Made by a program: the position numbers and the translations under genes. 64,000 bases of DNA. Source: Sulfurimonas marina (GTDB taxonomy: Bacteria; Campylobacterota; Campylobacteria; Campylobacterales; Sulfurimonadaceae). Where the stretch lies: assembly GCF_014905095.1 (NCBI RefSeq), contig NZ_CP041165.1, positions 1,984,001 through 2,048,000 of the forward strand. Reading direction: 5' to 3'. Positions 1 through 64,000 of the stretch are shown here, one piece after another (within the stretch, counting starts at the first letter, position 1; every line of letters starts with the position of its first letter). The notes under the pieces were generated by a model. The model saw only the letters and a list, made by a program, of their open reading frames with translations. It did no database searches and was not told the DNA's origin.

Positions 1-466
1 GCAGTGCTTCATTTAAACCTGCTTCACGTGATGCACCTTTATGATCCAAGAAACCTAAAAAAAGCATCTGTGTCTCAACAAATCCGCTCGCTACAAAAGC
101 AGTTAAAACTGCATTTGCACCCGGTAAAATATCATACTCAATACCATTTTTTATACAGTAATCTACAAGAACCTGTCCTGGATCGCTGATACCTGGCATC
201 CCGGCATCACTTACGTAAACAACATTTTGCTCAAAAAAAGATTTTTCTAGCTTTTCAACAAAAGATTGTTCATTATGGGAATGTAAAGAGATAAACTCTT
301 GTGTTTTTTCAAACTGAGTATTGTAACGCTCTTTTAAAATATGGATAAGTTTTTTTGTGACGCGAGTGTCTTCACAAAGAAGGATGTCGGCTTCACTTAA
401 AGCTTCTATAGCTCTAAGTGATATGTCGCCAATGTTCCCAATCGGAGTTGGAACAAGTGTAAGCAA
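1..466 (-). CDS. rsmI: 16S rRNA (cytidine(1402)-2'-O)-methyltransferase RsmI, partial
   Basis: RsmI methylates the 2'-OH of C1402 in the ribosomal decoding centre. Reading leftward from 466 the frame stays open to the window edge, so only about the first 155 of some 275 residues are present. Family motifs appear in order: LVPTPIGNIGD at the N-terminus, CEDTRVTKK, SDAGMPGISDPG and PGANAVLTAFVASG. There is no suitable ATG; the TTG at 464-466, directly before LTLVPTPIGN, is the likely start. It lies 13 bases after the rpmE stop, so the two are probably co-transcribed. Confidence 0.88.
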   Translation of the reverse strand, partial: MLTLVPTPIGNIGDISLRAIEALSEADILLCEDTRVTKKLIHILKERYNTQFEKTQEFISLHSHNEQSFVEKLEKSFFEQNVVYVSDAGMPGISDPGQVLVDYCIKNGIEYDILPGANAVLTAFVASGFVETQMLFLGFLDHKGASREAGLNEAL

Positions 467-479
467 AATATTTTCTTGA

Positions 480-680
480 TTATTTTTTGCTGTATTTTGC
501 GTTGAATTTTTCGATACGACCAGCAGTATCTACGTTACGCTCAGAACCTGTGAAGAATGGGTGACATTCATTACAGATATCAATTCTCATCTCATCTTTT
601 TGAGATTTTGTAACAAAGCTGTTACCACAAGCACAAGTAACTGTACAGTCTACTAAATTCGGGTGAAGATCTTTTTTCAT
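480..680 (-). CDS. rpmE: 50S ribosomal protein L31
   Basis: Ribosomal protein L31, a small protein of the large subunit that bridges to the 30S. The 66 residues show the zinc-binding C+ form: cysteines at 12, 16, 18 and the CNEC pair at 36/39, with the typical [21 protein letters not shown]-terminal half. Length is normal for the family. It sits between rsmE and rsmI on the same strand. The zinc-binding form suggests this is the housekeeping copy rather than a zinc-starvation paralogue. Confidence 0.96.
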
Positions 681-730
681 CTAATTTGCCTTTTACCATT
701 CGTCAAAGTACGAATAGTGATATATTTTTT

Positions 731-752
731 AAATCCGTATGGGGGCGGATTT
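731..752. terminator. Stem-loop between rsmE and rpmE
   Basis: A 7-bp perfect stem (AAATCCG / CGGATTT) with an 8-base G-rich loop lies in the gap after the rsmE stop and ahead of rpmE. A run of T flanks it on both sides, so it could end transcription or separate rsmE from rpmE expression. Only the fold is seen; activity is inferred. Confidence 0.4.
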
Positions 753-786
753 TTGGAAATGGGATTATACCAAAAAATGTAAAATA

Positions 787-1458
787 TTACAATAGTATCT
801 TTGAAGCTACGGCAAGAGCTGCACTCTCAGAACGCAATACCAGCGGGGTGTCGAGTCTAAACACATCATAACCGCTTAAGAACTCACGCTCCTCTGGAGA
901 AAAACCACCTTCACAGCCGATAAGTACCGTTGAAATATCAGCATCATCCTCTAGAACATTGTCACAAAAATCGAACACTTTCGTATCGGGATTTTCACTC
1001 AAAAACTCTTGAAGGTTTTTTGCCGTTGCAAACTCCATAAAATCACTTCTGCCACACTGTTGATTGGAAGCTTCTATGATTCGCTCATAACGTTTAAAAT
1101 CAGCCTTGAAGTTTTTTTGGCTTCGATTGCAGTAGATAAAAGTGATCTTCTCAACCCCTATCTCATTTAAACTTGGAAGTACCTTCTCAACTGATTTAGA
1201 ATCAATCACACACCAGCCAATATGCAACTCTTTTTTCGCCTTGACCTCATTTATCTCTTCGCCGAGATATGCTACTTCAAGCGATCTTGGATCGACAGAA
1301 ACCACTTTATAGAGGTAAAGCATCTCTGGAGCCTCTTTTCTTCTAAATCCAAGCGTATCACCCTCTTTGTGACGACGCACTTTTACAAGATACTTGTGTA
1401 ACTCACCCTTGATCGTAAAACGCTCTTTACCTGCATTTTCTTCATATATAAAAATCAT
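787..1458 (-). CDS. rsmE: 16S rRNA (uracil(1498)-N3)-methyltransferase RsmE
   Basis: RsmE makes m3U1498 in 16S rRNA using S-adenosylmethionine. The SPOUT knot motifs are visible near the C-terminus: IGCEGGFSPEE and LRSESAALAVASKIL. An N-terminal PUA-like region begins IYEENAGKERF. I place the start at the ATG at 1458 (MIFIYEENAG) instead of an upstream in-frame codon, because this ATG overlaps the TGA of the preceding gene as ATGA, which implies translational coupling. The cysteine replacing the usual proline in IGPEGGFS is a small deviation. Confidence 0.92.
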   Translation of the reverse strand: MIFIYEENAGKERFTIKGELHKYLVKVRRHKEGDTLGFRRKEAPEMLYLYKVVSVDPRSLEVAYLGEEINEVKAKKELHIGWCVIDSKSVEKVLPSLNEIGVEKITFIYCNRSQKNFKADFKRYERIIEASNQQCGRSDFMEFATAKNLQEFLSENPDTKVFDFCDNVLEDDADISTVLIGCEGGFSPEEREFLSGYDVFRLDTPLVLRSESAALAVASKILL

Positions 1459-1871
1459 GAGAAAAACCACATCCATATTGAGATTGCAACGACGATGAAA
1501 AATTCAAAATACAGGATTTTATAGGCAAACTGTTTATAAACTACAAAGTCGATAAACTCGTCATCATCTACGTGTTTTAAAGCTTTTGAACGTCTCACCT
1601 CTTTAACAATTAAGGTAATAGCCACAATAATCATAAGGATATTTTCTAACGTAAAATCGAGATGCTTCGTAGCCATCATAATGCTACCTGTGAAGATTGC
1701 AGCAGCTACGAGCATCGAATTAAACGGTAGTAGAAAAACTGAACGTAAACGTTTATATTTCGCAGAATCATCCGCTTGATACAAAAGTACAATATTTACA
1801 ACAATTGCAAAAATAAGTAGTAAAATTCCAATAGAGTGGAGGTTGACCCCCATTGAGTACATTTGTTCCAT
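1455..1871 (-). CDS. Conserved membrane protein, four predicted TM helices
   Basis: I do not recognise a named family. The 138 residues are mostly hydrophobic, with likely membrane spans at about 10-31, 47-67, 73-91 and 115-137 and an acidic cytoplasmic segment (DDDEF) near 102. It is coupled at both ends: its start overlaps the queD stop (TAATG) and its stop overlaps the rsmE start (ATGA). The position inside a tRNA/rRNA-modification operon does not by itself give a function. Confidence 0.75.
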   Translation of the reverse strand: MEQMYSMGVNLHSIGILLLIFAIVVNIVLLYQADDSAKYKRLRSVFLLPFNSMLVAAAIFTGSIMMATKHLDFTLENILMIIVAITLIVKEVRRSKALKHVDDDEFIDFVVYKQFAYKILYFEFFIVVAISIWMWFFS

Positions 1872-2452
1872 TATACAGACTCCGGATTTATAAACTCTTC
1901 ACCATCTTTTAATTTTTCAAATAAAGCAGTATCGTTAAAACTTTCAACTACTGCGTCTGAAAACGCAATTTTCTCTAGTTCTATTATACCCATTTGTTGA
2001 TTGTATACATCTTCTCGAAATGCTTGAGCATATCCTGTATCTGTTTCATGAACGATTACACTGTGAAGCTGCACCTTTTTTTCACCGTTTTTTGTTTTTG
2101 TAAGTCCAAACAATTTATCTATAAGAAAAAAAATAACACGCGAAAACTGTTCAGCTGAAGGAGATACAGGAAGTTCCACCCAACGATCGGAGTGTTTTTT
2201 CATATCAGCTATATACTCAGGATTATCACCGCTCCATAAAGTGATCGCATGATCAAACGACTCAACAAGATCTTTTATGTTTTGTTTCATTAGACCAAAA
2301 TCATATACCATCTGACCATTGTCCAGATAGTTTGATTCAAATAAAACTTCAACCTTATAAGAGTGTCCGTGAACAGAAGAGCGGCATTTCACACTTGAAC
2401 ATCCGCGAACAATATGTGCGTTTTCAAATTTGAATAGTTTACGGATAATCAT
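1871..2452 (-). CDS. queD: 6-carboxytetrahydropterin synthase QueD
   Basis: QueD converts dihydroneopterin triphosphate to 6-carboxy-5,6,7,8-tetrahydropterin, the second step to preQ0 and queuosine. Zinc ligands are visible as H13 (FENAHIV) and the HGH pair H28/H30. The catalytic cysteine candidate C23 is separated from HGH by four residues (C-X4-HGH). DHAITLW and HETDTGYA supply the expected Asp-His and Glu elements. At 193 residues it is longer than the compact 120-residue forms. It follows queE across a structured 100-base gap, so the two form one pathway operon. Confidence 0.9.
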   Translation of the reverse strand: MIIRKLFKFENAHIVRGCSSVKCRSSVHGHSYKVEVLFESNYLDNGQMVYDFGLMKQNIKDLVESFDHAITLWSGDNPEYIADMKKHSDRWVELPVSPSAEQFSRVIFFLIDKLFGLTKTKNGEKKVQLHSVIVHETDTGYAQAFREDVYNQQMGIIELEKIAFSDAVVESFNDTALFEKLKDGEEFINPESV

Positions 2453-2476
2453 TCTTTTACACCTTCTAAATTCAAT

Positions 2477-2545
2477 GCTTTAGCGCTTTATTAAGAGGAC
2501 TCAGACCGAAGGGAGGATTTGCTCTTCTTAATAAAGTGATAAAGC
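2477..2545 (-). ncRNA. Long structured hairpin with conserved apical core, between queE and queD
   Basis: Two 19-base arms (2477-2495 and 2527-2545) pair at 17 Watson-Crick positions plus one G-U. Read in the direction of queE-queD transcription, the apical part carries AATCCTCCC then TTC then GGTCTGAG. CTC pairs with GAG and CC with GG, leaving a 3-base bulge and a triloop. The same apical core occurs in the same sense at 33706-33728 on unrelated stem arms. No T-run follows, so a simple terminator is unlikely. It may be a protein-binding RNA, a processing site or a mobile hairpin; the function is unknown. Confidence 0.55.
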
Positions 2546-2553
2546 AGTTAAAA

Positions 2554-3312
2554 CTACACACCCTTATTTTCATCCCATATACGGATGTGCAGCCTATCAC
2601 TAAAATTATAACCTTTATTTTTACAGTACTCAATTAAGGCAAGAGTATTTTTCTCTACATCTGCTTTATTTCCACCCAAAGGCATACAATACACATCTGT
2701 TTGAGGAGCATGTTCAGTTATTTGTTCTATCTCATCATCTAAAGCCATATTGATCGAGTCTTCATCGATAGAGAACTTAAAAAAAGCATCTTTTGCATTT
2801 GTAGCAATTGAGTTAATAACACCGCCACGCACCCTTTTAGAGAGTGGTTCAGCAGAGTTTTCCAACTTGACAGAGAGTGCAAATACACACTTTTTGTAAA
2901 CCGGGTATTTTTCAAAATCAACCGCTATCGTTCCATTTGTTTCAAATGTAATACGATGATTGTTTGCTACCATTTTTTCCAAAAACTCTACAAATATTTC
3001 ATCATTTGCATAGATCAAAGGCTCACCACCTGTGAGTACTACATCGACACCAGTGGGCAAATCATAAAGATCAAATATGTTTAAAAGTTGCTGTGCTGAA
3101 TCTATCTCGATCCAAGCGTGGGAGAAGTGTTCTTTGTTTACGGCGTAAACAGTATCACACCCTAAAACCTCTGCACCATCTTCGGCAATTTCCCTGCATC
3201 CAAATCCTTCACATTTCATGTTGCATCCGCCAAAACGGAAAAAAAGGCTCGGAGTACCAAGATAGCGACCCTCCCCTTGGATGGAGTAAAAATGTTCAAC
3301 GAGGTATAACAT
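2554..3312 (-). CDS. queE: 7-carboxy-7-deazaguanine synthase QueE (radical SAM)
   Basis: QueE is the radical SAM enzyme that rearranges carboxytetrahydropterin to 7-carboxy-7-deazaguanine. The N-terminus YSIQGEGRYLGTPSLFFRFGG is typical. The 4Fe-4S cysteines read C30-NMK-C34-EGFG-C39, that is CX3CX4C and not CX3CX2C, and the DNA confirms this spacing. TGGEPL (SAM-binding GGE motif) and a FETNGT strand follow. The start overlaps the moaA stop (TAATG). It is co-transcribed with moaA and, after a structured gap, queD. Confidence 0.9.
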   Translation of the reverse strand: MLYLVEHFYSIQGEGRYLGTPSLFFRFGGCNMKCEGFGCREIAEDGAEVLGCDTVYAVNKEHFSHAWIEIDSAQQLLNIFDLYDLPTGVDVVLTGGEPLIYANDEIFVEFLEKMVANNHRITFETNGTIAVDFEKYPVYKKCVFALSVKLENSAEPLSKRVRGGVINSIATNAKDAFFKFSIDEDSINMALDDEIEQITEHAPQTDVYCMPLGGNKADVEKNTLALIEYCKNKGYNFSDRLHIRIWDENKGV

Positions 3313-4277
3313 TATCCACCCGTCTCATAAAATGCGCGAGTTGAAACTTCATCATCCTCACCACCCCAGCGGTTTTTCTCAGGTTTGTTTTTTACAACCT
3401 CTTTAAGAACAAGGGCAGCGCCTTTAATATCTCCACGCTTTACAAACTCTGCAATGCTCATCGCTTCATCAAAATAAAGACAAGGGATCAAATGCCCTTC
3501 AGCAGTTAAACGGATACGGTTACACTTTTTACAAAAGTCATCTTCATACGGTTCTATTATTCCAAACTCATACCCATCTTCAAGTTTATAATAGTGTGAT
3601 GGTGAATGACCGTCAAACCCTTCATCTTCAAAACTGTATTTTTCTTTGATAATACTCAACAGTTCTGGAGATTTTAAACCTTGAATATCTTCTTGGGCAT
3701 GTTTGTTTTCCATATACTCAATGAAACGGATCGTCATGTTACGATCTTTACAATACTCTAATAAATCTAAAATCTCATCAGAATTGATCCCTTTCATCGG
3801 CACCATGTTTACTTTTACTTTTAGCCCCACTTTTAACGCTTCATCAACACCGTCAAGTACGTTTTGCAGTACATCTTTTTGTGCTATCTTTTGCGCCACT
3901 TCAGGTTTAAGTGAATCAATACTTACATTGATACGTTTAAGTCCTGCGTCTTTTAGTTTTTGTGCAGCCCCTTTAAGTAAAAAGGCATTGGTTGTCATCG
4001 CCAAGTCTATGTCAGGTTTATAGTCATAGATCATCTTGATAAATTTATCCAGATCCTCACGTAAAAGCGGTTCACCACCTGTGATACGGATCTTTTTTAC
4101 ACCTTCATCTATCGCTACACGCAAGAACTCAAACAGCTCTTCAAACGTTAAAAGGTTTTCTTTTGGTACCCATGAAAAGGGTTTTTCCGGCATACAGTAG
4201 TTACATCTGAAATTACATCTTTCAGTAACCGATACACGGATATAATCAACTACTCTGTCATAGCTATCTACTAGCAT
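3312..4277 (-). CDS. moaA: GTP 3',8-cyclase MoaA
   Basis: MoaA carries out the first step of molybdenum cofactor synthesis, radical cyclisation of GTP. The first 4Fe-4S motif is C21-NFR-C25-NY-C28. GGEPLL follows, and the second cluster is the C-terminal CKKC plus C about 13 residues on. The protein ends in the conserved diglycine. At 321 residues it is full length. Its stop overlaps the queE start, so two radical SAM enzymes for pterin-related pathways are coupled. The modBC genes at 56-58 kb would supply the metal for the same cofactor. Confidence 0.96.
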
Positions 4278-4301
4278 TTAATTTGTCCTAAAATAATATA
4301 T

Positions 4302-4769
4302 TTATTGCTTAACTTCTATTTCGATTGTACCACACACTATATCATGCAGTGCTTTTCGATCTTTTCTATAAAAAGGAGTTAATAATCCTAAAAGGATTGT
4401 TGCAGAGAATAAAAACATTATAAATCTACAAACAGCTCTAAAAAAAGAGATATTTTTTTGTGTTTTATCATCAACAACTTTAATCAAATATGCTTTTTTC
4501 CCCGGAGTTTGACCAAACTTTGCAATAAGTATTGCATAGATCACACCATAGATCGATACAGCGATAAAAGGTGCCAATTGAGAAGCTTGAAACTCCTCTT
4601 TTGAACCCATTACAACATACGCTATAAAATAGAGTATAGGTGCATAGATCATAAACATATCAACGATTAATGCTTTTACCTTATCTGAGTATTTTGCATA
4701 AAGAAGTTGTTTTTTTTCTTGTTTATTTTGCTGATTTTTTTTCTGTTTTTTTAGATCTCTAAATCTCAT
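4302..4769 (-). CDS. RDD family membrane protein
   Basis: A 155-residue RDD-domain protein. The N-terminal 30 residues are very basic and Gln-rich (KKQKKNQQNKQEKKQ), followed by likely helices near 38-50, 65-83 and 112-130. The family signatures are KALIVDMFMIY, where D is the RDD aspartate, then GQTPGKKAYLIKVVD and RKALHDIVCGT near the C-terminus. Members are proposed to be small transporters or assembly factors, but no role is settled here. It lies 24 bases upstream of moaA and is probably the first gene of that operon. Confidence 0.88.
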   Translation of the reverse strand: MRFRDLKKQKKNQQNKQEKKQLLYAKYSDKVKALIVDMFMIYAPILYFIAYVVMGSKEEFQASQLAPFIAVSIYGVIYAILIAKFGQTPGKKAYLIKVVDDKTQKNISFFRAVCRFIMFLFSATILLGLLTPFYRKDRKALHDIVCGTIEIEVKQ

Positions 4770-4872
4770 GCGCGCATTATAGCAAAAGCTAACTTGTAGA
4801 ATGTAAAGTCGATTTTAAAATTTAAAATGAAGTTATATTAGAGGGAGGTTTCTTGCACCGATAGGGACAAAG

Positions 4873-4984
4873 CTTTAGTCGCCACAGCGGCGCAAGCGAA
4901 GTAAAGTGAATTACTTCACTTTACAGACTATCTTTAGTGACCTGAGCGGTTCAAGCGAAGCAAGATGAGCTTAGCTCATTTTGC
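4873..4984. repeat. Two tandem 59-bp structured repeat units downstream of petC
   Basis: Units start at 4873 and 4932. Each reads CTTTAGT, a short hairpin closed by CC/GG around a 5-base loop, CAAGCGAAG, then a second hairpin. In unit 1 that hairpin is TAAAGTGAA/TTCACTTTA with loop TTAC. In unit 2 it is CAAGATGAGC/GCTCATTTTG with loop TTA. The second hairpins differ in sequence but keep the fold, and an inner G-C pair of the first hairpin is replaced by A-T. This suggests selection on structure. It occupies most of the gap between petC and the RDD gene. Confidence 0.6.
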
Positions 4985-4992
4985 TATTAAAA

Positions 4993-5940
4993 TTAGTGAA
5001 GGTCTCTCCAGATAGCTTTTTTCCAAAGAATAGCAAAGATTGCAAAGATAATGATATAGATCATTACATTTTTACCAACCTCTTCTCTCTCAGCACGTTT
5101 TGCATCACCAGAATCTTCAAGATACTCAATCACTTTTTCCATAGCGTGTTCGTTTACACCAACGCGTGGCATTGCAGTACCTTTTAAGTAGTTTTGTGGG
5201 TTCTCTACAAATGTTTCAATGTAGTGAGCACCACGAGAACGGATATAGATACTTAAATCAGGTGGTAATTTACCCATGTATGCTTTTAAGCTGTCTTGAT
5301 AATCAAGTACATCTGATTTGTATTTTAACTCTTCTTGCTCTTTTTTGAATGCAGGTTTATTACCAAGCTGTGTCCACTCTGCATAGTGGTTAGCATGACA
5401 TCTACCACAAGCTAACTCATATGCTTGTTCAGAAGTAAGTTCCTCTTTTTTCACTGCTACAGATTGTAAATATGCAACCATATCAGCTACTTCTTTATCT
5501 AAATCACCACCAGCTCCATAGAATGGTACCATTGGGTGCATTTGCCCTTTTTCAGCATCAAATTTATGCTCAACCATTAAAGCATGAGCAGGATTTTTAA
5601 TTAAGTCTGCAAGGAATTTCGCATCATATACAGCACCGGCATTTGATAAGTCAGGTGGATTTACACCATAACTCTGAGCTGCAGTTACAGGATCCATAGG
5701 AGCCGGCATACCAGCTACTTCCATAGAGTGACATCCAAGACATGCACCTGCACCCATTACAAGCTCTTGCCCGTTTGTTACGTTTGCATCCGTTAAGTTT
5801 ACATCTGCTAAATCTTCATATGCAAACCCTTCACTCTCGATATGCTTATGCATTTGAGAGTGTGCGAACGGTTCAACTAAGTAGTAAGTTACAAGAGTAA
5901 AGAATACTACAACTGCTAATATTTTAAGTTCTTTCATCAT
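4993..5940 (-). CDS. petC: Ubiquinol-cytochrome c reductase, diheme cytochrome c1 subunit
   Basis: The cytochrome c subunit of the bc1 complex takes electrons from the Rieske protein and passes them to soluble or oxidase-bound cytochrome c. Residues 7-22 are a membrane anchor or uncleaved signal. Two c-type heme sites are present, C67-LG-CH71 and C178-GR-CH182, with methionine-rich segments (HPMVPF, GTAMPRVGV) offering sixth ligands. A C-terminal helix at about 289-309 anchors it. The tandem diheme form is characteristic of Campylobacterota. It follows petB by 6 bases. Confidence 0.92.
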   Translation of the reverse strand: MMKELKILAVVVFFTLVTYYLVEPFAHSQMHKHIESEGFAYEDLADVNLTDANVTNGQELVMGAGACLGCHSMEVAGMPAPMDPVTAAQSYGVNPPDLSNAGAVYDAKFLADLIKNPAHALMVEHKFDAEKGQMHPMVPFYGAGGDLDKEVADMVAYLQSVAVKKEELTSEQAYELACGRCHANHYAEWTQLGNKPAFKKEQEELKYKSDVLDYQDSLKAYMGKLPPDLSIYIRSRGAHYIETFVENPQNYLKGTAMPRVGVNEHAMEKVIEYLEDSGDAKRAEREEVGKNVMIYIIIFAIFAILWKKAIWRDLH

Positions 5941-5946
5941 ATTCTC

Positions 5947-7161
5947 CTATAACTCTTTCTCTTTTTTTGTAATAAACGGTAGTAAAATCCATAATACAAT
6001 AAATGTGATTGCCGCAACTAAACCAATAGTACTAAAGATACCCTCAGGCGGTAGTTTACCCATTGCAGTAAGTACGATCATATCTACTAGCATTACCCAG
6101 AACCAAACATTAAACAATCCTCTACGACTTGCAGGAACAGCATTTGGACTTCTATCTAAGAACGGTAATAAGAAGAAAATAACCTGTGCAAAACCAAACG
6201 CAATTAGACCAGGGTCAGTTGGGAACGGACGTAAAATCTCATATGACCATAAGAAATACCACTCTGGGTAGATGTGTGCCGGAGTTTTTAATCCGTCAGC
6301 AGGGTCAAAGTTTACAGGGTCCATTGCAAAACCATAATGGTAGAATACTAAGTAAAAGAAGAATACTAAATAGATTCCAACTACCATCATATCTTTAGAC
6401 ATAAAGTCGTTAGCAAATGCGATAACTTTTGAACCAGCTTTATCACCAGCTTTATATTTTGCAGCTTCAGCTTCAAAGTCGATCTCTTCACCGTCTTGGT
6501 TGTTTACGTGAGGGATACGAAGTGCAGCAAAGTGTAAACCGATAAGCGCTAAAATTGCTAAAGGTAATAAAAGTACATGTAACATGAAGAAACGGTTTAA
6601 GAACGCTTGTGCAGGTACATAATCCCCACGAATCCATTCAACTAAACCATCAGCATGTAGTGAACCACCGGCAAATAAGTTAGTAATAACCATACCAGCC
6701 CAGTAAGACATTTGTCCCCATGGAAGCATATATCCAGAGAATGCCTCAGCTGAGAAAGTTACGAACAATAACATACCAGAGATCCAGATCATCTCACGAC
6801 CCTTCTTGTAAGAACCGTAGTAAATACCTGTAAACATGTGAATATATATAATAAGGAATACTACTGACGCTGCTACACCGTGAATGTGTCTCCATAACCA
6901 GCCAAACTCAACCTCTTTCATAATAGTGTAGTTAACACTATCAAATGCTGTTGCAACATTTGGTTGATAATACATAAGCAAGAAGATTCCAGATACTAAC
7001 AGTAAACCGAAAGTTACTGCAAGGATCATCCCCATTGCCCATAAAAAGTTAATATTTTTCGGAATCCAATACTCCGTAGCCATTACACGACGTACAGCAT
7101 CTACTGCTAAACGTTGGTTTAACCAGTCGTGTAGGCTTTTTGCTTTTTCAAAATGTGCCAT
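5947..7161 (-). CDS. petB: Ubiquinol-cytochrome c reductase, cytochrome b subunit
   Basis: Membrane core of the bc1 complex, holding hemes bL and bH and the quinol sites. The heme histidine pairs are visible: H-X13-H in helix B (HGVAASVVFLIIYIH) and H-X14-H in helix D (HVLLLPLAILALIGLH), the X14 spacing recalling b6f. The Qo-site PEWY motif is present (PEWYFLWSYEILR). A charged insertion of about 25 residues (DGEEIDFEAEAAKYKAG) separates helices in the middle. Its 404 residues match full-length cytochrome b. It is the central gene of petABC. Confidence 0.96.
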   Translation of the reverse strand: MAHFEKAKSLHDWLNQRLAVDAVRRVMATEYWIPKNINFLWAMGMILAVTFGLLLVSGIFLLMYYQPNVATAFDSVNYTIMKEVEFGWLWRHIHGVAASVVFLIIYIHMFTGIYYGSYKKGREMIWISGMLLFVTFSAEAFSGYMLPWGQMSYWAGMVITNLFAGGSLHADGLVEWIRGDYVPAQAFLNRFFMLHVLLLPLAILALIGLHFAALRIPHVNNQDGEEIDFEAEAAKYKAGDKAGSKVIAFANDFMSKDMMVVGIYLVFFFYLVFYHYGFAMDPVNFDPADGLKTPAHIYPEWYFLWSYEILRPFPTDPGLIAFGFAQVIFFLLPFLDRSPNAVPASRRGLFNVWFWVMLVDMIVLTAMGKLPPEGIFSTIGLVAAITFIVLWILLPFITKKEKEL

Positions 7162-7175
7162 TTTCTCCCCTTAAA

Positions 7176-7700
7176 TTACAGCGTTACGCCATTGGCTTTC
7201 ATATTTTTATACTCTGGTCCTTCTTCACCAAGTACAAGTGTGTTTCCTTCTACTTTAAATGGAGGAATGTCAAGACCACGTGGTGGTGGAGCTTTTGTAA
7301 CATCACCTGTATAATCATACGTACCACCGTGACATGCACAAAGGAAAGATTTATCATCTGGATTGTAACTTGGGATACAACCAAGGTGTGTACAAAGACC
7401 TAAGTTTACTAAGTACCCTTCTCCATTGATCATAATACTACGAGCTTTTTGTTGCTCTGTTAATTTTGCTAGCATATCTGCCGTATATTTTAAAACAAAA
7501 ATAGGCTTCCCACGCCATTTTTCAGTTACTAGCTCATTCTCTTTATATGCCGACATATCAAGTGTTGTAAAACCGGCTGCTTTTACACTCGGAAGCGGAT
7601 CCCAACTTTTTTTCATTGCATAAAGTGATGCAACAGCGCCAACTCCCGCAACAGCACCGAATGCTTTTCCCATAAAACCTCTACGGCTACTATCTTTCAT
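7176..7700 (-). CDS. petA: Ubiquinol-cytochrome c reductase, Rieske iron-sulfur subunit
   Basis: Rieske 2Fe-2S protein of the bc1 complex, the first electron acceptor from quinol. From the ATG at 7700 the protein begins MKDSSRRGFMGK, a twin-arginine signal, followed by a hydrophobic anchor. Cluster ligands are C103/H105 in CTHLGC and C121/H124 in CACHGG, with C108 and C123 forming the usual disulfide. An in-frame TTG 30 bases upstream would add ten residues before the Tat motif and is less likely. First gene of petABC. Confidence 0.95.
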   Translation of the reverse strand: MKDSSRRGFMGKAFGAVAGVGAVASLYAMKKSWDPLPSVKAAGFTTLDMSAYKENELVTEKWRGKPIFVLKYTADMLAKLTEQQKARSIMINGEGYLVNLGLCTHLGCIPSYNPDDKSFLCACHGGTYDYTGDVTKAPPPRGLDIPPFKVEGNTLVLGEEGPEYKNMKANGVTL

Positions 7701-7762
7701 ATTTTCGCTCACTTTCTTGTGAATTTTCAAATCTTATTATATACCAAATAAGTTTTAATTAT

Positions 7763-8557
7763 TTATAAAATTAAGTTTTCTTTTAGAAAACCTGCAAACT
7801 TGTTGCAATCGGAAGCGATTTTACCATAATTTATCTCATTTATGTGATTAATCGTCTCATTTAACTTGTTTTTATCATACCCTATTACGATTGGTATATT
7901 TAGCTCTTGAAACTTCTCATTAAAATCTTGCGTGTAATCGGCTCTTTGTATATAAACAGGCTTTCCACCCGCAGCTAATGACTCTAACACCGCTTGTGGA
8001 GAAGCAGTGATGAGGATCTCACTTTGCATGATCATATCGTCGTAGTCTTCAAACTCAAAACAGTTTTCAAAAGTTGCTTGTAATTCATCTTCATAATCTA
8101 AGAAATAGTAGTACCCAAGTTGCAGATGTGGATTTAGATCTTTAACGAAACTTAGCTGTTTCATCAAATCTTTCTCATAATCGTCATCTCCGAAAAAATA
8201 AGAGATTTTTACCGATTTTTCTTTTTGTTCGAAATATTTATCGGCAATAACTATCTCATCATTCTCCATGACATAGAGTTTAGAAAAGAAATTTTTCATA
8301 TCTTCAAGCATAATAGGATTAACTTCTGCCGAGTCTAGTATTAGCTGGTCACCTTTTTGCGCGATATTGGCTATGTTTCTGACAACATCGATTCCCACAG
8401 CTTTATCGATTCCGAAGTGTCTTGCTTCCTGTGCTATTCTAAAGTCACTGCATAAAAGTGTAATATCTTTATCTAGGCAACTCAGCACAGCAGCAGCTCT
8501 ACGGAATCTATCGAGTCCTATTCTATGACCCGTATGCACATAATAATACGTCTTCAT
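7763..8557 (-). CDS. PseG/SpsG-like glycosyltransferase-fold protein
   Basis: I do not recognise a characterised orthologue. The 264 residues begin YYYVHTGHRIGLDRFRRAAAVLSCL, which recalls the GHxxRxxxLA opening of PseG-type UDP-sugar hydrolases and GT-B folds. ITASPQAVLESLAAGGKPVYI near 183-203 resembles their nucleotide-sugar-binding C-terminal motif (S...E.l..G.P). No signal peptide or membrane span is seen. It stands alone between petA and a regulator and has no sugar-biosynthesis neighbours, so the substrate cannot be inferred. Confidence 0.5.
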   Translation of the reverse strand: MKTYYYVHTGHRIGLDRFRRAAAVLSCLDKDITLLCSDFRIAQEARHFGIDKAVGIDVVRNIANIAQKGDQLILDSAEVNPIMLEDMKNFFSKLYVMENDEIVIADKYFEQKEKSVKISYFFGDDDYEKDLMKQLSFVKDLNPHLQLGYYYFLDYEDELQATFENCFEFEDYDDMIMQSEILITASPQAVLESLAAGGKPVYIQRADYTQDFNEKFQELNIPIVIGYDKNKLNETINHINEINYGKIASDCNKFAGFLKENLIL

Positions 8558-8614
8558 TTTTCTATCTCGCTTCCATTATATATAGATACGAAATATTACA
8601 CTTTGAAGTTTAAT

Positions 8615-9499
8615 CTAATATTTTATAGAGAGGTAAAAATCTAAGTCAAAGTTTCCATCTTCTGTAAGATACTTATTTTGTCTATAGATTGCATAAGGGG
8701 GTTTTGTAGTTGTTTCATATTCGTTTCTCGGTAGCCATTCGAGATAGAGCCACTGAATAAAACGTAGCAGGTCCCCACAAGCACCCTCTAAAGTAAACTT
8801 TGCATACACACCGCTTGCTATGGTAAATTTCGGTAATCTGTTATTTTCCAGTACTTTATTTTCATTATCTACTACACAAGCAACATACTGACAATCTTCA
8901 AGGGGTGTAATAGAAGGGTTGTCGTGAAACAGACTTATCTGTTGATGTTCTTCAAGCTGGTTTGTATATATCCATGTCTGGATCTTCTGCCAGGTCTGAC
9001 GGATCGCATCATTGTATCCGCGATGACGTATATAGTATGCCTGCATCTCCGGCATCTTTACTATTTGAGGTTCAAGGTGATCAAAGTTATCCAGAGTGAT
9101 TACGGAGTTTCTAATCTTTAGCGAGTGATCGACAATTTCATTTGAATATTCCAGATAACCACCCTTCCTCCAAACTTTCGGTGTCATTGAAAAACGCTCT
9201 TTAAATGCACGTATAAATGAGGTTTGAGAAGAGTACCCACATGCATTTGCCACTTCAGATATTGTCGAATATCTGTTTGTAAGAAGAAGGTTCGAAGCTT
9301 TTTGTAAACGGATCGACTTGATCGTCTCATAAATGTTTCGATCAAACACCTCTTTAAATATTTTATGCATATAGAACTTGCTGATGCCATAATTTTTTGC
9401 AAGTTCGTCCATGTTTATATCTGTATCTATATTTGTATAGATGTAAAACATTATATTGTTGGTAATTTTTATCTTCTGCTCAAGCGTTTCTCTCTTCAT
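8615..9499 (-). CDS. AraC-family regulator with GyrI-like effector domain
   Basis: A Rob/SoxS-like transcriptional regulator. Two helix-turn-helix units lie near residues 20-105 (MDELAKNYGISKFYMHKIFKE and ISEVANACGYSSQTSFIRAFKE), followed by a GyrI-like small-molecule-binding domain from about 135 to the end (VKMPEMQAYYIRHRGYND). I start at the ATG at 9499 (MKRETLEQKI), giving 294 residues; upstream codons would add only a hydrophobic tail. It is divergent from the operon beginning at 9661, so it could control that operon or itself. The ligand is unknown. Confidence 0.88.
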   Translation of the reverse strand: MKRETLEQKIKITNNIMFYIYTNIDTDINMDELAKNYGISKFYMHKIFKEVFDRNIYETIKSIRLQKASNLLLTNRYSTISEVANACGYSSQTSFIRAFKERFSMTPKVWRKGGYLEYSNEIVDHSLKIRNSVITLDNFDHLEPQIVKMPEMQAYYIRHRGYNDAIRQTWQKIQTWIYTNQLEEHQQISLFHDNPSITPLEDCQYVACVVDNENKVLENNRLPKFTIASGVYAKFTLEGACGDLLRFIQWLYLEWLPRNEYETTTKPPYAIYRQNKYLTEDGNFDLDFYLSIKY

Positions 9500-9600
9500 G
9501 GGAACTATTCTAACAATAAAGAGTAACAAAGAGAACAAAAACAGATAATTTTAGAACAAAATGATGCGAGAGGATAAACTCGTTACACAAAGTGAGGATC

Positions 9601-9634
9601 TGCTAACACTTTGCTAACATATCTGTGTCATACT
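9601..9634 (+). promoter_or_regulatory. Direct-repeat activator site and extended -10 promoter
   Basis: TGCTAACA occurs at 9601-9608 and again at 9612-9619, an 11-bp period, directly where a -35 element would lie. An extended -10 (TGT then CATACT, 9629-9634) follows, with no recognisable -35. Tandem direct repeats of 10-11 bp over the -35 are the usual site for OmpR-family regulators, and such a regulator is encoded at the end of this operon. Autoregulation by that regulator is inferred. Confidence 0.5.
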
Positions 9635-9660
9635 ACCACCATCAAAACAAGGAGTCACAG

Positions 9661-10062
9661 ATGAAAAAGACACTATTAACTCTAGCTTTGCTAGGTGGTT
9701 TAACATTAAGTTTCGCAGAAGATGTTGTAGTAGATGACACTACTACGATTGATGAGCAAATTACAGAGATTCAAACAGCACCCCAGCAAGAGCGTGTAAG
9801 ACTTATGAACCAGTTTAAGTTACGTATTGCAAACATGAATCAAGAACAAAGAGAAGAAGCACTCTCACAACTACAACAAAGAATGCGTACAAACTCTGAA
9901 GAACAAACAGATGCACAACAAGAGATGCAGATGCAACAAGCTCAGGAGATGTTAAAAATTCAAAACATGAATCAAAACCGTATTGGAAATCAGTTCCGCC
10001 AACAAATGCCTCAAAACATGACGCCAACAAGTAATCCTACAAATATGATGAGTGGCCGTTAA
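9661..10062 (+). CDS. Met/Gln-rich periplasmic protein, Spy/CpxP-like in character
   Basis: No firm family. Starting at the ATG behind a strong AAGGAG, the 133-residue product has a signal peptide (MKKTLLTLALLGGLTLSFA). A helical, Gln-rich body contains EQREEALSQLQQRM, similar in style to the LTxxQ helices of periplasmic chaperones such as Spy and CpxP. The C-terminal half is rich in methionine (EMQMQQAQEM, QMPQNM, NMMSGR), which could bind Cu(I) or Ag(I). It leads an operon that ends with a two-component system, as an envelope-stress or metal-response target would. Confidence 0.6.
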   Translation: MKKTLLTLALLGGLTLSFAEDVVVDDTTTIDEQITEIQTAPQQERVRLMNQFKLRIANMNQEQREEALSQLQQRMRTNSEEQTDAQQEMQMQQAQEMLKIQNMNQNRIGNQFRQQMPQNMTPTSNPTNMMSGR

Positions 10063-10081
10063 GTCTATGCAACCAAACAGA

Positions 10082-10097
10082 GTCGCCTTTGGGCGAC
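10082..10097 (+). promoter_or_regulatory. Intra-operon stem-loop
   Basis: GTCGCC and GGCGAC pair perfectly around TTTG in the 54-base gap between the Met-rich protein gene and the barrel gene. No T-run follows. It could stabilise the upstream message or dampen read-through to the following TTG-initiated gene. Only the fold is observed. Confidence 0.45.
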
Positions 10098-10116
10098 CTA
10101 CTCAAAAGGAGCAAAA

Positions 10117-10938
10117 TTGAAAAAAATATTCTCATTATCTCTATTATTATTTTTAACAAGTGGCCTCTATGCACTTGATTCCGATATGGATGGGGTAAAT
10201 GATGCTAAAGACAAATGTCCAAATACACCTTTTACAGATCTTGTAGATATCAACGGCTGTACAAAAAGCTCTGTTATTCCCGATTACCACTATGATGTTA
10301 TAGTTGGACTCAGCTACACAAATTCAGACTATACTACTATAAATAAAACAGACACTCTTGCAACTACTTTTCAAGCAGATTACTACTATAAAAACTTTTC
10401 ACTGCAAGCTTCGACATCTTTATTTACAACACAAGCTGACGGTTATAGCGAGAGTGGATTGAACGATTCGTTTATAGGTGCAGCATATCAGGTAGTACCG
10501 ACATCTCCACTTACGATCCGATTCTCAGCCGGAGTTATACTGCCGACTTACGATACATCATTAAACAATAACAACACAGACTACACGGCAGGTATTAACT
10601 TCAGCTATAAGGTCGATAAATATAATCTTTTTGGCGGCTATACATATACAATGATCAACGATGATGATTACAATGACGGTACACTCAATGTAAAATACCA
10701 AGATACAAACGGTTACAGTGCCGGTGTTGGATATAATATTACAAGTAAGTTATACCTAAGTGGTGCATATAATACAAGTGACAGTATCTATGTGGGTGCA
10801 GAAGATATTAAAACTGCATCACTCTATGGATACTACAGTATAGACAAAAACTGGTTCTCAACTTTTTCGTATGCATACGGGATTAGTGAGAGTGCTAGTC
10901 AAAGCTATCTTGCTGTAAAACTGGGATACTTTTTTTAG
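10117..10938 (+). CDS. Outer-membrane beta-barrel protein with thrombospondin-type-3 calcium motif
   Basis: The start is a TTG placed 7 bases after a strong AAAGGAG. A signal peptide (to about residue 19, GLYA) is followed by a single TSP3/OmpA-type repeat, DSDMDGVNDAKDKCPNTP, which binds Ca2+. About 215 residues of alternating aromatic/polar strands follow, ending in the typical terminal phenylalanine (LAVKLGYFF). The role is probably a channel or surface adhesin, with the substrate unknown. It sits between a Met-rich periplasmic protein and the two-component genes, 10 bases before the latter. Confidence 0.78.
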   Translation: MKKIFSLSLLLFLTSGLYALDSDMDGVNDAKDKCPNTPFTDLVDINGCTKSSVIPDYHYDVIVGLSYTNSDYTTINKTDTLATTFQADYYYKNFSLQASTSLFTTQADGYSESGLNDSFIGAAYQVVPTSPLTIRFSAGVILPTYDTSLNNNNTDYTAGINFSYKVDKYNLFGGYTYTMINDDDYNDGTLNVKYQDTNGYSAGVGYNITSKLYLSGAYNTSDSIYVGAEDIKTASLYGYYSIDKNWFSTFSYAYGISESASQSYLAVKLGYFF

Positions 10939-10948
10939 GCTAAAGATT

Positions 10949-11587
10949 ATGAAAAAAAATATACTGCTCCTTGAAGATGACAGAGAACTGGCATCTACCC
11001 TTGCCGAACTGCTTGAGGAGAACGGATACAGTGTTGAGCTTGTTCATAACGGCAACGATGCGATCGATGCCAGTTATGATAACAAGTATGAGCTCTATGT
11101 CTTCGATATCAATGTCCCAGATATGAACGGACTTGAATTGCTAGAAAGTTTACGCAATGCAGACGATACTACACCGACTATATTTATCAGTGCAATGATT
11201 GATCTAAACTCTATCTCAAAAGCTTTTGAGATAGGAGCGGATGATTATCTGAAAAAGCCGTTTTTCCCCGAAGAGCTGCTTATAAGAGTCAAAGCAAAAC
11301 TTGCACAAACTACTAAAGCTATCTCCTACAAAAACCTAAAATTTTTCCCCGATACGAAAACACTTTACAAAGATGATACAATTGTACAACTAGGTGAGGT
11401 TCAGGAGAGATTATGTGATCTCTTTATGCACAACATAGGCTCAGTACTTGATAAAACGATCCTACTCGATCAGCTGACACATCCATCCGATACGGCTTTA
11501 AGAGTGGCGTTAAACAAACTCAAACAAACGACGGGCTTAGCTATAAAAAATATTCGCGGGGTAGGATACATAGTTGAAAAAAGTTGA
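10949..11587 (+). CDS. OmpR-family response regulator
   Basis: A 212-residue response regulator. The receiver domain (1-118) shows the acidic pair LLEDDRE, the phospho-acceptor aspartate in YVFDINVPDMNG (about residue 53) and K at DDYLKKPF. A winged-helix DNA-binding domain (125-210) ends with NIRGVGYIVEKS. It overlaps the following histidine kinase gene by 14 bases, so they are a cognate pair. Direct repeats at 9601-9619 are a plausible target. Confidence 0.93.
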   Translation: MKKNILLLEDDRELASTLAELLEENGYSVELVHNGNDAIDASYDNKYELYVFDINVPDMNGLELLESLRNADDTTPTIFISAMIDLNSISKAFEIGADDYLKKPFFPEELLIRVKAKLAQTTKAISYKNLKFFPDTKTLYKDDTIVQLGEVQERLCDLFMHNIGSVLDKTILLDQLTHPSDTALRVALNKLKQTTGLAIKNIRGVGYIVEKS

Positions 11588-12629
11588 ACTCAAAGCACTT
11601 ATTAGAAGTTTTTTACTCTTTTTTCTTTCAATCACAACCCTCCTTGGCACACTTTTTTTCTTTGAATACAAAAAAGATATCACCGCACTTGATGAGACTA
11701 TTTTGTCTGAGATGAAGGTGTGCAGTTTCAATCTTCAATGTACAAAATACCAGTTTGATTTTGCACCGCTCAAAGAGGAACAGCTCTATAAACTCCATAA
11801 AGAAGGTGATAAGCTCAGCTCCTACTTCCTCATCCCGGGATCACAAAAAAATGCTCTGAAAATTTATCTGCAAAAAAGTGAATATGAAAAAGAACTTGAA
11901 ACTTTAGAAAAAAAACTTTTAGTGGAGTTTTTCTTCGTAGTCATAATAGTACTGTTACTCTCTCTTCTCTTTGCTTTTTATACCTTGGCACCACTAAGGG
12001 ATGCTCTCAAACTTACAGAGGAGTTTGTTAAAGATATACTCCATGACTTTAATACACCCCTCTCAACACTCAGACTCAATACATCTATGTTAAAAAGCGA
12101 GTTTGGCGAGTCAAAGAAGATTACACGTATAGAGAATGCGGTACAAAACATTTTAAACCTTCAGGCAAATCTGCGCGCTTATCTTAAAAGTCACTCCAGC
12201 CAAAAAGAGGTTTTTGACTTAAAAGAGGTTGTAGAGGAGAGAGTAGCAATGGTTGAAAGCAATTTTACGACAATCCGTTTTCACACCACCCTCTCACCCC
12301 AACAGCTCAATACCCACAAGAACTCTTTTGTCAGAATAGTAGACAATCTCCTCTCAAATGCAGCGAAATACAATAAAGAAAACGGAGAGGTATTTGTTTC
12401 TTATGAAAAAGGAGTTTTAATCTTCAAAGATACAGGCAAAGGGATCAAAAACCCCGATAAAATCTTTGACAGATTTTATAAAGAGCACGAAAGAGGGATA
12501 GGAATAGGTCTACATATTGTCAATAAATTATCCCAAGAGTTAGGTATAGAGATCGAGATAGAGAGTGAGCTCAATAAAGGCTCAACATTCAGGCTCAATT
12601 TAACAAAACTGCTTGTGAATAATAATTAA
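11574..12629 (+). CDS. Sensor histidine kinase
   Basis: A membrane kinase of 351 residues that starts at a TTG inside the end of the regulator gene. Membrane spans lie at about 11-30 and 118-140. The short periplasmic loop between them contains C50 and C56 (CX5C), which may sense metal or redox state. The phospho-acceptor box is HDFNTPLS, a variant of HExRTPLS. The N (NLLSNAAKYN), G1 (DTGKGI) and G2 (GIGLHIV) ATP-binding boxes are intact. The partner is the regulator at 10949. The signal may be envelope or metal stress, given the first gene of the operon. Confidence 0.9.
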   Translation: MKKVELKALIRSFLLFFLSITTLLGTLFFFEYKKDITALDETILSEMKVCSFNLQCTKYQFDFAPLKEEQLYKLHKEGDKLSSYFLIPGSQKNALKIYLQKSEYEKELETLEKKLLVEFFFVVIIVLLLSLLFAFYTLAPLRDALKLTEEFVKDILHDFNTPLSTLRLNTSMLKSEFGESKKITRIENAVQNILNLQANLRAYLKSHSSQKEVFDLKEVVEERVAMVESNFTTIRFHTTLSPQQLNTHKNSFVRIVDNLLSNAAKYNKENGEVFVSYEKGVLIFKDTGKGIKNPDKIFDRFYKEHERGIGIGLHIVNKLSQELGIEIEIESELNKGSTFRLNLTKLLVNNN

Positions 12630-12692
12630 TAAAAACAAAATTAAATATTTTTATGCTACACTCAAAGATGAAAAACGTTTTAGGAGAGCAAT

Positions 12693-13853
12693 ATGAAACC
12701 CTTAAAATTTCAAGGAAGCGGCTTTGAGTACTTCAAAATATGGATAGTAAATCTTGTACTTATCGTCCTTACATTAGGGCTTTACTACCCTTGGGCAAAA
12801 GTAAGACGAAACAGATACTTCTACGGAAACTCTGTTTTAGAAGATCGTAATTTCGAATACCATGCAGTAGGAAAACAACTCTTTTTCAGCTATCTTATAG
12901 CACTTGTACTTTTCATAATCTATGTTATCTTTACAGAATTTTTTCCACCTGCTGCAGCTTTATTTCTTCTTGGTCTGTTTGTCATAATCCCATGGGTGAT
13001 CGTTAAAAGTATGATGTTCAATCTTAAAATGACAAGCTTCTCAAATGTACGTTTTAGTTTTGAGAAGAACTTTTCAGATGCTTATTTGAACTTTTTACTC
13101 TATCCTATGGGGATGTATATAGGTTTTATTTTTGTAATGTTTGCGGTTGGTTTATTGTTTGCACTTCATGTAGCTATTGGGCTTATAGGGCTTGTAGGTG
13201 TTTTCTTTTTTATGATCTACGCGATCGCATTTTTGAAAAAAAGAAATTCGGAGTTTTACATAAACAACGCGAGTTACGGACAAGGAAAATTTTCCACTAC
13301 TATTGAGCTCAAAGAGTTTATGAAAATCAGTGCAAAAACTTTGGGTATAGGCCTTGCACTTACCATTGCACTTTTTGTAATTGTCGGTATCATCAGTGCA
13401 ACATTTATAGGTGCAGAGACTATGCAGGAGATCTCTGCGAGTATGCAACAAAATGGTGACCCGCAAAACTCTGGAATTATTGTAGCTTTAATCGGTGCCA
13501 TTTACGGAGGGATGATCCTTGTAATGGTTGCGACAATGGCATACTCATTTGCCCTAAACCGTGAATATATCTATAAAAACACGCTTCTTGATGAGAATAT
13601 CGGTTTTTCATCGACACTCAAAGCTTTACCGTTTATGTGGGTAACTGTTTCAAACTTTTTTCTTATCCTTCTTACTTTGGGATTTGGAGCGCCTTGGGCG
13701 AAAGTAAGAGTTGCAAAGATAGTTCTTGCTAACACTTATGTAGATACTACCAAAGGGTTTGATAAATATATCTCAGAGAACCAAACACAAACATCTTCAC
13801 TCGGAGATCAGATAGGTGATGCATTTGATGTCGATGTAGGCTTAGGTTTCTAG
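12693..13853 (+). CDS. DUF898 (YjgN-like) inner-membrane protein
   Basis: A polytopic membrane protein of 386 residues. It carries the family's repeated signature twice: near residue 27 (LTLGLYYPWAKVRRNRYFYGN) and near 325 (LTLGFGAPWAKVRVAKIVLANTY). At least eight hydrophobic spans lie between. The biochemical role of the family is not established. It ends 4 bases before an M48 protease gene, and the two seem to be one unit acting on the inner membrane. Confidence 0.85.
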   Translation: MKPLKFQGSGFEYFKIWIVNLVLIVLTLGLYYPWAKVRRNRYFYGNSVLEDRNFEYHAVGKQLFFSYLIALVLFIIYVIFTEFFPPAAALFLLGLFVIIPWVIVKSMMFNLKMTSFSNVRFSFEKNFSDAYLNFLLYPMGMYIGFIFVMFAVGLLFALHVAIGLIGLVGVFFFMIYAIAFLKKRNSEFYINNASYGQGKFSTTIELKEFMKISAKTLGIGLALTIALFVIVGIISATFIGAETMQEISASMQQNGDPQNSGIIVALIGAIYGGMILVMVATMAYSFALNREYIYKNTLLDENIGFSSTLKALPFMWVTVSNFFLILLTLGFGAPWAKVRVAKIVLANTYVDTTKGFDKYISENQTQTSSLGDQIGDAFDVDVGLGF

Positions 13854-13857
13854 AGCG

Positions 13858-14937
13858 ATGCAACTTAAGGGTTACTGGTATGCAAAAGATAGCGCTGCAC
13901 AACATGGTGCTATCTTGCAAACAGATGTAAAAAACTACACACTTATTGTAGATGAAAAGGTACACTGTAGCGGATTACTTGAAGAGTTAAAACTCGATGA
14001 CAGACTGGGAAATATAACAAGAAGAATCAGTCTTAAAGACGACTCTGTATTTACCTGCGATCAGCACGATCTAATAGATACCCTTTTTACGAAACACAAA
14101 AAAGCAAACCGCTTTTTACACTCACTAGAATCAAAACTTCATTCTGTATTTATCTCCATTGTAGTTCTTATCGTCAGTATTTATCTGTTTGTAGATAAAG
14201 GGATTCCCTACTTTAGCGAGAAAATAGCTTACGCCCTGCCGCTAAAGACAAATGAACTTTTAAGCAAGCATACAATGGATGCACTTGATAAGTACCTTTT
14301 TAAACCCTCAAAACTCTCTTTAGCACAACAAAAAGATATCCGTAAACGTTTCAGAGATAAACTGCTACCGAATCTGCCTGAAAAAGAGCACTTCAACTAC
14401 CATCTCAATTTCCGCCTTTTACAAGACAGAAACCTTTCCCTTCCAAATGCGATGGCTCTACCATCGGGCGAGATTATACTTACCGATAAATTTGTCGAGT
14501 TATGCAGCAGTGACGAGGAGCTTGATTCTATCATCTACCATGAGGTTGGTCATATCGTACATAGAGATTCTCTCAAGATGCTGATCGAAGGTACTTTTAT
14601 CTCTGTGAGCGTAATGGTCGCATTGGGTGATCTTAACGGCTTTGCAGATATGGGAGTGGGACTTGGTTCAATGCTTGTAAATCTGCAATATTCACGGGAG
14701 CATGAAAGCGATGCCGATCGCTTTGCTTTTGATCTGATGCTTAAAAACCATATGGATCCTATCGCCTTTGCAACCATTATGAAGAGAATGAACTGCTATC
14801 TTACATCAAGAATGAAAGACACTAAAGAGGATCAATTGAGCCAATATATCTCAACACACCCACAAACAAAAGAGAGGATAGAGATAGCAAAACGCTACAG
14901 CGACTGCTATAAAGAGGGTCTTACAGAGTGTAAGTAA
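13858..14937 (+). CDS. M48-family zinc metalloprotease, membrane-anchored
   Basis: A peptidase of 359 residues. The zinc site is HEVGH (near residue 226) with a downstream glutamate in EHESDADRFAFDLM, as in HtpX/Oma1/BepA relatives. Residues 1-80 form a small N-terminal domain, and a single membrane helix at about 95-117 is followed by the protease domain. Such proteins degrade or process misfolded membrane and periplasmic proteins. It is encoded directly after the DUF898 protein, a likely partner or substrate. Confidence 0.88.
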   Translation: MQLKGYWYAKDSAAQHGAILQTDVKNYTLIVDEKVHCSGLLEELKLDDRLGNITRRISLKDDSVFTCDQHDLIDTLFTKHKKANRFLHSLESKLHSVFISIVVLIVSIYLFVDKGIPYFSEKIAYALPLKTNELLSKHTMDALDKYLFKPSKLSLAQQKDIRKRFRDKLLPNLPEKEHFNYHLNFRLLQDRNLSLPNAMALPSGEIILTDKFVELCSSDEELDSIIYHEVGHIVHRDSLKMLIEGTFISVSVMVALGDLNGFADMGVGLGSMLVNLQYSREHESDADRFAFDLMLKNHMDPIAFATIMKRMNCYLTSRMKDTKEDQLSQYISTHPQTKERIEIAKRYSDCYKEGLTECK

Positions 14938-14950
14938 CCCTCTACTCTTT
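14911..14950. terminator. Bidirectional terminator between convergent genes
   Basis: AGAGGGT-CTTAC (14913-14924) pairs with GTAAG-TA-ACCCTCT (14930-14943), a 12-bp stem with a 2-base bulge and a 5-base loop. A TCTTTTATA tract follows on the plus side, and TCTTTATA follows on the minus side. It overlaps the stop codons of the M48 protease and of the convergent hydrolase, so it probably ends both. Confidence 0.75.
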
Positions 14951-15511
14951 TATAAACTCCAAAATAGTTTCAAAATGTCTGTCAATATCTAAAAAGCCGT
15001 GATCACCGCCATCTTCGATGATCATCTTTGCACCTTTTAGTTTTTGTTCAGCCTCTTTATAGTCCAACACCTCATCCCCTTTTCTTGCCAGAAGAAAATA
15101 GTTCTCCTTGTTGTTCACATCTACGCTGAATTTTTTCAAACTCTCAACCTGTTCTTCGTCCCAGCTAAACGAACAGTTGCCGTTATAAAAGCTGGCATTG
15201 TTACCCAGCACTTTTTTAAGTGTCACATACGGCTTAATCGAAGGGTTAATAAGAACTGCTTTGAGGTTGTACTTTTCACTCAGATAAATAGCATAGTAGC
15301 CGCCGAGTGATGAGCCCATTAAAGTGATCTCTTCATCTTTGCACACCTCTATGAGCTCTTCTAAAGTTGAGATGGCAAGTTCCGGGATAAACGAGAGTGA
15401 AGGTGCCAAGAACTTTACACCTTGAGTTTTAAAATACTCCCGAAACAATTTGGACTTACCGCCCTGCCCGCTACTTCCAAAACCGTGAATATACAAAATC
15501 ATTCGTCTCAA
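14942..15511 (-). CDS. YqiA-type alpha/beta hydrolase (esterase)
   Basis: A small alpha/beta hydrolase of 189 residues in the UPF0227/YqiA group. YIHGFGSSGQGGKSK at the N-terminus gives the oxyanion region, GSSLGGYYAIYLSEKY the nucleophile serine elbow, ARKGDEVLDY the acid and GGDHGFLD the catalytic histidine. It has no signal peptide, so it is cytosolic. The natural ester or thioester substrate is unknown. It follows the HAD hydrolase gene by 5 bases. Confidence 0.82.
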   Translation of the reverse strand: MRRMILYIHGFGSSGQGGKSKLFREYFKTQGVKFLAPSLSFIPELAISTLEELIEVCKDEEITLMGSSLGGYYAIYLSEKYNLKAVLINPSIKPYVTLKKVLGNNASFYNGNCSFSWDEEQVESLKKFSVDVNNKENYFLLARKGDEVLDYKEAEQKLKGAKMIIEDGGDHGFLDIDRHFETILEFIKE

Positions 15512-15516
15512 TCCTT

Positions 15517-16263
15517 TTATAAACTTGCTATCGAATCTAAAATCAGATCAGGAATTATACCTTTTTGCAGATCTAACTTATGAAACTTTCCAGTTTTTAC
15601 TAGTGCCGCTTGCAAGCCCGCATTTTGTGCACCGTGTATATCACCCTCGATGTCATCGCCTATCATTATACATTCAGACGGATTTACCCCTAAAGATTGG
15701 CAGGCAAGTTCATAAAACTCTTTCGACGGCTTGCCTAACACCTCTGCTTTTTGCCCGCTGGCATACTCCAAAGCACTCACAAAACACCCAGCATCCATAC
15801 TCAGTTCATTGTCACTGTCTTTAAAATAACGATTGTTTGCCACCGCTACAAGCTTTGCCCCTTTAAGCAGGGTACGAAAAGCATGGTTTAGATTTTCATA
15901 GCTGAAGTTGTGTTGGGCGTCGCCGACTACTACATATTTTTTCTCGTAGTTTTTCAGTGAGTCAAAAAATCCCGTTACGTTGTCGGTAAGAAGAAAGTCA
16001 GCATTACTTTTTTGCTCTTCTAAAAACATCTTCGTCATATCGAGTGCCGTTATTACATCTTCCGTATCTATTTCAAACCCAAGTCCGCGCAGTTTTTCTA
16101 CAACCTGAGGACCTGTTTTTTGTGTAGTATTTGTAAGAAAGCGGATCGGATAGTTCTGTTTTATCCTTTTCACGGCTTCAATGGCACCCTCAATCGACTC
16201 ATTACCGACATATAATACCCCGCCGATATCGCATAAAACTGCTTTTATATTTTCTGCTAACAT
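15517..16263 (-). CDS. HAD-IIA family phosphatase (NagD/PGP-like)
   Basis: A haloacid-dehalogenase phosphatase of 248 residues with the IIA cap. Motif I is DIGGVLYVG; glycine replaces the aspartate general acid expected two residues after the nucleophile (DxDGV), which could lower phosphatase activity. Motif II is FLTNTTQK, motif III a lysine in LGKPSKEF, and motif IV GDDIEGDIHGAQNAG. Related enzymes dephosphorylate nucleotides or phosphoglycolate. It pairs with the downstream esterase gene. Confidence 0.85.
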   Translation of the reverse strand: MLAENIKAVLCDIGGVLYVGNESIEGAIEAVKRIKQNYPIRFLTNTTQKTGPQVVEKLRGLGFEIDTEDVITALDMTKMFLEEQKSNADFLLTDNVTGFFDSLKNYEKKYVVVGDAQHNFSYENLNHAFRTLLKGAKLVAVANNRYFKDSDNELSMDAGCFVSALEYASGQKAEVLGKPSKEFYELACQSLGVNPSECIMIGDDIEGDIHGAQNAGLQAALVKTGKFHKLDLQKGIIPDLILDSIASL

Positions 16264-16321
16264 CTTCTCCCTTTTATAGAGAAATATCTTTTATTCTAAT
16301 ATATTAACAAGTTGTTGGATC

Positions 16322-16609
16322 TTAGAATTTCCATCTTTTTTTTCGCTTATCGGTGTATGCCCACCACACTTTCGGCTCGGCACCCTCCATAAAGTCTGTG
16401 ATCGACATAAAGACATCGAGTACGCACGGATCTTGTCTGGAAGCTTTTTGTTCACACAAAAGATCATATAGCTTCTTCGGGTCTTTTCCTTTAAGATCGT
16501 CTGGAGTTTTTATACCGATAAATTCAAGATCTTTGGCAATTGAAGCACCGATATTGGGCAAATCGGTTAATTTTTTTGTTTCTTCTCTGACGACTTTTAC
16601 AGGGTTCAT
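16322..16609 (-). CDS. Cdd1-type helix-hairpin-helix protein
   Basis: A 95-residue protein matching the small Cdd1 (pathogenicity locus) family. LTDLPNIGASIAKDLEFIGIKTPDDLKG near residues 15-42 is a helix-hairpin-helix typical of non-specific DNA contact, and the C-terminal CVLDVFMSITDFMEGAEPKVWWAYTD is the family signature. The function of the family is undefined. It is flanked by unrelated single genes. Confidence 0.8.
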   Translation of the reverse strand: MNPVKVVREETKKLTDLPNIGASIAKDLEFIGIKTPDDLKGKDPKKLYDLLCEQKASRQDPCVLDVFMSITDFMEGAEPKVWWAYTDKRKKRWKF

Positions 16610-16661
16610 GCCGACTCCATAATATTATAAGTACTTCTCTATAAGCTCTTCCATTTTTATT

Positions 16662-17198
16662 TTAACGGCTGAAATACGCTACAACAGAAGCTTTTGCTAT
16701 TGTATGTGCATTTACCATATATCCCACAAGCGCAGGTGATGCATCTGCTTTAACTCCCAGCGTATCTACATCTAAAGCATATAGCGTAATTACATACTGA
16801 TGAGAACCGTGACCTACAGGGGGACACGCACCGCCAAAACCGCTTACACCGTAATCTGTTTTTGTTTGCAGTGCACCTTTTGGCATAAGATCTAAAGCTA
16901 CATTACCGCTGTTTTGTTTTAAAGTTGTTACATCTTTAGGGATGTCCACAACGATCCAGTGCCACCATCCGCTGCCTGTTGGAGCATCCTTGTCATACAT
17001 CATGATCGCAAAACTTTTTGTCCCTTTAGGGGCATTTTCCCAATTTAGTGACGGGGAAATATTTTTTCCCGTACATCCAAAACCGTTAAAAACCTGTGCA
17101 TTACCCAACTGTCCGCTAAACTCATCGCTATTAAGTGTAAATCCCTCTGCAAATGCCATAGAAACACTCACTAGTAGCATTAAGATAATTTTTTTCAT
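16662..17198 (-). CDS. YbhB/YbcL family Raf-kinase-inhibitor-like (PEBP) protein, exported
   Basis: A 178-residue phosphatidylethanolamine-binding-protein-like protein. It has a cleavable signal peptide (to AFA, residue 17) and the family motifs NISPSLNWENAPKGTKSFAI, MYDKDAPTGSGWWHWIVVDIP and the ACPPVGHGSHQYVITLYAL loop. The AAGGAG ahead of the ATG is well placed. The physiological ligand of bacterial periplasmic members is unknown. Confidence 0.9.
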   Translation of the reverse strand: MKKIILMLLVSVSMAFAEGFTLNSDEFSGQLGNAQVFNGFGCTGKNISPSLNWENAPKGTKSFAIMMYDKDAPTGSGWWHWIVVDIPKDVTTLKQNSGNVALDLMPKGALQTKTDYGVSGFGGACPPVGHGSHQYVITLYALDVDTLGVKADASPALVGYMVNAHTIAKASVVAYFSR

Positions 17199-17232
17199 CG
17201 TAACTCCTTATATTTATTTATTGTATACAAAT

Positions 17233-17970
17233 TTAACTATGAGGTTTTGTAAACGGGATCAAAAAAGGTACCTTTTCCTGGTAATCCCTATACTCATTTC
17301 CAAAGGTTTTCACTAAACTTTTCTCTTCTAGATAAAGCCCTATGACGGCATAAACAGTAAAGCCGATACTCATTAAAAGATGCCCGAAACTCATGCTCGG
17401 AGTTGCCCAAAGCCCTATGAGTGTTCCAAGCTGTACGGGATGGCGGACATATTTATAAAAAAACTTTGTTTGAAAACAGCTCTCTGGTTCGGGAATAGAT
17501 TTAAAAACCCTATACCCCTGATGGAGTCCGAAAAGCTCAAAATGATCGATCAAAAAGGTAGATATGAAAGCAAAAAACCATCCAAACAGATAAATAGCCG
17601 TCAAAAACCAAAAGAAAAAACCATCGTTAAAATCCCAGATCAAAGTATCTATAGGGTGCCAAAAATAGATGAGTAAATACAGACAAATTGCCGAAGCCAC
17701 CCCATAAAGTGATGTTTGAAAAGAGTGAGGAAACTTTGCCAGAATCTTTTCTTTGAAAAAATCTCTCGCCATTAATGAATGTTGCAATCCAAACAAAAGC
17801 AACAGTCCGACATCGAACATTACTGCATACCATACAGATGCATCAATACCAATATCTATATAGTGAGGAAGAAAACCCCATGGATAGACCCATAAGATCA
17901 AAAGAGACAAGGTTGCTATTGAAAAAAGATAGCTAAATATAGAAAAACCAAAAAGTAAATATCGTTTCAA
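17233..17970 (-). CDS. MddA/NnrU-family membrane methyltransferase
   Basis: A 245-residue membrane protein with about five to six helices. The C-terminal isoprenylcysteine-methyltransferase-like SAM site is visible as KYVRHPVQLGTLIGLWATPSMSFGHLL and YLEEKSLVKTFGNEYRDYQEKVP. RHP...GxxxxxWATPxMxxGHLL closely follows the pattern I know for MddA, which methylates methanethiol (and H2S) to volatile thioethers. NnrU and other family members share part of it, so the substrate remains open. It is a single gene with its own leader. Confidence 0.72.
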   Translation of the reverse strand: MKRYLLFGFSIFSYLFSIATLSLLILWVYPWGFLPHYIDIGIDASVWYAVMFDVGLLLLFGLQHSLMARDFFKEKILAKFPHSFQTSLYGVASAICLYLLIYFWHPIDTLIWDFNDGFFFWFLTAIYLFGWFFAFISTFLIDHFELFGLHQGYRVFKSIPEPESCFQTKFFYKYVRHPVQLGTLIGLWATPSMSFGHLLMSIGFTVYAVIGLYLEEKSLVKTFGNEYRDYQEKVPFLIPFTKPHS

Positions 17971-18085
17971 ACAACCACCTTTTAAATATACTATTCACTT
18001 ACAATAATAACACACTAAGTGTAACAAGTTTATAGGCTTTTAATCACTCTTGCACTACAATGATTGCTTGTAAAAAGGAGTGGCA

Positions 18086-18562
18086 GTGGATTTTACAAAA
18101 TTTAAAAAAGCAAAAGTTTTTCAAAGAGGCAGAGGCGGTAGAGATGCTGCACATTTAGCAGACGAAAAACTTTATCATGAACTTTTAGAGCGTCATACAG
18201 AGATAGAGCGCACAACCACAGAACTAGAAAATGGGATCGAGACAATTACCCGAATCCCCTCTAAAGATGAGAAGCTCATAAAAATACTCCAAGAGCATGC
18301 CATGGGGATGAAAAAAAGGTTTGATAGCAATCGAGCTATTCGTTCATGGGACCCACTCTTTATTGAGCTGTTTGATCACAGAGAGCAGATACAAATGAAC
18401 TCTACTATGCTTGATGACGGGATCAAAGTGACACTCACTGCAGATGATGAGAAGATTTGTGAACTGATAAAACGCCATGATGAAACGCTCCATGCTTTTG
18501 TAAACTACGGCTTTAAAGCTGCTAGACACGAAAGTCCTTACCGCCCCGATGAAGATAACTAA
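18086..18562 (+). CDS. Hypothetical protein with internal duplication and paired histidines
   Basis: No recognised family. The GTG at 18086 is chosen because AAGGAG ends 5 bases before it; an earlier GTG overlaps that site. The 158-residue helical product contains two similar segments, residues 30-79 and 91-140. Each has an early His (H37, H98), a T.L.[ND]GI motif, DEK, and a late His (H71, H131), at matching spacing of 34 and 33. Conserved His pairs with nearby Glu suggest metal or heme binding, but that is inference. It is followed after 2 bases by a small membrane protein gene. Confidence 0.65.
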   Translation: MDFTKFKKAKVFQRGRGGRDAAHLADEKLYHELLERHTEIERTTTELENGIETITRIPSKDEKLIKILQEHAMGMKKRFDSNRAIRSWDPLFIELFDHREQIQMNSTMLDDGIKVTLTADDEKICELIKRHDETLHAFVNYGFKAARHESPYRPDEDN

Positions 18563-18564
18563 AA

Positions 18565-18879
18565 ATGGACTTTTTAATATTTAAAAGCTTTATAAGTACC
18601 GAAGCACTCATCTTTTTTTACTACATGGGTGCAGTAACCCTCCCTTTTGGCATATGGTATTTTACAAGCTGGTTTGTAAAAAAATTTGAGATAATACAAC
18701 TCATATATGAAACAGGGAAAGAGAAACTTTGGAATATTTTAACTCCTACTCAAAAAACTAAATACGTGCTAGTTTTTGCCATTTTATTTCTGTTTATGGA
18801 ACTATTTTGGAGAATGTTGTTTGAGTTTCTGATCGCCTATATGCAGATTCGTGATGCACTCTACAATGTCGCTGGTTAA
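18565..18879 (+). CDS. Small membrane protein, DUF4282-like
   Basis: 104 residues with two membrane helices, about 14-36 and 67-87. The C-terminal FLFMELFWRMLFEFLIAYMQIRDAL recalls the ending of DUF4282 proteins (R-ELLI..F-I). It starts 2 bases after the stop of the duplicated-histidine protein, so the two are co-translated and may act together. Its 3' end overlaps the convergent glycosylase-like gene by 4 bases. Confidence 0.65.
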   Translation: MDFLIFKSFISTEALIFFYYMGAVTLPFGIWYFTSWFVKKFEIIQLIYETGKEKLWNILTPTQKTKYVLVFAILFLFMELFWRMLFEFLIAYMQIRDALYNVAG

Positions 18880-19523
18880 CATTTACAAATATGCCTATAC
18901 TGATCTAGACGTATCTCATTTTTCTTCGGGTCTTTTCTAATTACCTCAGGCAAACCTCTTGCCCAAGATGGTGAAGGGGAGTAGAGTATGGTGAGTTCAA
19001 GTATTTTATTGTCTAGCTCAATCTGCTGCATCTCTCTTGAACGCAGATCAAACTTTGACATTGTCGCTTTTTGAAAAAGCTCGGCTACAAACCTGCCTGA
19101 GAAAAAAAGTCGAAGTGTTTTGTGTTTATTCTGTTTTAACAATGTTAAAACATCGATTAGGACAATGTTATAAAGATCACCGTCACTAGCCCCACACCCT
19201 TTTGCACGGCTGCACTCATCGATCGTATCAAAAATCCCGATCTCATTTTCCAAAAAAAAGTTTTGTCTCTTTTCTTTTGTGCTTAACGGCTGTTCACATT
19301 CACAACTCTGCTGTAGTATATTCCAAAAGGCATTGTAACGACTGCCATAGTACCAATCTACATCACCCTCTTGCAACTCTTTTTTTGCAAAACGAGCAGG
19401 AGGGGTATTACCCACGATCAGCGTTTTTGCCTCTGCAATGTTAAAAGGCTCATAGGGGTGTTTAGCATGGCAGAATGTGTGGAGCTCACTTTTTCTGTAA
19501 ACTTTTGACATCTTTTTATACAT
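18876..19523 (-). CDS. Uracil/hypoxanthine-DNA-glycosylase-superfamily protein
   Basis: A 215-residue protein with the UDG-superfamily opening LIVGNTPPARFAK, followed by DWYYGSRYNAFWNIL. The latter matches the YY.hPrNxFW pattern of the hypoxanthine-DNA glycosylase subgroup. IFDTIDECSRAKGCGASDGDL continues the fold, and LYSPSPSWARG near the C-terminus fits the final motif (S-P-S). It probably removes deaminated purines or is a divergent relative; activity is not proven by sequence. It overlaps the upstream GNAT gene by 8 bases. Confidence 0.68.
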   Translation of the reverse strand: MYKKMSKVYRKSELHTFCHAKHPYEPFNIAEAKTLIVGNTPPARFAKKELQEGDVDWYYGSRYNAFWNILQQSCECEQPLSTKEKRQNFFLENEIGIFDTIDECSRAKGCGASDGDLYNIVLIDVLTLLKQNKHKTLRLFFSGRFVAELFQKATMSKFDLRSREMQQIELDNKILELTILYSPSPSWARGLPEVIRKDPKKNEIRLDQYRHICKC

Positions 19524-20325
19524 CAGCTCTACTCACCAATCCGCACTCCACAGCCTGAGCTTGATTTTCAAAAATAGCCATTGCCGTATTCATTTTGGCA
19601 AATCCAAGTCTTGTATAAAAAGGTTCCTTCCCCGGATAAGCATATAAAATAATTTTCTTATGCCCTTGACTCAATTTTAGCAGTTTATTTACCACAGCTT
19701 TTCCAAGTCCATTACCTTGATACTCAGGATCGACTGCTACATCACAGATATATGAGGCATCAATTCCATCGGCAAGTGCTCGGCCTACTGCTATAAGCAT
19801 ACCGTTTTCATACAAAAAACATTTATAACGGCTATTTGAAAAAACAGTTTTTAAATCATCAGGCTTTTTCTCACCAAGCGGTGCTATTTTATACAGATAT
19901 GAAAGCTCATGAAAATCTACATCGTCAATCTCATACTTCCATCTTCTTTCGTATTCTGAGAGTTTACTAAGCAGTTGTACTTCAAAATATTGCGATAAAA
20001 TCTTCTCTTGAGCTTTTATTTCATCTTGTAAAGGGCTTTGTTTATCGATCAAAAAGATTATTCGCTCACAAGTAGTTTTCTGAACTTTCGGAATAAACTC
20101 CTCTATTAACCACGTAGTATCCTCTGTAGTATTTTCAAACCCCTTTGCAGTATCTGTAATCCAGGTATCTGCACTATACTCTTCAAGCAGTTTTAGTCCA
20201 AACTCCAAAGGTTTTTTATATTCATCTCCCTGACAAAATCCTTGCCAAATACAAAACACTCCATTATACTCTTTAAGATACTCTACTTTACAAAATTGTG
20301 TTTCATAAACATTCTTAAGTTTCAT
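19516..20325 (-). CDS. STAS-like/GNAT acetyltransferase fusion
   Basis: Two regions are visible in 269 residues. The first 110 (NGVFCIWQGFCQ..., WITDTAKGFENTTEDTTWLIEEFIPK) resemble standalone SpoIIAA/STAS-like proteins. Residues 130-269 form a GNAT N-acetyltransferase with VDPEYQGNGLGKAVVNKLL as the acetyl-CoA loop and YPGKEPFYTRLGFAKM at the C-terminus. The STAS-like half may regulate or target the enzyme. It overlaps the glycosylase-like gene downstream. The acetyl acceptor is unknown. Confidence 0.75.
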   Translation of the reverse strand: MKLKNVYETQFCKVEYLKEYNGVFCIWQGFCQGDEYKKPLEFGLKLLEEYSADTWITDTAKGFENTTEDTTWLIEEFIPKVQKTTCERIIFLIDKQSPLQDEIKAQEKILSQYFEVQLLSKLSEYERRWKYEIDDVDFHELSYLYKIAPLGEKKPDDLKTVFSNSRYKCFLYENGMLIAVGRALADGIDASYICDVAVDPEYQGNGLGKAVVNKLLKLSQGHKKIILYAYPGKEPFYTRLGFAKMNTAMAIFENQAQAVECGLVSRADV

Positions 20326-20415
20326 AGGTAGCCTTTTTTCTTTTTGAGAAATATTCTAGCCCAATCCTTTCTAGAATGTCATTCACATTTGTTAATAAAG
20401 ACTTTTTCATATTTA

Positions 20416-21015
20416 TCAATGATTGATAATATCTAGTTTAACAAACAGCTGTGAGTTCTCTTCGAAAATCTCCAAGTTTGTATCTATTGGAAATTTTTGT
20501 TCAGCAAGTACCCCTTCTACAGAGTGCAATACATGGACAAAAGTTTCAAACATCGGAGCTACGATATAGTCAAGATTATCTTTTTTTACAAGCTCCGCCA
20601 ATCTCTCTATAACACAGTAATATACCGCCTTATTAATCGAGCGTTGTATAAGGTAATCGTGCATTATACGGATATTGTTTTCAAGCACTTCCCTTTCAAT
20701 AGAGTTCAGTGTCAGGTTTTCACGTGCACGCTCAAGCTCCTCATGCACCTCATCTTCAATACAGTGTTCCTGATGATCTACCAACTGCTGATAATTTTTA
20801 CAACATTTTTTGATCTCATCTTCAAGCTGATCGTTAGATAAACGGGGACTGCTCATGTTATAAATATATTTCCTATCCTCATAATATTCATGATCTATCG
20901 CTTTGATAAACTGTACTGCAATATTTAAATATACAAATTTATCCTCTTTGTTTCTATCAAAAGTGATCCCCGTATGAGAGATCAACGGTTTTGGTCCAAT
21001 ATATTTGATGTGCAT
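20416..21015 (-). CDS. Conserved hypothetical protein
   Basis: I do not recognise a domain. The 199-residue product starts MHIKYIGPKPLISHTGITFDRNKEDKFVYL, with a strand-rich first 35 residues. A long helical segment (50-150) is rich in acidic residues and contains CCKNYQQLVDHQEHCIEDEVHEEL. No signal or membrane span is seen. It is a single gene divergent from the aldo/keto reductase. A small inverted repeat (TATCAAtgaTTGATA) spans its stop codon. Confidence 0.6.
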   Translation of the reverse strand: MHIKYIGPKPLISHTGITFDRNKEDKFVYLNIAVQFIKAIDHEYYEDRKYIYNMSSPRLSNDQLEDEIKKCCKNYQQLVDHQEHCIEDEVHEELERARENLTLNSIEREVLENNIRIMHDYLIQRSINKAVYYCVIERLAELVKKDNLDYIVAPMFETFVHVLHSVEGVLAEQKFPIDTNLEIFEENSQLFVKLDIINH

Positions 21016-21100
21016 ATACGCCCTTTCTTAGTAACTGTTTCTAACGTACTATATTTGATATAATAATCAAAAAATAAAAAATATCCAAAGGAAAATAATA

Positions 21101-22120
21101 ATGGAATATAGATATATTGGGAAAAGCGGTCTAAGAGTAAGTCCTATATGTATGGGTACCATGACTTTCGGTACTCAAACACCCGATGAAAAAGTAGCCT
21201 TTGAGATCATGGATAAAGCGTATGATCGAGGCGTAAACTTTTTTGATACTGCAGAACTTTATCCTATCCCGCCAAATGCAAAACTAGCAGGTCTTACAGA
21301 GGAGATTGTCGGACGCTGGCTCAAAACTAAACCGCGTGAGAGCGTTATACTTGCCTCAAAGGTTGCAGGGGCTGCGAACGGCTGGTATACCCCGCCCGTT
21401 CGTCACGGACTCACAGCAATTGACAGTTTTCATATTGAACGTGGAATCGAGGGAAGTTTAAAAAGACTCGGAACAGATTACATCGATCTTTACCAAATGC
21501 ACTGGCCCGATACTGTTGTGCCGATTGAAGAGAGTCTAAAAGCATTTGATCGTCTTGTAACAGCTGGAAAAGTTCGCTACATAGGAACATCGAACGATAC
21601 CGCTTACGGTACGACAAAAGCACTTATGACCTCTGAGCACAAAGGGTATGCAAGATTTCAGTCGATCCAAAATAACTTTTCACTTTTAAACCGCCGTTTC
21701 TTGGATGAGCTTGCAACCGTTGCACGTAAAGAGCAGATCTCACTTTTACCGTATTCACCTCTTGCAGGAGGAGTGTTAAGTGGAAAATACAATCAAGGCG
21801 GGGATGTTCACGGAAGGTTTGCAAACTATGTCAAGTCTCCAAATGCAAGGCTCAGAACTATGGCTAACCGTTTTTTAAATGACAAGACGCTTGCTTCAAC
21901 ACAAAAGTATCTAAAAATTGCAAGTGACTTTGGTATTCACCCTGTAACTCTTGCAACGGCATGGTCGAAACAATTTGACTTTGTAGCATCTACGATCATC
22001 GGTGCAACGACACCTGAGCAGATAGACCCTGCACTAGATGCGATGGATGTGGTATTAAGCGATGAGATTCTTGCAGCGTGTGATGCGGTACACAATGAGA
22101 TTCTTTACCCTATGGGGTAA
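21101..22120 (+). CDS. Aldo/keto reductase
   Basis: An NADPH-dependent oxidoreductase of 339 residues with a TIM-barrel fold. The tetrad is visible as D and Y in FFDTAELYP, K in ILASKVAG and H in YQMHWPD. LLPYSPLAGGVLSGKY and STIIGATTPEQID form the cofactor region. Similar in length and opening (MEYRYIGKSGLRVSPICMGTM) to Tas/YghZ-type reductases of aldehydes. It is convergent with the MarR gene. Confidence 0.92.
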   Translation: MEYRYIGKSGLRVSPICMGTMTFGTQTPDEKVAFEIMDKAYDRGVNFFDTAELYPIPPNAKLAGLTEEIVGRWLKTKPRESVILASKVAGAANGWYTPPVRHGLTAIDSFHIERGIEGSLKRLGTDYIDLYQMHWPDTVVPIEESLKAFDRLVTAGKVRYIGTSNDTAYGTTKALMTSEHKGYARFQSIQNNFSLLNRRFLDELATVARKEQISLLPYSPLAGGVLSGKYNQGGDVHGRFANYVKSPNARLRTMANRFLNDKTLASTQKYLKIASDFGIHPVTLATAWSKQFDFVASTIIGATTPEQIDPALDAMDVVLSDEILAACDAVHNEILYPMG

Positions 22121-22127
22121 TCTCTTT

Positions 22128-22565
22128 TTATAACAAAGAATGCAATCTGGCATAGATTTTTGCCTGATTGTTTTTATAGGCTTCGAGTTCCTCTTTGCCT
22201 ATCAGTTCACTCAAGTCATTTTCAATCGCTTCAATGATACCATTTGCCTCTTGCATCAATGCTTCACTTTTAGGAGTAAAAGCAATCATCTTCTCTTTTT
22301 GGTTCTCTAATGTCAGAGTAATATACCCAAGCTCCTCAAGCTTTTTAATATTTTTGTGCATCGCCTGTCTCGAGTAACCCACTTGGCGTGAGAGTTCTGA
22401 ACTTGAGATCTTCTTCGCCTGATCGATATATGGGAAAAGGATGATAAGAGCCTCACTCAGCCCCTCAAACCCCTTTTCCTGTAATCTTTGCATGATCACT
22501 TTGTTAAAAATTTTTCCTGTTTCTAATGATAAAAAGCATAAAGACATTGTAAACCTAGTTGACAT
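22128..22565 (-). CDS. MarR-family transcriptional regulator
   Basis: A winged-helix regulator of 145 residues: KISSSELSRQVGYSRQAMHKNIKKLEELGYITL is the recognition helix and wing, followed by a helical dimerisation tail. The start at 22565 lies inside the promoter of the divergent SDR gene; an internal ATG at 22547 with a better AGG is possible. The tight divergent arrangement suggests that it represses the SDR gene and itself in answer to a small molecule. Confidence 0.85.
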   Translation of the reverse strand: MSTRFTMSLCFLSLETGKIFNKVIMQRLQEKGFEGLSEALIILFPYIDQAKKISSSELSRQVGYSRQAMHKNIKKLEELGYITLTLENQKEKMIAFTPKSEALMQEANGIIEAIENDLSELIGKEELEAYKNNQAKIYARLHSLL

Positions 22566-22587
22566 AATTTATATTTTATTCTATACT
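22559..22587 (+). promoter_or_regulatory. Near-consensus sigma70 promoter for the SDR gene
   Basis: TTGACA at 22559-22564 and TATACT at 22582-22587 are separated by exactly 17 bases. Transcription would begin near 22594, some 30 bases before the SDR start. The -35 overlaps the first codons of the divergent marR gene, and a TTCGAAGCTTAAC tract just downstream has palindromic character. A strong promoter beneath a MarR-type repressor is a plausible arrangement. Confidence 0.75.
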
Positions 22588-22625
22588 TTCGAAGCTTAAC
22601 ACGAAATATCAAAGAGAGAAATAAA

Positions 22626-23336
22626 ATGAATTTAACAAATAAAACAGCCTTAGTAACAGGTGCAAACGGAGGATTGGGTTTAGCTATTGTAAAAGCTTTA
22701 CTCAATAACAACATAGAAAAGATCTATTGTGGGGTAAGAGATCTTCAAAACGCTAAAGTTTTAGAGAACTTATCTGACAAAATCGAACTGCTTCAACTAG
22801 ACCTTTCAGATCATACTATGCTTGAGACAAACTTAGCATCTATTGAAAAGCTTGATCTGCTTATAAACAATGCAGGTGTGAACAGCGGCAAAACAATTTT
22901 TGAAGATTGTTATACAGACTTTACGATCAATGTACAAGGAACGTTAAAAATAACACAGCTTTTAGCTGACAAGATTAATGAGAACGGTGCTATTGTAAAC
23001 ATCACTTCTATTTTAGCACTATGTAACTTTCCTCTTATGGGATTCTACTCTGCTTCTAAAAGTGCTCTGCATTCACTAACACAAGCACTTAGAGCGCATA
23101 TGAACTCAAAAAAAGTTACAGTACTTGAAGTATTGCCTGGTCCGATAGATACAAAGATGACACCGGATGAAGGTATGCCAAAAGCATCACCTGAGTCTAT
23201 CGCGCAGGAGATTATCTTGGCACTTGCAGCAGATCAAGATGAGATCTACCCTGATGAGTTTGCCAAAATGATTAAAGAGGGTCTTACTCACGATCCAAAA
23301 AGTGTTGAGCAGCAATTTGCTCAATATCTAGGATAG
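22626..23336 (+). CDS. Short-chain dehydrogenase/reductase
   Basis: An NAD(P)-dependent oxidoreductase of 236 residues. Visible are TGANGGLG at the Rossmann turn, NNAG, ITSILA for the catalytic serine region and YSASK for the Tyr-Lys pair, then LPGPIDTKM. The substrate is unknown. Expression is probably governed by the divergent MarR regulator. Its stop overlaps the end of the following convergent gene by 9 bases. Confidence 0.92.
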   Translation: MNLTNKTALVTGANGGLGLAIVKALLNNNIEKIYCGVRDLQNAKVLENLSDKIELLQLDLSDHTMLETNLASIEKLDLLINNAGVNSGKTIFEDCYTDFTINVQGTLKITQLLADKINENGAIVNITSILALCNFPLMGFYSASKSALHSLTQALRAHMNSKKVTVLEVLPGPIDTKMTPDEGMPKASPESIAQEIILALAADQDEIYPDEFAKMIKEGLTHDPKSVEQQFAQYLG

Positions 23337-23777
23337 TTTTACAAGTCCTTTATTTTCAAAAGAGATCTTTTCAAGCTTCTCTAAACTCTCTTGTTCTAAA
23401 ACTACCTTTGTAGTTTTCTGGACAAGGGAGATAAGCGTTTCATAAGAGCTAAGATCTACACTCTTTCCAAACAGAGCAGCATCAGAGATATATGAAACAA
23501 TATTATGATGCTCTATCTCATCAAAGTGCTTGAGTATATTTTGCGCCATTTTATGGCTTAGAACTTCATCGTGTTTTAAAGAGTTTACAACTTTCTGTTG
23601 TGCAGCATTTTTTTCCAAACCTCTTGCATGAAGTGCTTCCACACTCATACTTGCTAAAGTTTCAGAGTTTTTTCTACTCTCGGAAGTTGTACTTACTTCT
23701 CTAACCTCTACAGGAAGAGCGTAAGCAAAAGTGATATTTGTTAGTAGTACTGTAAATATTATTATTTTTTTATTCAT
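23328..23777 (-). CDS. Hypothetical exported protein
   Basis: No family recognised. 149 residues with a signal peptide (MNKKIIIFTVLLTNITFAYA) and a mature part that is almost wholly helical and charged, with no cysteine. EALHARGLEKNAAQQKVVNSLKHDEVLSHKMAQ forms an amphipathic stretch. Probably periplasmic. It is convergent with the SDR gene. Confidence 0.6.
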   Translation of the reverse strand: MNKKIIIFTVLLTNITFAYALPVEVREVSTTSESRKNSETLASMSVEALHARGLEKNAAQQKVVNSLKHDEVLSHKMAQNILKHFDEIEHHNIVSYISDAALFGKSVDLSSYETLISLVQKTTKVVLEQESLEKLEKISFENKGLVKLS

Positions 23778-23855
23778 TGCTTGTTATCCTTTTTCAAAAA
23801 GTATCCAACAAGTTTAATGAATCAAAGATAACGAAATATAAATGCCCTTATAAAT

Positions 23856-24470
23856 TTAAAGAGTTTTCACTCTCCAAAAAGACTCAACCAAGACCTCATT
23901 TTTATAATAAACTACACCTTTAAAAACGTCGCCCACTTTATAGTTTCCAACCCCTTTGGGAGTCCCGCTCATGATTACGTCCCCATCCTCTAAAGACATA
24001 AAGCTCTCAATCTCTTCGATCATTACATCGGGTTTGTAAATCATCAGATCATATGTTGCTTCCTGACGCAGTTCATTATTTATAAAAAGTTCAAAACGAA
24101 GCTGTTTCACGTCTCCTCTAAACTCTACAAAATGCCCAAGAACAGCCGAGCCGTCAAACGCTTTTGCACGCTCCCACGGCAAACCTTTTTCTTTCATCTT
24201 GTTTTGAATATCTGCCTTTGTAAGGTCAAGTCCAAATCCAATCCCTGCAATTTGCTTACTTTCGATCAAAAAACAGATCTCACCTTCAAAACGGGTCTCT
24301 TCACTAAAATAATATAACTCTTTTGAAAGGGCTGAATGGGGCTTGTTAAAAACCACCATAGACTCAGGAATCTCATTACCAAGCTCATAAATATGCTCTA
24401 CATAATTACGCCCTATGCAGACTATCTTGCTTGGAGTTATCTCTTTGTTTTCAAATTTTATTGTTTTCAT
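23856..24470 (-). CDS. Fumarylacetoacetate hydrolase family protein
   Basis: A 204-residue member of the FAH fold. Metal ligands are in FEGEICFLIE and the aspartate of AKAFDGSAVLG; MSGTPKGVG near residue 172 completes the active site. Enzymes of this size include acylpyruvate hydrolases and oxaloacetate decarboxylases/tautomerases. The exact substrate is not clear. Single gene. Confidence 0.85.
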   Translation of the reverse strand: MKTIKFENKEITPSKIVCIGRNYVEHIYELGNEIPESMVVFNKPHSALSKELYYFSEETRFEGEICFLIESKQIAGIGFGLDLTKADIQNKMKEKGLPWERAKAFDGSAVLGHFVEFRGDVKQLRFELFINNELRQEATYDLMIYKPDVMIEEIESFMSLEDGDVIMSGTPKGVGNYKVGDVFKGVVYYKNEVLVESFWRVKTL

Positions 24471-24506
24471 AAAGTTATTTTACAACAATTTGAAAACTCT
24501 CTGTTT

Positions 24507-25622
24507 TTAATCATTCAATTTATTCAAAATATCGATAATCTCATCCATTTTATTGCTAACACCGTTAATATCATCAGAGATACTGTTCACATCATCAGCG
24601 TTTTTATTTAAAGAATCTGAACTATCAGAAATTGACTGAATAAGAACATTTGTAGTTGCCGTAGTCTCGGCTAAACTTTTTTGTGTACGCTCTGCAAGTT
24701 TTCTCACCTCATCGGCAACAACCGCAAAACCTCTACCGTGTTCACCTGCACGTGCAGCTTCAATTGCAGCGTTTAATGCAAGTAAATTTGTCTGCTCTGC
24801 AATATCACCTATAGTCTCTAAAATCACTTTTGTTTCATTTGCGTTTTGCACGAGTTCCTGCAGGGCACCCACCATCTCATTCTCTTTTTGAGAAACATTA
24901 TGAATTCTCTCTACAATATCATGGATCATGTTTTTAAAGTCAACTATAGTTGTATTTGTAATGTTTTCGATCGTACTGTTTAAAGTGTTTGCCGATTCTA
25001 TAATCTGTTTGTTAGAATCCTCATTTTTCTGCTGCATACTCTCCAGAGCTTCCCCCAAAGAGTTCACATTGTTTAAAAGCTCTGCCATTTTTGCTTCTAC
25101 ATTTACTTCACTGCGAGCCTGAAAACTCCCCTGTGAAAACTGTTTTAGTGTATATATAGCGTTATCTAAATTTTTCTCTGAAGCATCGAGCATATTATTC
25201 ATACTATTTCTAAGTACATGTACATACGGCGTATCCGTATCTGCATCTATACGGCATGAATAATGCCCTTTTGCAACTTTATCGGCAAGTAAAACCATCT
25301 CTCCTGCAACCCTTGTATCGTCAAGAACCATACTTTGATATCTTTTTATTATTTTATTGAAATTTTGTTCCGCTTTATGCGTTGTATTTTCATTAATATC
25401 AACCTGGTTTCTTTTAAACTCCATCAACTCTAATAACTCTAAACGTTTGCTTTCGAGTAGATCTTTTGAAGCATTCCCTCTCCGCCAATAGAGCACCACA
25501 ACTACAAGAAAAGTTACAACTGTTAAGAGTGCTTGAATAATGTTTGACTCAACAAGGAACAAAGAGGTTAAGGTAAGTACAAACATTACTGTGATTGCTA
25601 TATTTTTTTGCATATTATTCAT
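24507..25622 (-). CDS. CetA-like methyl-accepting chemotaxis protein
   Basis: 371 residues. Two closely spaced membrane helices at the N-terminus (8-26, 30-46) leave almost no periplasmic sensor. A HAMP-like and coiled-coil region follows, then the signalling hairpin with [36 protein letters not shown]. It has no ligand domain of its own and is encoded 11 bases after a lone PAS protein. This is the arrangement of the Campylobacter CetA/CetB energy-taxis receptor, in which CetB senses redox state for CetA. Confidence 0.82.
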
Positions 25623-25633
25623 ATTTGAAATCC

Positions 25634-26017
25634 TTAATTTAGTGTCTTATAAAGTTTTTCGGCAGCTTCTATCTCTGCTTCTGAGGGTTTTCTTCTACAA
25701 GACATATAACGTACCTCTTTTGTTAGGGGATCTTTCATTGGATAGACAGTCGCAAAAACCCAGTAGAAACCGCCCTCTTTTGTTCTGTTTTTCACATAAC
25801 CTGTCCACACCTCTCCCCGTTTTACAGTTGCCCATAGATCTTTAAAAGCAGCCTTTGGCATATCTGGATGTCGAACAATGTTATGGTTTTTACCCATAAG
25901 TTCATCAATTGTGTACCCGGCTATCTTACAAAAGTCATCATTCGCAAATAAGATGATCCCTTTTTCATCTGTCTGGGAAACTAAAAAATCATCACGCTTC
26001 AATACATATTCACCCAC
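25634..26017 (-). CDS. CetB/Aer-like PAS redox sensor
   Basis: A 127-residue single PAS domain. [32 protein letters not shown] is the hallmark of Aer-type FAD-binding PAS domains, followed by [12 protein letters not shown]. With no transmitter or methylation domain of its own, it probably signals through the co-transcribed CetA-like receptor. The promoter region has a perfect FNR box, so production may rise when oxygen is low. Confidence 0.85.
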
Positions 26018-26052
26018 TTATACTCCTTACCCTGTTTTGTGTCAAAGTTTAC

Positions 26053-26094
26053 AGATTAACAATTTTTTCTTCGAAAATTCTTGATCCGGATCAA
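26053..26094 (-). promoter_or_regulatory. Perfect FNR/CRP-family box and -10 for the cetBA-like pair
   Basis: TTGATCCGGATCAA at 26081-26094 matches TTGATNNNNATCAA exactly and is part of a 16-bp perfect palindrome. On the minus strand, TAATCT at 26058-26053 could be a -10. A start site 7 bases further on (26046) puts the box centre (26087.5) at -41.5, the classical class II activation distance. No -35 is needed in that case. No FNR gene is in the window. Confidence 0.65.
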
Positions 26095-26282
26095 GAGAAA
26101 GAAACTCATTGTTATATTCAGTTAGCACACAGAAAATAATATTTTGAGCATTATAAAGGATCTATTGAAAAATTTGTTCCAAAGAATTTATCAATAAAAA
26201 ACGATTAAACAAAAACCCCTATATTTTAGGGATTTTGAGTAGTATTGGTTACTATTTTATCTATAACAAAAAAGTGATAGAC
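26095..26282. other. AT-rich non-coding gap
   Basis: Between the FNR box and the promoter of the LOV regulator lies AT-rich sequence without a credible gene or a strong hairpin. TATTTTAGGGATTTTGAG and an A/T-rich tract may be upstream promoter elements. I see nothing else in it. Confidence 0.5.
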
Positions 26283-26325
26283 ACTTCTTGGACACTTTTG
26301 GAAACTTTTGTGTTACAATCACTAT
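26283..26325 (+). promoter_or_regulatory. Triple direct repeat and extended -10 for the LOV regulator
   Basis: ACTTcTTGG, ACTTTTGG and ACTTTTGTG begin at 26283, 26294 and 26304, spaced 11 and 10 bp. They run into an extended -10, TGT followed by TACAAT (26314-26319). The start of transcription would fall about 7 bases on, at the A of the ATG at 26326. There is no Shine-Dalgarno sequence, so the mRNA may be leaderless. Repeats at helical period are typical of OmpR-type winged-helix sites, the class of DNA-binding domain this gene encodes. Confidence 0.5.
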
Positions 26326-27048
26326 ATGAAAGAAAGAAACTTTATAAAACTTGCTCAAAACTGTTATTGGGATCCGCATGAGGAGGTCGTTTACCTTGAT
26401 CGTGCAGTAATACCTCTATCTGAAAATAAAACACGTTGTTTAAAGTTATTCATTTACTATAGAGGCAAACCTCTTAAAGATATAGAGATATTCGACTTTG
26501 TATTTAAAGATGATTCGAAAGAGTTTACAAATAAAACTATCCGTTCTCTTATTAGTAATTTAAGAAATAAACTACCTTGTCTTAATATAATCAATCACTA
26601 TGGGGGATTTTACTCTTTGGAAAAGTATCGGGAACCGACTCCCGATTTCCAAGAGTACCTTTTAGATATTCTCGATCAAGCGAAAAACGGTATTACCATT
26701 ACTGATCCAAACCAACCCGATAATCCAATTATTTACGTAAATGAAGCTTTTGCGAGTATGTTTGGATACTCTCCTGAAGAGGTTATAGGAAAAAACTGTA
26801 GGTTTTTACAGGGTGATGACAGAGATCAAAGTGCTCGAGATGAGATAAAAGAAGCTCTTAGAAATCAACAGGAAGTAGTTGCCGTTTTACGTAACTATCA
26901 TAAAAATGGCAACCTGATCTATAATGAAGTGCAAATATCCCCTATTTTCGATAAACACACTTTAGAACTCAAATACTTTTTGGGGATTCAAAAAGATATA
27001 ACTGAACTCCATACCTTGATGTTGAAACTAAAAAAAGAATCTGAATGA
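26326..27048 (+). CDS. Winged-helix/LOV-domain photoreceptor transcription regulator
   Basis: 240 residues from the ATG at 26326. Residues 12-100 form an OmpR-type winged helix (NKTRCLKLFIYYRGKPL, TNKTIRSLISNLRNKLP, INHYGGFYSLEK). Residues 108-230 form a LOV domain with GKNCRFLQG, where C158 would form the flavin adduct. The flavin contacts N190, N200 and Q222 (GIQKDIT) are all in place. It lacks receiver and kinase domains, so blue light would act directly on DNA binding. It overlaps thpR by 4 bases (ATGA). An upstream TTG would add six residues. Confidence 0.85.
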   Translation: MKERNFIKLAQNCYWDPHEEVVYLDRAVIPLSENKTRCLKLFIYYRGKPLKDIEIFDFVFKDDSKEFTNKTIRSLISNLRNKLPCLNIINHYGGFYSLEKYREPTPDFQEYLLDILDQAKNGITITDPNQPDNPIIYVNEAFASMFGYSPEEVIGKNCRFLQGDDRDQSARDEIKEALRNQQEVVAVLRNYHKNGNLIYNEVQISPIFDKHTLELKYFLGIQKDITELHTLMLKLKKESE

Positions 27049-27545
27049 AGCCTCTATTTTTAGCTTTAAAAGCAAAACTTAATGACTATGAAAAGATACA
27101 ATCCGACTTCTCGAAGCTTATTAAAGGGAAATGGGTACCGGGTGATAATCTTCACATTACGATCAACTATTTTGGAGATAAATTCACTCTGGAAGAACTG
27201 CTTGAAAAGCTGCCATCGTTAATTACTCCTGTGCCGGAGCTACAGTTATCAGGTTTGGGCTATTTTGAAAAAAATAAAATATTATATATAAAAAGCGAAG
27301 TGAAGGGACTTACTAGTTTGAGCGAAGCTATCTCTAATGAGTTCTCGCTGCCACAGACAAAAGAGTTTATACCTCATGTCACCCTTATGAGAATAAAAAG
27401 TATTACAGATATAAAGGGATTTAAAGAGATGATTGATAATTATAAAGATGAAGAACTCGGTAGCGTTGCAACAACACCCGAGTTAATGCAAAGTGAGATA
27501 CGCCATCCAGGCGGTGCCGTATATACCTCGCTTCAAAGTTTTTAA
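27045..27545 (+). CDS. thpR: RNA 2',3'-cyclic phosphodiesterase
   Basis: 166-residue 2H phosphoesterase of the LigT/ThpR family, which opens 2',3'-cyclic phosphates on RNA. The two HxT motifs are visible as LHITINYFGD near 37 and PHVTLMR near 110. Its start overlaps the stop of the LOV regulator, so both are made from the same message. Whether light influences RNA repair here is an open inference. Confidence 0.88.
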   Translation: MKPLFLALKAKLNDYEKIQSDFSKLIKGKWVPGDNLHITINYFGDKFTLEELLEKLPSLITPVPELQLSGLGYFEKNKILYIKSEVKGLTSLSEAISNEFSLPQTKEFIPHVTLMRIKSITDIKGFKEMIDNYKDEELGSVATTPELMQSEIRHPGGAVYTSLQSF

Positions 27546-27617
27546 ATGGCCGCAACTTAAATGCAACATTCTTATGTAAAAATACTTAATATAAAAACCC
27601 CATAAAAGGAAGTACAA

Positions 27618-29207
27618 ATGTTTCTTATCAAGTCTCTTAAAACCATTAAAGGCAAATATATCTTCAATCTCTTTGCCTCCATCATAGCTATCTTTATAAG
27701 TGTCACTGTTGCTTATTTTATTGCTATGGGTTCGATCAAAACGATCATGAAAAATGACATCAATACTATAGCCGATTCGCTAGAGCAAATGGTGCATCAT
27801 ATATCACAACTCGATTCCGAAGCCTATAAACACAAAAACTTTAAAGATGCCATACATAACATTAGTATTGGGAAAAGCGGTTACGTGTATATGATAGATG
27901 CACAAGGGAAACTTATAATACATCCGAAAAAAGAGGGAAAATCACTCAAAGGTGAAGATTATGTTGATCATATCAGAAACGATAAAAAAGGGGGCATTTT
28001 TGAGTATGTCTCAGCAACAACAGGTCAGGAGAAGATTGTAGGGTATCGCTATCTTCCCGAATGGGGTATGTGGGTCATTCCAGGTGTTAACAAAGCTGAC
28101 TACTACGACGATCTAAAAAACACTTTCTTTCTATGGTTCTCTATTCTTGGTTCAATACTCGTAGGAATTTTGATCGCGATTAACTACTCTACGGGTATCA
28201 CTATTCTCAAGCCTATAGACAGACTCAGTGAGGTATCTCACGATCTCGCCGATGGGGAAGGGGATCTTACAAAACGTCTTCCGATTCAAAATAAATATGA
28301 TGAGATAGGGATCGCAAGCAATTTCCTTAACCGTTTTATAGAAAAAATTCAAGACACGATTGCAGGTACAAAACATATAACAAAAGAGACTGTAGGTCTT
28401 ACAAACACTCTAAAAAATGCAGCTCACACACTTACAGAACAGCTCAATAAATCAGATACTTTAGCAATCGATACGAATACAACCGCATCCAACATAGCTT
28501 CATCATTAGATGAGACCATACGTCTTGCTGTTGATTCTTTAAATACATCTAAAGAGACGCAAGAAGAACTTACAAGTGTACGGGAAATTGCCGAACATAT
28601 AGCAACAGATGTTCAAGTCTCAACAGAACTAAGCTCTCAACTCAGTAGCCATTTCGATCAGCTTACTTCTGATGCAAAAAGTATTAACGAAGTGTTATCC
28701 ATCATCTCTGACATAGCAGATCAGACAAATTTACTGGCACTCAATGCAGCGATCGAAGCAGCACGTGCCGGTGAACACGGACGTGGATTTGCCGTAGTTG
28801 CAGACGAGGTAAGAAAACTTGCAGAACGTACACAAAAAAGTTTAAGCGAGATCAATGCAACCATTAGTATAGTAATTCAAGCAATTTCAGATGCTTCGGA
28901 GATGATGGTATCAAACGCAAAAGACATAGGAACTCTTTCACAAAGAAGCGAAGAGATTGAAAAACGTATAGATACGGCAATGAATTCACTTGTAGTCAAT
29001 GTAGATGTAAGTCAACAAAGCCTTCAAAATACAGAAGCGATGACAAAACAGATCAGAGATATCATAGAAAAAGTTTCACAAATGGCAGATATGTCGAAAG
29101 ATAATCGTACAGAGGTCAAAACAGTTTCTGACATATCAGACAACCTTTCCCATGATGCGATCACTCTTGAGGAAAAACTAGACTTTTTCAGATGCGATAA
29201 AGCCTAA
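27618..29207 (+). CDS. Methyl-accepting chemotaxis protein with periplasmic Cache domain
   Basis: 529 residues. Membrane helices lie at about 14-35 and 175-195. The periplasmic part holds a Cache domain ([49 protein letters not shown]). HAMP follows ([26 protein letters not shown]), then the signalling hairpin, nearly identical to that of the CetA-like protein. Ligands for this Cache type are often small organic acids or amines. The last codons and terminator are duplicated 1.5 kb downstream by an insertion. Confidence 0.93.
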
Positions 29208-29269
29208 AAACATTTTAGGAGAGGAGGAGAATAACTACTCTCCCACTTTATTGTTTTTTAGCTTCCATT
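29185..29269. repeat. Direct repeat, copy 1 (mcp end / terminator / last mnmG codons)
   Basis: This copy holds the final codons and stop of the Cache MCP, a bidirectional terminator, and 21 bases that read as the last codons and stop of mnmG on the minus strand (MEAKKQ stop). The full mnmG gene is 1.5 kb away, so these bases are a duplicate. It is nearly identical to 30704-30780, differing at one C/T, one A-tract base and the terminator loop. Confidence 0.92.
29218..29243. terminator. Bidirectional terminator, repeat copy 1
   Basis: GGAGAG pairs with CTCTCC around an expanded purine-rich loop. A second small palindrome, CCTAAAAA-C-ATTTTAGG, precedes it at the mcp stop. The loop here is several bases longer than in the copy at 30736-30754. 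It should end transcription of the MCP gene. Confidence 0.7.
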
Positions 29270-29498
29270 GTAAGATACAATAAAGTTTGATAATTATTTT
29301 TTTATATTTTATTGCCTAATATAAGGAGTTATACCATAAAAGGTCTCACCTTCTCTGTAAAGATATGTAAAACAAAGAACGATAATAGTTTGAAAAAGAT
29401 TGATAATGCGTAAATATTTACTTATCTAACTGCTTGAGAAACAACTAATCTATATGTATCCCCAACGGGGACGTTGGGGACGAGTGAAAAAATAATCT
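29270..29498. other. Non-coding part of the inserted segment
   Basis: AT-rich sequence between direct repeat copy 1 and the immunity-like gene. It contains no credible gene. A 9-bp perfect hairpin, TCCCCAACG/CGTTGGGGA with loop GGGA, stands at 29459-29480 just past the end of the immunity-like gene and may be its terminator. I find no transposase or inverted terminal repeats. Confidence 0.6.
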
Positions 29499-29948
29499 TT
29501 ATTTTTCTTCTAAACAAATATTATTTACTATATCTAGTCCTTTTAACATAGATTCATGACTAGCATTAAAATCTTTGAGTTGTGTAATTTCTAAGTATGT
29601 GTCTTTATATTGTTTTTTTGTTTCTTTAGTCCAAGAATTACAAATTGTACTATTATGTTCAATAGGTTTATAAATAGAATAATCTTTATTGCCCAATGCT
29701 TCAAGATAAATACTTGAATCTGCATGTAAAATTAATTTTAAATTTTCTGGTTTATCAAAAAGTAAAATTAAATTTTCTAAACTTGTTAAAGCCCTCATTT
29801 GAAACATACTTTTCACTCCATTGGATGCATTTTTGTATTTTTGAGTATAACAAGCAACCTCTTTTTGTGCTTGTTCATACAAAACAATTGTATAAATATT
29901 AAGACCTATAAGTAACAAAATAATTATTAATAAAATTTTAGTTTTCAA
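29499..29948 (-). CDS. Putative immunity protein for the Rhs tip, membrane-anchored
   Basis: No recognised family. The TTG at 29948 overlaps the Rhs stop as TTGA and follows an AAAGGA by 5 bases, so I take it as the start (149 residues); an ATG at 29999 would overlap the Rhs frame by 55 bases. A membrane helix (ILLIIILLLIGLNIYTIVLYE) is followed by a soluble helical part with three cysteines (ACYTQK, STICNSW, NNICLEEK). Translational coupling directly after a polymorphic-toxin tip is the usual place for an immunity gene; the assignment rests on that context. Confidence 0.6.
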   Translation of the reverse strand: MKTKILLIIILLLIGLNIYTIVLYEQAQKEVACYTQKYKNASNGVKSMFQMRALTSLENLILLFDKPENLKLILHADSSIYLEALGNKDYSIYKPIEHNSTICNSWTKETKKQYKDTYLEITQLKDFNASHESMLKGLDIVNNICLEEK

Positions 29949-30703
29949 TATTTTCCTTTTGAACAGTTCTGAAATTTTAATTCTGCTTGTTTGTGACACA
30001 TATAACCATTTAAACCATTATTTGTAAGTGTACATCTAGCTTTTGCTGCTTGTAATTCATTATAACAATCTTCAAAAGTTTTTTTATCATTTGTTGTATT
30101 TGTATCACAAGTTTTTCCACTCGAATCGTTATCACCCCATGGCCAAATACTTAACCCCTCAGGATCAACCAAATTAACCGTATCCCCTAACACATACCCA
30201 TAAAGATTACTATCCCCACCATTAAAGTCTATCGGGTCTTTAGTAGTCCATTTACCAGTTTGTGGATCGTACTCTCTATAACCGAAGTGTACTAAGTTTG
30301 TGTGTGGGTCTTGTAATCCACCTGCAAATCCAAATGGTATTGTTAAACTTGGATTTGAGTCTTGGAGTATATTACCATAAGTGTCGTATGTTATCTCTTT
30401 TACTATGTTATGGTTTGTATCTGAGATAGCTTTTAGGGTTCCTACTTGATCATAGTGTAAGTAGTAAGTTTCTCCATCTTGAGTCATTGATGTTGGAACT
30501 CTACTATCTGTATAGTTATATCTTTGGATTATGTTGTTGTTTGCATCTAATGTTGCTAGTAGTGTTGTTAGATCTGCCCAAAGGTATTTCTCTGTTATGG
30601 TGCCATCTACTTTTTTAGCTACTCTTTGACCTAATGGGTTGAGTATATACTCTATGGTGTTTGTTGGAGTTACTACTTTTGTAAGTGTTCCTTGTGTGTT
30701 GTA
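29945..30703 (-). pseudogene. 5'-truncated Rhs protein: core end plus C-terminal toxin tip
   Basis: The frame runs without a start from the edge of direct repeat copy 2 for about 250 codons. It opens with YD-type repeats (YNTQGTLTKVVTP, YLWADLTTLLATLDANNN) and continues with GFAGGLQDPHTNLVHFGYREYDPQTGKWTTKDP and DSNLYGYVLGDTVNLVDPEGL, the conserved end of the Rhs core. After DPEGL comes a variable tip of about 68 residues with five cysteines (KTC, EDC, ARC, YMC, QNC), unlike any toxin I know. The frame stops at a TGA exactly at the repeat junction. It is an Rhs 3' fragment moved without its body. Confidence 0.85.
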
Positions 30704-30780
30704 TTTTCAGATGTGATAAAGCCTAAAACATTTTAGGAGAGTAGGCTACTCTCCCACTTTATTGTTTTTTAGCTTCCATT
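30704..30780. repeat. Direct repeat, copy 2 (last mcp codons / terminator / mnmG end)
   Basis: This copy begins with bases that read as the last seven mcp codons and stop (TTCAGATGTGATAAAGCCTAA) although the mcp gene ends 1.5 kb to the left. It continues through a terminator into the genuine end of mnmG. Together with 29185-29269 it brackets the Rhs segment, which indicates that the segment entered at the mcp/mnmG junction with duplication of the site. Confidence 0.92.
30736..30754. terminator. Bidirectional terminator, repeat copy 2
   Basis: GGAGAGTA pairs with TACTCTCC around GGC, an 8-bp stem and 3-base loop, with A- and T-rich flanks. It would end mnmG transcription. Its compact loop probably represents the ancestral form compared with the expanded loop of copy 1. 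Confidence 0.75.
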
Positions 30781-32633
30781 TTAATGTAGATGTGAAGTAT
30801 TTCGATAGCCGCAGGTGTTATCCCACTGATGTTCATTGCAGCTTGAAGTGTAGGCGGATTGAACGTTGCAAGTTTCTCCTGGATCTCTTTGCTTAAACCG
30901 CTTACTTTTGTAAAGTCAAAGTTCTCAGGAATCTTAATCTTCAGATATTTTTTCATCTTCTCGATCTCTTCACTCTGTTTCTCGATATAGCGGGCATATT
31001 TCCCCTCTACTAAGATCTCCTCTTTGATATACTCGTCATACTTATCAAGTTCAGGAACGATTTTGATCATCTTTTCGATGTCGAAGCTTTTACGCGCTAC
31101 AAGTTGTTGTGCCGTTGATACATCTTTAATCGGATCTTCACCCATAGAGTCTAGAAGTGCATTAAACTCTTTGTTTGGAGTAAAACGAGTCTCTTCTAAA
31201 AGCTTGTACCCCTCTTTGATCTCTTGATCTTTCTTTTGTACTTTTGCATATGTTTCATCATCTAAAAGACCTAACTCATGCCCGTAGTGAGAGAGTCTTG
31301 TGTCTGCACTCTCTTCACGTAAAAGAAGTCTGTACTCTGCACGAGACGTAAACATTCTGTACGGTTCTTTAGTACCCTTAGTTACAAGGTCATCAATTAA
31401 AACACCGATGTATGCTTCATCACGACGAAGTACCAGAGGTTCTTTTCCTTGAATAGATAGTGCAGCATTGATACCTGCCATCATCCCTTGAGCTGCTGCT
31501 TCTTCATATCCAGTTGTACCATTGATCTGACCCGCTAAGAAAAGACCTTTGATCTTTTTCGTCTCTAACGAGTGCTTTAACTCTCTTGGATCAACAAAGT
31601 CGTATTCGATTGCATACCCGTAACGTACGATCTTCGCATTTTCCATCCCTTTAACTGAGTGGATCATGTCACGCTGTACATCAGGCGGAAGAGATGTACT
31701 CATACCGTTTACATATACTTCCGTATTGTCAGCAGTTTGCGGTTCTATGAAAAGGTGGTGACGATCTTTATCACGGAAACGATTGATCTTATCTTCAATC
31801 GATGGACAGTATCTAGGACCTACACCCTCGATCTGACCTGTAAACAGCGGTGCACGGTAGAAGTTTGACTCAATGATGTTGTGTGTCTCTTCATTTGTAT
31901 AAGCGATGAAACATGGAAGTTGTTTTTTCGTACGTCTAAACTCTTCGCGATCTGTTCTAAAAGAGAAAGGGTTTGGAAGTTCATCCCCGCCTTGTTCTTC
32001 CATTACCGAAAAGTCGATCGTTGAGCTGTCGATTCTCGCACAAGTTCCCGTTTTTAGTCTGTCCATAGTAAGACCCGCTTCTTTTAGCGATGCACTTAAA
32101 CCAACAGATGCATTTTCTCCAAAACGTCCGCCAACCTGTTTCGTCTCACCGATGTGGATCACACCGTTTAAGAAAGTTCCCGAAGTGATAATCACTTTTT
32201 TCGCACGGTACTCATTAAAAAGCTGAGTCACTACACCTTTAACTTCGTTATCTTCGATAATTAAAGACTCAGCCGTCTCTTGAACAAGGTCTAAGTTTGG
32301 CTCGTGAAGTACTTTGTTTCTAGCGATTACACGGTATCTATCCATATCGATCTGCGCACGGCTACCACGAACTGCAGGACCCTTTGTCTGGTTTAAAATA
32401 CGAAACTGAATACCCGCTTCATCAGTGATAAGTCCCATCTCACCACCAAGAGCATCTAGTTCACGAACCAAGTGTCCTTTTGCAAGCCCGCCAACAGCAG
32501 GGTTACACGAAGTAGCTCCAACATTTTCAGCTAACATCGAAACCATTAAAGTTTTATTTCCCATACGAGCAGCGGCAAATGCAGCTTCTATACCTGCGTG
32601 ACCACCACCGACAACGATTACATCATATTCCAT
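30759..32633 (-). CDS. mnmG: tRNA uridine-5-carboxymethylaminomethyl modification enzyme MnmG
   Basis: MnmG (GidA) with MnmE installs the cmnm5 group on U34 of certain tRNAs using FAD, NADH and folate. The dinucleotide-binding [17 protein letters not shown] opens the 624-residue protein; [27 protein letters not shown] and [21 protein letters not shown] are family blocks. Full length, with GAGGTG as the ribosome site. The leader contains a long stem-loop. MnmD at 37.1 kb acts later on the same nucleoside. Confidence 0.97.
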
Positions 32634-32648
32634 TTTTCACCTCATAAC

Positions 32649-32710
32649 GGTTGAACTTCTATCTAAAGCGTTTCATAATCAAATGATTTAGATAAAAGTT
32701 TTCTCCAACC
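32649..32710 (-). promoter_or_regulatory. Long stem-loop in the mnmG leader
   Basis: Arms GGTTG.ACTT.TATCTAAA (32649-32667) and TTTAGATA.AAGT..CAACC (32687-32710) pair over 17 bp with three small interruptions, around a 19-base loop. It lies about 15 bases ahead of the mnmG Shine-Dalgarno sequence. It could influence mnmG mRNA stability or translation. No U-run follows, so it is not a plain terminator. Confidence 0.5.
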
Positions 32711-32786
32711 AAAAACTTTAAATGGAATTTTATCATTTTTAAGTATCATTTGCATAATAAATACTAAACTAATTAGGGTTTTTAAG

Positions 32787-32993
32787 ATGAGTGATGATTT
32801 ATTTAAAGATTATAAACCGGAAATTCTAGAATATGATGCCGAAATTGACGGTATGACAGAGTTTGAGCTAAGAGACAACAGACTAGAAACAAAAGAGAAC
32901 CTGCTAGAAAAAATTAGAAAAGCAAAAGCAAATGCTAAAGGGAATCAAACAACCTTTAGACAAAATATACGAACAGAGAATGAAAAAAAATGA
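32787..32993 (+). CDS. Small acidic/basic hypothetical protein
   Basis: 68 residues, not recognised. An acidic first half (YKPEILEYDAEIDGMTEFELRDNR) is followed by a basic second half (EKIRKAKANAKGNQ). No signal or membrane span. Its stop overlaps the start of the Sel1 protein gene (ATGA), so the two are co-translated and may be partners. Confidence 0.65.
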   Translation: MSDDLFKDYKPEILEYDAEIDGMTEFELRDNRLETKENLLEKIRKAKANAKGNQTTFRQNIRTENEKK

Positions 32994-33676
32994 TACAAAA
33001 CGCACACAACGCTTATAATGCAAAAGATTACGAAACAGCATTTAAACTATATACTGATTTAGCAGAACAAGGCGATCCAAACGCACAAGCTTCACTCGGG
33101 TATATGTACCAAATGGGGCAAGGGTGTGAACAAAACGATACTAAAGCACTTGAGTACTACACAAAAGCAGCAGATGCAAAACAACCATACGGACTTTTTA
33201 ATCTCGGTATTTTGTATGCCAACGGTTTAGGCGGTGTTGAGCACGATCAGTTTAAAGCACACGAACTTTTTATGGAAGCGGCAATTCGTGAAGTTCCTCA
33301 AGCACAGTATGAAACTGCACTTATGTTAGAGCGTGGTCTTGGATGTGTTCAGAACTATTCAGAAGCGGCTTTTTGGTATGAGGAAGCGGCAAAACGTGGA
33401 CACCTTGAAGCATTTAACAATCTTGGTTCACTTTATAAAGACGGTCAGGGTGTTATGCAAGACGATGCAAGATGTTTCATCTGTTTCTCACGCGCTGCTG
33501 AGGGTGGTTTAGCACAAGGGCTTTATAATCTGGGTCTGCTTTACGATCAAGGGATCGGCTGTGAACAAGATCATGATAAAGCGCTTGATTATTGTCGTAA
33601 AGCTGCTTACAAAGGGCATGAACGTGCCAAAGAGATCATCAAAGGTCTGCAGGAGGATGGTAAAATAGTTTTTTAA
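32990..33676 (+). CDS. Sel1-repeat (tetratricopeptide-like) protein
   Basis: 228 residues made of about six Sel1-like repeats of 36 residues, for example ASLGYMYQMGQGCEQNDTKALEYYTKAADA and FNNLGSLYKDGQGVMQDDARCFICFSRAAEGG. Such solenoids bind partner proteins. There is no signal peptide and cysteines are few, unlike the secreted Hcp proteins of Helicobacter, so a cytoplasmic scaffold is more likely. It is coupled to the 68-residue protein upstream. Confidence 0.88.
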   Translation: MIQNAHNAYNAKDYETAFKLYTDLAEQGDPNAQASLGYMYQMGQGCEQNDTKALEYYTKAADAKQPYGLFNLGILYANGLGGVEHDQFKAHELFMEAAIREVPQAQYETALMLERGLGCVQNYSEAAFWYEEAAKRGHLEAFNNLGSLYKDGQGVMQDDARCFICFSRAAEGGLAQGLYNLGLLYDQGIGCEQDHDKALDYCRKAAYKGHERAKEIIKGLQEDGKIVF

Positions 33677-33688
33677 TACCGTTTTTCC

Positions 33689-33745
33689 GAAGATTTTTAG
33701 CAAGGACGAATCCTCCCGTTGGTCTGAGCCTTGCAAAAAACCTTC
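33689..33745 (+). ncRNA. Long structured hairpin with conserved apical core, between sel1 gene and ribE
   Basis: Arms GAAG.TTTTT.GCAAGG (33689-33705) and CCTTGC.AAAAA.CTTC (33729-33745) pair at 15 of 17 positions. The apical part 33706-33728 reads AATCCTCCC, GTT, GGTCTGAG, matching the hairpin at 2477-2545 in sense orientation, while the stem arms are unrelated in sequence. An A6 tract, not a T-run, follows the inner stem. It may serve as a terminator for the upstream pair, but the conserved apex implies an additional role. Confidence 0.55.
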
Positions 33746-33808
33746 AAAAAAACTCACCGAAATACTATTTACACAATCCATAAATAAAATAAATCAAAAG
33801 GTGTTCAC

Positions 33809-34426
33809 ATGTTCACAGGACTCATTCGAGAAGTTGCAACTGTTAAAAGTTTTGTAGGAAGCAAGCTGTGCATCCATGCAAAACATAAAGCCGGACTTGG
33901 AGATTCTATTGCAATCAACGGGGCTTGTTTAACGGTAATTGAAACTTCTCATGACGGTTTTTGTGTAGAACTAAGCCCGGAAAGCCAAAAACTTCTGGCA
34001 ATTGAGAACTACAAAAATGAAGTACATATAGAACCTGCAATGCAGATGGGTGATCGCTTTGAAGGGCATATTGTTCAAGGGCATGTCGATACGATCGGAG
34101 AAGTTTCTGAAGTAAAAGACAACGGTAACTCTTACGATGTTTTCATCAAACTCGACAAAAAGTTTATCCCCTACATCGTTCCAAAAGGCTCGATCACGAT
34201 CGATGGTGTAAGCCTTACGATCAATGAAGTTTTTGCTGATTCATTTCGTCTGACTATCATTCCACATACGATGAAAGAGACACTCTTTAAAAACTATAAA
34301 AAAGGCTCACGTGTAAATGTTGAGACCGATATGTTTGCACGCTATATAGCCCACATCATGAAATACCAAACCTCAGCTCACGATCTTACTTGGGATAAGG
34401 TTGATTCCATAACTGCACTTTACTAG
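33809..34426 (+). CDS. ribE: Riboflavin synthase alpha subunit
   Basis: Dismutates two 6,7-dimethyl-8-ribityllumazine molecules to riboflavin. The two internally repeated lumazine-binding barrels show MFTGLIREV, GACLTVIE and GHIVQGHVD in the first or second half, and GVSLTINEV in the second. 205 residues, full length. recQ begins on the base after its stop, so the two share a transcript. No FMN riboswitch pattern is seen ahead of it. Confidence 0.95.
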   Translation: MFTGLIREVATVKSFVGSKLCIHAKHKAGLGDSIAINGACLTVIETSHDGFCVELSPESQKLLAIENYKNEVHIEPAMQMGDRFEGHIVQGHVDTIGEVSEVKDNGNSYDVFIKLDKKFIPYIVPKGSITIDGVSLTINEVFADSFRLTIIPHTMKETLFKNYKKGSRVNVETDMFARYIAHIMKYQTSAHDLTWDKVDSITALY

Positions 34427-36199
34427 ATGAAGCAACAGGTTTTAAAAGAGTTCTTTGGGCATAACAGCTTCAGAGAGCTGCAAGAGGAAGGCGTAGATGC
34501 TATTCTAAATGGTCGCGATCTCCTTATGATCCTTCCAACAGGCGGGGGAAAAAGTTTAGTCTATCAGCTCCCGACTATGATGATGAACGGTGTAACGATT
34601 GTTATATCACCGCTAATCGCACTTATGCAAGATCAGGTCGCTTCACTTCAAGCACAAGATATCCCTGCCGCTATGTTTTCATCAGCTCAAAATTTTGAAG
34701 AGATTGAAGAGACTATTCGCGATCTCTATGCCAATAAGTTAAAGTTTTTATATCTTTCACCTGAGAGACTGAATAATCCACACACTTTAGAGATCCTGCG
34801 AAATATCAACATCAACTTTTTCGTGATCGATGAAGCGCATTGTATCTCGCAGTGGGGGCATGAATTTCGTGATGATTACCGCTCTTTAGGACAGTTAAAA
34901 AACAACTTTCCCTCTACTACAATTGCGGCTTTTACAGCTACCTCAACCAACCATGTAACAGAGGATATTTTAAGAGAACTGCAACTCCAAAATCCGCTGC
35001 TGCTCAAAGGGAAGATCTTTCGTAAAAACCTTTTTATTTCGGCTCAGCGACGAATCTCAAATGGACAGGCTCAGCTGAAAAACTTTCTTCTCAACCATGA
35101 GAATGAATCGGGAATCATCTATGTAAGTTCCAGAAAAAAAGCGGAAGATCTAAGCAGCCAGCTCAACCAGGCCGGATACAAGACTCTCCCATACCACGCA
35201 GGATTGCCGCAACATATACGAGAGCAGAACTTTAAACTCTTTGTCAACGACCGTGTCAATATCATGGTAGCAACTATTGCATTTGGAATGGGAATCGATA
35301 AAGCCGACATCCGCTTTGTGGTGCATATGAGTCTGCCGAAATCTCTGGAGAACTACTATCAGGAGATTGGACGTGCGGGACGTGACGGTGAAAACTCTGA
35401 AGTATTACTGCTGTTTAATGCCGGTGACATTATGCAACATAAACGCTACCTCGATGAGATAACAGATGAGAGATATAAAGAACATCTCGCCGAAAAGATA
35501 GATACTATCTACAAATACGCAACAAGCGAGCTTTGTTTCCACCAACAACTAGCTTCCTACTTTGAAGACAAGATTGAAGAGTGCAGCGATCGATGTGAAA
35601 ACTGTTTGAATGATGATGAGAGCCGTGACATAACAAAAGAAGCGCAAATGCTTCTTAGCTGTATCTATAAAACAGAACAAACATTTGGAAAGAACTACAT
35701 CATCGATGTGCTTCGCGGCTCAACAGAGCAGAAGCTTTTAGCCAATAAAGCGGATAAACTCTCGGTTTACGGCATCGGCTCACACCTCAGCAAAAAAGAG
35801 TGGTTTGTGATCGTGGAGCGCCTTTTAGAGCTTGGAATCCTTACACTTGGAGAGTTTCAGGCGCTCAAACTTACAAACGATGCAGTAGCTGTACTCAAAT
35901 CACGCCAATTAGTGACTATTAAAGCCTCACGACTCAATGTGCTTGAAAAACAAAAAGCGAAGAAAATAGAAGAGGAGTTTGACTACGATCGAGAATTGTT
36001 TGAAAAACTTCGAGAAAAAAGAAAAGAGTTAGCCGATGAACTTGAACTTCCTGCTTATCTCATCTTCAGTGACAAAACTTTAAAACATCTGGCAAATGAG
36101 ATGCCGACAAATAAAGAGGAGATGTTGGAGATAAACGGAATCGGACTTAAAAAATATACCCAGTACGGTGAAGAGTTTTTAGATATAATCAACTCCTAA
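34427..36199 (+). CDS. recQ: ATP-dependent DNA helicase RecQ
   Basis: 3'-5' DNA helicase for recombination and fork repair. 590 residues: Walker A LPTGGGKSLVYQLP, DEAHCISQWGHEFR, FTATS, and the motif V/VI block FGMGIDKADIRFVVHM...QEIGRAGRDGE. A zinc-binding region with cysteines (CSDRCENC) follows, then RQC, then a C-terminal HRDC (LANEMPTNKEEMLEINGIGLKKY). The start directly follows the ribE TAG. Its stop overlaps the end of the convergent outer-membrane protein gene by 4 bases. Confidence 0.96.
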   Translation: MKQQVLKEFFGHNSFRELQEEGVDAILNGRDLLMILPTGGGKSLVYQLPTMMMNGVTIVISPLIALMQDQVASLQAQDIPAAMFSSAQNFEEIEETIRDLYANKLKFLYLSPERLNNPHTLEILRNININFFVIDEAHCISQWGHEFRDDYRSLGQLKNNFPSTTIAAFTATSTNHVTEDILRELQLQNPLLLKGKIFRKNLFISAQRRISNGQAQLKNFLLNHENESGIIYVSSRKKAEDLSSQLNQAGYKTLPYHAGLPQHIREQNFKLFVNDRVNIMVATIAFGMGIDKADIRFVVHMSLPKSLENYYQEIGRAGRDGENSEVLLLFNAGDIMQHKRYLDEITDERYKEHLAEKIDTIYKYATSELCFHQQLASYFEDKIEECSDRCENCLNDDESRDITKEAQMLLSCIYKTEQTFGKNYIIDVLRGSTEQKLLANKADKLSVYGIGSHLSKKEWFVIVERLLELGILTLGEFQALKLTNDAVAVLKSRQLVTIKASRLNVLEKQKAKKIEEEFDYDRELFEKLREKRKELADELELPAYLIFSDKTLKHLANEMPTNKEEMLEINGIGLKKYTQYGEEFLDIINS

Positions 36200-37098
36200 A
36201 AATTCACACTAAACCCAATACCGATATTGTACGCTTCCAAGGCCTCAGATTGGGAAGAACTCACCTCTATAAAAAACCTTTCAATATATTTTAGGTGCTC
36301 CGGCACATACAAATAAAGGGTACTGCTCATACTTGTATAGCGGTTTACTGCCGTAGTATTTGCTACCGTACCAAATAAAAAGTGTTCATGAACACGCCCC
36401 TCAAGTGTAAGGTAATTTGTACCGAAATTAACAAGCCTCGGCGTTTCAAAACCTGTAGAGATGCTTATTACTGAAGACTCACTTCTAAAGTCACTCAATT
36501 GGTCAAAAGAGAAGTCGGTTTTCGTCTCATACAATCTATACTGCAGATCTGCATAAATTTTAAAGTCATTAACAACACTGTAATAATCTAGAGTCGATTT
36601 AAACTTATACGTTATATGGTTATTGAAGTTATTATCGAGCAGATTCTTTACAGTTTGTTCGACATCTATCTGACCAAGTTTTACTCCTGTACGAGACCAT
36701 AACACTTCAAAACCAAAAGTGCTGCTCAAACCCTCTGTGTAAGTATATCTTACACCTCCGCCTATACCGCCTATATAGGTCTCTATACTTGTATCTTTAG
36801 CTATCTCTGTTGTGATAGGTTCTACGGCATGTTCACTCACATATGCCCGACTAAAACTAAGGTCCCCGTTTATAAAGTAGTTCCAGTTTGTATTTGAAGG
36901 GAAATGGTATTTTAAAGGTAGATGATAAGTGTGCAAGGAGATCCCTTTTTTGTTAAAGTGGTATATTCCCGAGTTAAGTCCCTCTTGTGAAGAGAAGATC
37001 AAAATAGAATTGATATTAGCTTTACTTACATCTTGTACTTCTATCTCAGCACTAAATGATAAAGTAATAAGTAAGAAAAAAGCTAAAAAAGATTTCAT
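36196..37098 (-). CDS. Putative outer-membrane beta-barrel protein
   Basis: 300 residues with a signal peptide (MKSFLAFFLLITLSFSA). The mature part has alternating strands rich in Tyr/Phe, for example FGFEVLWSRTGVKLGQID and LQYRLYETKTDFSF, and ends in NIGIGFSVNF with a terminal Phe. The general pattern is a barrel of 10-12 strands. Family not recognised. It follows mnmD directly, without a gap. Confidence 0.68.
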   Translation of the reverse strand: MKSFLAFFLLITLSFSAEIEVQDVSKANINSILIFSSQEGLNSGIYHFNKKGISLHTYHLPLKYHFPSNTNWNYFINGDLSFSRAYVSEHAVEPITTEIAKDTSIETYIGGIGGGVRYTYTEGLSSTFGFEVLWSRTGVKLGQIDVEQTVKNLLDNNFNNHITYKFKSTLDYYSVVNDFKIYADLQYRLYETKTDFSFDQLSDFRSESSVISISTGFETPRLVNFGTNYLTLEGRVHEHFLFGTVANTTAVNRYTSMSSTLYLYVPEHLKYIERFFIEVSSSQSEALEAYNIGIGFSVNF

Positions 37099-37851
37099 CT
37101 AGTCTCTTAAAGGTTCAACATCCGGATTGCATTTGATTTTATGCTCCATATCCACTTTTTCGTACCCTTTTAGCTCGGATAAAGAGGCAAGTGTAGCATC
37201 CCTAAAATCTTCACCGCTGTTTATATAGATATTAAAACCGTTTCTGTAAAGAGCTAAACGTGTTTTTAAAGCCATTGAATAGGTAGTTAAGACACCATCT
37301 TTCTTCATCGCTTTTGCAATATCGGCAAAATACTCCTGTGTCCAAAGGATAGGATTTGTCGATGGACTAAAAGCATCTTGATATACTATGTCAAATCTGT
37401 TTTCAAACTTTTTCACATACTCTCGGGCATCTCCTAAAAACACCTCTATAGAATAGTTTTCATCTTCATACTTTCCGGTTTCACTTAAAGCTAAAATGAT
37501 CTCTTTAAAAGGCTCAAACTCTTCCGGATAGGTAAAGTTTTTTAAAGAGTGTACAAGCTCTTTGTCGAGCTCCGGAGAATAGATAAAAAGTTTTGATTGT
37601 AAATTGTTTTGTTGATGGTATAAAAGTGTTACCAAAGTGTTGAATCCAAGCCCGAAACAGATATCTAAGATATGGAGCTCTTTTTTCTCTTTTAAAAGCT
37701 CAAAGGCGGGAATAATATGCTTTTTAAAACTCTCTTTGAGTGCTCCGTCTTTAGTGGAGTGGTAGTGTTCATCATACTCCTTGGAATATGCGGTATAACT
37801 TCCATCTTCACTTAAAACAAGGTGATGATTATCATCATTAAATTTATCCAT
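37099..37851 (-). CDS. mnmD: MnmD-type tRNA 5-aminomethyl-2-thiouridine methyltransferase
   Basis: A SAM-dependent methyltransferase of 250 residues. LHILDICFGLGFNTLVTLLY is motif I and IVYQDAFSPSTNPILWTQEYF the catalytic D-FSP..NP.LWT block of the MnmC methyltransferase domain. It lacks the FAD oxidase half of MnmC, so it is the standalone MnmD form. It methylates the wobble uridine already modified through MnmEG (mnmG at 30.8 kb). Confidence 0.85.
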   Translation of the reverse strand: MDKFNDDNHHLVLSEDGSYTAYSKEYDEHYHSTKDGALKESFKKHIIPAFELLKEKKELHILDICFGLGFNTLVTLLYHQQNNLQSKLFIYSPELDKELVHSLKNFTYPEEFEPFKEIILALSETGKYEDENYSIEVFLGDAREYVKKFENRFDIVYQDAFSPSTNPILWTQEYFADIAKAMKKDGVLTTYSMALKTRLALYRNGFNIYINSGEDFRDATLASLSELKGYEKVDMEHKIKCNPDVEPLRD

Positions 37852-37972
37852 TTCCTACCTATTCCTACCCATTAATAAAATTATTATCTATTGTTCTTTA
37901 ATATTAATAAAACAATAAGATTAGTTTTTATAATATAGACTTGTAATTTTAACATAAAAAGGGGTTCTCTAT

Positions 37973-38446
37973 ATGGAAGCTTTATTAGGTGCAATGGCTA
38001 TTTTCTTTGTAATCAATCTGATTATAACAATCTTATTCTTACTTTCACAAAGTTCATTTGCGAAAGCAATGACTACTTCAAATCCTATGAATAACACAAG
38101 CGGGGTATGGATTTGGACGCAATTAATCCCATTTTGGTCTTTAGTTGCTATTCCGGTTACACTTCTTAAGTTAAACACGCAGTTTCAAGCATTTGTAGCT
38201 GAAAAAAACTTATCGTTTACTGAGATCAAAATGTATAGCAATGTTTGGGGATGGATATGGTACGGTGGTACTATCGCATCAATCTTCGTTCCTGTTCTTT
38301 GGGTAATTGCTCTAGTTGGTTTAATCGGTTTTTGGGTACATATCAGCAATGTAAAGAAAAGTATTCTTATTTCTGGTGTTTCAACATCTGTTAATACATC
38401 TGCTGCTGAGCCTGCTCCAGCAACTGTAACTGCTACTCAAGAATAA
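37973..38446 (+). CDS. Hypothetical membrane protein
   Basis: 157 residues, not firmly recognised. Three or four hydrophobic spans (about 5-25, 45-62, 85-118) with Trp-rich turns (GVWIWTQLIPFWS, NVWGWIWYGG). The tail is Ala/Thr/Pro-rich (NTSAAEPAPATVTATQE). The AAAAGGGG ribosome site and a TATAAT at about 37931 support a gene with its own promoter. Confidence 0.65.
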   Translation: MEALLGAMAIFFVINLIITILFLLSQSSFAKAMTTSNPMNNTSGVWIWTQLIPFWSLVAIPVTLLKLNTQFQAFVAEKNLSFTEIKMYSNVWGWIWYGGTIASIFVPVLWVIALVGLIGFWVHISNVKKSILISGVSTSVNTSAAEPAPATVTATQE

Positions 38447-38464
38447 TTTATCAAGTGCTCGACT

Positions 38465-39232
38465 CTATTTCCTTTGAAATAGAGTTCCACTTTCATACTC
38501 TTCATTAAAGAGAAAATCTCTTGCCGCACTAAGATCAAACCCACTACATAAAAACATACTACGACCTTTATCCATAATATATTTTGCAGCTTTTAACTTT
38601 GTTACAATCCCTCCTGTAGCAAACTCATTGTTTGGAGAGTGTTCTTGTTCAAGTTCCGAGTCTTTAATCTGGTTAACTTCTTTTAAGATCTTTGCATCAG
38701 GATTCGTTTTTGGATTTGCATCATAATACCCTTGGATATCACTAAGGATAATGAGTGCATCTGAATTTGTATAGTGTGCAACGTGTGCTGAAAGTTGGTC
38801 ATTATCTCCAAAAAGCTGGTCTGGAATAGTTGAGATATCGTTTTCATTTACGATCGGTAAAATACCATTAGATAATGCACTGTCTATAATATCTTGAAAA
38901 ATTTTTGTATGTACTCGAGAGTCAAAATCCTCTTCTGTTAAGAGTATCTGTGCAATATCTACATTGAAAATATCAAACTTGTTCTTGTAACTGTGCATAA
39001 GTATAGGCTGACCAACCGATGCCAAGACTCTTTTGCTAACCGCTTTTTTTCTATCGAGCTTTAGTGCTGTGTATCCAGAAGCAACTGCACCTGAAGTAAC
39101 CAAAATAACTTCATAATTTTTTCTCGCTTCTGCGATCAAAGCTACAAGGTTTAACATCCTCTCTTTCGCTACTTCATCCCTATTTGTTAAAACACTACTT
39201 CCAACTTTAAATACTATCCGTTTCAAATACAA
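38465..39232 (-). CDS. proB: Glutamate 5-kinase
   Basis: Phosphorylates glutamate in the first step to proline. The amino-acid-kinase fold is visible: VFKVGSSVLTN, LVTSGAVASGY, IVNENDISTIPDQLFGDNDQLSAHVA and GTGGIVTK-like FATGGIVTKLKAAK. At 255 residues it lacks the C-terminal PUA domain of the E. coli enzyme, as is common in this phylum. proA is not in the window. Confidence 0.95.
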   Translation of the reverse strand: MYLKRIVFKVGSSVLTNRDEVAKERMLNLVALIAEARKNYEVILVTSGAVASGYTALKLDRKKAVSKRVLASVGQPILMHSYKNKFDIFNVDIAQILLTEEDFDSRVHTKIFQDIIDSALSNGILPIVNENDISTIPDQLFGDNDQLSAHVAHYTNSDALIILSDIQGYYDANPKTNPDAKILKEVNQIKDSELEQEHSPNNEFATGGIVTKLKAAKYIMDKGRSMFLCSGFDLSAARDFLFNEEYESGTLFQRK

Positions 39233-39286
39233 TCCTTTCCAAAATTTCCTTCAATATAACATATCAAACTTAGGGTGAAGTAAAGT

Positions 39287-39967
39287 TTACCACTTGTACT
39301 TAAGCATCACTTGAAAGACATTTGATGTAATATCTGTATCTTGCGTATAATAATGCCACTCCACACCACCTGAGAGATTATCGCCAAAAGGGTGAAGGAA
39401 TTGATTCTGACTCAACAGGTTTTTCTCTGTGTAGTCGGTAAAACCGTTGATATAAAAAAGCTCAAAAAAACTTTTTGTCTGATATGAGAGCGTCACCTGA
39501 TATACATTATCGCCGTGTACCTGATCTTTTTGGTAGAGATTTGCATTGAAATAATCAAATCCGTAAACATCTAAAGCTGTTCCTATACCGTATAGATAAG
39601 CTTTATAGTCATGAAAATCGGTATTGTATTGAAATGCGGCAAACACTTTTTTTACAAATAAAAAGCTTAGATCTGAAGATGTAAGAGCTCCTAGATCTAG
39701 TCTCGGTGACAATTCCCCATATTCGTTTGTTTTATCGTCATGGTACTTAAATCTGTCATCGGCAATACAATAATCCAAAAACGCATAAACATCCCCATAT
39801 TCAAAAGCACTGAAATGCTCTAAGGTGATTGTAGTTTTACCGCCGTTTTTCGTATCAAATACATAACTGTTACCGTTAAAAGTTCCATACATCAACTGCA
39901 CGTTTGATGTGGAGAAAGCAAAAAGCTCAAAAGAGAAAAGAAGAACAACTAGTATCAATTTTTTCAT
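39287..39967 (-). CDS. Tsx/OmpK-like nucleoside-specific outer-membrane channel
   Basis: 226 residues with signal peptide (to AFA or LFA near 17). Mature N-terminus NVQLMYGTFNG, then TITLEHFSAFEYGDVYAFLDYC, YGELSPRLDLG, and the terminal VFQVMLKYKW, all in the pattern of Tsx-like 12-stranded barrels. In enteric bacteria these channel nucleosides. No nucleoside transporter lies nearby. Confidence 0.78.
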   Translation of the reverse strand: MKKLILVVLLFSFELFAFSTSNVQLMYGTFNGNSYVFDTKNGGKTTITLEHFSAFEYGDVYAFLDYCIADDRFKYHDDKTNEYGELSPRLDLGALTSSDLSFLFVKKVFAAFQYNTDFHDYKAYLYGIGTALDVYGFDYFNANLYQKDQVHGDNVYQVTLSYQTKSFFELFYINGFTDYTEKNLLSQNQFLHPFGDNLSGGVEWHYYTQDTDITSNVFQVMLKYKW

Positions 39968-40043
39968 TTATGCACCTTAAAAGAGGAATCTCTAAATATA
40001 AATCATTATAGAGATAAGTTGCTAAAAACAAGATAATAAAAGA

Positions 40044-42380
40044 TTATAAGATTACTTTATTTCTACCACTCTCTTTGGCACAATATAGTTTCTCATCAGC
40101 TTTTTTAATTGTCTCTAAAATATCATTCCCCTCATCATACATTTGACAACCGAAACTACAGGTAATCGAACCAACTTTATTAAAATGATTTTCTTCAACT
40201 GCAATTCTTAAATGTTCTGCTATCTGAGCTAATGAGTCTGCATGTTCTACAGCACTTACTACTATAAACTCCTCACCACCCCATCTTATAACTTTGTCAT
40301 CCATGCGCGTATGTTTTTTTACAAGCTTGGCAACTGTTTGCAAAACTTCGTCTCCGATATCATGACCGTAAGTATCGTTCACATTTTTAAAGTGATCTAT
40401 ATCGAAAAAGATTATCCCCGTTTTAAACTCATGTTTTTTATTTACTTGTAAAATATTTTCTATATTTTTATTGAAATAGATTCTGTTATAAAGCTGTGTC
40501 AATTCATCAATATTTGCTTCTTTTTTCAATTCAAGTTTTTCTACCATACTATCGGTAATATCGATGAAGTTCACAATATATTCATTCTCACCGAAATTGT
40601 TTATTGAAACAGCAAAAGCATGTGGTTCGACACTGTAATTCAACATTGACACTACTCTCTGACGTCCGCTAAGGTTTAAGAGACTTTCAATCCAGTTTGC
40701 CTCATCCTCATCTTTCACCTTACCTAAGTGGAAGAAGCTATCCTGTTCTATAAATCTGTCACATATACAATTATATTTTTTTAGGAAATCCTCCATACTG
40801 TCATAGCCGAAAAACTCTAAAAATGTTTTATTTGCAAACTTAAGCTTTTTACTGTCAGTTAATATTACTATAGAGTTTTGAGTATCAATAACACCCTGAA
40901 GTTTATGCTGCATCTCTTGCTGAGCATTGACTATCTGCGTAATATCAGATATATACCCTATAAAGTACTCAATATTCCCTGTCTCATCTTTTTTTACCAC
41001 TGTATAATCTACAACCCATTTAATCTCACCAGATTTGGTCACTATACGATACGGTTCGTGTGTAAAGAAATCAAGCTTATCGTGTTCTGCATTTTCAACT
41101 TCTTTGGCTACCCTATTGTAATCATCTTTATAAATACAGTCCAAATAAGTTACTCTATTACTGGAGAAATCTTCTTTCGTATACTCAAGCATCTTTTCAA
41201 CATTTTTAGATACATAGGCAACACTCCATGCCTCATTATTACACCATTTGAATAATGTAGAGTCACCGATGTCAAACAATGACAATAGATCTCTTTGTTC
41301 ATCCACTAAGTTTTCAATCTTTTCCTGATGTGTCAGAATAGACTCTTGTGCTTTTATATCCCTCATCTTTAATCGCATTAAAATAAAAGATATAAAAGTT
41401 TCAATAAATAAGATTGGTATTAAAAAAATAAGGTTTAATTTAAATACCTCACATAACTCATCGAATATCCCTTCATATGTATGATATGCGATCAGATACC
41501 ACTGCCTGTCACTTGCAATCGATCTATTAGGGTTAATAACACTTACAGGATCATATAGAAGGTAATGCGCATATTTATTGTCAAACTCCACTACATTATC
41601 TTGAGCTTCTAAAATTTTATTCCATTTACTTGGATACTCGCTTGAGAATCTATCTTCACTCCTCTTGAACATAAAACCAAATTCTTTGTTTTTATCCAGT
41701 CCTACAAGATAATAACCATCTTTATTGAGCAGTATATTGTTTATATGTTTATCCGATTTTGAGATCTCTTCTAAAAACTTTTGTGCACTGTAGTTAACTA
41801 CAATATACCCTTTTTTTACACCATTGACAAAAACAGGTTCAGCAAAGCGAAGCATTGGACGATACGGTACTTCAATTTCACCGTATTCAATATTCAAATC
41901 TAGTGGCGAAACATAGATCTCATCCTTTTTTAACTTTGTTGCTTCTAAATAATAATATCTTGAACTTTTATCTTGCAGGTCTTTTTTTCTAAGTATTTGG
42001 TTTTTAATTCTATCAACACGTACCAACTCTTTACCATCGAGGTCCAAGAATCTTACCTGTTGGTAATGGTAATGATTTTTTGCAAATAGGAAAAAATTGG
42101 TCTCCACTTTTTGAAGTAATTGCGGATCATCATTTTTAATTTTAGTCTCTACGTACTCAACCATAAAGTCAAGGTCCATCTCAACGTGTTCAAGCATAGC
42201 TGTAATGTTTTTTGATTTTTGTTGCAAAACTGTATCAAGAAGGTTATCAGTTTCGCGAACTATTGAGAGATAGGAATTGTAAAGAAAAATTGAATATATA
42301 AAGAGTGAAATAGTGAGAATTGAACCCAAAATTTTAAAAAATAAGATGTAAGAATTTTTGGTGTTCTTGAAGAAGTTCAT
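40044..42380 (-). CDS. Membrane diguanylate cyclase with Cache-like sensor and two PAS domains
   Basis: Makes cyclic di-GMP. Domains in 778 residues: membrane helix about 13-33; periplasmic Cache-like sensor to about 310 (RFLDLDGKELVRVDRI, KGYIVVNYSAQKFLEE); second helix about 315-335; PAS regions near 370-485 and 495-600; GGDEF from about 610. The active site is RWGGEEF, preceded by RMDD at the position of the inhibitory I-site (RxxD). The first PAS is followed by a PAC-like region (EYFIGYISDITQI). It stands alone, so the ligand is unknown. Confidence 0.93.
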   Translation of the reverse strand: MNFFKNTKNSYILFFKILGSILTISLFIYSIFLYNSYLSIVRETDNLLDTVLQQKSKNITAMLEHVEMDLDFMVEYVETKIKNDDPQLLQKVETNFFLFAKNHYHYQQVRFLDLDGKELVRVDRIKNQILRKKDLQDKSSRYYYLEATKLKKDEIYVSPLDLNIEYGEIEVPYRPMLRFAEPVFVNGVKKGYIVVNYSAQKFLEEISKSDKHINNILLNKDGYYLVGLDKNKEFGFMFKRSEDRFSSEYPSKWNKILEAQDNVVEFDNKYAHYLLYDPVSVINPNRSIASDRQWYLIAYHTYEGIFDELCEVFKLNLIFLIPILFIETFISFILMRLKMRDIKAQESILTHQEKIENLVDEQRDLLSLFDIGDSTLFKWCNNEAWSVAYVSKNVEKMLEYTKEDFSSNRVTYLDCIYKDDYNRVAKEVENAEHDKLDFFTHEPYRIVTKSGEIKWVVDYTVVKKDETGNIEYFIGYISDITQIVNAQQEMQHKLQGVIDTQNSIVILTDSKKLKFANKTFLEFFGYDSMEDFLKKYNCICDRFIEQDSFFHLGKVKDEDEANWIESLLNLSGRQRVVSMLNYSVEPHAFAVSINNFGENEYIVNFIDITDSMVEKLELKKEANIDELTQLYNRIYFNKNIENILQVNKKHEFKTGIIFFDIDHFKNVNDTYGHDIGDEVLQTVAKLVKKHTRMDDKVIRWGGEEFIVVSAVEHADSLAQIAEHLRIAVEENHFNKVGSITCSFGCQMYDEGNDILETIKKADEKLYCAKESGRNKVIL

Positions 42381-42435
42381 ATATTCTCTTTGTATTAATG
42401 TCTAACAATTCTATCATATATAAAATTAAAAAATT

Positions 42436-42930
42436 TTATAATCCATTACCCCACATATGAAGCTTCTTAGCCATTACAAGGTCATACCCTTCAACAACGT
42501 TTTCAATATAGTTAGGTGAACGAAATTCAAACTTATCAAGTAACTCTATAGTCTCTTCGATAGCCATTGTCCCTTTTTTCTCCATAATAATAATATGTGC
42601 AGCATTTGCTAGGGTTGTATAGGCAGTTTTAAGTATCTGCTCGGGTCGTAAGTGTTGATTGAAAATATCTTTGAAGATTATCATATCGTGATCACGGGGC
42701 AAAGCTCGAAAAGGTTTTGCAAAACTATCTACCTGTTGCTTCTTTTCAACATCCAAGTTATCAAACAACTCTTGATCTTCCGTATAGTAAACAACACGTA
42801 GTTCGCCGTTTACATTTTTCATAAGAGATGCGAGAGCCTTTGTCGTTTCATCAGGCTCTGTGGTAACCTGCATATAGCAGTTACCCGGCAGCGGATTAAA
42901 TAGTTCTAGAAACTGTTCGAGTTCCATCAA
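42436..42930 (-). CDS. Conserved hypothetical protein, third gene of luxS operon
   Basis: 164 residues without a recognised motif. The composition and segments VNGELRVVYYTED, DMIIFKDIFNQHLRPEQILKTAYTTLANAAHIIIMEKKG suggest an alpha/beta fold like a SAM-binding or Rossmann protein lacking the glycine loop. No signal peptide. Eight bases separate it from the preceding small gene, so it belongs to the luxS transcript. Confidence 0.62.
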   Translation of the reverse strand: MMELEQFLELFNPLPGNCYMQVTTEPDETTKALASLMKNVNGELRVVYYTEDQELFDNLDVEKKQQVDSFAKPFRALPRDHDMIIFKDIFNQHLRPEQILKTAYTTLANAAHIIIMEKKGTMAIEETIELLDKFEFRSPNYIENVVEGYDLVMAKKLHMWGNGL

Positions 42931-42938
42931 CCTAACCT

Positions 42939-43241
42939 TTAAACCGCCATATCGTGAAGTTCACGGAAAAGATAAGCTTCAACAATATCGTCTATACTTC
43001 TTTGAGTATGTGCAACAAGAGGCATCATGTTGTACTCTAAAAACGGCATAGGGTTCTCAAAATCATTTATTAGGACAACTGCTTCTGAAAGATTCTCAAA
43101 CTTATCGAATTCATCGGCGTGAAGTATCTCTACTACTTCACCCTCTTCTATTAGTATCTGTGCCCAAACTTTTGCATCTGCTACTTTTACAAGTGAAGCT
43201 TCTTGAACATCTTCACTATCCATAGGAACTAAAACATACAT
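42939..43241 (-). CDS. Conserved hypothetical protein, second gene of luxS operon
   Basis: 100 residues, acidic, starting MYVLVPMDSEDVQEASLVKVADAKVWAQILIEEGEVVE. It has the length and strand-helix pattern of NifB/NifX-like (dinitrogenase cofactor-binding) domains, but the key residues are not clear, so I leave it unassigned. Its ATG directly follows the luxS stop, which implies co-translation with LuxS. Confidence 0.62.
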   Translation of the reverse strand: MYVLVPMDSEDVQEASLVKVADAKVWAQILIEEGEVVEILHADEFDKFENLSEAVVLINDFENPMPFLEYNMMPLVAHTQRSIDDIVEAYLFRELHDMAV

Positions 43242-43751
43242 CTACTTTTTCCCTACTTTTTTAAGGTTTAGTTTTAACTTCTCATTATCCATTACACCGA
43301 TTTTATGGCTTAATACATCAGCAGCAATTTTCTTTGCATTTTTAAGTGAATGCATCTTATAAGTACCACATTGATAAACATTGAGTTCCGGAATATCTTT
43401 TTCAGATTTAACATTCAATACATCTTCCATAGACTCTCTCCATGCTTTTGCAACTTTTTTCTCTGATGGAGTCCCAATAACAGACATATAAAAACCTGTT
43501 CTACAACCCATTGGAGAGATATCGATAATCTCCACTTTTTTAGAGTTTAAATGATCACGCATAAAACCTGCAAAAAGGTGCTCTAATGTATGAAGCCCTT
43601 TTCCGTCCATCTTATCAACATTCGGTTTATAAAAACGAAGATCGAAAACCGTAATTTTATCTCCTGCTGGTGTTTTCATCCCTTTTGCACGACGAACTGC
43701 AGGGGCAGGCATAATTGTATGATCAACTGTAAAAGAGTCAAGTAAAGGCAT
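43242..43751 (-). CDS. luxS: S-ribosylhomocysteine lyase LuxS
   Basis: Cleaves S-ribosylhomocysteine to homocysteine and DPD, the autoinducer-2 precursor, in the activated methyl cycle. The Fe/Zn site [15 protein letters not shown] (HxxEH) and the third ligand cysteine region are clear, with [13 protein letters not shown] holding the catalytic Cys. 169 residues, full length. Followed by two hypothetical genes without gaps. No pfs gene is in view. Confidence 0.97.
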
Positions 43752-43820
43752 ATAGTAGTCTCCTAATTTTTTTTGTATTCTACCGAGTTTTAGATTTATA
43801 TTTCTGATCTTTGAAATTAA

Positions 43821-44606
43821 TTATTCAAAATAAGCACTAACATATCCAACTACGCTTTGCTCGTCATGACTCATCTCCGCACTTGTTCTATAATCCAATA
43901 TATGTCCATGCAGACCAGATTTTTTTGCACTTTTGATCATCCCTTCTACACCTATCATACCACACGCTTCACACCCTTGATGCAGTTTTGTAATATCTAG
44001 ATTCTCTATAGCCTCTACACATATCTCATCAAGAGTATTCGCCTCTTTAAGAGTATAAAAATGACTTAGATCCGTACTTATAATAATCCCTATATCTTGC
44101 TGTTGTAAAAGAAAATCTATAATCCCTGAAATAGTATCGGAGTAAGCACTGGAATAAACCAGTTCAACAAGTTTAATGTCCGGTATATAATATTTTAAAA
44201 ACGGAAACTGTACCTCTGTTGAATGCTCATGATGTGCCTGAGGGAAAAATGAGAGTTGCAACTGTTCTTGTAACATTTTTACGATCTCTTGATCACTCTC
44301 TATACTGCCAAACGGCGTATCATACTTTTCATACGGGCAGATACTTACACCGTGAAAAGCGACTCTGTGAGACGGGCCAATTACTACAAATCTTTTTATC
44401 CCCGAATGTTCCAGCATTCTGTGTGCTATATTTGCAGTATATCCGGAAAATACATATCCTGCATGCGGCACTATTACTGCACGAGTTTTGGTATTTGGCA
44501 AAGTATAATTATCATCGTAGACCTTGGTAAAATACTCAAAATATTTTTGGATATCATCTGCACTTGCCGGATAAAAACTGCCGTTGACACTCATCTCTCT
44601 GTTCAT
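43821..44606 (-). CDS. AmmeMemoRadiSam system protein B (MEMO1 family)
   Basis: About 261 residues of the MEMO1/dioxygenase-like fold. The ATG at 44606 overlaps the stop of the radical SAM gene (ATGA), so I prefer it to a start 39 bases upstream. Histidines fit the metal site: IVPHAGYVFSGYTA, GPSHRVAFHG and STDLSHF. Third gene of a trio of AMMECR1, radical SAM and MEMO proteins whose joint function is not settled. Confidence 0.88.
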   Translation of the reverse strand: MNREMSVNGSFYPASADDIQKYFEYFTKVYDDNYTLPNTKTRAVIVPHAGYVFSGYTANIAHRMLEHSGIKRFVVIGPSHRVAFHGVSICPYEKYDTPFGSIESDQEIVKMLQEQLQLSFFPQAHHEHSTEVQFPFLKYYIPDIKLVELVYSSAYSDTISGIIDFLLQQQDIGIIISTDLSHFYTLKEANTLDEICVEAIENLDITKLHQGCEACGMIGVEGMIKSAKKSGLHGHILDYRTSAEMSHDEQSVVGYVSAYFE

Positions 44607-45592
44607 TGCCAAACTCCCTCTATTTTTTCCCCACAACTTGTACATTTAGAGTCTTTCAATCCCACGATTTCTGCAAAATATCCATCTCTTTGCACAACTT
44701 TTGCTTCACATGCCGGACAATATGTTGAACCATCAGTTATTACATTACCTAGATATACATACTTTATCCCATACTTATATGCTATATCTCTTGCTTTTTC
44801 AAGTGTTTCGATCGGAGTACTTGGTGTATCTAACATCTTATAATCAGGATGAAATGCGCTGAAATGCCAAGGGATTTCAGTACCTAATTTAGAAGAGATA
44901 AACTCTGCCATCTTGTTTATCTCTTCCTCACTATCATTTACACCGGGAATTAAAAGAGTGGTGATCTCCAGCCATATATCACTTTTAGCAAATTCAACTA
45001 ATGACTCTAAAACTCCATCTAGATTTGTTTTTAGTACCTTTTTATAATAATCGTGTGAAAAACTTTTAAGATCAATATTTGCAGCATCAACCCAACTCTT
45101 CATATCTTCCAAAACTTCATGCGATTCATATCCACTTGAAACAAATACGTTTTTTAAACCTTTTTCTTTTGCCAATACACCGATATCTTTTGCATAAGGG
45201 TACCAGATAGTAGGTTCGTTGTATGTATAGCTTATACTCTCTGTATTATGCTCTAATGCAAGTGCAACTATCTCCTCGGGAGAGTAATTTACAGCTTCAT
45301 TGATTTGTGTTGTTTGAGAGATATCATAATTTTGACAAAACGGACATCGGAAATTACATCCGACCGTTCCAAGCGATAAAGATCTGCTTCCGGGTAAAAA
45401 ATGGTATAGCGGTTTTTTCTCTATTGGGTCAACATGCAATGCACTAGGGTGTCCATATGTAGCATTTACAAGCTCACCATTGATGTTATAGTTTATCCCA
45501 CAAATACCGTTTTTGTTCTCTTTTAACGTACAGTAATGTTTGCATAAAACACAGGTGATTGAATGGTCATCTTTATAACGATAATATTGCAT
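44603..45592 (-). CDS. AmmeMemoRadiSam system radical SAM enzyme
   Basis: 329 residues of the pyruvate-formate-lyase-activase-like group. The cluster motif is CNFRCPFCQNYDIS (CX3CX2C). Extra cysteines near the N-terminus (CVLCKHYC...CGI) and the C-terminus (CPAC..., CTSC) could bind further metal. SYTYNEPTIW and the TLLIPGVNDSEEEI block are family features. Overlaps AmmeMemoRadiSam protein A by 20 bases upstream and protein B downstream. Confidence 0.92.
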   Translation of the reverse strand: MQYYRYKDDHSITCVLCKHYCTLKENKNGICGINYNINGELVNATYGHPSALHVDPIEKKPLYHFLPGSRSLSLGTVGCNFRCPFCQNYDISQTTQINEAVNYSPEEIVALALEHNTESISYTYNEPTIWYPYAKDIGVLAKEKGLKNVFVSSGYESHEVLEDMKSWVDAANIDLKSFSHDYYKKVLKTNLDGVLESLVEFAKSDIWLEITTLLIPGVNDSEEEINKMAEFISSKLGTEIPWHFSAFHPDYKMLDTPSTPIETLEKARDIAYKYGIKYVYLGNVITDGSTYCPACEAKVVQRDGYFAEIVGLKDSKCTSCGEKIEGVWQ

Positions 45593-46145
45593 CGTATCTC
45601 TCCTCTATTGCATCAACGTGATATCTATACATTGTCGGATGTTGCTGGTATATTGAAGGGTTCCCACCTGCTTTATATGACAGATGTTCTAAAAACTGTT
45701 CAACTCTTGGAATATCATCCCACACCTGAGGTAAAAATGTTCCTTGATAACCTCCACCTTGAAGAATCAGACCATCTTTATGGGGTTCTATTTTTGAGAG
45801 TAAATCATCATAATCAGTGTATTCAATAATTTCAGGGGGAGTTAAAACGGAGACTTCTATATCTAATGCATCAAGTTCACTTGCTCTTAAAGGGGAAAAT
45901 CTCGGATCGCTAAAAGCAGCTGAAAGTGCATTTTGAATTATATCGTCAACAAGACTACGATGGGCTATGATCGAGCCTATACATCCACGCAGCTGTTTAT
46001 CGTAATGGAGCGTTACAAAACAGGCACCATCTTTTTTTAAATAAGGATACTCACTAACTACAGCCTCTTCATCAAAGCTATAACTGGGATCCAAACGAGA
46101 TATGATCGCACTTTTGGCGATACGCAATAAAATTGTATCTAGCAT
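45573..46145 (-). CDS. AmmeMemoRadiSam system protein A (AMMECR1 domain)
   Basis: 190 residues of the AMMECR1 fold. The signature LRGCIGSI is visible (KQLRGCIGSIIAHRSL), then AFSDPRFSPL and VLTPPEIIEY, then LPQVWDDIPRVEQFLEHLSYKAG. First gene of the trio. The AMMECR1-MEMO-radical SAM combination is widespread in anaerobic prokaryotes; a chemical role is inferred but not known. Confidence 0.92.
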   Translation of the reverse strand: MLDTILLRIAKSAIISRLDPSYSFDEEAVVSEYPYLKKDGACFVTLHYDKQLRGCIGSIIAHRSLVDDIIQNALSAAFSDPRFSPLRASELDALDIEVSVLTPPEIIEYTDYDDLLSKIEPHKDGLILQGGGYQGTFLPQVWDDIPRVEQFLEHLSYKAGGNPSIYQQHPTMYRYHVDAIEERYDAILSL

Positions 46146-46264
46146 AAAAATCCTCCATTACATTCGGAGCTATTGTTATATTATAATACAAAAGTTGAAA
46201 AAAAGAAAATTTTATAAAGTTTTGGAAGAAAACCTAAGAAGTTTTAGATTTTATATAGATTGTG

Positions 46265-46314
46265 CCTGAGGAGAGATAAGGCTAGGCTAATAGCCTGCCA
46301 TTCTCTCATCTGGT
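46265..46314 (-). terminator. Long hairpin downstream of porB
   Basis: On the minus strand GAGAGA...TCTCTC encloses GGC/GCC and then AGGCT/AGCCT around ATT, with some outer pairs. The stem is about 17 bp with small interruptions. It is 30-80 bases after the porB stop. There is no U-run, so it may protect the 3' end of the abundant por message or act with another factor. The rest of 46146-46344 holds nothing else I can identify. Confidence 0.55.
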
Positions 46315-46344
46315 GCAAGATGCGTGAAAGCTAAAGCTTCGCTA

Positions 46345-47301
46345 TTAAACGCGAGCTTCTTCACGGCGGTTTAAGTACGCCCAGTTAGCATCTACTCTAT
46401 CTTGCCACTCTTTGATAAGGTGTTTGTACTCATCTTTGAAAAGGTGTTTGAAACGACCTTGAGCCGCTAAGTACTCTTCAACAGGTACAACATTTTTAGG
46501 ACGGTAAGTGATGTTTAACTCATGTCCGTCAATGATCTCATATAGTGGGAATACTAATGAGTCAGTTGATAAATCACTTAAGTACATAGTATCTTTTGGA
46601 TCGAATTTCCACTCAGTTGTACAAGGTGAAACAGCATTGATAAATACCGGTCCATCTACTGCGAAACCGTGTTGGATTTTCTTAACCATGTCTTTCCATT
46701 TATTTGGAGCAACTTGTGCAGAGTATGGGATACCATGAGAAGCCATGATTGAAACCATATCTTTTTTGTTTTGTTTTTCACCGTAAGATACGCGTCCAGC
46801 TGGAGCTGTCGTAGAACTTGAACCAATTGGTGTAGATGATGAACGTTGACCACCTGTATTTGCGTAAACTTCGTTATCTAAAACAACGTGCATGATGTTA
46901 TGACCACGTTCCATACAACCAGAGATCCATTGGAAACCGATATCGTAAGAAGCACCGTCACCCGCGAAAGATACGAATTTAGGATTACGATCAGGTTGTT
47001 TTAGTCTACCTTTACGAGCAAGTGCTTTATGCATAGCTTCAGCACCAGCAACTGCAGTTGAACCATTCTCAAAACCGATATGGATCCAAGAAGCATCCCA
47101 TGAAGTATATGGGTAAACTGCCGTACAAACTTCAAGACATCCCGTTGAAGCTGAAAGTACTAAGTCATCGTTTGTAGCATTTAAAACTTCACGAACGATG
47201 ATAGAGTGAGCACAACCAGGACAAAGAAGGTTAGCACCTTCAAATCTATCCGCTGAAGTTGAGAACTCTTTTAAGTTTTTAATTTTTTTCATTTCACTCA
47301 T
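46345..47301 (-). CDS. porB: 2-oxoacid (pyruvate):acceptor oxidoreductase, beta subunit
   Basis: The thiamine-pyrophosphate subunit of the four-subunit pyruvate:ferredoxin oxidoreductase. CPGCAH near 28 and STGCLEV contribute cluster cysteines, and SFAGDGASYDIGFQW...DNEVYANTGGQRS is the TPP-binding block. 318 residues. In autotrophic Campylobacterota this enzyme runs in reverse to fix CO2 on acetyl-CoA. Last gene of porGDAB. Confidence 0.93.
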   Translation of the reverse strand: MSEMKKIKNLKEFSTSADRFEGANLLCPGCAHSIIVREVLNATNDDLVLSASTGCLEVCTAVYPYTSWDASWIHIGFENGSTAVAGAEAMHKALARKGRLKQPDRNPKFVSFAGDGASYDIGFQWISGCMERGHNIMHVVLDNEVYANTGGQRSSSTPIGSSSTTAPAGRVSYGEKQNKKDMVSIMASHGIPYSAQVAPNKWKDMVKKIQHGFAVDGPVFINAVSPCTTEWKFDPKDTMYLSDLSTDSLVFPLYEIIDGHELNITYRPKNVVPVEEYLAAQGRFKHLFKDEYKHLIKEWQDRVDANWAYLNRREEARV

Positions 47302-47310
47302 GATAATGTC

Positions 47311-48534
47311 CTATAAAAATGATAGTTTCGGTCCACGAACACCGATAAACTGTTGTAATGGAGTTGTAACTTTACCAGCATCAACATTTGCCTGAAGTTC
47401 AGTAAATAGATCAGTTAAATGTGCTTTTGTTAAGTCACGACCACCAAGACCATATACATAACCAGAAAGTAATGCTTTTGTATCTGTGTTGAATAATGCA
47501 CCTGCAATTTCGTTAAATAACATACCTGGAGCACCATTTGGAGATGAACGGTCTAACGCTGCAATAGCTTTCACATCTTTAAGTGCCGCTTTAATTTGCT
47601 CAAATGGGAATGGACGAATAACACGGATACCAACAACACCAGCTTTGATACCTTTTGCTCTCATCTCAGTTGCAACTTCACGAGCAGTCTCAACTGAAGT
47701 ACCCATACATACAACTGCTACATCAGCATCAGCCATATCGTACTCTTCAACGATGTTGTATTTACGACCACTTAATTTTTCAAACTCATCAAATGCAGTT
47801 TGAATTTTTGGAAGTACTTTAGTCATAAGGTCATTGTGTTGACGAGCTTTATGCTCAAAGTGCCAATCTTCCTCTGTTTGTACACCGTGTGTTACAGGAT
47901 GTTCAAAGTCAAGCATATCATTCATAGGTTTAAAGTCACCTACAAAGTTATACCCTTGATCATCAGTTAAAGTTTTTACACCTTGTGCAGTATGTGAAGT
48001 CATGAAACCGTCTTGGTGAACCATAGCCGGTAATCTTACATCATGATCTTCTGCAACTTTAAATGCAATGAAGTTTAAATCATAAGCATCTTGTGGGCAG
48101 TAAGCATCAAATTGAATCCAACCAGAATCACGACCAAGGTACATATCTGAGTGGTCACCGTTTACGTTAAGCGGAGCAGCAAGTGCACGGTTAACAACAT
48201 TTAAAACGATTGGTAAACGCATACCAGACGCTTGGTATAAAGTCTCTACCATTAGTGCAAAACCTTGAGAAGATGTTGCAGTAGCAACACGACCACCCGC
48301 AGCTGCAGCACCGATACATCCAGACATAGCTGCATGTTCAGATTCAACCATAACAAATTCACCCTCAACGTAGTTATCCGCTAAGAATTTTGCATACCCT
48401 TCAACAATTGGAGTAGAAGGAGTAATAGGATACGCAGCAACAACATCGATTTGACATTGTCTCATTGCTTGAGCAGCAGCGAAGTTTCCATCCCATACTT
48501 CAATGTCTCTTAATTCCATTTTATCAAATGCCAT
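47311..48534 (-). CDS. porA: 2-oxoacid (pyruvate):acceptor oxidoreductase, alpha subunit
   Basis: 407 residues. The N-terminal domain has AAYPITPSTPIVEGYAKF and the MVESEHAAMSGCIGAAAAGGRVATATSSQGFALM block. The C-terminal half has the transketolase-like AVVCMGTSVETAREV and RVIRPFPFEQI. It forms the catalytic dimer with PorB. Its ATG directly follows the porD stop. Confidence 0.94.
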   Translation of the reverse strand: MAFDKMELRDIEVWDGNFAAAQAMRQCQIDVVAAYPITPSTPIVEGYAKFLADNYVEGEFVMVESEHAAMSGCIGAAAAGGRVATATSSQGFALMVETLYQASGMRLPIVLNVVNRALAAPLNVNGDHSDMYLGRDSGWIQFDAYCPQDAYDLNFIAFKVAEDHDVRLPAMVHQDGFMTSHTAQGVKTLTDDQGYNFVGDFKPMNDMLDFEHPVTHGVQTEEDWHFEHKARQHNDLMTKVLPKIQTAFDEFEKLSGRKYNIVEEYDMADADVAVVCMGTSVETAREVATEMRAKGIKAGVVGIRVIRPFPFEQIKAALKDVKAIAALDRSSPNGAPGMLFNEIAGALFNTDTKALLSGYVYGLGGRDLTKAHLTDLFTELQANVDAGKVTTPLQQFIGVRGPKLSFL

Positions 48535-48930
48535 CTATTTCTCCTTAGTTTCTTTCTCTGGCCATCTAGCAATCTCAGTCTCTTCGTCTGCGTGCTCTGG
48601 GAACATTAAAAGTGATTTAGGGTTTGTTGGACAAACCTCAACACATATACCACAACCTTTACAGTGGTCCATATCTACACCAACCATTTTTTTATCTCTA
48701 GAAATAATAGAGATATCCGGGCAGTAGATCCAACAAAATTGACAATCGATACAATAGTCTTTGTTGAAAACCGGTTTTTCAATTCTCCAGTCTGCAACAG
48801 ATGCAGAGAAAGAGTTGTTTTGAGAATAATTACGATCCTCTTGTAATGTTCCGGCGATATCATCAATACCACCGTCAAAAGAACGTAACATAGCTCCTAT
48901 TTCAAATTCATTCCAACCTGTATTTGCCAT
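48535..48930 (-). CDS. porD: 2-oxoacid (pyruvate):acceptor oxidoreductase, delta (ferredoxin) subunit
   Basis: 131 residues with two 4Fe-4S motifs, CIDCQFCWIYCPD and CKGCGICVEVCPTNP, which carry electrons between the TPP site and external ferredoxin. The first 60 residues precede the clusters. Second gene of the por operon, 10 bases after porG. Confidence 0.94.
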   Translation of the reverse strand: MANTGWNEFEIGAMLRSFDGGIDDIAGTLQEDRNYSQNNSFSASVADWRIEKPVFNKDYCIDCQFCWIYCPDISIISRDKKMVGVDMDHCKGCGICVEVCPTNPKSLLMFPEHADEETEIARWPEKETKEK

Positions 48931-48940
48931 TATACGCTCC

Positions 48941-49498
48941 TTACTTTACTTCGTCATATGCACGCTGAATAGCGACCATATTTGCATCGATAATTTTTTG
49001 TGGTAGTTTTGCAAGAATTCTTTGCATACTTTCTTTGAAGAATTCAATGTCATACATACCAGAAATTTTCATGAAAGCACCTAGCATCGGCGTATTTGGA
49101 ATAGGACGACCGATAGTCTCTTGTGCAATCTTAATACAATCAACAGTATAAACTTCTTTATCTGCTAGCTTTGGCTGAGACTTTTTTAACTCTTCTGTAG
49201 TCATGTGAGTTGTAATAATATATTTTGTTGTATCTTTGTGGTTAATAGTCACATCAGATGTGTAAACTAATGCTGGGTCTATCACGAAAACATAATCAGG
49301 TTCCATATATTTTTCATGATTCATAATCATCTCATCGTCAACACGGTTGTACGCAGTCATTGCAGCACCACGCTTAGCTGAACCATAGAATGCAAATGCT
49401 TGTACATGCTTACCAGTTGTAGAAATTACGTCCGCTAAACCTTTAGCACCTGTAACGGCACCTTGACCAGCACGACTATGCCATCTGATTTCTAGCAT
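48941..49498 (-). CDS. porG: 2-oxoacid (pyruvate):acceptor oxidoreductase, gamma subunit
   Basis: 185 residues. The opening IRWHSRAGQGAVTGAKGLADV is the typical gamma domain (coenzyme A-contacting). AFAFYGSAKRGAAMTAYNRVDD and PNTPMLGAFMKISG follow. First gene of porGDAB; the 115 bases upstream are AT-rich and should hold the operon promoter. Confidence 0.93.
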   Translation of the reverse strand: MLEIRWHSRAGQGAVTGAKGLADVISTTGKHVQAFAFYGSAKRGAAMTAYNRVDDEMIMNHEKYMEPDYVFVIDPALVYTSDVTINHKDTTKYIITTHMTTEELKKSQPKLADKEVYTVDCIKIAQETIGRPIPNTPMLGAFMKISGMYDIEFFKESMQRILAKLPQKIIDANMVAIQRAYDEVK

Positions 49499-49614
49499 AA
49501 ATTCTCCTTAATCTTTTCGAGAAATGTGATTTTCTCTATACTTTTAGATGTTAGTATTTTAGAAAAGATGCACTTAAATATAGCTTGATAATATAATATA
49601 GATTACTTTACAAG

Positions 49615-50265
49615 TTAATTGTGTGTTTCTTTTACACTCTTTAGGTATTTAATCGCCTCATACGCGTTGTTAAAAATGGTTTTAGTGTGTTTTTCTAGAG
49701 TATTTTTTACCCCATATCCGCTTAAAACGCCTATTGAATTAACCGAAGCGTTTTGAGCACTTATTAGATCTAGTTCAGTATCCCCTATCATCCAAATATT
49801 TTTTTGTTGAATATTTGAGAAAGATTCTAAAGCTTTTTGTATCGGTTCTGCATGAGGTTTTGGATTTTCAACGTGTTCACGCCCTATTAAAACTTGAAAC
49901 TTTTCCATGATTCCGAAATGCTCCATCAGCACTTGAGAATATTTTCCTGTCTTTGTAGTAACAATACCGAGCTCTGCAAACTGACTTGCCAGCTCCACAG
50001 CTTCTCTTGCCTGCGGTAAAAGTTCAGTCTTTAGTGTTGAAATTTTTCTGTAATGTTCTTTGTAAGTGTCAACAAAATCCCAAACCCTTTCCTGTGCTAC
50101 ACCAAGATCACTAAACATTACGTCTAAAGGGTGTCCAATCAATATTTTTATCTCTTCGTCGCTTGGATGGGGATGGTTATGAGAGTCAAATGAGTGGTGG
50201 AACCCTTCTAAAATAGCCTCAGTCGAGTCTATTAGGGTACCGTCTAAATCGAAAAGGATAATCAT
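49615..50265 (-). CDS. HAD-family phosphatase (phosphoglycolate phosphatase-like)
   Basis: 216 residues. Motif I FDLDGTLIDS, motif II TTKTGKYS, motif III lysine in ENPKPHAEPI, motif IV GDTELDLISAQNASVNSIGV. The size and the cap fit Gph/PpaX-type phosphatases. Its start base is the last base of the upstream porin gene, so it shares the porin transcript. The substrate is uncertain. Confidence 0.85.
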   Translation of the reverse strand: MIILFDLDGTLIDSTEAILEGFHHSFDSHNHPHPSDEEIKILIGHPLDVMFSDLGVAQERVWDFVDTYKEHYRKISTLKTELLPQAREAVELASQFAELGIVTTKTGKYSQVLMEHFGIMEKFQVLIGREHVENPKPHAEPIQKALESFSNIQQKNIWMIGDTELDLISAQNASVNSIGVLSGYGVKNTLEKHTKTIFNNAYEAIKYLKSVKETHN

Positions 50266-51635
50266 TAGAATTTGTAGTTTGCAATCACTCTGTATTGCGC
50301 CAGTTTAATTTGTTCTTTCATATTTCCGTCTTTTAAGATACCGCTGTTATTTTCTACCCAGATACCTTTTAGTGCTATAGAAAAATGTTTGTCGTATTTA
50401 TATCCAAGCACTACATTGTAATCTCTTTGGTCTTTATCAAATCCTGCTCTTGAATTTGTAGTATTTAAAAATGAAAGAGTCGTTGAAAATCCTTTATAGC
50501 CAGTAAAGTCAAAACCTTGTGCATATGCAAGTTTAACCCCTTGTGAACCACCGATATATACACTGTCTGCATTAAGAGCCGAACCGTAAATAGACTGGAA
50601 AAGATCGTTTGACGTGATCATGTTTGTAAAAAGCGGAGTACCGTCCCACGGTAATACTAAAGAATCGTGAGAACCTTCATCTCTTAAAACATTTGAATAA
50701 GCAAGTGTAAATGCAGACTCGTCAATTTTCGCAGTTGCTTTGATCGCAAAAGCATTTACATTTATTTTTCCATCTGCTATTTTGCCATCTGAATAAGTTT
50801 CATTTGCTGCAAAAAAATCATCGGCACTTCCAACACTAAACTGATTAATATACTGTGCAGCCAATGTTGTTGCAACATTGTCAAACTTCTGCGTAATTTT
50901 TGCATCTAAGTAGATTGAATTCATAAAGTCAGTAGCATAATACTCGTATGCTCTTACCTCAAACTTATCTGTTTTAAATACACCGTCAAGCATATAAACA
51001 TTCCCGTTATCAGAACCTGTGACTGCCACTGTATCTGCACCTAATGCATGCTCAATAATTTTTGTAAATCTGTCAGACGTTCTTTGTTTAAATTTATCTA
51101 AGTAAGAAAAGCCGAGGGCAATCTCATCATTCACTTTATAATCTACAAATGCACCTTCAACAGCAGATGGAAGCATTCTTACCTCTTTAGCATCTACCAG
51201 TGGAGAGTGCATCACTTCTCTACCAAATGTGAATGCTAAATTGTCGTATGTGTATTTAATATACGCTTCACCAAGCACTGAGAAAGAATCATCTGCTCTG
51301 TTAGGATCACTGTAATATGTACCGTTATCTTTCCCAAGAATAGAAGTATCTACTTTTGTTACATCATTATTAAGAAAAAAACCATTCGTTGTCATAAATG
51401 TAACTTTGGCACTAAACCCTTTTAACTGTGCCGTTTCATATGTTAGTTGCCCACCAAGTGAGTTGGCATTGGCTGATGTACTTGAAGTAGATGTATCTTT
51501 ATCTGTTTGGATGTAGTAGTATTTTACGTTTGCGTTTACATTCCCCTCTGTAAACATCTTCTCTACACTGTTTACTTCATTCGCAGTTAATAAGCTCCCC
51601 GCAACCAGTAAACTTCCTAGTAATTTTTTATTCAT
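50265..51635 (-). CDS. OprD-family outer-membrane porin
   Basis: 456 residues from the ATG at 51635 (MNKKLLGSLLVAGSLLTANE), which follows an AGGGGAAATA. An upstream start would put 37 non-signal residues ahead of the signal peptide. Mature features include VEKMFTEGNVNANVKYYYIQTD, LGGQLTYETAQLKGFSAKVTF, GEAYIKYTYDNLAFTFGREV and the terminal YRVIANYKF, the pattern of Campylobacterota OprD-type barrels. It follows a peptide-binding protein gene, so peptides are a candidate substrate. Confidence 0.88.
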   Translation of the reverse strand: MNKKLLGSLLVAGSLLTANEVNSVEKMFTEGNVNANVKYYYIQTDKDTSTSSTSANANSLGGQLTYETAQLKGFSAKVTFMTTNGFFLNNDVTKVDTSILGKDNGTYYSDPNRADDSFSVLGEAYIKYTYDNLAFTFGREVMHSPLVDAKEVRMLPSAVEGAFVDYKVNDEIALGFSYLDKFKQRTSDRFTKIIEHALGADTVAVTGSDNGNVYMLDGVFKTDKFEVRAYEYYATDFMNSIYLDAKITQKFDNVATTLAAQYINQFSVGSADDFFAANETYSDGKIADGKINVNAFAIKATAKIDESAFTLAYSNVLRDEGSHDSLVLPWDGTPLFTNMITSNDLFQSIYGSALNADSVYIGGSQGVKLAYAQGFDFTGYKGFSTTLSFLNTTNSRAGFDKDQRDYNVVLGYKYDKHFSIALKGIWVENNSGILKDGNMKEQIKLAQYRVIANYKF

Positions 51636-51693
51636 TATTTCCCCTATATGATTCAAAAGCGGCGATTTTAGTGAAATTATGATTAAAAAATTC

Positions 51694-53190
51694 TTATTTT
51701 TCCCATCGGATATAATTATGCCATATTCCGCTAAGGGCAGGTTCAATATTTTTTATATCTTTATTGACGGCAGTTATTGAGTTTGGAATATATAAAAAGA
51801 GATAGGGATTGTCATTAGTTATGATCGAGGACATCTCTTGCCACACTTTTGCCAATGCTTTTCGGTCAACCATAGCCTGTGACTCTTCGATCATCTTATC
51901 TATCTTTTTATTTTTATATCCTACAAGGTTAAATCCACCTGTTTTATCGTTATCACTATGCCAGAACATGTACGGATCAGGTGTAGGGGAGAGTCCCCAG
52001 CCAAGAAGTACGGCATCAAACTTATGTGGGAATACTACTGTATTTAAAAATGCCTGCCACTCCATTACTCTGAGCTTTACGATAACTCCTGCCTGTGCTA
52101 ATTGGTGTTGCAGAATCTCTGCCGCGTATGGTCTAATCTTACTCGAGTTTGAAGTTACTATCTCAAAAGTAAAAGGGTTGTTTTCATCATACCCTGCTTT
52201 TTTAAGTAGATGCTTTGCTTTTTGTATATCTTGCTTCGGTGCTTTTACATCCGGATTAAAAGCTGCACTTCCCGGTAAAAACGGTCCCGTACAAACCTTA
52301 GCATGTTTAAAAAAAAGAATATCTACCAACTCTTGTCTATCTATTGCTAAAGAGAGAGCTTCTCTTACATCCGGATTTTGAAACTTTTCCTCTCGTAAAT
52401 TAAATCCGAGATAAGTATATGAGAGTGAAATTTTTTCATAAATATTGAAGTTATTGAAAAACTCTTTATTTAACTGTCTTTCATACGCCATAGGTTCAAG
52501 TGAACCGAGATCGAGCTTAGAAGATTTTAACATCAGAAAACTTGTCATAGAATCTGCGATCACATGAAAAGCAATTTTGTCGATCTTTGCTCTCCCTTCA
52601 AAATACTCGTCAAATGCTGTAAGTTCGATATCTTTTGAGAACTCTAATTTTTCAAGTTTATAAGCCCCTGTCCCAATCGGATTTGTATTAAACTTGGAAC
52701 TCATCATATTTTTTTCATTTTTTAAAATATGTTCGGGGATAATCCCCATCATCCAAGTCTCTAATGCTTTAAAATAAGGTTTTTTATAACTTACTTCAAC
52801 CGTATAGTCATCAATAATTTTCACATCATCTACAAAGCGAAATCCAGAACTGTAAGGAGAAGAGATTTTGTCCGATATCAGAGTTTTGTACGTAAAAAGT
52901 ACATCTTTTGCACTGAAGGTTTCTCCATCATGCCACTTTACACCTTTTCGCAACTCAAACACTAAAGTTTTATCATCTTTAAAGTAGTAGTTTTGAGCCA
53001 AATCTCCGATGATATTTTTATTGTCTTTGTCATATTTTAAAAGACCGTTAAAGATAAATCCCGCGATCTCTCCCGAGCTGGAATCAGTTGCAAGCAAAGG
53101 GTTTAGTCTTGAAGGGTTTGCCGAAGTTGCAAGATGCAATGTTGATGCTATAAGATTGAATGTAAAAATAAATATTATTAGAAATTTCAT
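51694..53190 (-). CDS. ABC-type peptide-binding periplasmic protein (SBP family 5)
   Basis: 498 residues with a signal peptide (MKFLIIFIFTFNLIAS). Family blocks are LHLATSANPSRLNPLLATDSSSGEIAGFIFNGLLKYD, FELRKGVKWHDGETFSAKDVLFTY and REALSLAIDRQELVDILF. Solute-binding proteins of this family take oligopeptides, nickel complexes or similar. No permease or ATPase of the family is adjacent; instead an OprD porin follows. Confidence 0.9.
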   Translation of the reverse strand: MKFLIIFIFTFNLIASTLHLATSANPSRLNPLLATDSSSGEIAGFIFNGLLKYDKDNKNIIGDLAQNYYFKDDKTLVFELRKGVKWHDGETFSAKDVLFTYKTLISDKISSPYSSGFRFVDDVKIIDDYTVEVSYKKPYFKALETWMMGIIPEHILKNEKNMMSSKFNTNPIGTGAYKLEKLEFSKDIELTAFDEYFEGRAKIDKIAFHVIADSMTSFLMLKSSKLDLGSLEPMAYERQLNKEFFNNFNIYEKISLSYTYLGFNLREEKFQNPDVREALSLAIDRQELVDILFFKHAKVCTGPFLPGSAAFNPDVKAPKQDIQKAKHLLKKAGYDENNPFTFEIVTSNSSKIRPYAAEILQHQLAQAGVIVKLRVMEWQAFLNTVVFPHKFDAVLLGWGLSPTPDPYMFWHSDNDKTGGFNLVGYKNKKIDKMIEESQAMVDRKALAKVWQEMSSIITNDNPYLFLYIPNSITAVNKDIKNIEPALSGIWHNYIRWEK

Positions 53191-53238
53191 TGGGGCATTA
53201 TATACAAAAAATTTAAAAGGAAAAATAGAAAGAGAGAA

Positions 53239-53261
53239 TATCCAGAGAAAAACTCTGGATA
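53239..53261 (-). terminator. Terminator of the rplM-rpsI operon
   Basis: TATCCAGAG and CTCTGGATA pair perfectly over 9 bp with a 5-base loop, about 30 bases after the rpsI stop. On the minus strand a T/C-rich tract (TTCTCTCTTTCTATTTTT) follows, fitting a Rho-independent terminator. Confidence 0.8.
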
Positions 53262-53292
53262 AGTTGTAAGAAAAGTTTTCTCGAAGAAACGA

Positions 53293-53685
53293 TTAACGTT
53301 TTGAGAACTGACGAGAACGACGTGCTTTTCTTTTACCTGGTTTCTTACGTTCAACAACACGTGAATCACGAGTCATCATACCTTCAGGTTTAAGGATAGC
53401 TTTTAACTCTGGGTTAAATTTTACTAATGCACGAGAAATACCGTGGCGAAGAGCGTCAGCTTGACCACCGAAACCACCACCTAAAGTAGTAGCAACGATA
53501 TCTACAGCACCATCTTGTTTAGTAATGTTTAGTGGTTGTTTAACACGAAGTTTTTTCGCTTCAAGACCACCTAAAAATGCGTCTAAAGAAAGACCATTTA
53601 CAGTAATTTTACCGCTACCTGGAGTTAACCAAACTTTAGCGATTGAGCTTTTACGACGACCAGTTGCATAAATTTTTTCTGCCAT
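53293..53685 (-). CDS. rpsI: 30S ribosomal protein S9
   Basis: 130 residues, full length. [25 protein letters not shown] opens the protein, [20 protein letters not shown] is the family block, and the basic tail RRSRQFSKR reaches the P-site tRNA. Follows rplM by 11 bases. Confidence 0.98.
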
Positions 53686-53696
53686 TATATGAGTCC

Positions 53697-54119
53697 TTAC
53701 TTAGCAATTTGTGCAGTGTGAGGATGTTGGTCACCTGCATATACTTTTAATTTTTTAAGCATTTTTGCACCAAGCTTAGTTTTAGGAAGCATACCACGAG
53801 TAGCTAATTTGTATAGTTTCTCAGGGTTTTTCTCTAAAAGCTCAGTCATTTTAACACTTTTTGTACTACCGAAGTAACCAGAGTGAGAGTGGTACTCTTT
53901 ATTAGCGATTTTACCTAAACCGTTAAATTTTACTTTAGAAGCATTGATGATAACTACGTAGTCACCACAGTCGATATTTGGAGTATAACATGGTTTGTTT
54001 TTACCACGAAGAGTTGTTGCCACTTCACTGATTAAACGACCGAATGTTTTACCCTCTGCATCAATCAAAACCCATTTTTGATCGATCTGTTCAGCAGAAG
54101 CAATTTTAGTAAATTTCAT
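53697..54119 (-). CDS. rplM: 50S ribosomal protein L13
   Basis: 140 residues from the ATG at 54119 ([11 protein letters not shown]), which is preceded by AAAGG at good spacing; a TTG 15 bases upstream would add five residues and overlaps that site. [38 protein letters not shown] and [20 protein letters not shown] are typical. First gene of the rplM-rpsI operon. Confidence 0.98.
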
Positions 54120-54274
54120 TCTTGAACCTTTCAAGTTTATATTTTAAGTGGTGGAAGTATACAATTATAAACTTATAAATTACTTAATTTAAGTTAATTA
54201 TAAGATTTTAAGAACTGTTAATAAGTTCGTTGTGAAAGTTTGTTTTGAAATTTTACCATAAACTGAACAAAACT

Positions 54275-54327
54275 ATCGTTATATACTAAAAGACATAATG
54301 TTTTTTTCAGTAGAACTTTTGTATAAT
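54275..54327 (+). promoter_or_regulatory. ModE-like operator and promoter of the porin-mod operon
   Basis: ATCGTTATATA at 54275-54285 fits the left half of the E. coli ModE site (ATCGnTATATA) completely. CATAATG at 54294-54300 is a partial inverted match. TATAAT at 54322-54327 could be the -10, and the site overlaps the upstream edge of the -35 region, so binding of a molybdate-loaded regulator there could repress the operon. No modE gene is in the window. Confidence 0.45.
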
Positions 54328-54370
54328 CGAGAATCAATTATATTATATAAAATTAAAGGAAAGTAATATT

Positions 54371-55825
54371 ATGCTTAAAAAGTATGCTTTTTTATCTATT
54401 GCTTGTGGTTTTTTAAGTACACCTGCACTTATAGCAGAGACACCAAAATCTGCGATTAAATCAAATGGTCAAATGATTTATTTTGAGAAACAAAAAGATG
54501 TAAACAGTATTAAAGATATGTTTAAAGAGGGAAATTTCTACGGAAGACTAAGAAACAATAACTTTTATTTTTGGTACGATGATTCTAAACCAAATAAAGA
54601 TTTTCTTGTAAGTGGTGTCGGTGCAAGTTTAGTTTATAAAAGTGCAAACTATAACGGTTTTGACTTTACGATTGGTTCTTATGGAACTTATGCATTTTTT
54701 AACGATAGTGCAGAAACTGTGAGTAATCTTGGAGGCAGAAAAGATTTGCTTAGCAGATTTGACTACGTAAATACAGGTTCAAAATCTCTTTATACTTTTG
54801 CACAGGCAAATATCTCATACAAATATTCAAAAACAAAACTGATTTTAGGTCGCCAGATTGTTGAAACATTCTATACAAAATCAAATGATACGAAAATGAT
54901 TCCAAATACTTTTGAAGGTATTGTTCTAGAGTCTAAAGATCTTCAAGACACAAAAGTTAAACTGGCATACTTGACAAAACAAAAGTTAAGAGATCATAAA
55001 AATTTTCACTCAGTACTTATGTATGGTGATGCAAATGCATCAAGTGCTCAAAGCCCCCAATATACTGGTAATGATGATTCTGGTATGCATCAGGGTTTAA
55101 CATATACAGCACTTAGAGATGCGGGAAAATCAACTACAGCTCCGTTAATTGTACTCGATGCGCAAAACAACTCTATTGAAAATCTACAAATAAATTTTGC
55201 AGGATATATAGTACCTGAACTTTTATCTCAAGCGATGGGTGAGTTAAACTATAAAATAGATATGGGAACTTTTTCGATCAATCCCGGTGTAAGATATATC
55301 CAGCAGTTTGACAATGGAGCAGGTGCAGTTGGTGGTGCTGCTTTAGATGGAACTCCAACTGGCTATAAAGACGCAAACTCTTTAGATGCACAAATGATTG
55401 CTGCAAAAGTTGTTACAAAATTTGACGATTATAAAATCAATCTGGGATATTCAAATATTTTAGACAAAGCAGATCTAGTAACTCCATGGAGAGGATTCCC
55501 AACTGCAGGATATACAAGAAGTATGGCGATCTATAACTGGACAGCAAATACTAAAAGTTATAGAATTGAGCTAGTTAAAGGTGATAATAAAACAGGTGTT
55601 TATAAAGATGGTTTCATCCAAACATCTATACTTTATGTAAATGGTGATCATGCAAAAACTTCGAGTGATGATTATATGTATTACTATGCGGGATATGTCA
55701 AAAACCTAGAAAACTATCCTGAATTTCAATATCGTGTACGTTTTGGTTATAAACAATATATTCAAGACGCTGATGCACAAACAGATAGTATAGACTCAAG
55801 ATTAGAGTTTAACTACACTTTTTAA
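54371..55825 (+). CDS. OprD-family outer-membrane porin linked to molybdate genes
   Basis: 484 residues with signal peptide (MLKKYAFLSIACGFLSTPALIAE). SIKDMFKEGNFYGRLRNNNFYFWYDD, DFTIGSYGTYAFF, LILGRQIVETFY and a terminal SRLEFNYTF with Phe give the OprD-type barrel. The TOBE-domain gene begins 10 bases after its stop behind AAAGGA, and modB and modC follow, so it is the first gene of a molybdate operon. It may let molybdate, tungstate or a carrier through the outer membrane. Confidence 0.88.
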   Translation: MLKKYAFLSIACGFLSTPALIAETPKSAIKSNGQMIYFEKQKDVNSIKDMFKEGNFYGRLRNNNFYFWYDDSKPNKDFLVSGVGASLVYKSANYNGFDFTIGSYGTYAFFNDSAETVSNLGGRKDLLSRFDYVNTGSKSLYTFAQANISYKYSKTKLILGRQIVETFYTKSNDTKMIPNTFEGIVLESKDLQDTKVKLAYLTKQKLRDHKNFHSVLMYGDANASSAQSPQYTGNDDSGMHQGLTYTALRDAGKSTTAPLIVLDAQNNSIENLQINFAGYIVPELLSQAMGELNYKIDMGTFSINPGVRYIQQFDNGAGAVGGAALDGTPTGYKDANSLDAQMIAAKVVTKFDDYKINLGYSNILDKADLVTPWRGFPTAGYTRSMAIYNWTANTKSYRIELVKGDNKTGVYKDGFIQTSILYVNGDHAKTSSDDYMYYYAGYVKNLENYPEFQYRVRFGYKQYIQDADAQTDSIDSRLEFNYTF

Positions 55826-55835
55826 AGGAACAGTT

Positions 55836-56231
55836 ATGAGTGACTTCATCGCAACGATCATAGATATACAATCGGTACAGAGTTTACACCTTGTTAAACT
55901 AACGTTTCAAGGGCACAATCTATCTATGATCTCTTTAGAGTTAAGCGATGAAGTGGAGGTTGGTGCAGATGTAAAACTCTGCGTCAAACCATCAAATGTA
56001 ACTTTAACAAAAGAGTGTACAGAAGAGATAAGCATCTCAAATCAATTACCGTCTCAAATCTCATCTATTGAGTTTGGAGAAATTTTAACAAGTGTGAAAC
56101 TTGATTTTTTTGACTACCAGTTTGAGACACTAATGACAACTCACAAAGCAAAACAGATGAATTTACAAGAAGGAGATGAGATAATTGCACTAATTAACGA
56201 AAGTGATTTATCTATCTCATCGGTACTATAA
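55836..56231 (+). CDS. Molybdate-binding TOBE/di-Mop domain protein
   Basis: 131 residues forming two TOBE/Mop-like repeats, roughly 1-62 and 66-131, each with a G(A/E)-D strand near its end (VGADVKLCVKPSNVTL and LQEGDEIIALINESDLSI). Such stand-alone domains bind molybdate in the cytoplasm as storage or regulator modules. No DNA-binding part is present, so by itself it cannot be the operon repressor. Three bases precede modB. Confidence 0.75.
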   Translation: MSDFIATIIDIQSVQSLHLVKLTFQGHNLSMISLELSDEVEVGADVKLCVKPSNVTLTKECTEEISISNQLPSQISSIEFGEILTSVKLDFFDYQFETLMTTHKAKQMNLQEGDEIIALINESDLSISSVL

Positions 56232-56234
56232 AAT

Positions 56235-56927
56235 ATGAACCTATTATATGAGCTTGATCTAGAGCCTTTTATACTCTCTTTTAAACTTGCAGCTATTACT
56301 ACACTGGTACTGTTTATAATCTCTTTACCCTTTGCCTGGTATCTTTCACAAACACGTTCAAAATTCAAACCTTTTTTAGAGAGTTTGACTGCCTTACCAA
56401 TAGTACTGCCACCTTCAGTACTGGGATTTTATATACTTGTAGCACTCTCACACAATTCACCTATCGGTGCATTTTTTGAGGATGTTTTCGACATTAAACT
56501 TGTTTTCTCTTTTACCGGTTTAGTGGTTGCCAGTGCTTTTTACTCTCTGCCGTTTATGGTGCAACCTCTTCAAGGGGGATTTGAATCTCTTAATAAAAAC
56601 ATGATTGAAGCTAGCTATATAGCGGGAAAAAGTAAAACTGTAACCCTTTTACGAGTAGCTCTGCCAAATATCAAGCCGGCACTACTTACTGCTGTTATCG
56701 TTACTTTTGCACATACTGTAGGGGAGTTTGGTGTGGTTCTAATGGTTGGGGGAAGTATTCCGGGTGAGACTAAAGTTGCATCTGTTGCTATCTACGAGAT
56801 GGTAGAGATTATGGACTATTCAATGGCGCATATCTATTCGGCTATTATGGTGTTTATTAGTTTCTGTGTCCTTTTAAGTGTCTACATTTTCAATCGCAGA
56901 TATCAAAATAAGATCGGTATTCATTAA
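56235..56927 (+). CDS. modB: Molybdate ABC transporter permease
   Basis: 230 residues with about five membrane helices. LPPSVLGFYILVALS and the EAA loop EASYIAGKSKTVTLLRVALPNIKPALLTA are ModB features, with GEFGVVLMVGGSIPGETKVASVAIYE also typical. It pairs with ModC; its last base overlaps the modC start. No modA is seen in the operon. Confidence 0.93.
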   Translation: MNLLYELDLEPFILSFKLAAITTLVLFIISLPFAWYLSQTRSKFKPFLESLTALPIVLPPSVLGFYILVALSHNSPIGAFFEDVFDIKLVFSFTGLVVASAFYSLPFMVQPLQGGFESLNKNMIEASYIAGKSKTVTLLRVALPNIKPALLTAVIVTFAHTVGEFGVVLMVGGSIPGETKVASVAIYEMVEIMDYSMAHIYSAIMVFISFCVLLSVYIFNRRYQNKIGIH

Positions 56928-57778
56928 TGGTAAATATAGATATAACAAAACAACTTCAAGGTGCGTCAGGAGATATGAACCTTGATGTAAAACTTCACAT
57001 TAAACAGGGTGAGTTTGTAGCCCTAAGCGGAAAAAGCGGAAGCGGAAAAACTACACTGCTTAGAATCCTTGCAGGACTTGAACAAGCAAGCGGTGAGATT
57101 TCAGTAGATGAGAAAATCTGGCTCGATCGTAAAAACAACCTTGCTCCGCAGCAAAGAGAGATTGGATTTGTATTTCAAGACTATGCCCTCTTTGAAAATA
57201 TGAGTGTAGAGGAAAACCTTCTCTTTGTAAACAAAGACAAAACCCTTGCAGAGCATCTTTTAGAAGTCACAGAACTTACCGAACTTAAAAACAGACTTCC
57301 ACATAAGCTTAGCGGCGGACAGAAACAACGCGTGGCCCTTTGCCGTTCTCTTATGAACAGACCGAAGATTCTACTTCTTGATGAGCCCCTTTCGGCACTT
57401 GATCCCGCTATGAGGACAAAACTGCAAAACGAGATACTGACACTTCATAAAGAGTTCAATATCACAACCATTATGGTAAGTCACGATCCAAGTGAGATCT
57501 ATCGACTCTCATCACGGGTGATTGTTTTAAATGAGGGGAAAGTTATAAATGACGGCTCACCAAAAGAGATACTCCTTAAAACTACAGGAAGTGCAAAGTT
57601 CTCATTTGACGGGGAGCTTTTAGACATCATAAAAGTAGATGTCATAAACATTGCCATTATCTCGATCGGACAACAACTTGTAGAGGTTGTTGTAAGTGAT
57701 GAGGAGATAAAAAACCTCACCATCGGTCAAGCGATCAACGTAAGTACAAAAGCATTTACACCGATCATAAAAGCTTAG
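56927..57778 (+). CDS. modC: Molybdate ABC transporter ATP-binding protein
   Basis: 283 residues. Walker A SGKSGSGKTTLLR, Q-loop VFQDYALFENMS, signature LSGGQKQRVALCRS and Walker B ILLLDEPLSALD. The C-terminal 65 residues (about 220-283) are a single TOBE/Mop segment that could sense molybdate inside the cell. Its stop overlaps the end of the convergent addA gene. Confidence 0.93.
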   Translation: MVNIDITKQLQGASGDMNLDVKLHIKQGEFVALSGKSGSGKTTLLRILAGLEQASGEISVDEKIWLDRKNNLAPQQREIGFVFQDYALFENMSVEENLLFVNKDKTLAEHLLEVTELTELKNRLPHKLSGGQKQRVALCRSLMNRPKILLLDEPLSALDPAMRTKLQNEILTLHKEFNITTIMVSHDPSEIYRLSSRVIVLNEGKVINDGSPKEILLKTTGSAKFSFDGELLDIIKVDVINIAIISIGQQLVEVVVSDEEIKNLTIGQAINVSTKAFTPIIKA

Positions 57779-60489
57779 ACTTTTTTGAGCTTGATTCCGT
57801 TACCTAAGAGGTAACACAGGTACCCTTCAACTTTTTCGTTGGTGATCTCGCTCACAGCTCTCATATACCCTTTTACCTGTTTTTTGTACTCATCTTCAAA
57901 CTGTTCACCCGTTTTGTAGTCGATGATTACCCACGAGTCCTCTTTTTTCACAAGGAGATCAATATAGCGGAGATTGTTTTTATACTTAATCCCTTTCTCT
58001 TTGTAATGCACTCCATCAACAAGATCTAAAAATTCTCTATTTTGTACAAGTGCGTTAACCCGTCTTTCGAGCTCACTAAACTCACCCTCTTCTAAAGCAA
58101 ATCCAAACTTATTCGCACACATATCTAAAGCGCCTTCAATTGCCACCTCATCAAAAGAGTCCATCATCTCAAGTGTATAGTGCGTGGCAAGTCCGAAGTT
58201 GATGTTTGCCAGGTCCTCCTCTTTTTCCTCTTCTAACGCGAGAATCTCTGCCTGTGTACCGTAATAAAGATCTTTATAGTGAAACTCCCCGTATTGCACC
58301 TGTTTCTTCTTCTCTTTTACCTCACAGTGAAGTTCACCGAAAGAGCCATCTTGCAACTCTAAAAGATCAAAGAGCGAATCTTTAGTTTTTTTCACGATAA
58401 AGAGGTTTTCACGCGCTCTTGTAAAAGCAACATAAAGGGCATTTAAACTATCCTCTTCGATCAAAGCTTTCTCACGCGCAAGTGCTTCTGCATAATCAAG
58501 ATCTATCTTGTCTCTGCCGCTTATTCTCAGGTAGATACTCTGTAAGTTGATACCATCATATTTGTAGATGATGCTATCACGAGATGGTGGTGCTTTTTTG
58601 AGTCTGTCCATCACGATCACGTGCTCATACTCCAAACCTTTTGACTTGTGAATAGTAAGCACCCTTACACCGCTGATGTCACTTGCAGCTGCCGAGACAT
58701 CTAAACGCTCATACTCAAACAGAAGCGCTTCTATATCTTGGTAATTTTGCACAGCAGACATAAAACGAAGCAGGTGAAAATCGTTTTCAAAGAGCTCATA
58801 TCTGTCTATAACGTTTTTAATAACATCAAGGAGGTTCACTCTGTTAAAATCAACTCTCTCGATCGGTTCAAGCTCTCGTGATATCAGGGTAAAAAAGTTA
58901 TGTCTGTAAAGCTCTTCTCCGAAATAAAGATACTTCAAGTACTCCAAAACAGCTTTCACACTGCGTTGATTGATAAGCTTTGTCGTTGTCTCGGTTACAA
59001 CATCTATCCCATTACCGTCAAGAAGGTTTTTCACCGCCTCCCCGTCACCGTTGGTTGCACAAAGAATTGCGATCTCGTCACGATCAGCACCGAGTGCTAA
59101 AAGGTTTTGTACCTGTTCTAAAACTTCTTCTAAAACCTCATCGTTAGTTTTGATCGAGACATAACCGCCAACAGCTTCATCGCGTACAAGTTGTGGGGTA
59201 TAGTTTTTTATCTTCTTAATAAAAGTGTTGTTAACAAACTCTACAACCTCTTTTTGTGAACGGTAATTTGTACGAAGTTTATCCACCTGAGTGGCGTTTT
59301 GTTTTGCCACTTCCCCAAAGAGCGCTGAAACTCCCCCGCGGAATCGGTAGATAGACTGTTTTACATCCCCTACAAAGAAAAAACTTCCCTCTTCTGAAAC
59401 ACCCGTTCCCGATGTGATCTCGTTGATAAGCGGTTTTAAGATCTCATACTGAATGATACTTGTATCTTGAAACTCATCAAGGAGCATATGTGTGATCGTA
59501 GAATCAAGTCTGAAGTATAAAAACTCGCTGTCATCTAAACGGTGTAAAATCTCATATACTAACAGCGTTACATCTGAAAAACTTAGTTCACTGTCATCTA
59601 TATAGAGCGCTTTTTTCGATTTTTTATAGAGCTCTACCAGCTCGTTTAAAGCGTAAAAGAAGTTCTGCTCCCTCTGGTGAAAATACTCCTGTATAGCCTC
59701 TTGGATCACCTGCAGATTGCTATCCATTTCAGGGATATAACACTTTTTAAATACCCAGTACTCTAAAGTCTCCTGATACACCCAAGTGGTGCTAATTAGT
59801 GCTTCAAAGCCATCCACGTTAACCGCTTTTTGCAAAGTAGCCGAAGCACCTTTACATCCCGCAACGATCTTTTGAATATTTTCTAATGCTTCAAGTGCTT
59901 TAGCCTCATAGCTTTTGTCAAAGCTCTTTGTATAAGAGAAGTTTGAAAGTTCCTCTTTTTTCTCATAAAACTGGTTTAAAAGGGTAAAGATATCACTCAC
60001 TCTTTTTTTCGACTCAAGACTTAGATCGATTAAGACATTTCTTTTATTCGCAACGCTTACTTCAGACAGAAAACGGCTCATCAGTTTGTGTTCATGTTGT
60101 GCAGAGGCTGTTGTAAAATCCGGCATCAATGAAGCGTATAAAGAGAACTTACGAAGTATGTGAGTGAAAAAACTATCGATCGTCATAATCTTGGTATTTG
60201 CACTTAAAAACTCTTTTAAGATCTGTGTTCGATGCTCTAAAAGATACTCTTTGGAAAAACCGGTAACTTTTGCGATCTCTGCAAGTTCACCTCTGTTTTC
60301 AAGCTCTTCGAGAGTCTCAACAATACGCTCACTCATCTCCGATGCCGCTTTGTTTGTAAAGGTAAGTGCCAAGATTTTAGAAGCCTCAGCCCCTTTGAAA
60401 AGTAAAGAGAGGTAACGCACGACAAGCATAAAAGTTTTACCGCTTCCCGCACTCGCTTCGTAGGCTAGATTGTTTATGAAATTACTCAT
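57775..60489 (-). CDS. addA: AddA/RecB-like helicase-nuclease
   Basis: 904 residues of the UvrD/RecB superfamily. Walker A is ASAGSGKTFMLVVRYL, followed by LALTFTNKAASEM, DEFQDTSIIQYEI, VGDVKQSIYRFRGG and VRVLTIHKSKGLEYEHVIV. The C-terminal nuclease motif is VKKEDSWVIIDYKTG. With AddB it resects double-strand ends for RecA, important for natural transformation in this phylum. It starts 2 bases after addB. Confidence 0.92.
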   Translation of the reverse strand: MSNFINNLAYEASAGSGKTFMLVVRYLSLLFKGAEASKILALTFTNKAASEMSERIVETLEELENRGELAEIAKVTGFSKEYLLEHRTQILKEFLSANTKIMTIDSFFTHILRKFSLYASLMPDFTTASAQHEHKLMSRFLSEVSVANKRNVLIDLSLESKKRVSDIFTLLNQFYEKKEELSNFSYTKSFDKSYEAKALEALENIQKIVAGCKGASATLQKAVNVDGFEALISTTWVYQETLEYWVFKKCYIPEMDSNLQVIQEAIQEYFHQREQNFFYALNELVELYKKSKKALYIDDSELSFSDVTLLVYEILHRLDDSEFLYFRLDSTITHMLLDEFQDTSIIQYEILKPLINEITSGTGVSEEGSFFFVGDVKQSIYRFRGGVSALFGEVAKQNATQVDKLRTNYRSQKEVVEFVNNTFIKKIKNYTPQLVRDEAVGGYVSIKTNDEVLEEVLEQVQNLLALGADRDEIAILCATNGDGEAVKNLLDGNGIDVVTETTTKLINQRSVKAVLEYLKYLYFGEELYRHNFFTLISRELEPIERVDFNRVNLLDVIKNVIDRYELFENDFHLLRFMSAVQNYQDIEALLFEYERLDVSAAASDISGVRVLTIHKSKGLEYEHVIVMDRLKKAPPSRDSIIYKYDGINLQSIYLRISGRDKIDLDYAEALAREKALIEEDSLNALYVAFTRARENLFIVKKTKDSLFDLLELQDGSFGELHCEVKEKKKQVQYGEFHYKDLYYGTQAEILALEEEKEEDLANINFGLATHYTLEMMDSFDEVAIEGALDMCANKFGFALEEGEFSELERRVNALVQNREFLDLVDGVHYKEKGIKYKNNLRYIDLLVKKEDSWVIIDYKTGEQFEDEYKKQVKGYMRAVSEITNEKVEGYLCYLLGNGIKLKKV

Positions 60490-60491
60490 CC

Positions 60492-62837
60492 CTACTCCCT
60501 ACCACACAAAATTTTATAAGCACAATATTGACACGCTTTTGGATCTTCACACTCTTTGACTTCTATATCTTCAACAAGTAAAAGGTCTTGGATATGGGAC
60601 TGTAAAAGTGCAATCTTCTGCTCTAAAAAGAGTTCATCCACCACTTTACCCTCTTTGAGATCGTAAAAGGCACACTGTTTTACACGTCCGAGTTTTGTTG
60701 CTAAAAGATAGTAGAACTCCAGTTGGAAATCCGTTGCTTCGGTGACGTTGTTTTTATTGTAAAGTGTGTAGGAACCTGTTTTATAGTCAAGTACACTCAT
60801 ACCCTCTTCGCTCTGGTCCACTCTGTCAAGCACACCGCTAAGGATAAGCCCGTCATATTCAAGCTCAAGTGGCTCTTCCGTTTTAAACACATATTGCCCC
60901 TGTTTAAAACGTTCTATCTCCACTTCACAAAACTTTCGGAGTACCCTTTTTTGCAGTGCGATCTGGTAACGAATAAACTCACTATCCTCACACACGTTAT
61001 CGAGCTCTTTTTCAAGATCACGTTGCAACTCCTGAACATCTAAATAATGATCTTTTTTTGTATAGAGATTGCATAATGCTCTGTGAACGTGTTCTCCGAT
61101 CTCATACTCTTCGGGGATATCTTTTGGAATCTTGTGATCTTGGAGTTTGAGCATATAGTTTAGATAAAACTTCTTCTTACACGTCAGATATGTTTTAAGC
61201 TTCGTATTTGAGAGTTTTTGCCCGTGGAAACTATATGGCACGGTAAATGGTTTTGACTCTATTAAAGGGGCTGTACGTTTATTAAAAAGCAACTGTGCAT
61301 AACTATGTTCATCGTAATGTTTCTTCTCTTTTATCCCTAACTGTTTTAAAAAGCGGCTCGGATTTGTATCACTTGCATTTACATAAGAGATAGCAACCTC
61401 TTTGGAGTTGATAAGGAGCATATTATAGTAATGTTTCTGGAGGTTTTCCCGATCAGACATAGTTGGAAGTGATGCCTTTTCCCTGATGCTAGTATTTAAG
61501 AACATATCTTTGTCACTTTTTTTCGGAACGTTCCCCTCGTTAAAGTCAACGATCACAACTGCATCAAAAGAAACTCCACGGCTTTCCAATACACCCATTA
61601 CGGTTATCTTACCACCGCGTACGTCATCTATAGTTGTTTTGCCAAGGCGTTGCATAAAAAGGTTCAAAATAGACTTTGAGCCCATGTTTTTCATAAAAGG
61701 GAGTACTTTTAAAAAGGTGTAAAGCTCTTTGTCGTAGATCTTTAGTTCCGTCTTATCTGTTATAAACTCACGCAGCTTATAGAAACACTCTTCAAGCACT
61801 GCAAAGTTATCACGTGCCCCATACATCTCTATAATTATCTCTGAGAGCTCTTTACCGAATCTTTTACTTCTATGTATGTTCTCTTGTGAATCTTGCTCTA
61901 ACGCTTTTATATTTGCATCTAAGAGGGTATAAATCTGAGAGTTTCTAAAAGATGTCCCCATTGCAAAGTTGAAATTCCCTTTGCGATCGAAACTTTTGAG
62001 CAGCTCCGCTTTTGATTCATTTGGAAGAATTACAGCTATCTTCTCAGCTTCATATCCCTTTTGTATAAAGTCGTACACCCTCTTTTGAATAAATGCGATC
62101 TGTAAGATATCTTCACTGAAACTCTCGCAAGAGATTGCATCTATCTTTTCAATCTTAGTTTGTGAGAGTATCTCTTTGTTTGAGAGGTTTAAAAGGTATT
62201 CATACCCTACTTCAAGTTCAAACTCTAACTCTCTAAACTGTTCTTGCATTTTGGTATTGAAAGGGCTGGCGAAAAACTTTATCTTTAACTCTGTTAATAA
62301 TGCGACCTGCTTCAAGAGTTCAAGCTCAAAATTTGTAAGGTATCCGTCAAGGTTTATAGTTATGCTCTTTTTACCTTTTAAATAGCTAGCATTAAACTTG
62401 TAAAGTTTCGGTAAAAAGATCTTATCTAGTACTTTCTGCTCATCACACAAAAGCTCATAACGTCTATAAAGCTCTTCTAAGATAGTGATATGCTCCTCAT
62501 ACTCTGCATACAAGTCGGCATCACGCAGTTTTTTGATGTCATATAGCTCTGCACTGAGCTCCTCAAAAAATTTAAATATATAAGAACTGTTTTTTGTAAA
62601 GGTAAAAAAGTTACGCTCAATTTGGAGTTTTGAGAATCCTTCAAAATCGGAAGCCTGTAAAAGTAATAATATACGACTGTCATCGTCAATATATTTATAT
62701 CCCGAAACGACACATAACTTTGAGATAAACTCACTCATAGTTATATAGTCAGGGAGAAAAAGTGTTTGATTTTTGTTTTTAAGTTGCTCGTGCCTAATAG
62801 CACGAGAAGAAGAAAAAACTACGGTACTATTATCCAT
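60492..62837 (-). CDS. addB: AddB-like exonuclease subunit
   Basis: 781 residues. There is no Walker A at the N-terminus (VVFSSSRAIRHEQLK), as in Helicobacter AddB. The PD-(D/E)XK nuclease motif is LILSGVLDRVDQSEEGMSVLDYKTG. Four cysteines fit the AddB iron-sulfur clasp: one in KTYLTCKKKFYLNY and three in ACQYCAYKILCGRE. Partner of AddA, and it comes first in the pair. Confidence 0.88.
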   Translation of the reverse strand: MDNSTVVFSSSRAIRHEQLKNKNQTLFLPDYITMSEFISKLCVVSGYKYIDDDSRILLLLQASDFEGFSKLQIERNFFTFTKNSSYIFKFFEELSAELYDIKKLRDADLYAEYEEHITILEELYRRYELLCDEQKVLDKIFLPKLYKFNASYLKGKKSITINLDGYLTNFELELLKQVALLTELKIKFFASPFNTKMQEQFRELEFELEVGYEYLLNLSNKEILSQTKIEKIDAISCESFSEDILQIAFIQKRVYDFIQKGYEAEKIAVILPNESKAELLKSFDRKGNFNFAMGTSFRNSQIYTLLDANIKALEQDSQENIHRSKRFGKELSEIIIEMYGARDNFAVLEECFYKLREFITDKTELKIYDKELYTFLKVLPFMKNMGSKSILNLFMQRLGKTTIDDVRGGKITVMGVLESRGVSFDAVVIVDFNEGNVPKKSDKDMFLNTSIREKASLPTMSDRENLQKHYYNMLLINSKEVAISYVNASDTNPSRFLKQLGIKEKKHYDEHSYAQLLFNKRTAPLIESKPFTVPYSFHGQKLSNTKLKTYLTCKKKFYLNYMLKLQDHKIPKDIPEEYEIGEHVHRALCNLYTKKDHYLDVQELQRDLEKELDNVCEDSEFIRYQIALQKRVLRKFCEVEIERFKQGQYVFKTEEPLELEYDGLILSGVLDRVDQSEEGMSVLDYKTGSYTLYNKNNVTEATDFQLEFYYLLATKLGRVKQCAFYDLKEGKVVDELFLEQKIALLQSHIQDLLLVEDIEVKECEDPKACQYCAYKILCGRE

Positions 62838-62839
62838 AG

Positions 62840-63349
62840 TTAAAATTCAAATACCTCTTTTATTCGAGTATCTGCTTTTAAGTTGTAAAATCTATAATCA
62901 TCTCCAACTTGCACACGAGCAATGATGTTCCACACACCAACTTTTGGAAATGTAGCACCTTCAAATGTATATACACCCTCTTTTACCGTAAAAACATCTA
63001 AAAGCTGATTGAACTTTTCAGTCTCCGGACGAGAGATATCTATAATAATTTCCGCATTATCTATTAAATTACCGCTTTTATCTGTAATTTTATATTTTAT
63101 TTGCGGTTTTTCAACACCAATACTTTCAGTTATATATTCAATATTGTATTTTTTATCAAAATTGATCTGTGCGTTGATAAACTCATTTGCTCTTGCATCA
63201 GCTTCTTGATATTTGCTCATATATGCATTGCTTTCTTGAATGTCTGCCTTACTTGTAACCATAATAGTTGCTACACACATTCCGAAAACTAGAGTAATTG
63301 AGCCACCTAATATATACGGCCAGATTTTACCGCTACTCTGCTTGCTCAT
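62840..63349 (-). CDS. FixH-like membrane protein
   Basis: 169 residues with one N-terminal helix (YILGGSITLVFGMCVATIMV, about 12-31) and a periplasmic domain with the FixH pattern: an early ALKADIQESNAYMSKYQEADARANEFINA-type segment, then a beta-sandwich (IIIDISRPETEK, FPKVGVWNIIARVQVGDDYRFY). FixH helps assemble copper-containing cbb3 oxidase. Its start overlaps the end of the gene upstream by 17 bases; the ccoNOQP genes would be expected beyond the right edge. Confidence 0.72.
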   Translation of the reverse strand: MSKQSSGKIWPYILGGSITLVFGMCVATIMVTSKADIQESNAYMSKYQEADARANEFINAQINFDKKYNIEYITESIGVEKPQIKYKITDKSGNLIDNAEIIIDISRPETEKFNQLLDVFTVKEGVYTFEGATFPKVGVWNIIARVQVGDDYRFYNLKADTRIKEVFEF

Positions 63350-64000
63350 TTTTTAGCCTTCTTAATTCTATTTTTTTTCTAATATATAGAACTATACCAT
63401 ACAAAACAAAACCGTAGAAAAACACTTTTACCCAGAACAGTGTCTCTTGATTTGCATCACCAGGGTCATTTTCTAATTTCACCTCTTTAGATGTTGCGAT
63501 CTGATGCGCAATATCTAAGTAACCATTGTACATAGATGCCGCATATTTCCCAACGATCTGCTCATTTTTAGCTTTTCCCGCTAAAAGAGGTAAAATAGTC
63601 CCGCCATAGTCTTTACGCAGCTTATTAAAACTTTCCCAGCTGTCTGCATATACTACAGCAATTAAAAATGCCTGTACAGCAGATGAAACAGGACTAAGTA
63701 CCTGATCTCTATGAAAATACTTATATAAAGTGTTATCGTTAACTTGAATATCAACCTGTGCATCCATCTCCGAAAACATCAGTAAAACTGTAGGTTCTTT
63801 AAATGTCGCAAGTAGTTCTTGCTCATACTTATACATATCTTGATTATCAGGTAGCTCTTTCAACATTACAAGCTTAAGTGAAATACCTGTTTTTGCATAA
63901 AGTTCAGATCCCAGAAGTTCTATATCTTTTGTAAATGGTTCACGATGAACTATCTCATCTTTATATAAATATTCTGCAAAAAGTTGTGATTGAAATAAAA
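63333..64000 (-). CDS. TPM-domain-like membrane protein, partial
   Basis: The frame stays open to the right edge, so the N-terminus is missing; 222 residues are visible. DIELLGSELYAKTGISLKLVMLKELPD followed by PTVLLMFSEMDAQVDIQVND resembles the TPM domain (YgcG/Psb32 group). A C-terminal helix (ETLFWVKVFFYGFVLYGIVLYIRKK) leads to a basic tail. An internal ATG at 63866 is not the likely start because homologous-looking sequence continues upstream. Overlaps the FixH-like gene. Confidence 0.65.
   Translation of the reverse strand, partial: LFQSQLFAEYLYKDEIVHREPFTKDIELLGSELYAKTGISLKLVMLKELPDNQDMYKYEQELLATFKEPTVLLMFSEMDAQVDIQVNDNTLYKYFHRDQVLSPVSSAVQAFLIAVVYADSWESFNKLRKDYGGTILPLLAGKAKNEQIVGKYAASMYNGYLDIAHQIATSKEVKLENDPGDANQETLFWVKVFFYGFVLYGIVLYIRKKIELRRLKNEQAE

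Follow-up and report, generated by a model that had tools for sequence, protein, structure and literature searches.

The window, a 64,000-nucleotide stretch of the Sulfurimonas marina genome, contains a gene whose product joins an OmpR-type winged helix to a LOV domain (wHTH-LOV; Table 1). We take the ATG at 26326 as its start because relatives align from there and not from a TTG at 26308; the TTG start, proposed by a mechanical list of open reading frames, was dropped. A LigT-type gene overlaps the end of wHTH-LOV and is probably co-transcribed with it in the window genome. This linkage is not conserved, and we rejected a functional connection because the adjacency is lost in a relative with a 98%-identical protein, where two genes intervene. 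In this relative (genome G099), the intervening genes lie on the opposite strand (150 and 253 amino acids; L056 10041-11251), and the window does not have them at the corresponding position.

On the other side of wHTH-LOV, a divergent Aer-type PAS gene and an MCP gene are kept beside it in the three closest genomes, a pair that we take to resemble CetB/CetA of Campylobacter. The palindrome TTGATCCGGATCAA in front of the PAS gene probably serves a regulator of the PAS/MCP promoter itself rather than being an operator for wHTH-LOV. Although wHTH-LOV might also act on the divergent pair, we set this candidate aside because the predicted operator lies more than 250 bp away and the PAS gene has its own FNR-like box. 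A second CetB/CetA-like pair occurs elsewhere in the window genome (L164 1067-1747 (-) and 1900-3000 (+); G000:C1:163500-166500), likewise divergent from a gene for an OmpR-type winged-helix protein, there a REC-OmpR response regulator. Farther downstream in the window, a short open reading frame at 29945-30487 (-) contains RHS-type core motifs (FGYREYDPQTGKWTTKDPI) and resembles the terminal part of an RHS protein; a small open reading frame follows it.

Table 1. Features of the wHTH-LOV locus, with positions in the window
Feature	Position	Strand	Basis or remark
MCP-type signalling protein (CetA-like)	24507..25622	-	Downstream of the PAS gene
Single PAS domain, 127 aa, nearest to Aer PAS (CetB-like)	25634..26017	-	Divergent; conserved neighbour solely in the three closest genomes
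Perfect palindrome TTGATCCGGATCAA, FNR/CRP-like	26081..26094		Before the PAS gene; at this position in each of the three close genomes; chance expectation per window, 0.27
Predicted operator, three tandem half-sites: GACACTT (26280), GACACTT (26291), GAAACTT (26301)	26280..26307	+	Comparative sequence
-10-like TACAAT	26314..26319	+	6 nt before ATG; spacing conserved in relatives with wHTH-LOV first in operon
wHTH-LOV gene	26326..27048	+	240 aa plus stop; open reading frame and translation, 36 genomes with this architecture, purifying selection
OmpR/PhoB-type winged helix, residues 1-104	26326..26637	+	Pfam Trans_reg_C, PDB profile matches, model, Foldseek
Linker and A'-alpha helix (helix residues 108-118), connecting the domains	26638..26685	+	Predicted structure
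LOV core, residues 121-227	26686..27006	+	PAS_9, YtvA-family model, PDB LOV matches
C158 codon, expected flavin-adduct cysteine in GKNCRFLQ	26797..26799	+	Sequence, alignment of relatives
C-terminal helix, J-alpha-like, residues 226-239	27001..27042	+	Predicted structure; no domain after it
LigT/ThpR-type RNA 2',3'-cyclic phosphodiesterase	27045..27545	+	4-nt overlap (ATGA) with the end of wHTH-LOV

The initial annotation had proposed an N-terminal OmpR-type winged helix joined to a C-terminal LOV domain, and this architecture is borne out by Pfam, NCBIfam, PDB profiles and structural models. Pfam Trans_reg_C matches residues 29-84 at 26.5 bits, just above its cut-off of 26.2 (the N-terminal fragment alone reaches 28.6 bits), and is also matched by 27 of 29 relatives. 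A profile built from the relatives and compared with the PDB retrieves CssR, VbrR, other response regulators and ToxR for this region. The N-terminal region is confidently predicted to fold as a winged helix (pLDDT 92.7), with the four N-terminal strands, three helices and C-terminal hairpin expected of the OmpR/PhoB type; the modelled helix at residues 69-82 would be the recognition helix. Foldseek searches with this model return SaeR, PhoP, YycF, RstA, PhoB, KdpE and ToxR (TM about 0.75-0.8 to SaeR and KdpE). Pfam finds no receiver domain (Response_reg) and no bZIP in the protein, Trans_reg_C occupying the place of the latter, and there is no transmembrane segment (highest 19-residue hydropathy, 0.44).

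The LOV half is recognized by Pfam PAS_9 (E 2.6e-24) and, over residues 113-238, by the NCBIfam YtvA-family LOV model (E 2.6e-45). The latter score falls under the model's whole-protein cut-off, as expected because wHTH-LOV has just one domain of that model. The closest PDB sequence matches of the LOV core are a LOV diguanylate cyclase and YtvA (8c05 and 4gcz), and the full-length model matches solved LOV structures. The adduct cysteine and the flavin-contact residues listed in the initial annotation (N157, R159, Q162, N190, N200 and Q222) are all present; the cysteine is missing from all other PAS loci inspected in the window genome (L002-L008). The reading frame stops about 13 residues past the LOV core and carries no LuxR-type HTH C-terminal to it. 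Residues 101-120, between the two domains, are modelled at low confidence (55-58), and with a pTM of 0.45 for the full-length model the mutual placement of winged helix and LOV is uncertain.

A search for this domain order in other genomes, suggested at the outset, shows that wHTH-LOV is a conserved family and no isolated oddity. The gene occurs in 32 of 228 Sulfurimonadaceae genomes and in four more from two sister families, giving 36 Campylobacterales genomes with identical domain order and length. Compared with its nearest relative (98% protein and 93% DNA identity), wHTH-LOV has a dN of 0.010 and a dS of 0.39 (dN/dS about 0.03) and is therefore under strong purifying selection. With the same order and length in 36 genomes and this dN/dS, the fusion is not a product of chance. 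We found no full-length relatives in the viral contigs, phages and plasmids searched, and a mobile origin was rejected on this basis. A contig scan with short peptide patterns returned only LOV/PAS relatives with no aligned winged helix, which is weak evidence of absence.

In a maximum-likelihood tree, 34 wHTH-LOV sequences fall on two well-supported sides, clade A (22 sequences, including that of the window) and clade B (12 sequences, including that of G266). Nearly all members of clade A retain Q222; clade B has Tyr or His there (12 of the 34 relatives), and its residue at position 162 is often His or Asn. The adduct cysteine is present in 30 of the 34 and replaced in the other four, by Pro (G193 and G191), Ser (G070) or Ile (G140). 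Because of these substitutions at the cysteine and at Q222, the usual LOV route of light sensing cannot apply to every relative. Two relatives (G022 and G114) have an in-frame stop late in the gene.

The region upstream of wHTH-LOV is also conserved. In nearly all of clade A, GACACTT-N4-GACACTT-N5/6-TANAAT lies right before the gene, followed by 6-8 nt to the ATG. Among 23 relatives (clade A plus G266), 21 have the operator directly upstream with at most one mismatch to a slightly degenerate pattern, compared with a rate of 2e-5 in shuffled upstream regions. Of 492 other upstream regions in these loci, only two differ from the strict motif at two or fewer positions, and these stand before genes of a clade B wHTH-LOV operon. 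In clade B, the repeat stands before the first gene of the operon and not before wHTH-LOV, with one half degenerate in several members; the repeat thus shifts to the first gene when the gene order of the operon changes. Two held-out relatives (G675 and G703) both have the exact repeat and a CheB/CheR gene following wHTH-LOV. The sole perfect GACACTT-N4-GACACTT in the window genome (2.26 Mb) is at the wHTH-LOV promoter, and 18 of the 20 genomes with an exact match to the operator plus -10 element, among 228 family genomes, carry wHTH-LOV.

On this comparative evidence, the repeat looks like the binding site of wHTH-LOV. Its 7+4 bp geometry fits an OmpR-type domain because PhoP of Mycobacterium tuberculosis, a member of the OmpR family, recognizes 7-bp motifs repeated in the same direction 4 bp apart (PMC4832192). 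The repeat occupies the position expected of a -35 box, suggesting activation, and the ATG stands where the transcript should begin, suggesting that the wHTH-LOV mRNA may be leaderless. In relatives, likely further targets are the genes for an MCP (G266) and for a GGDEF protein (G117). We claim no wider regulon in the window genome because the 18 genomic sites with two or fewer mismatches barely exceed the 12 found with a reversed-pattern control, and the near matches inspected lie mostly inside genes.

Related repeats also occur away from wHTH-LOV. In four genomes of the genus to which the window belongs, GACACTTCYGCGACACTT precedes genes for chemotaxis or signalling, cheZ-like ones among them (L161 about 2271, L157 about 2925, L158 about 1994 and 10284, and L159 about 2304); the repeat word precedes chemotaxis genes in G092, G110 and G195, and occurs in a signalling locus of G115. 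As wHTH-LOV was not found in G195 (complete) or in G110 (70% complete), another regulator probably reads the repeat there, and GACACTTCYGCGACACTT upstream of chemotaxis genes is perhaps the site of another OmpR-type regulator.

The window locus has no CheB/CheR-GGDEF operon, whereas wHTH-LOV of most relatives belongs to a signalling operon with CheB/CheR-histidine kinase and GGDEF/EAL proteins. In most of clade A, wHTH-LOV heads an operon and is separated by 2-5 bp from the gene for a CheB-CheR-histidine kinase of approximately 1067 amino acids, which is followed by that for a REC-PAS-GGDEF protein, and in clade B it is the last gene, behind a PAS-GGDEF-EAL protein. Overall, the CheB/CheR-histidine kinase protein is in the wHTH-LOV operon at 18 of 34 loci and a GGDEF-type protein is nearby at 26 of 34. 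Other photoreceptor genes recur in these neighbourhoods. Heme oxygenase and a bacteriophytochrome lie downstream in G079, G070, G193 and G022, and a phytochrome adjoins or is near wHTH-LOV in G090 and G266. Phytochromes are present in just 9 of the 228 family genomes, and in all five family genomes that have both genes the phytochrome is within about 6 kb of wHTH-LOV, as it also is in G266. BLUF proteins are encoded within 6 kb in G076 and G191; neither phytochrome nor BLUF was found in the window genome. In G055, a photolyase gene lies 53 bp upstream of wHTH-LOV; in G076, the distance between the two is 8 kb.

The wHTH-LOV operon of G076 adjoins genes for a photolyase, a BLUF protein and DUF1365-like, amine-oxidase-like, cyclopropane-fatty-acid-synthase-like and lipocalin-like proteins (L065 399-19139). 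This cluster, for which profile checks covered only the BLUF protein and a homologous photolyase, resembles light-induced clusters of other bacteria.

Photolyase genes are more frequent in genomes that carry wHTH-LOV (27 of 32) than in those that lack it (56 of 196; P = 2e-9 in a test that ignores phylogeny). By genus, the proportions with and without wHTH-LOV are 15/19 and 23/116 in g1, and 11/12 and 21/29 in g16 (not significant). The initial annotation had called a light switch unexpected in a presumably anaerobic organism. Both descriptions are weak, given this enrichment and the two heme-copper oxidase subunits and the photolyase that the window genome encodes.

wHTH-LOV is likely to be a light-switched transcription factor, to judge from its domains. 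Because the operons of relatives often contain light-sensor genes and the repeat is conserved where the operon begins, wHTH-LOV probably switches its own operon under the control of light. We assign a probability of about 0.7 to the fuller reading, in which wHTH-LOV would be a blue-light-responsive one-component transcription factor that autoregulates its operon. The LOV domain would bind FMN and, as the intact site suggests, form an adduct between C158 and the flavin in blue light. The linker and A'-alpha helix would relay the signal to the winged helices at the N terminus, probably by light-driven dimerization, and a pair of winged helices would bind the tandem GACACTT-N4-GACACTT at the -35 position. 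Bound wHTH-LOV would then activate, or less probably repress, its own operon, which in the window genome would comprise wHTH-LOV itself and the overlapping LigT-type gene as predicted direct targets. The output is most likely an adjustment of motility or lifestyle and photoprotection because the operons of relatives encode chemotaxis-type and cyclic-di-GMP proteins, sometimes with a bacteriophytochrome and heme oxygenase.

PAS domains of Aer and NifL read the redox state of a flavin, and wHTH-LOV could act on the same operon in this way, as a redox or oxygen sensor whose LOV fold responds to flavin redox state and not to light. Such a role would suit the relatives that keep the gene without the cysteine or Q222, the Aer-type PAS/MCP pair with its FNR-like box that faces the closest loci, and the redox gradients that chemolithotrophs presumably inhabit. 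However, the cysteine is retained in most relatives, the clustering with phytochrome, heme oxygenase, BLUF and photolyase genes is specific to light, and the YtvA-type model fits wHTH-LOV far better than NifL does (154.9 versus 65.7 bits). We consider redox sensing unlikely. Decay, or an accidental fusion with no regulatory function, could explain the late stops in G022 and G114 and the lost cysteines, but is very improbable in view of the low dN/dS against the 98%-identical relative, the uniform length and order in 36 genomes and the conserved promoter repeat.

A different division of labour would leave wHTH-LOV responsive to light and give the operator to another OmpR-type response regulator, with wHTH-LOV acting elsewhere or only modulating that regulator. 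The window genome does encode REC-OmpR proteins with related winged helices, and related repeats precede cheZ-like and other chemotaxis genes in the two genomes in which we found no wHTH-LOV. Against this stand the uniqueness of the perfect site in the window genome, the co-occurrence of the exact operator plus -10 element with wHTH-LOV, and the way in which the site tracks the operon start through rearrangement; we regard a separate reader as unlikely too. Direct autoregulation by wHTH-LOV is thus the reading that we prefer.

Several known systems share parts of this design. Aureochromes of stramenopile algae have an N-terminal DNA-binding domain (bZIP) and a C-terminal LOV domain, and PAL has its effector N-terminal to a C-terminal LOV. 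wHTH-LOV has the domain order of both. Its LOV domain aligns with that of aureochromes (6i21), which differ in being eukaryotic and in using bZIP, and PAL (6hmj) is the best Foldseek match of the full-length model but binds RNA through an ANTAR domain and has no winged helix. ToxR-like proteins also have an N-terminal OmpR-type domain. The winged-helix fold is common to wHTH-LOV, the OmpR/PhoB-family response regulators and ToxR; wHTH-LOV differs from these in lacking a receiver domain and a membrane segment and in having LOV as its input, and its predicted site is a 7+4 bp direct repeat like that described for PhoP (PMC4832192). In sequence, the LOV core is nearest to YtvA and a LOV-GGDEF protein, but YtvA, LOV histidine kinases and LOV diguanylate cyclases have STAS, kinase or GGDEF outputs, whereas the output of wHTH-LOV would be DNA binding.

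The comparison offered in the initial annotation was EL222 of Erythrobacter litoralis, a one-component LOV-HTH protein with light-driven dimerization and DNA binding, which a 2022 review of light-regulated expression in bacteria names as the LOV-HTH factor and which is used in tools (PMC9614035). EL222 likewise combines LOV and a DNA-binding domain on one polypeptide, and the LOV halves align (8a5r, E 2.8e-23). The stated difference stands: in EL222, LOV precedes a LuxR-type HTH, whereas wHTH-LOV begins with an OmpR/PhoB-type winged helix and has a direct repeat as its predicted operator. EL222 is not the sole comparison: aureochromes and ToxR-like proteins also carry their DNA-binding domain at the N terminus, and both are among the structure matches.

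Few natural LOV proteins in characterized bacterial systems bind DNA directly. A literature search, with key LOV surveys outside its reach, returned nothing on an OmpR-type winged-helix LOV factor and no work joining Sulfurimonas with LOV or blue-light photoreceptors. If our reading is true, wHTH-LOV would provide a second blue-light switch that consists of a single protein, one whose promoter is compact and whose predicted operator has the 7+4 bp layout. The natural members without the cysteine or the glutamine form a ready series for studying how LOV signals leave the flavin. More tentatively, and at somewhat less than even odds, we suggest that wHTH-LOV represents a prokaryotic family of light-switched OmpR-type activators, found so far in Campylobacterales alone, with one clade that signals despite having Tyr or His in place of the conserved LOV glutamine Q222 and some members that signal without the adduct cysteine. 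If these members do signal, they would be LOV transcription factors that use non-standard signalling routes in nature and are connected with cyclic-di-GMP, chemotaxis and phytochrome in sulfur-oxidizing bacteria. wHTH-LOV points to light sensing among the sulfur-oxidizing Campylobacterota.
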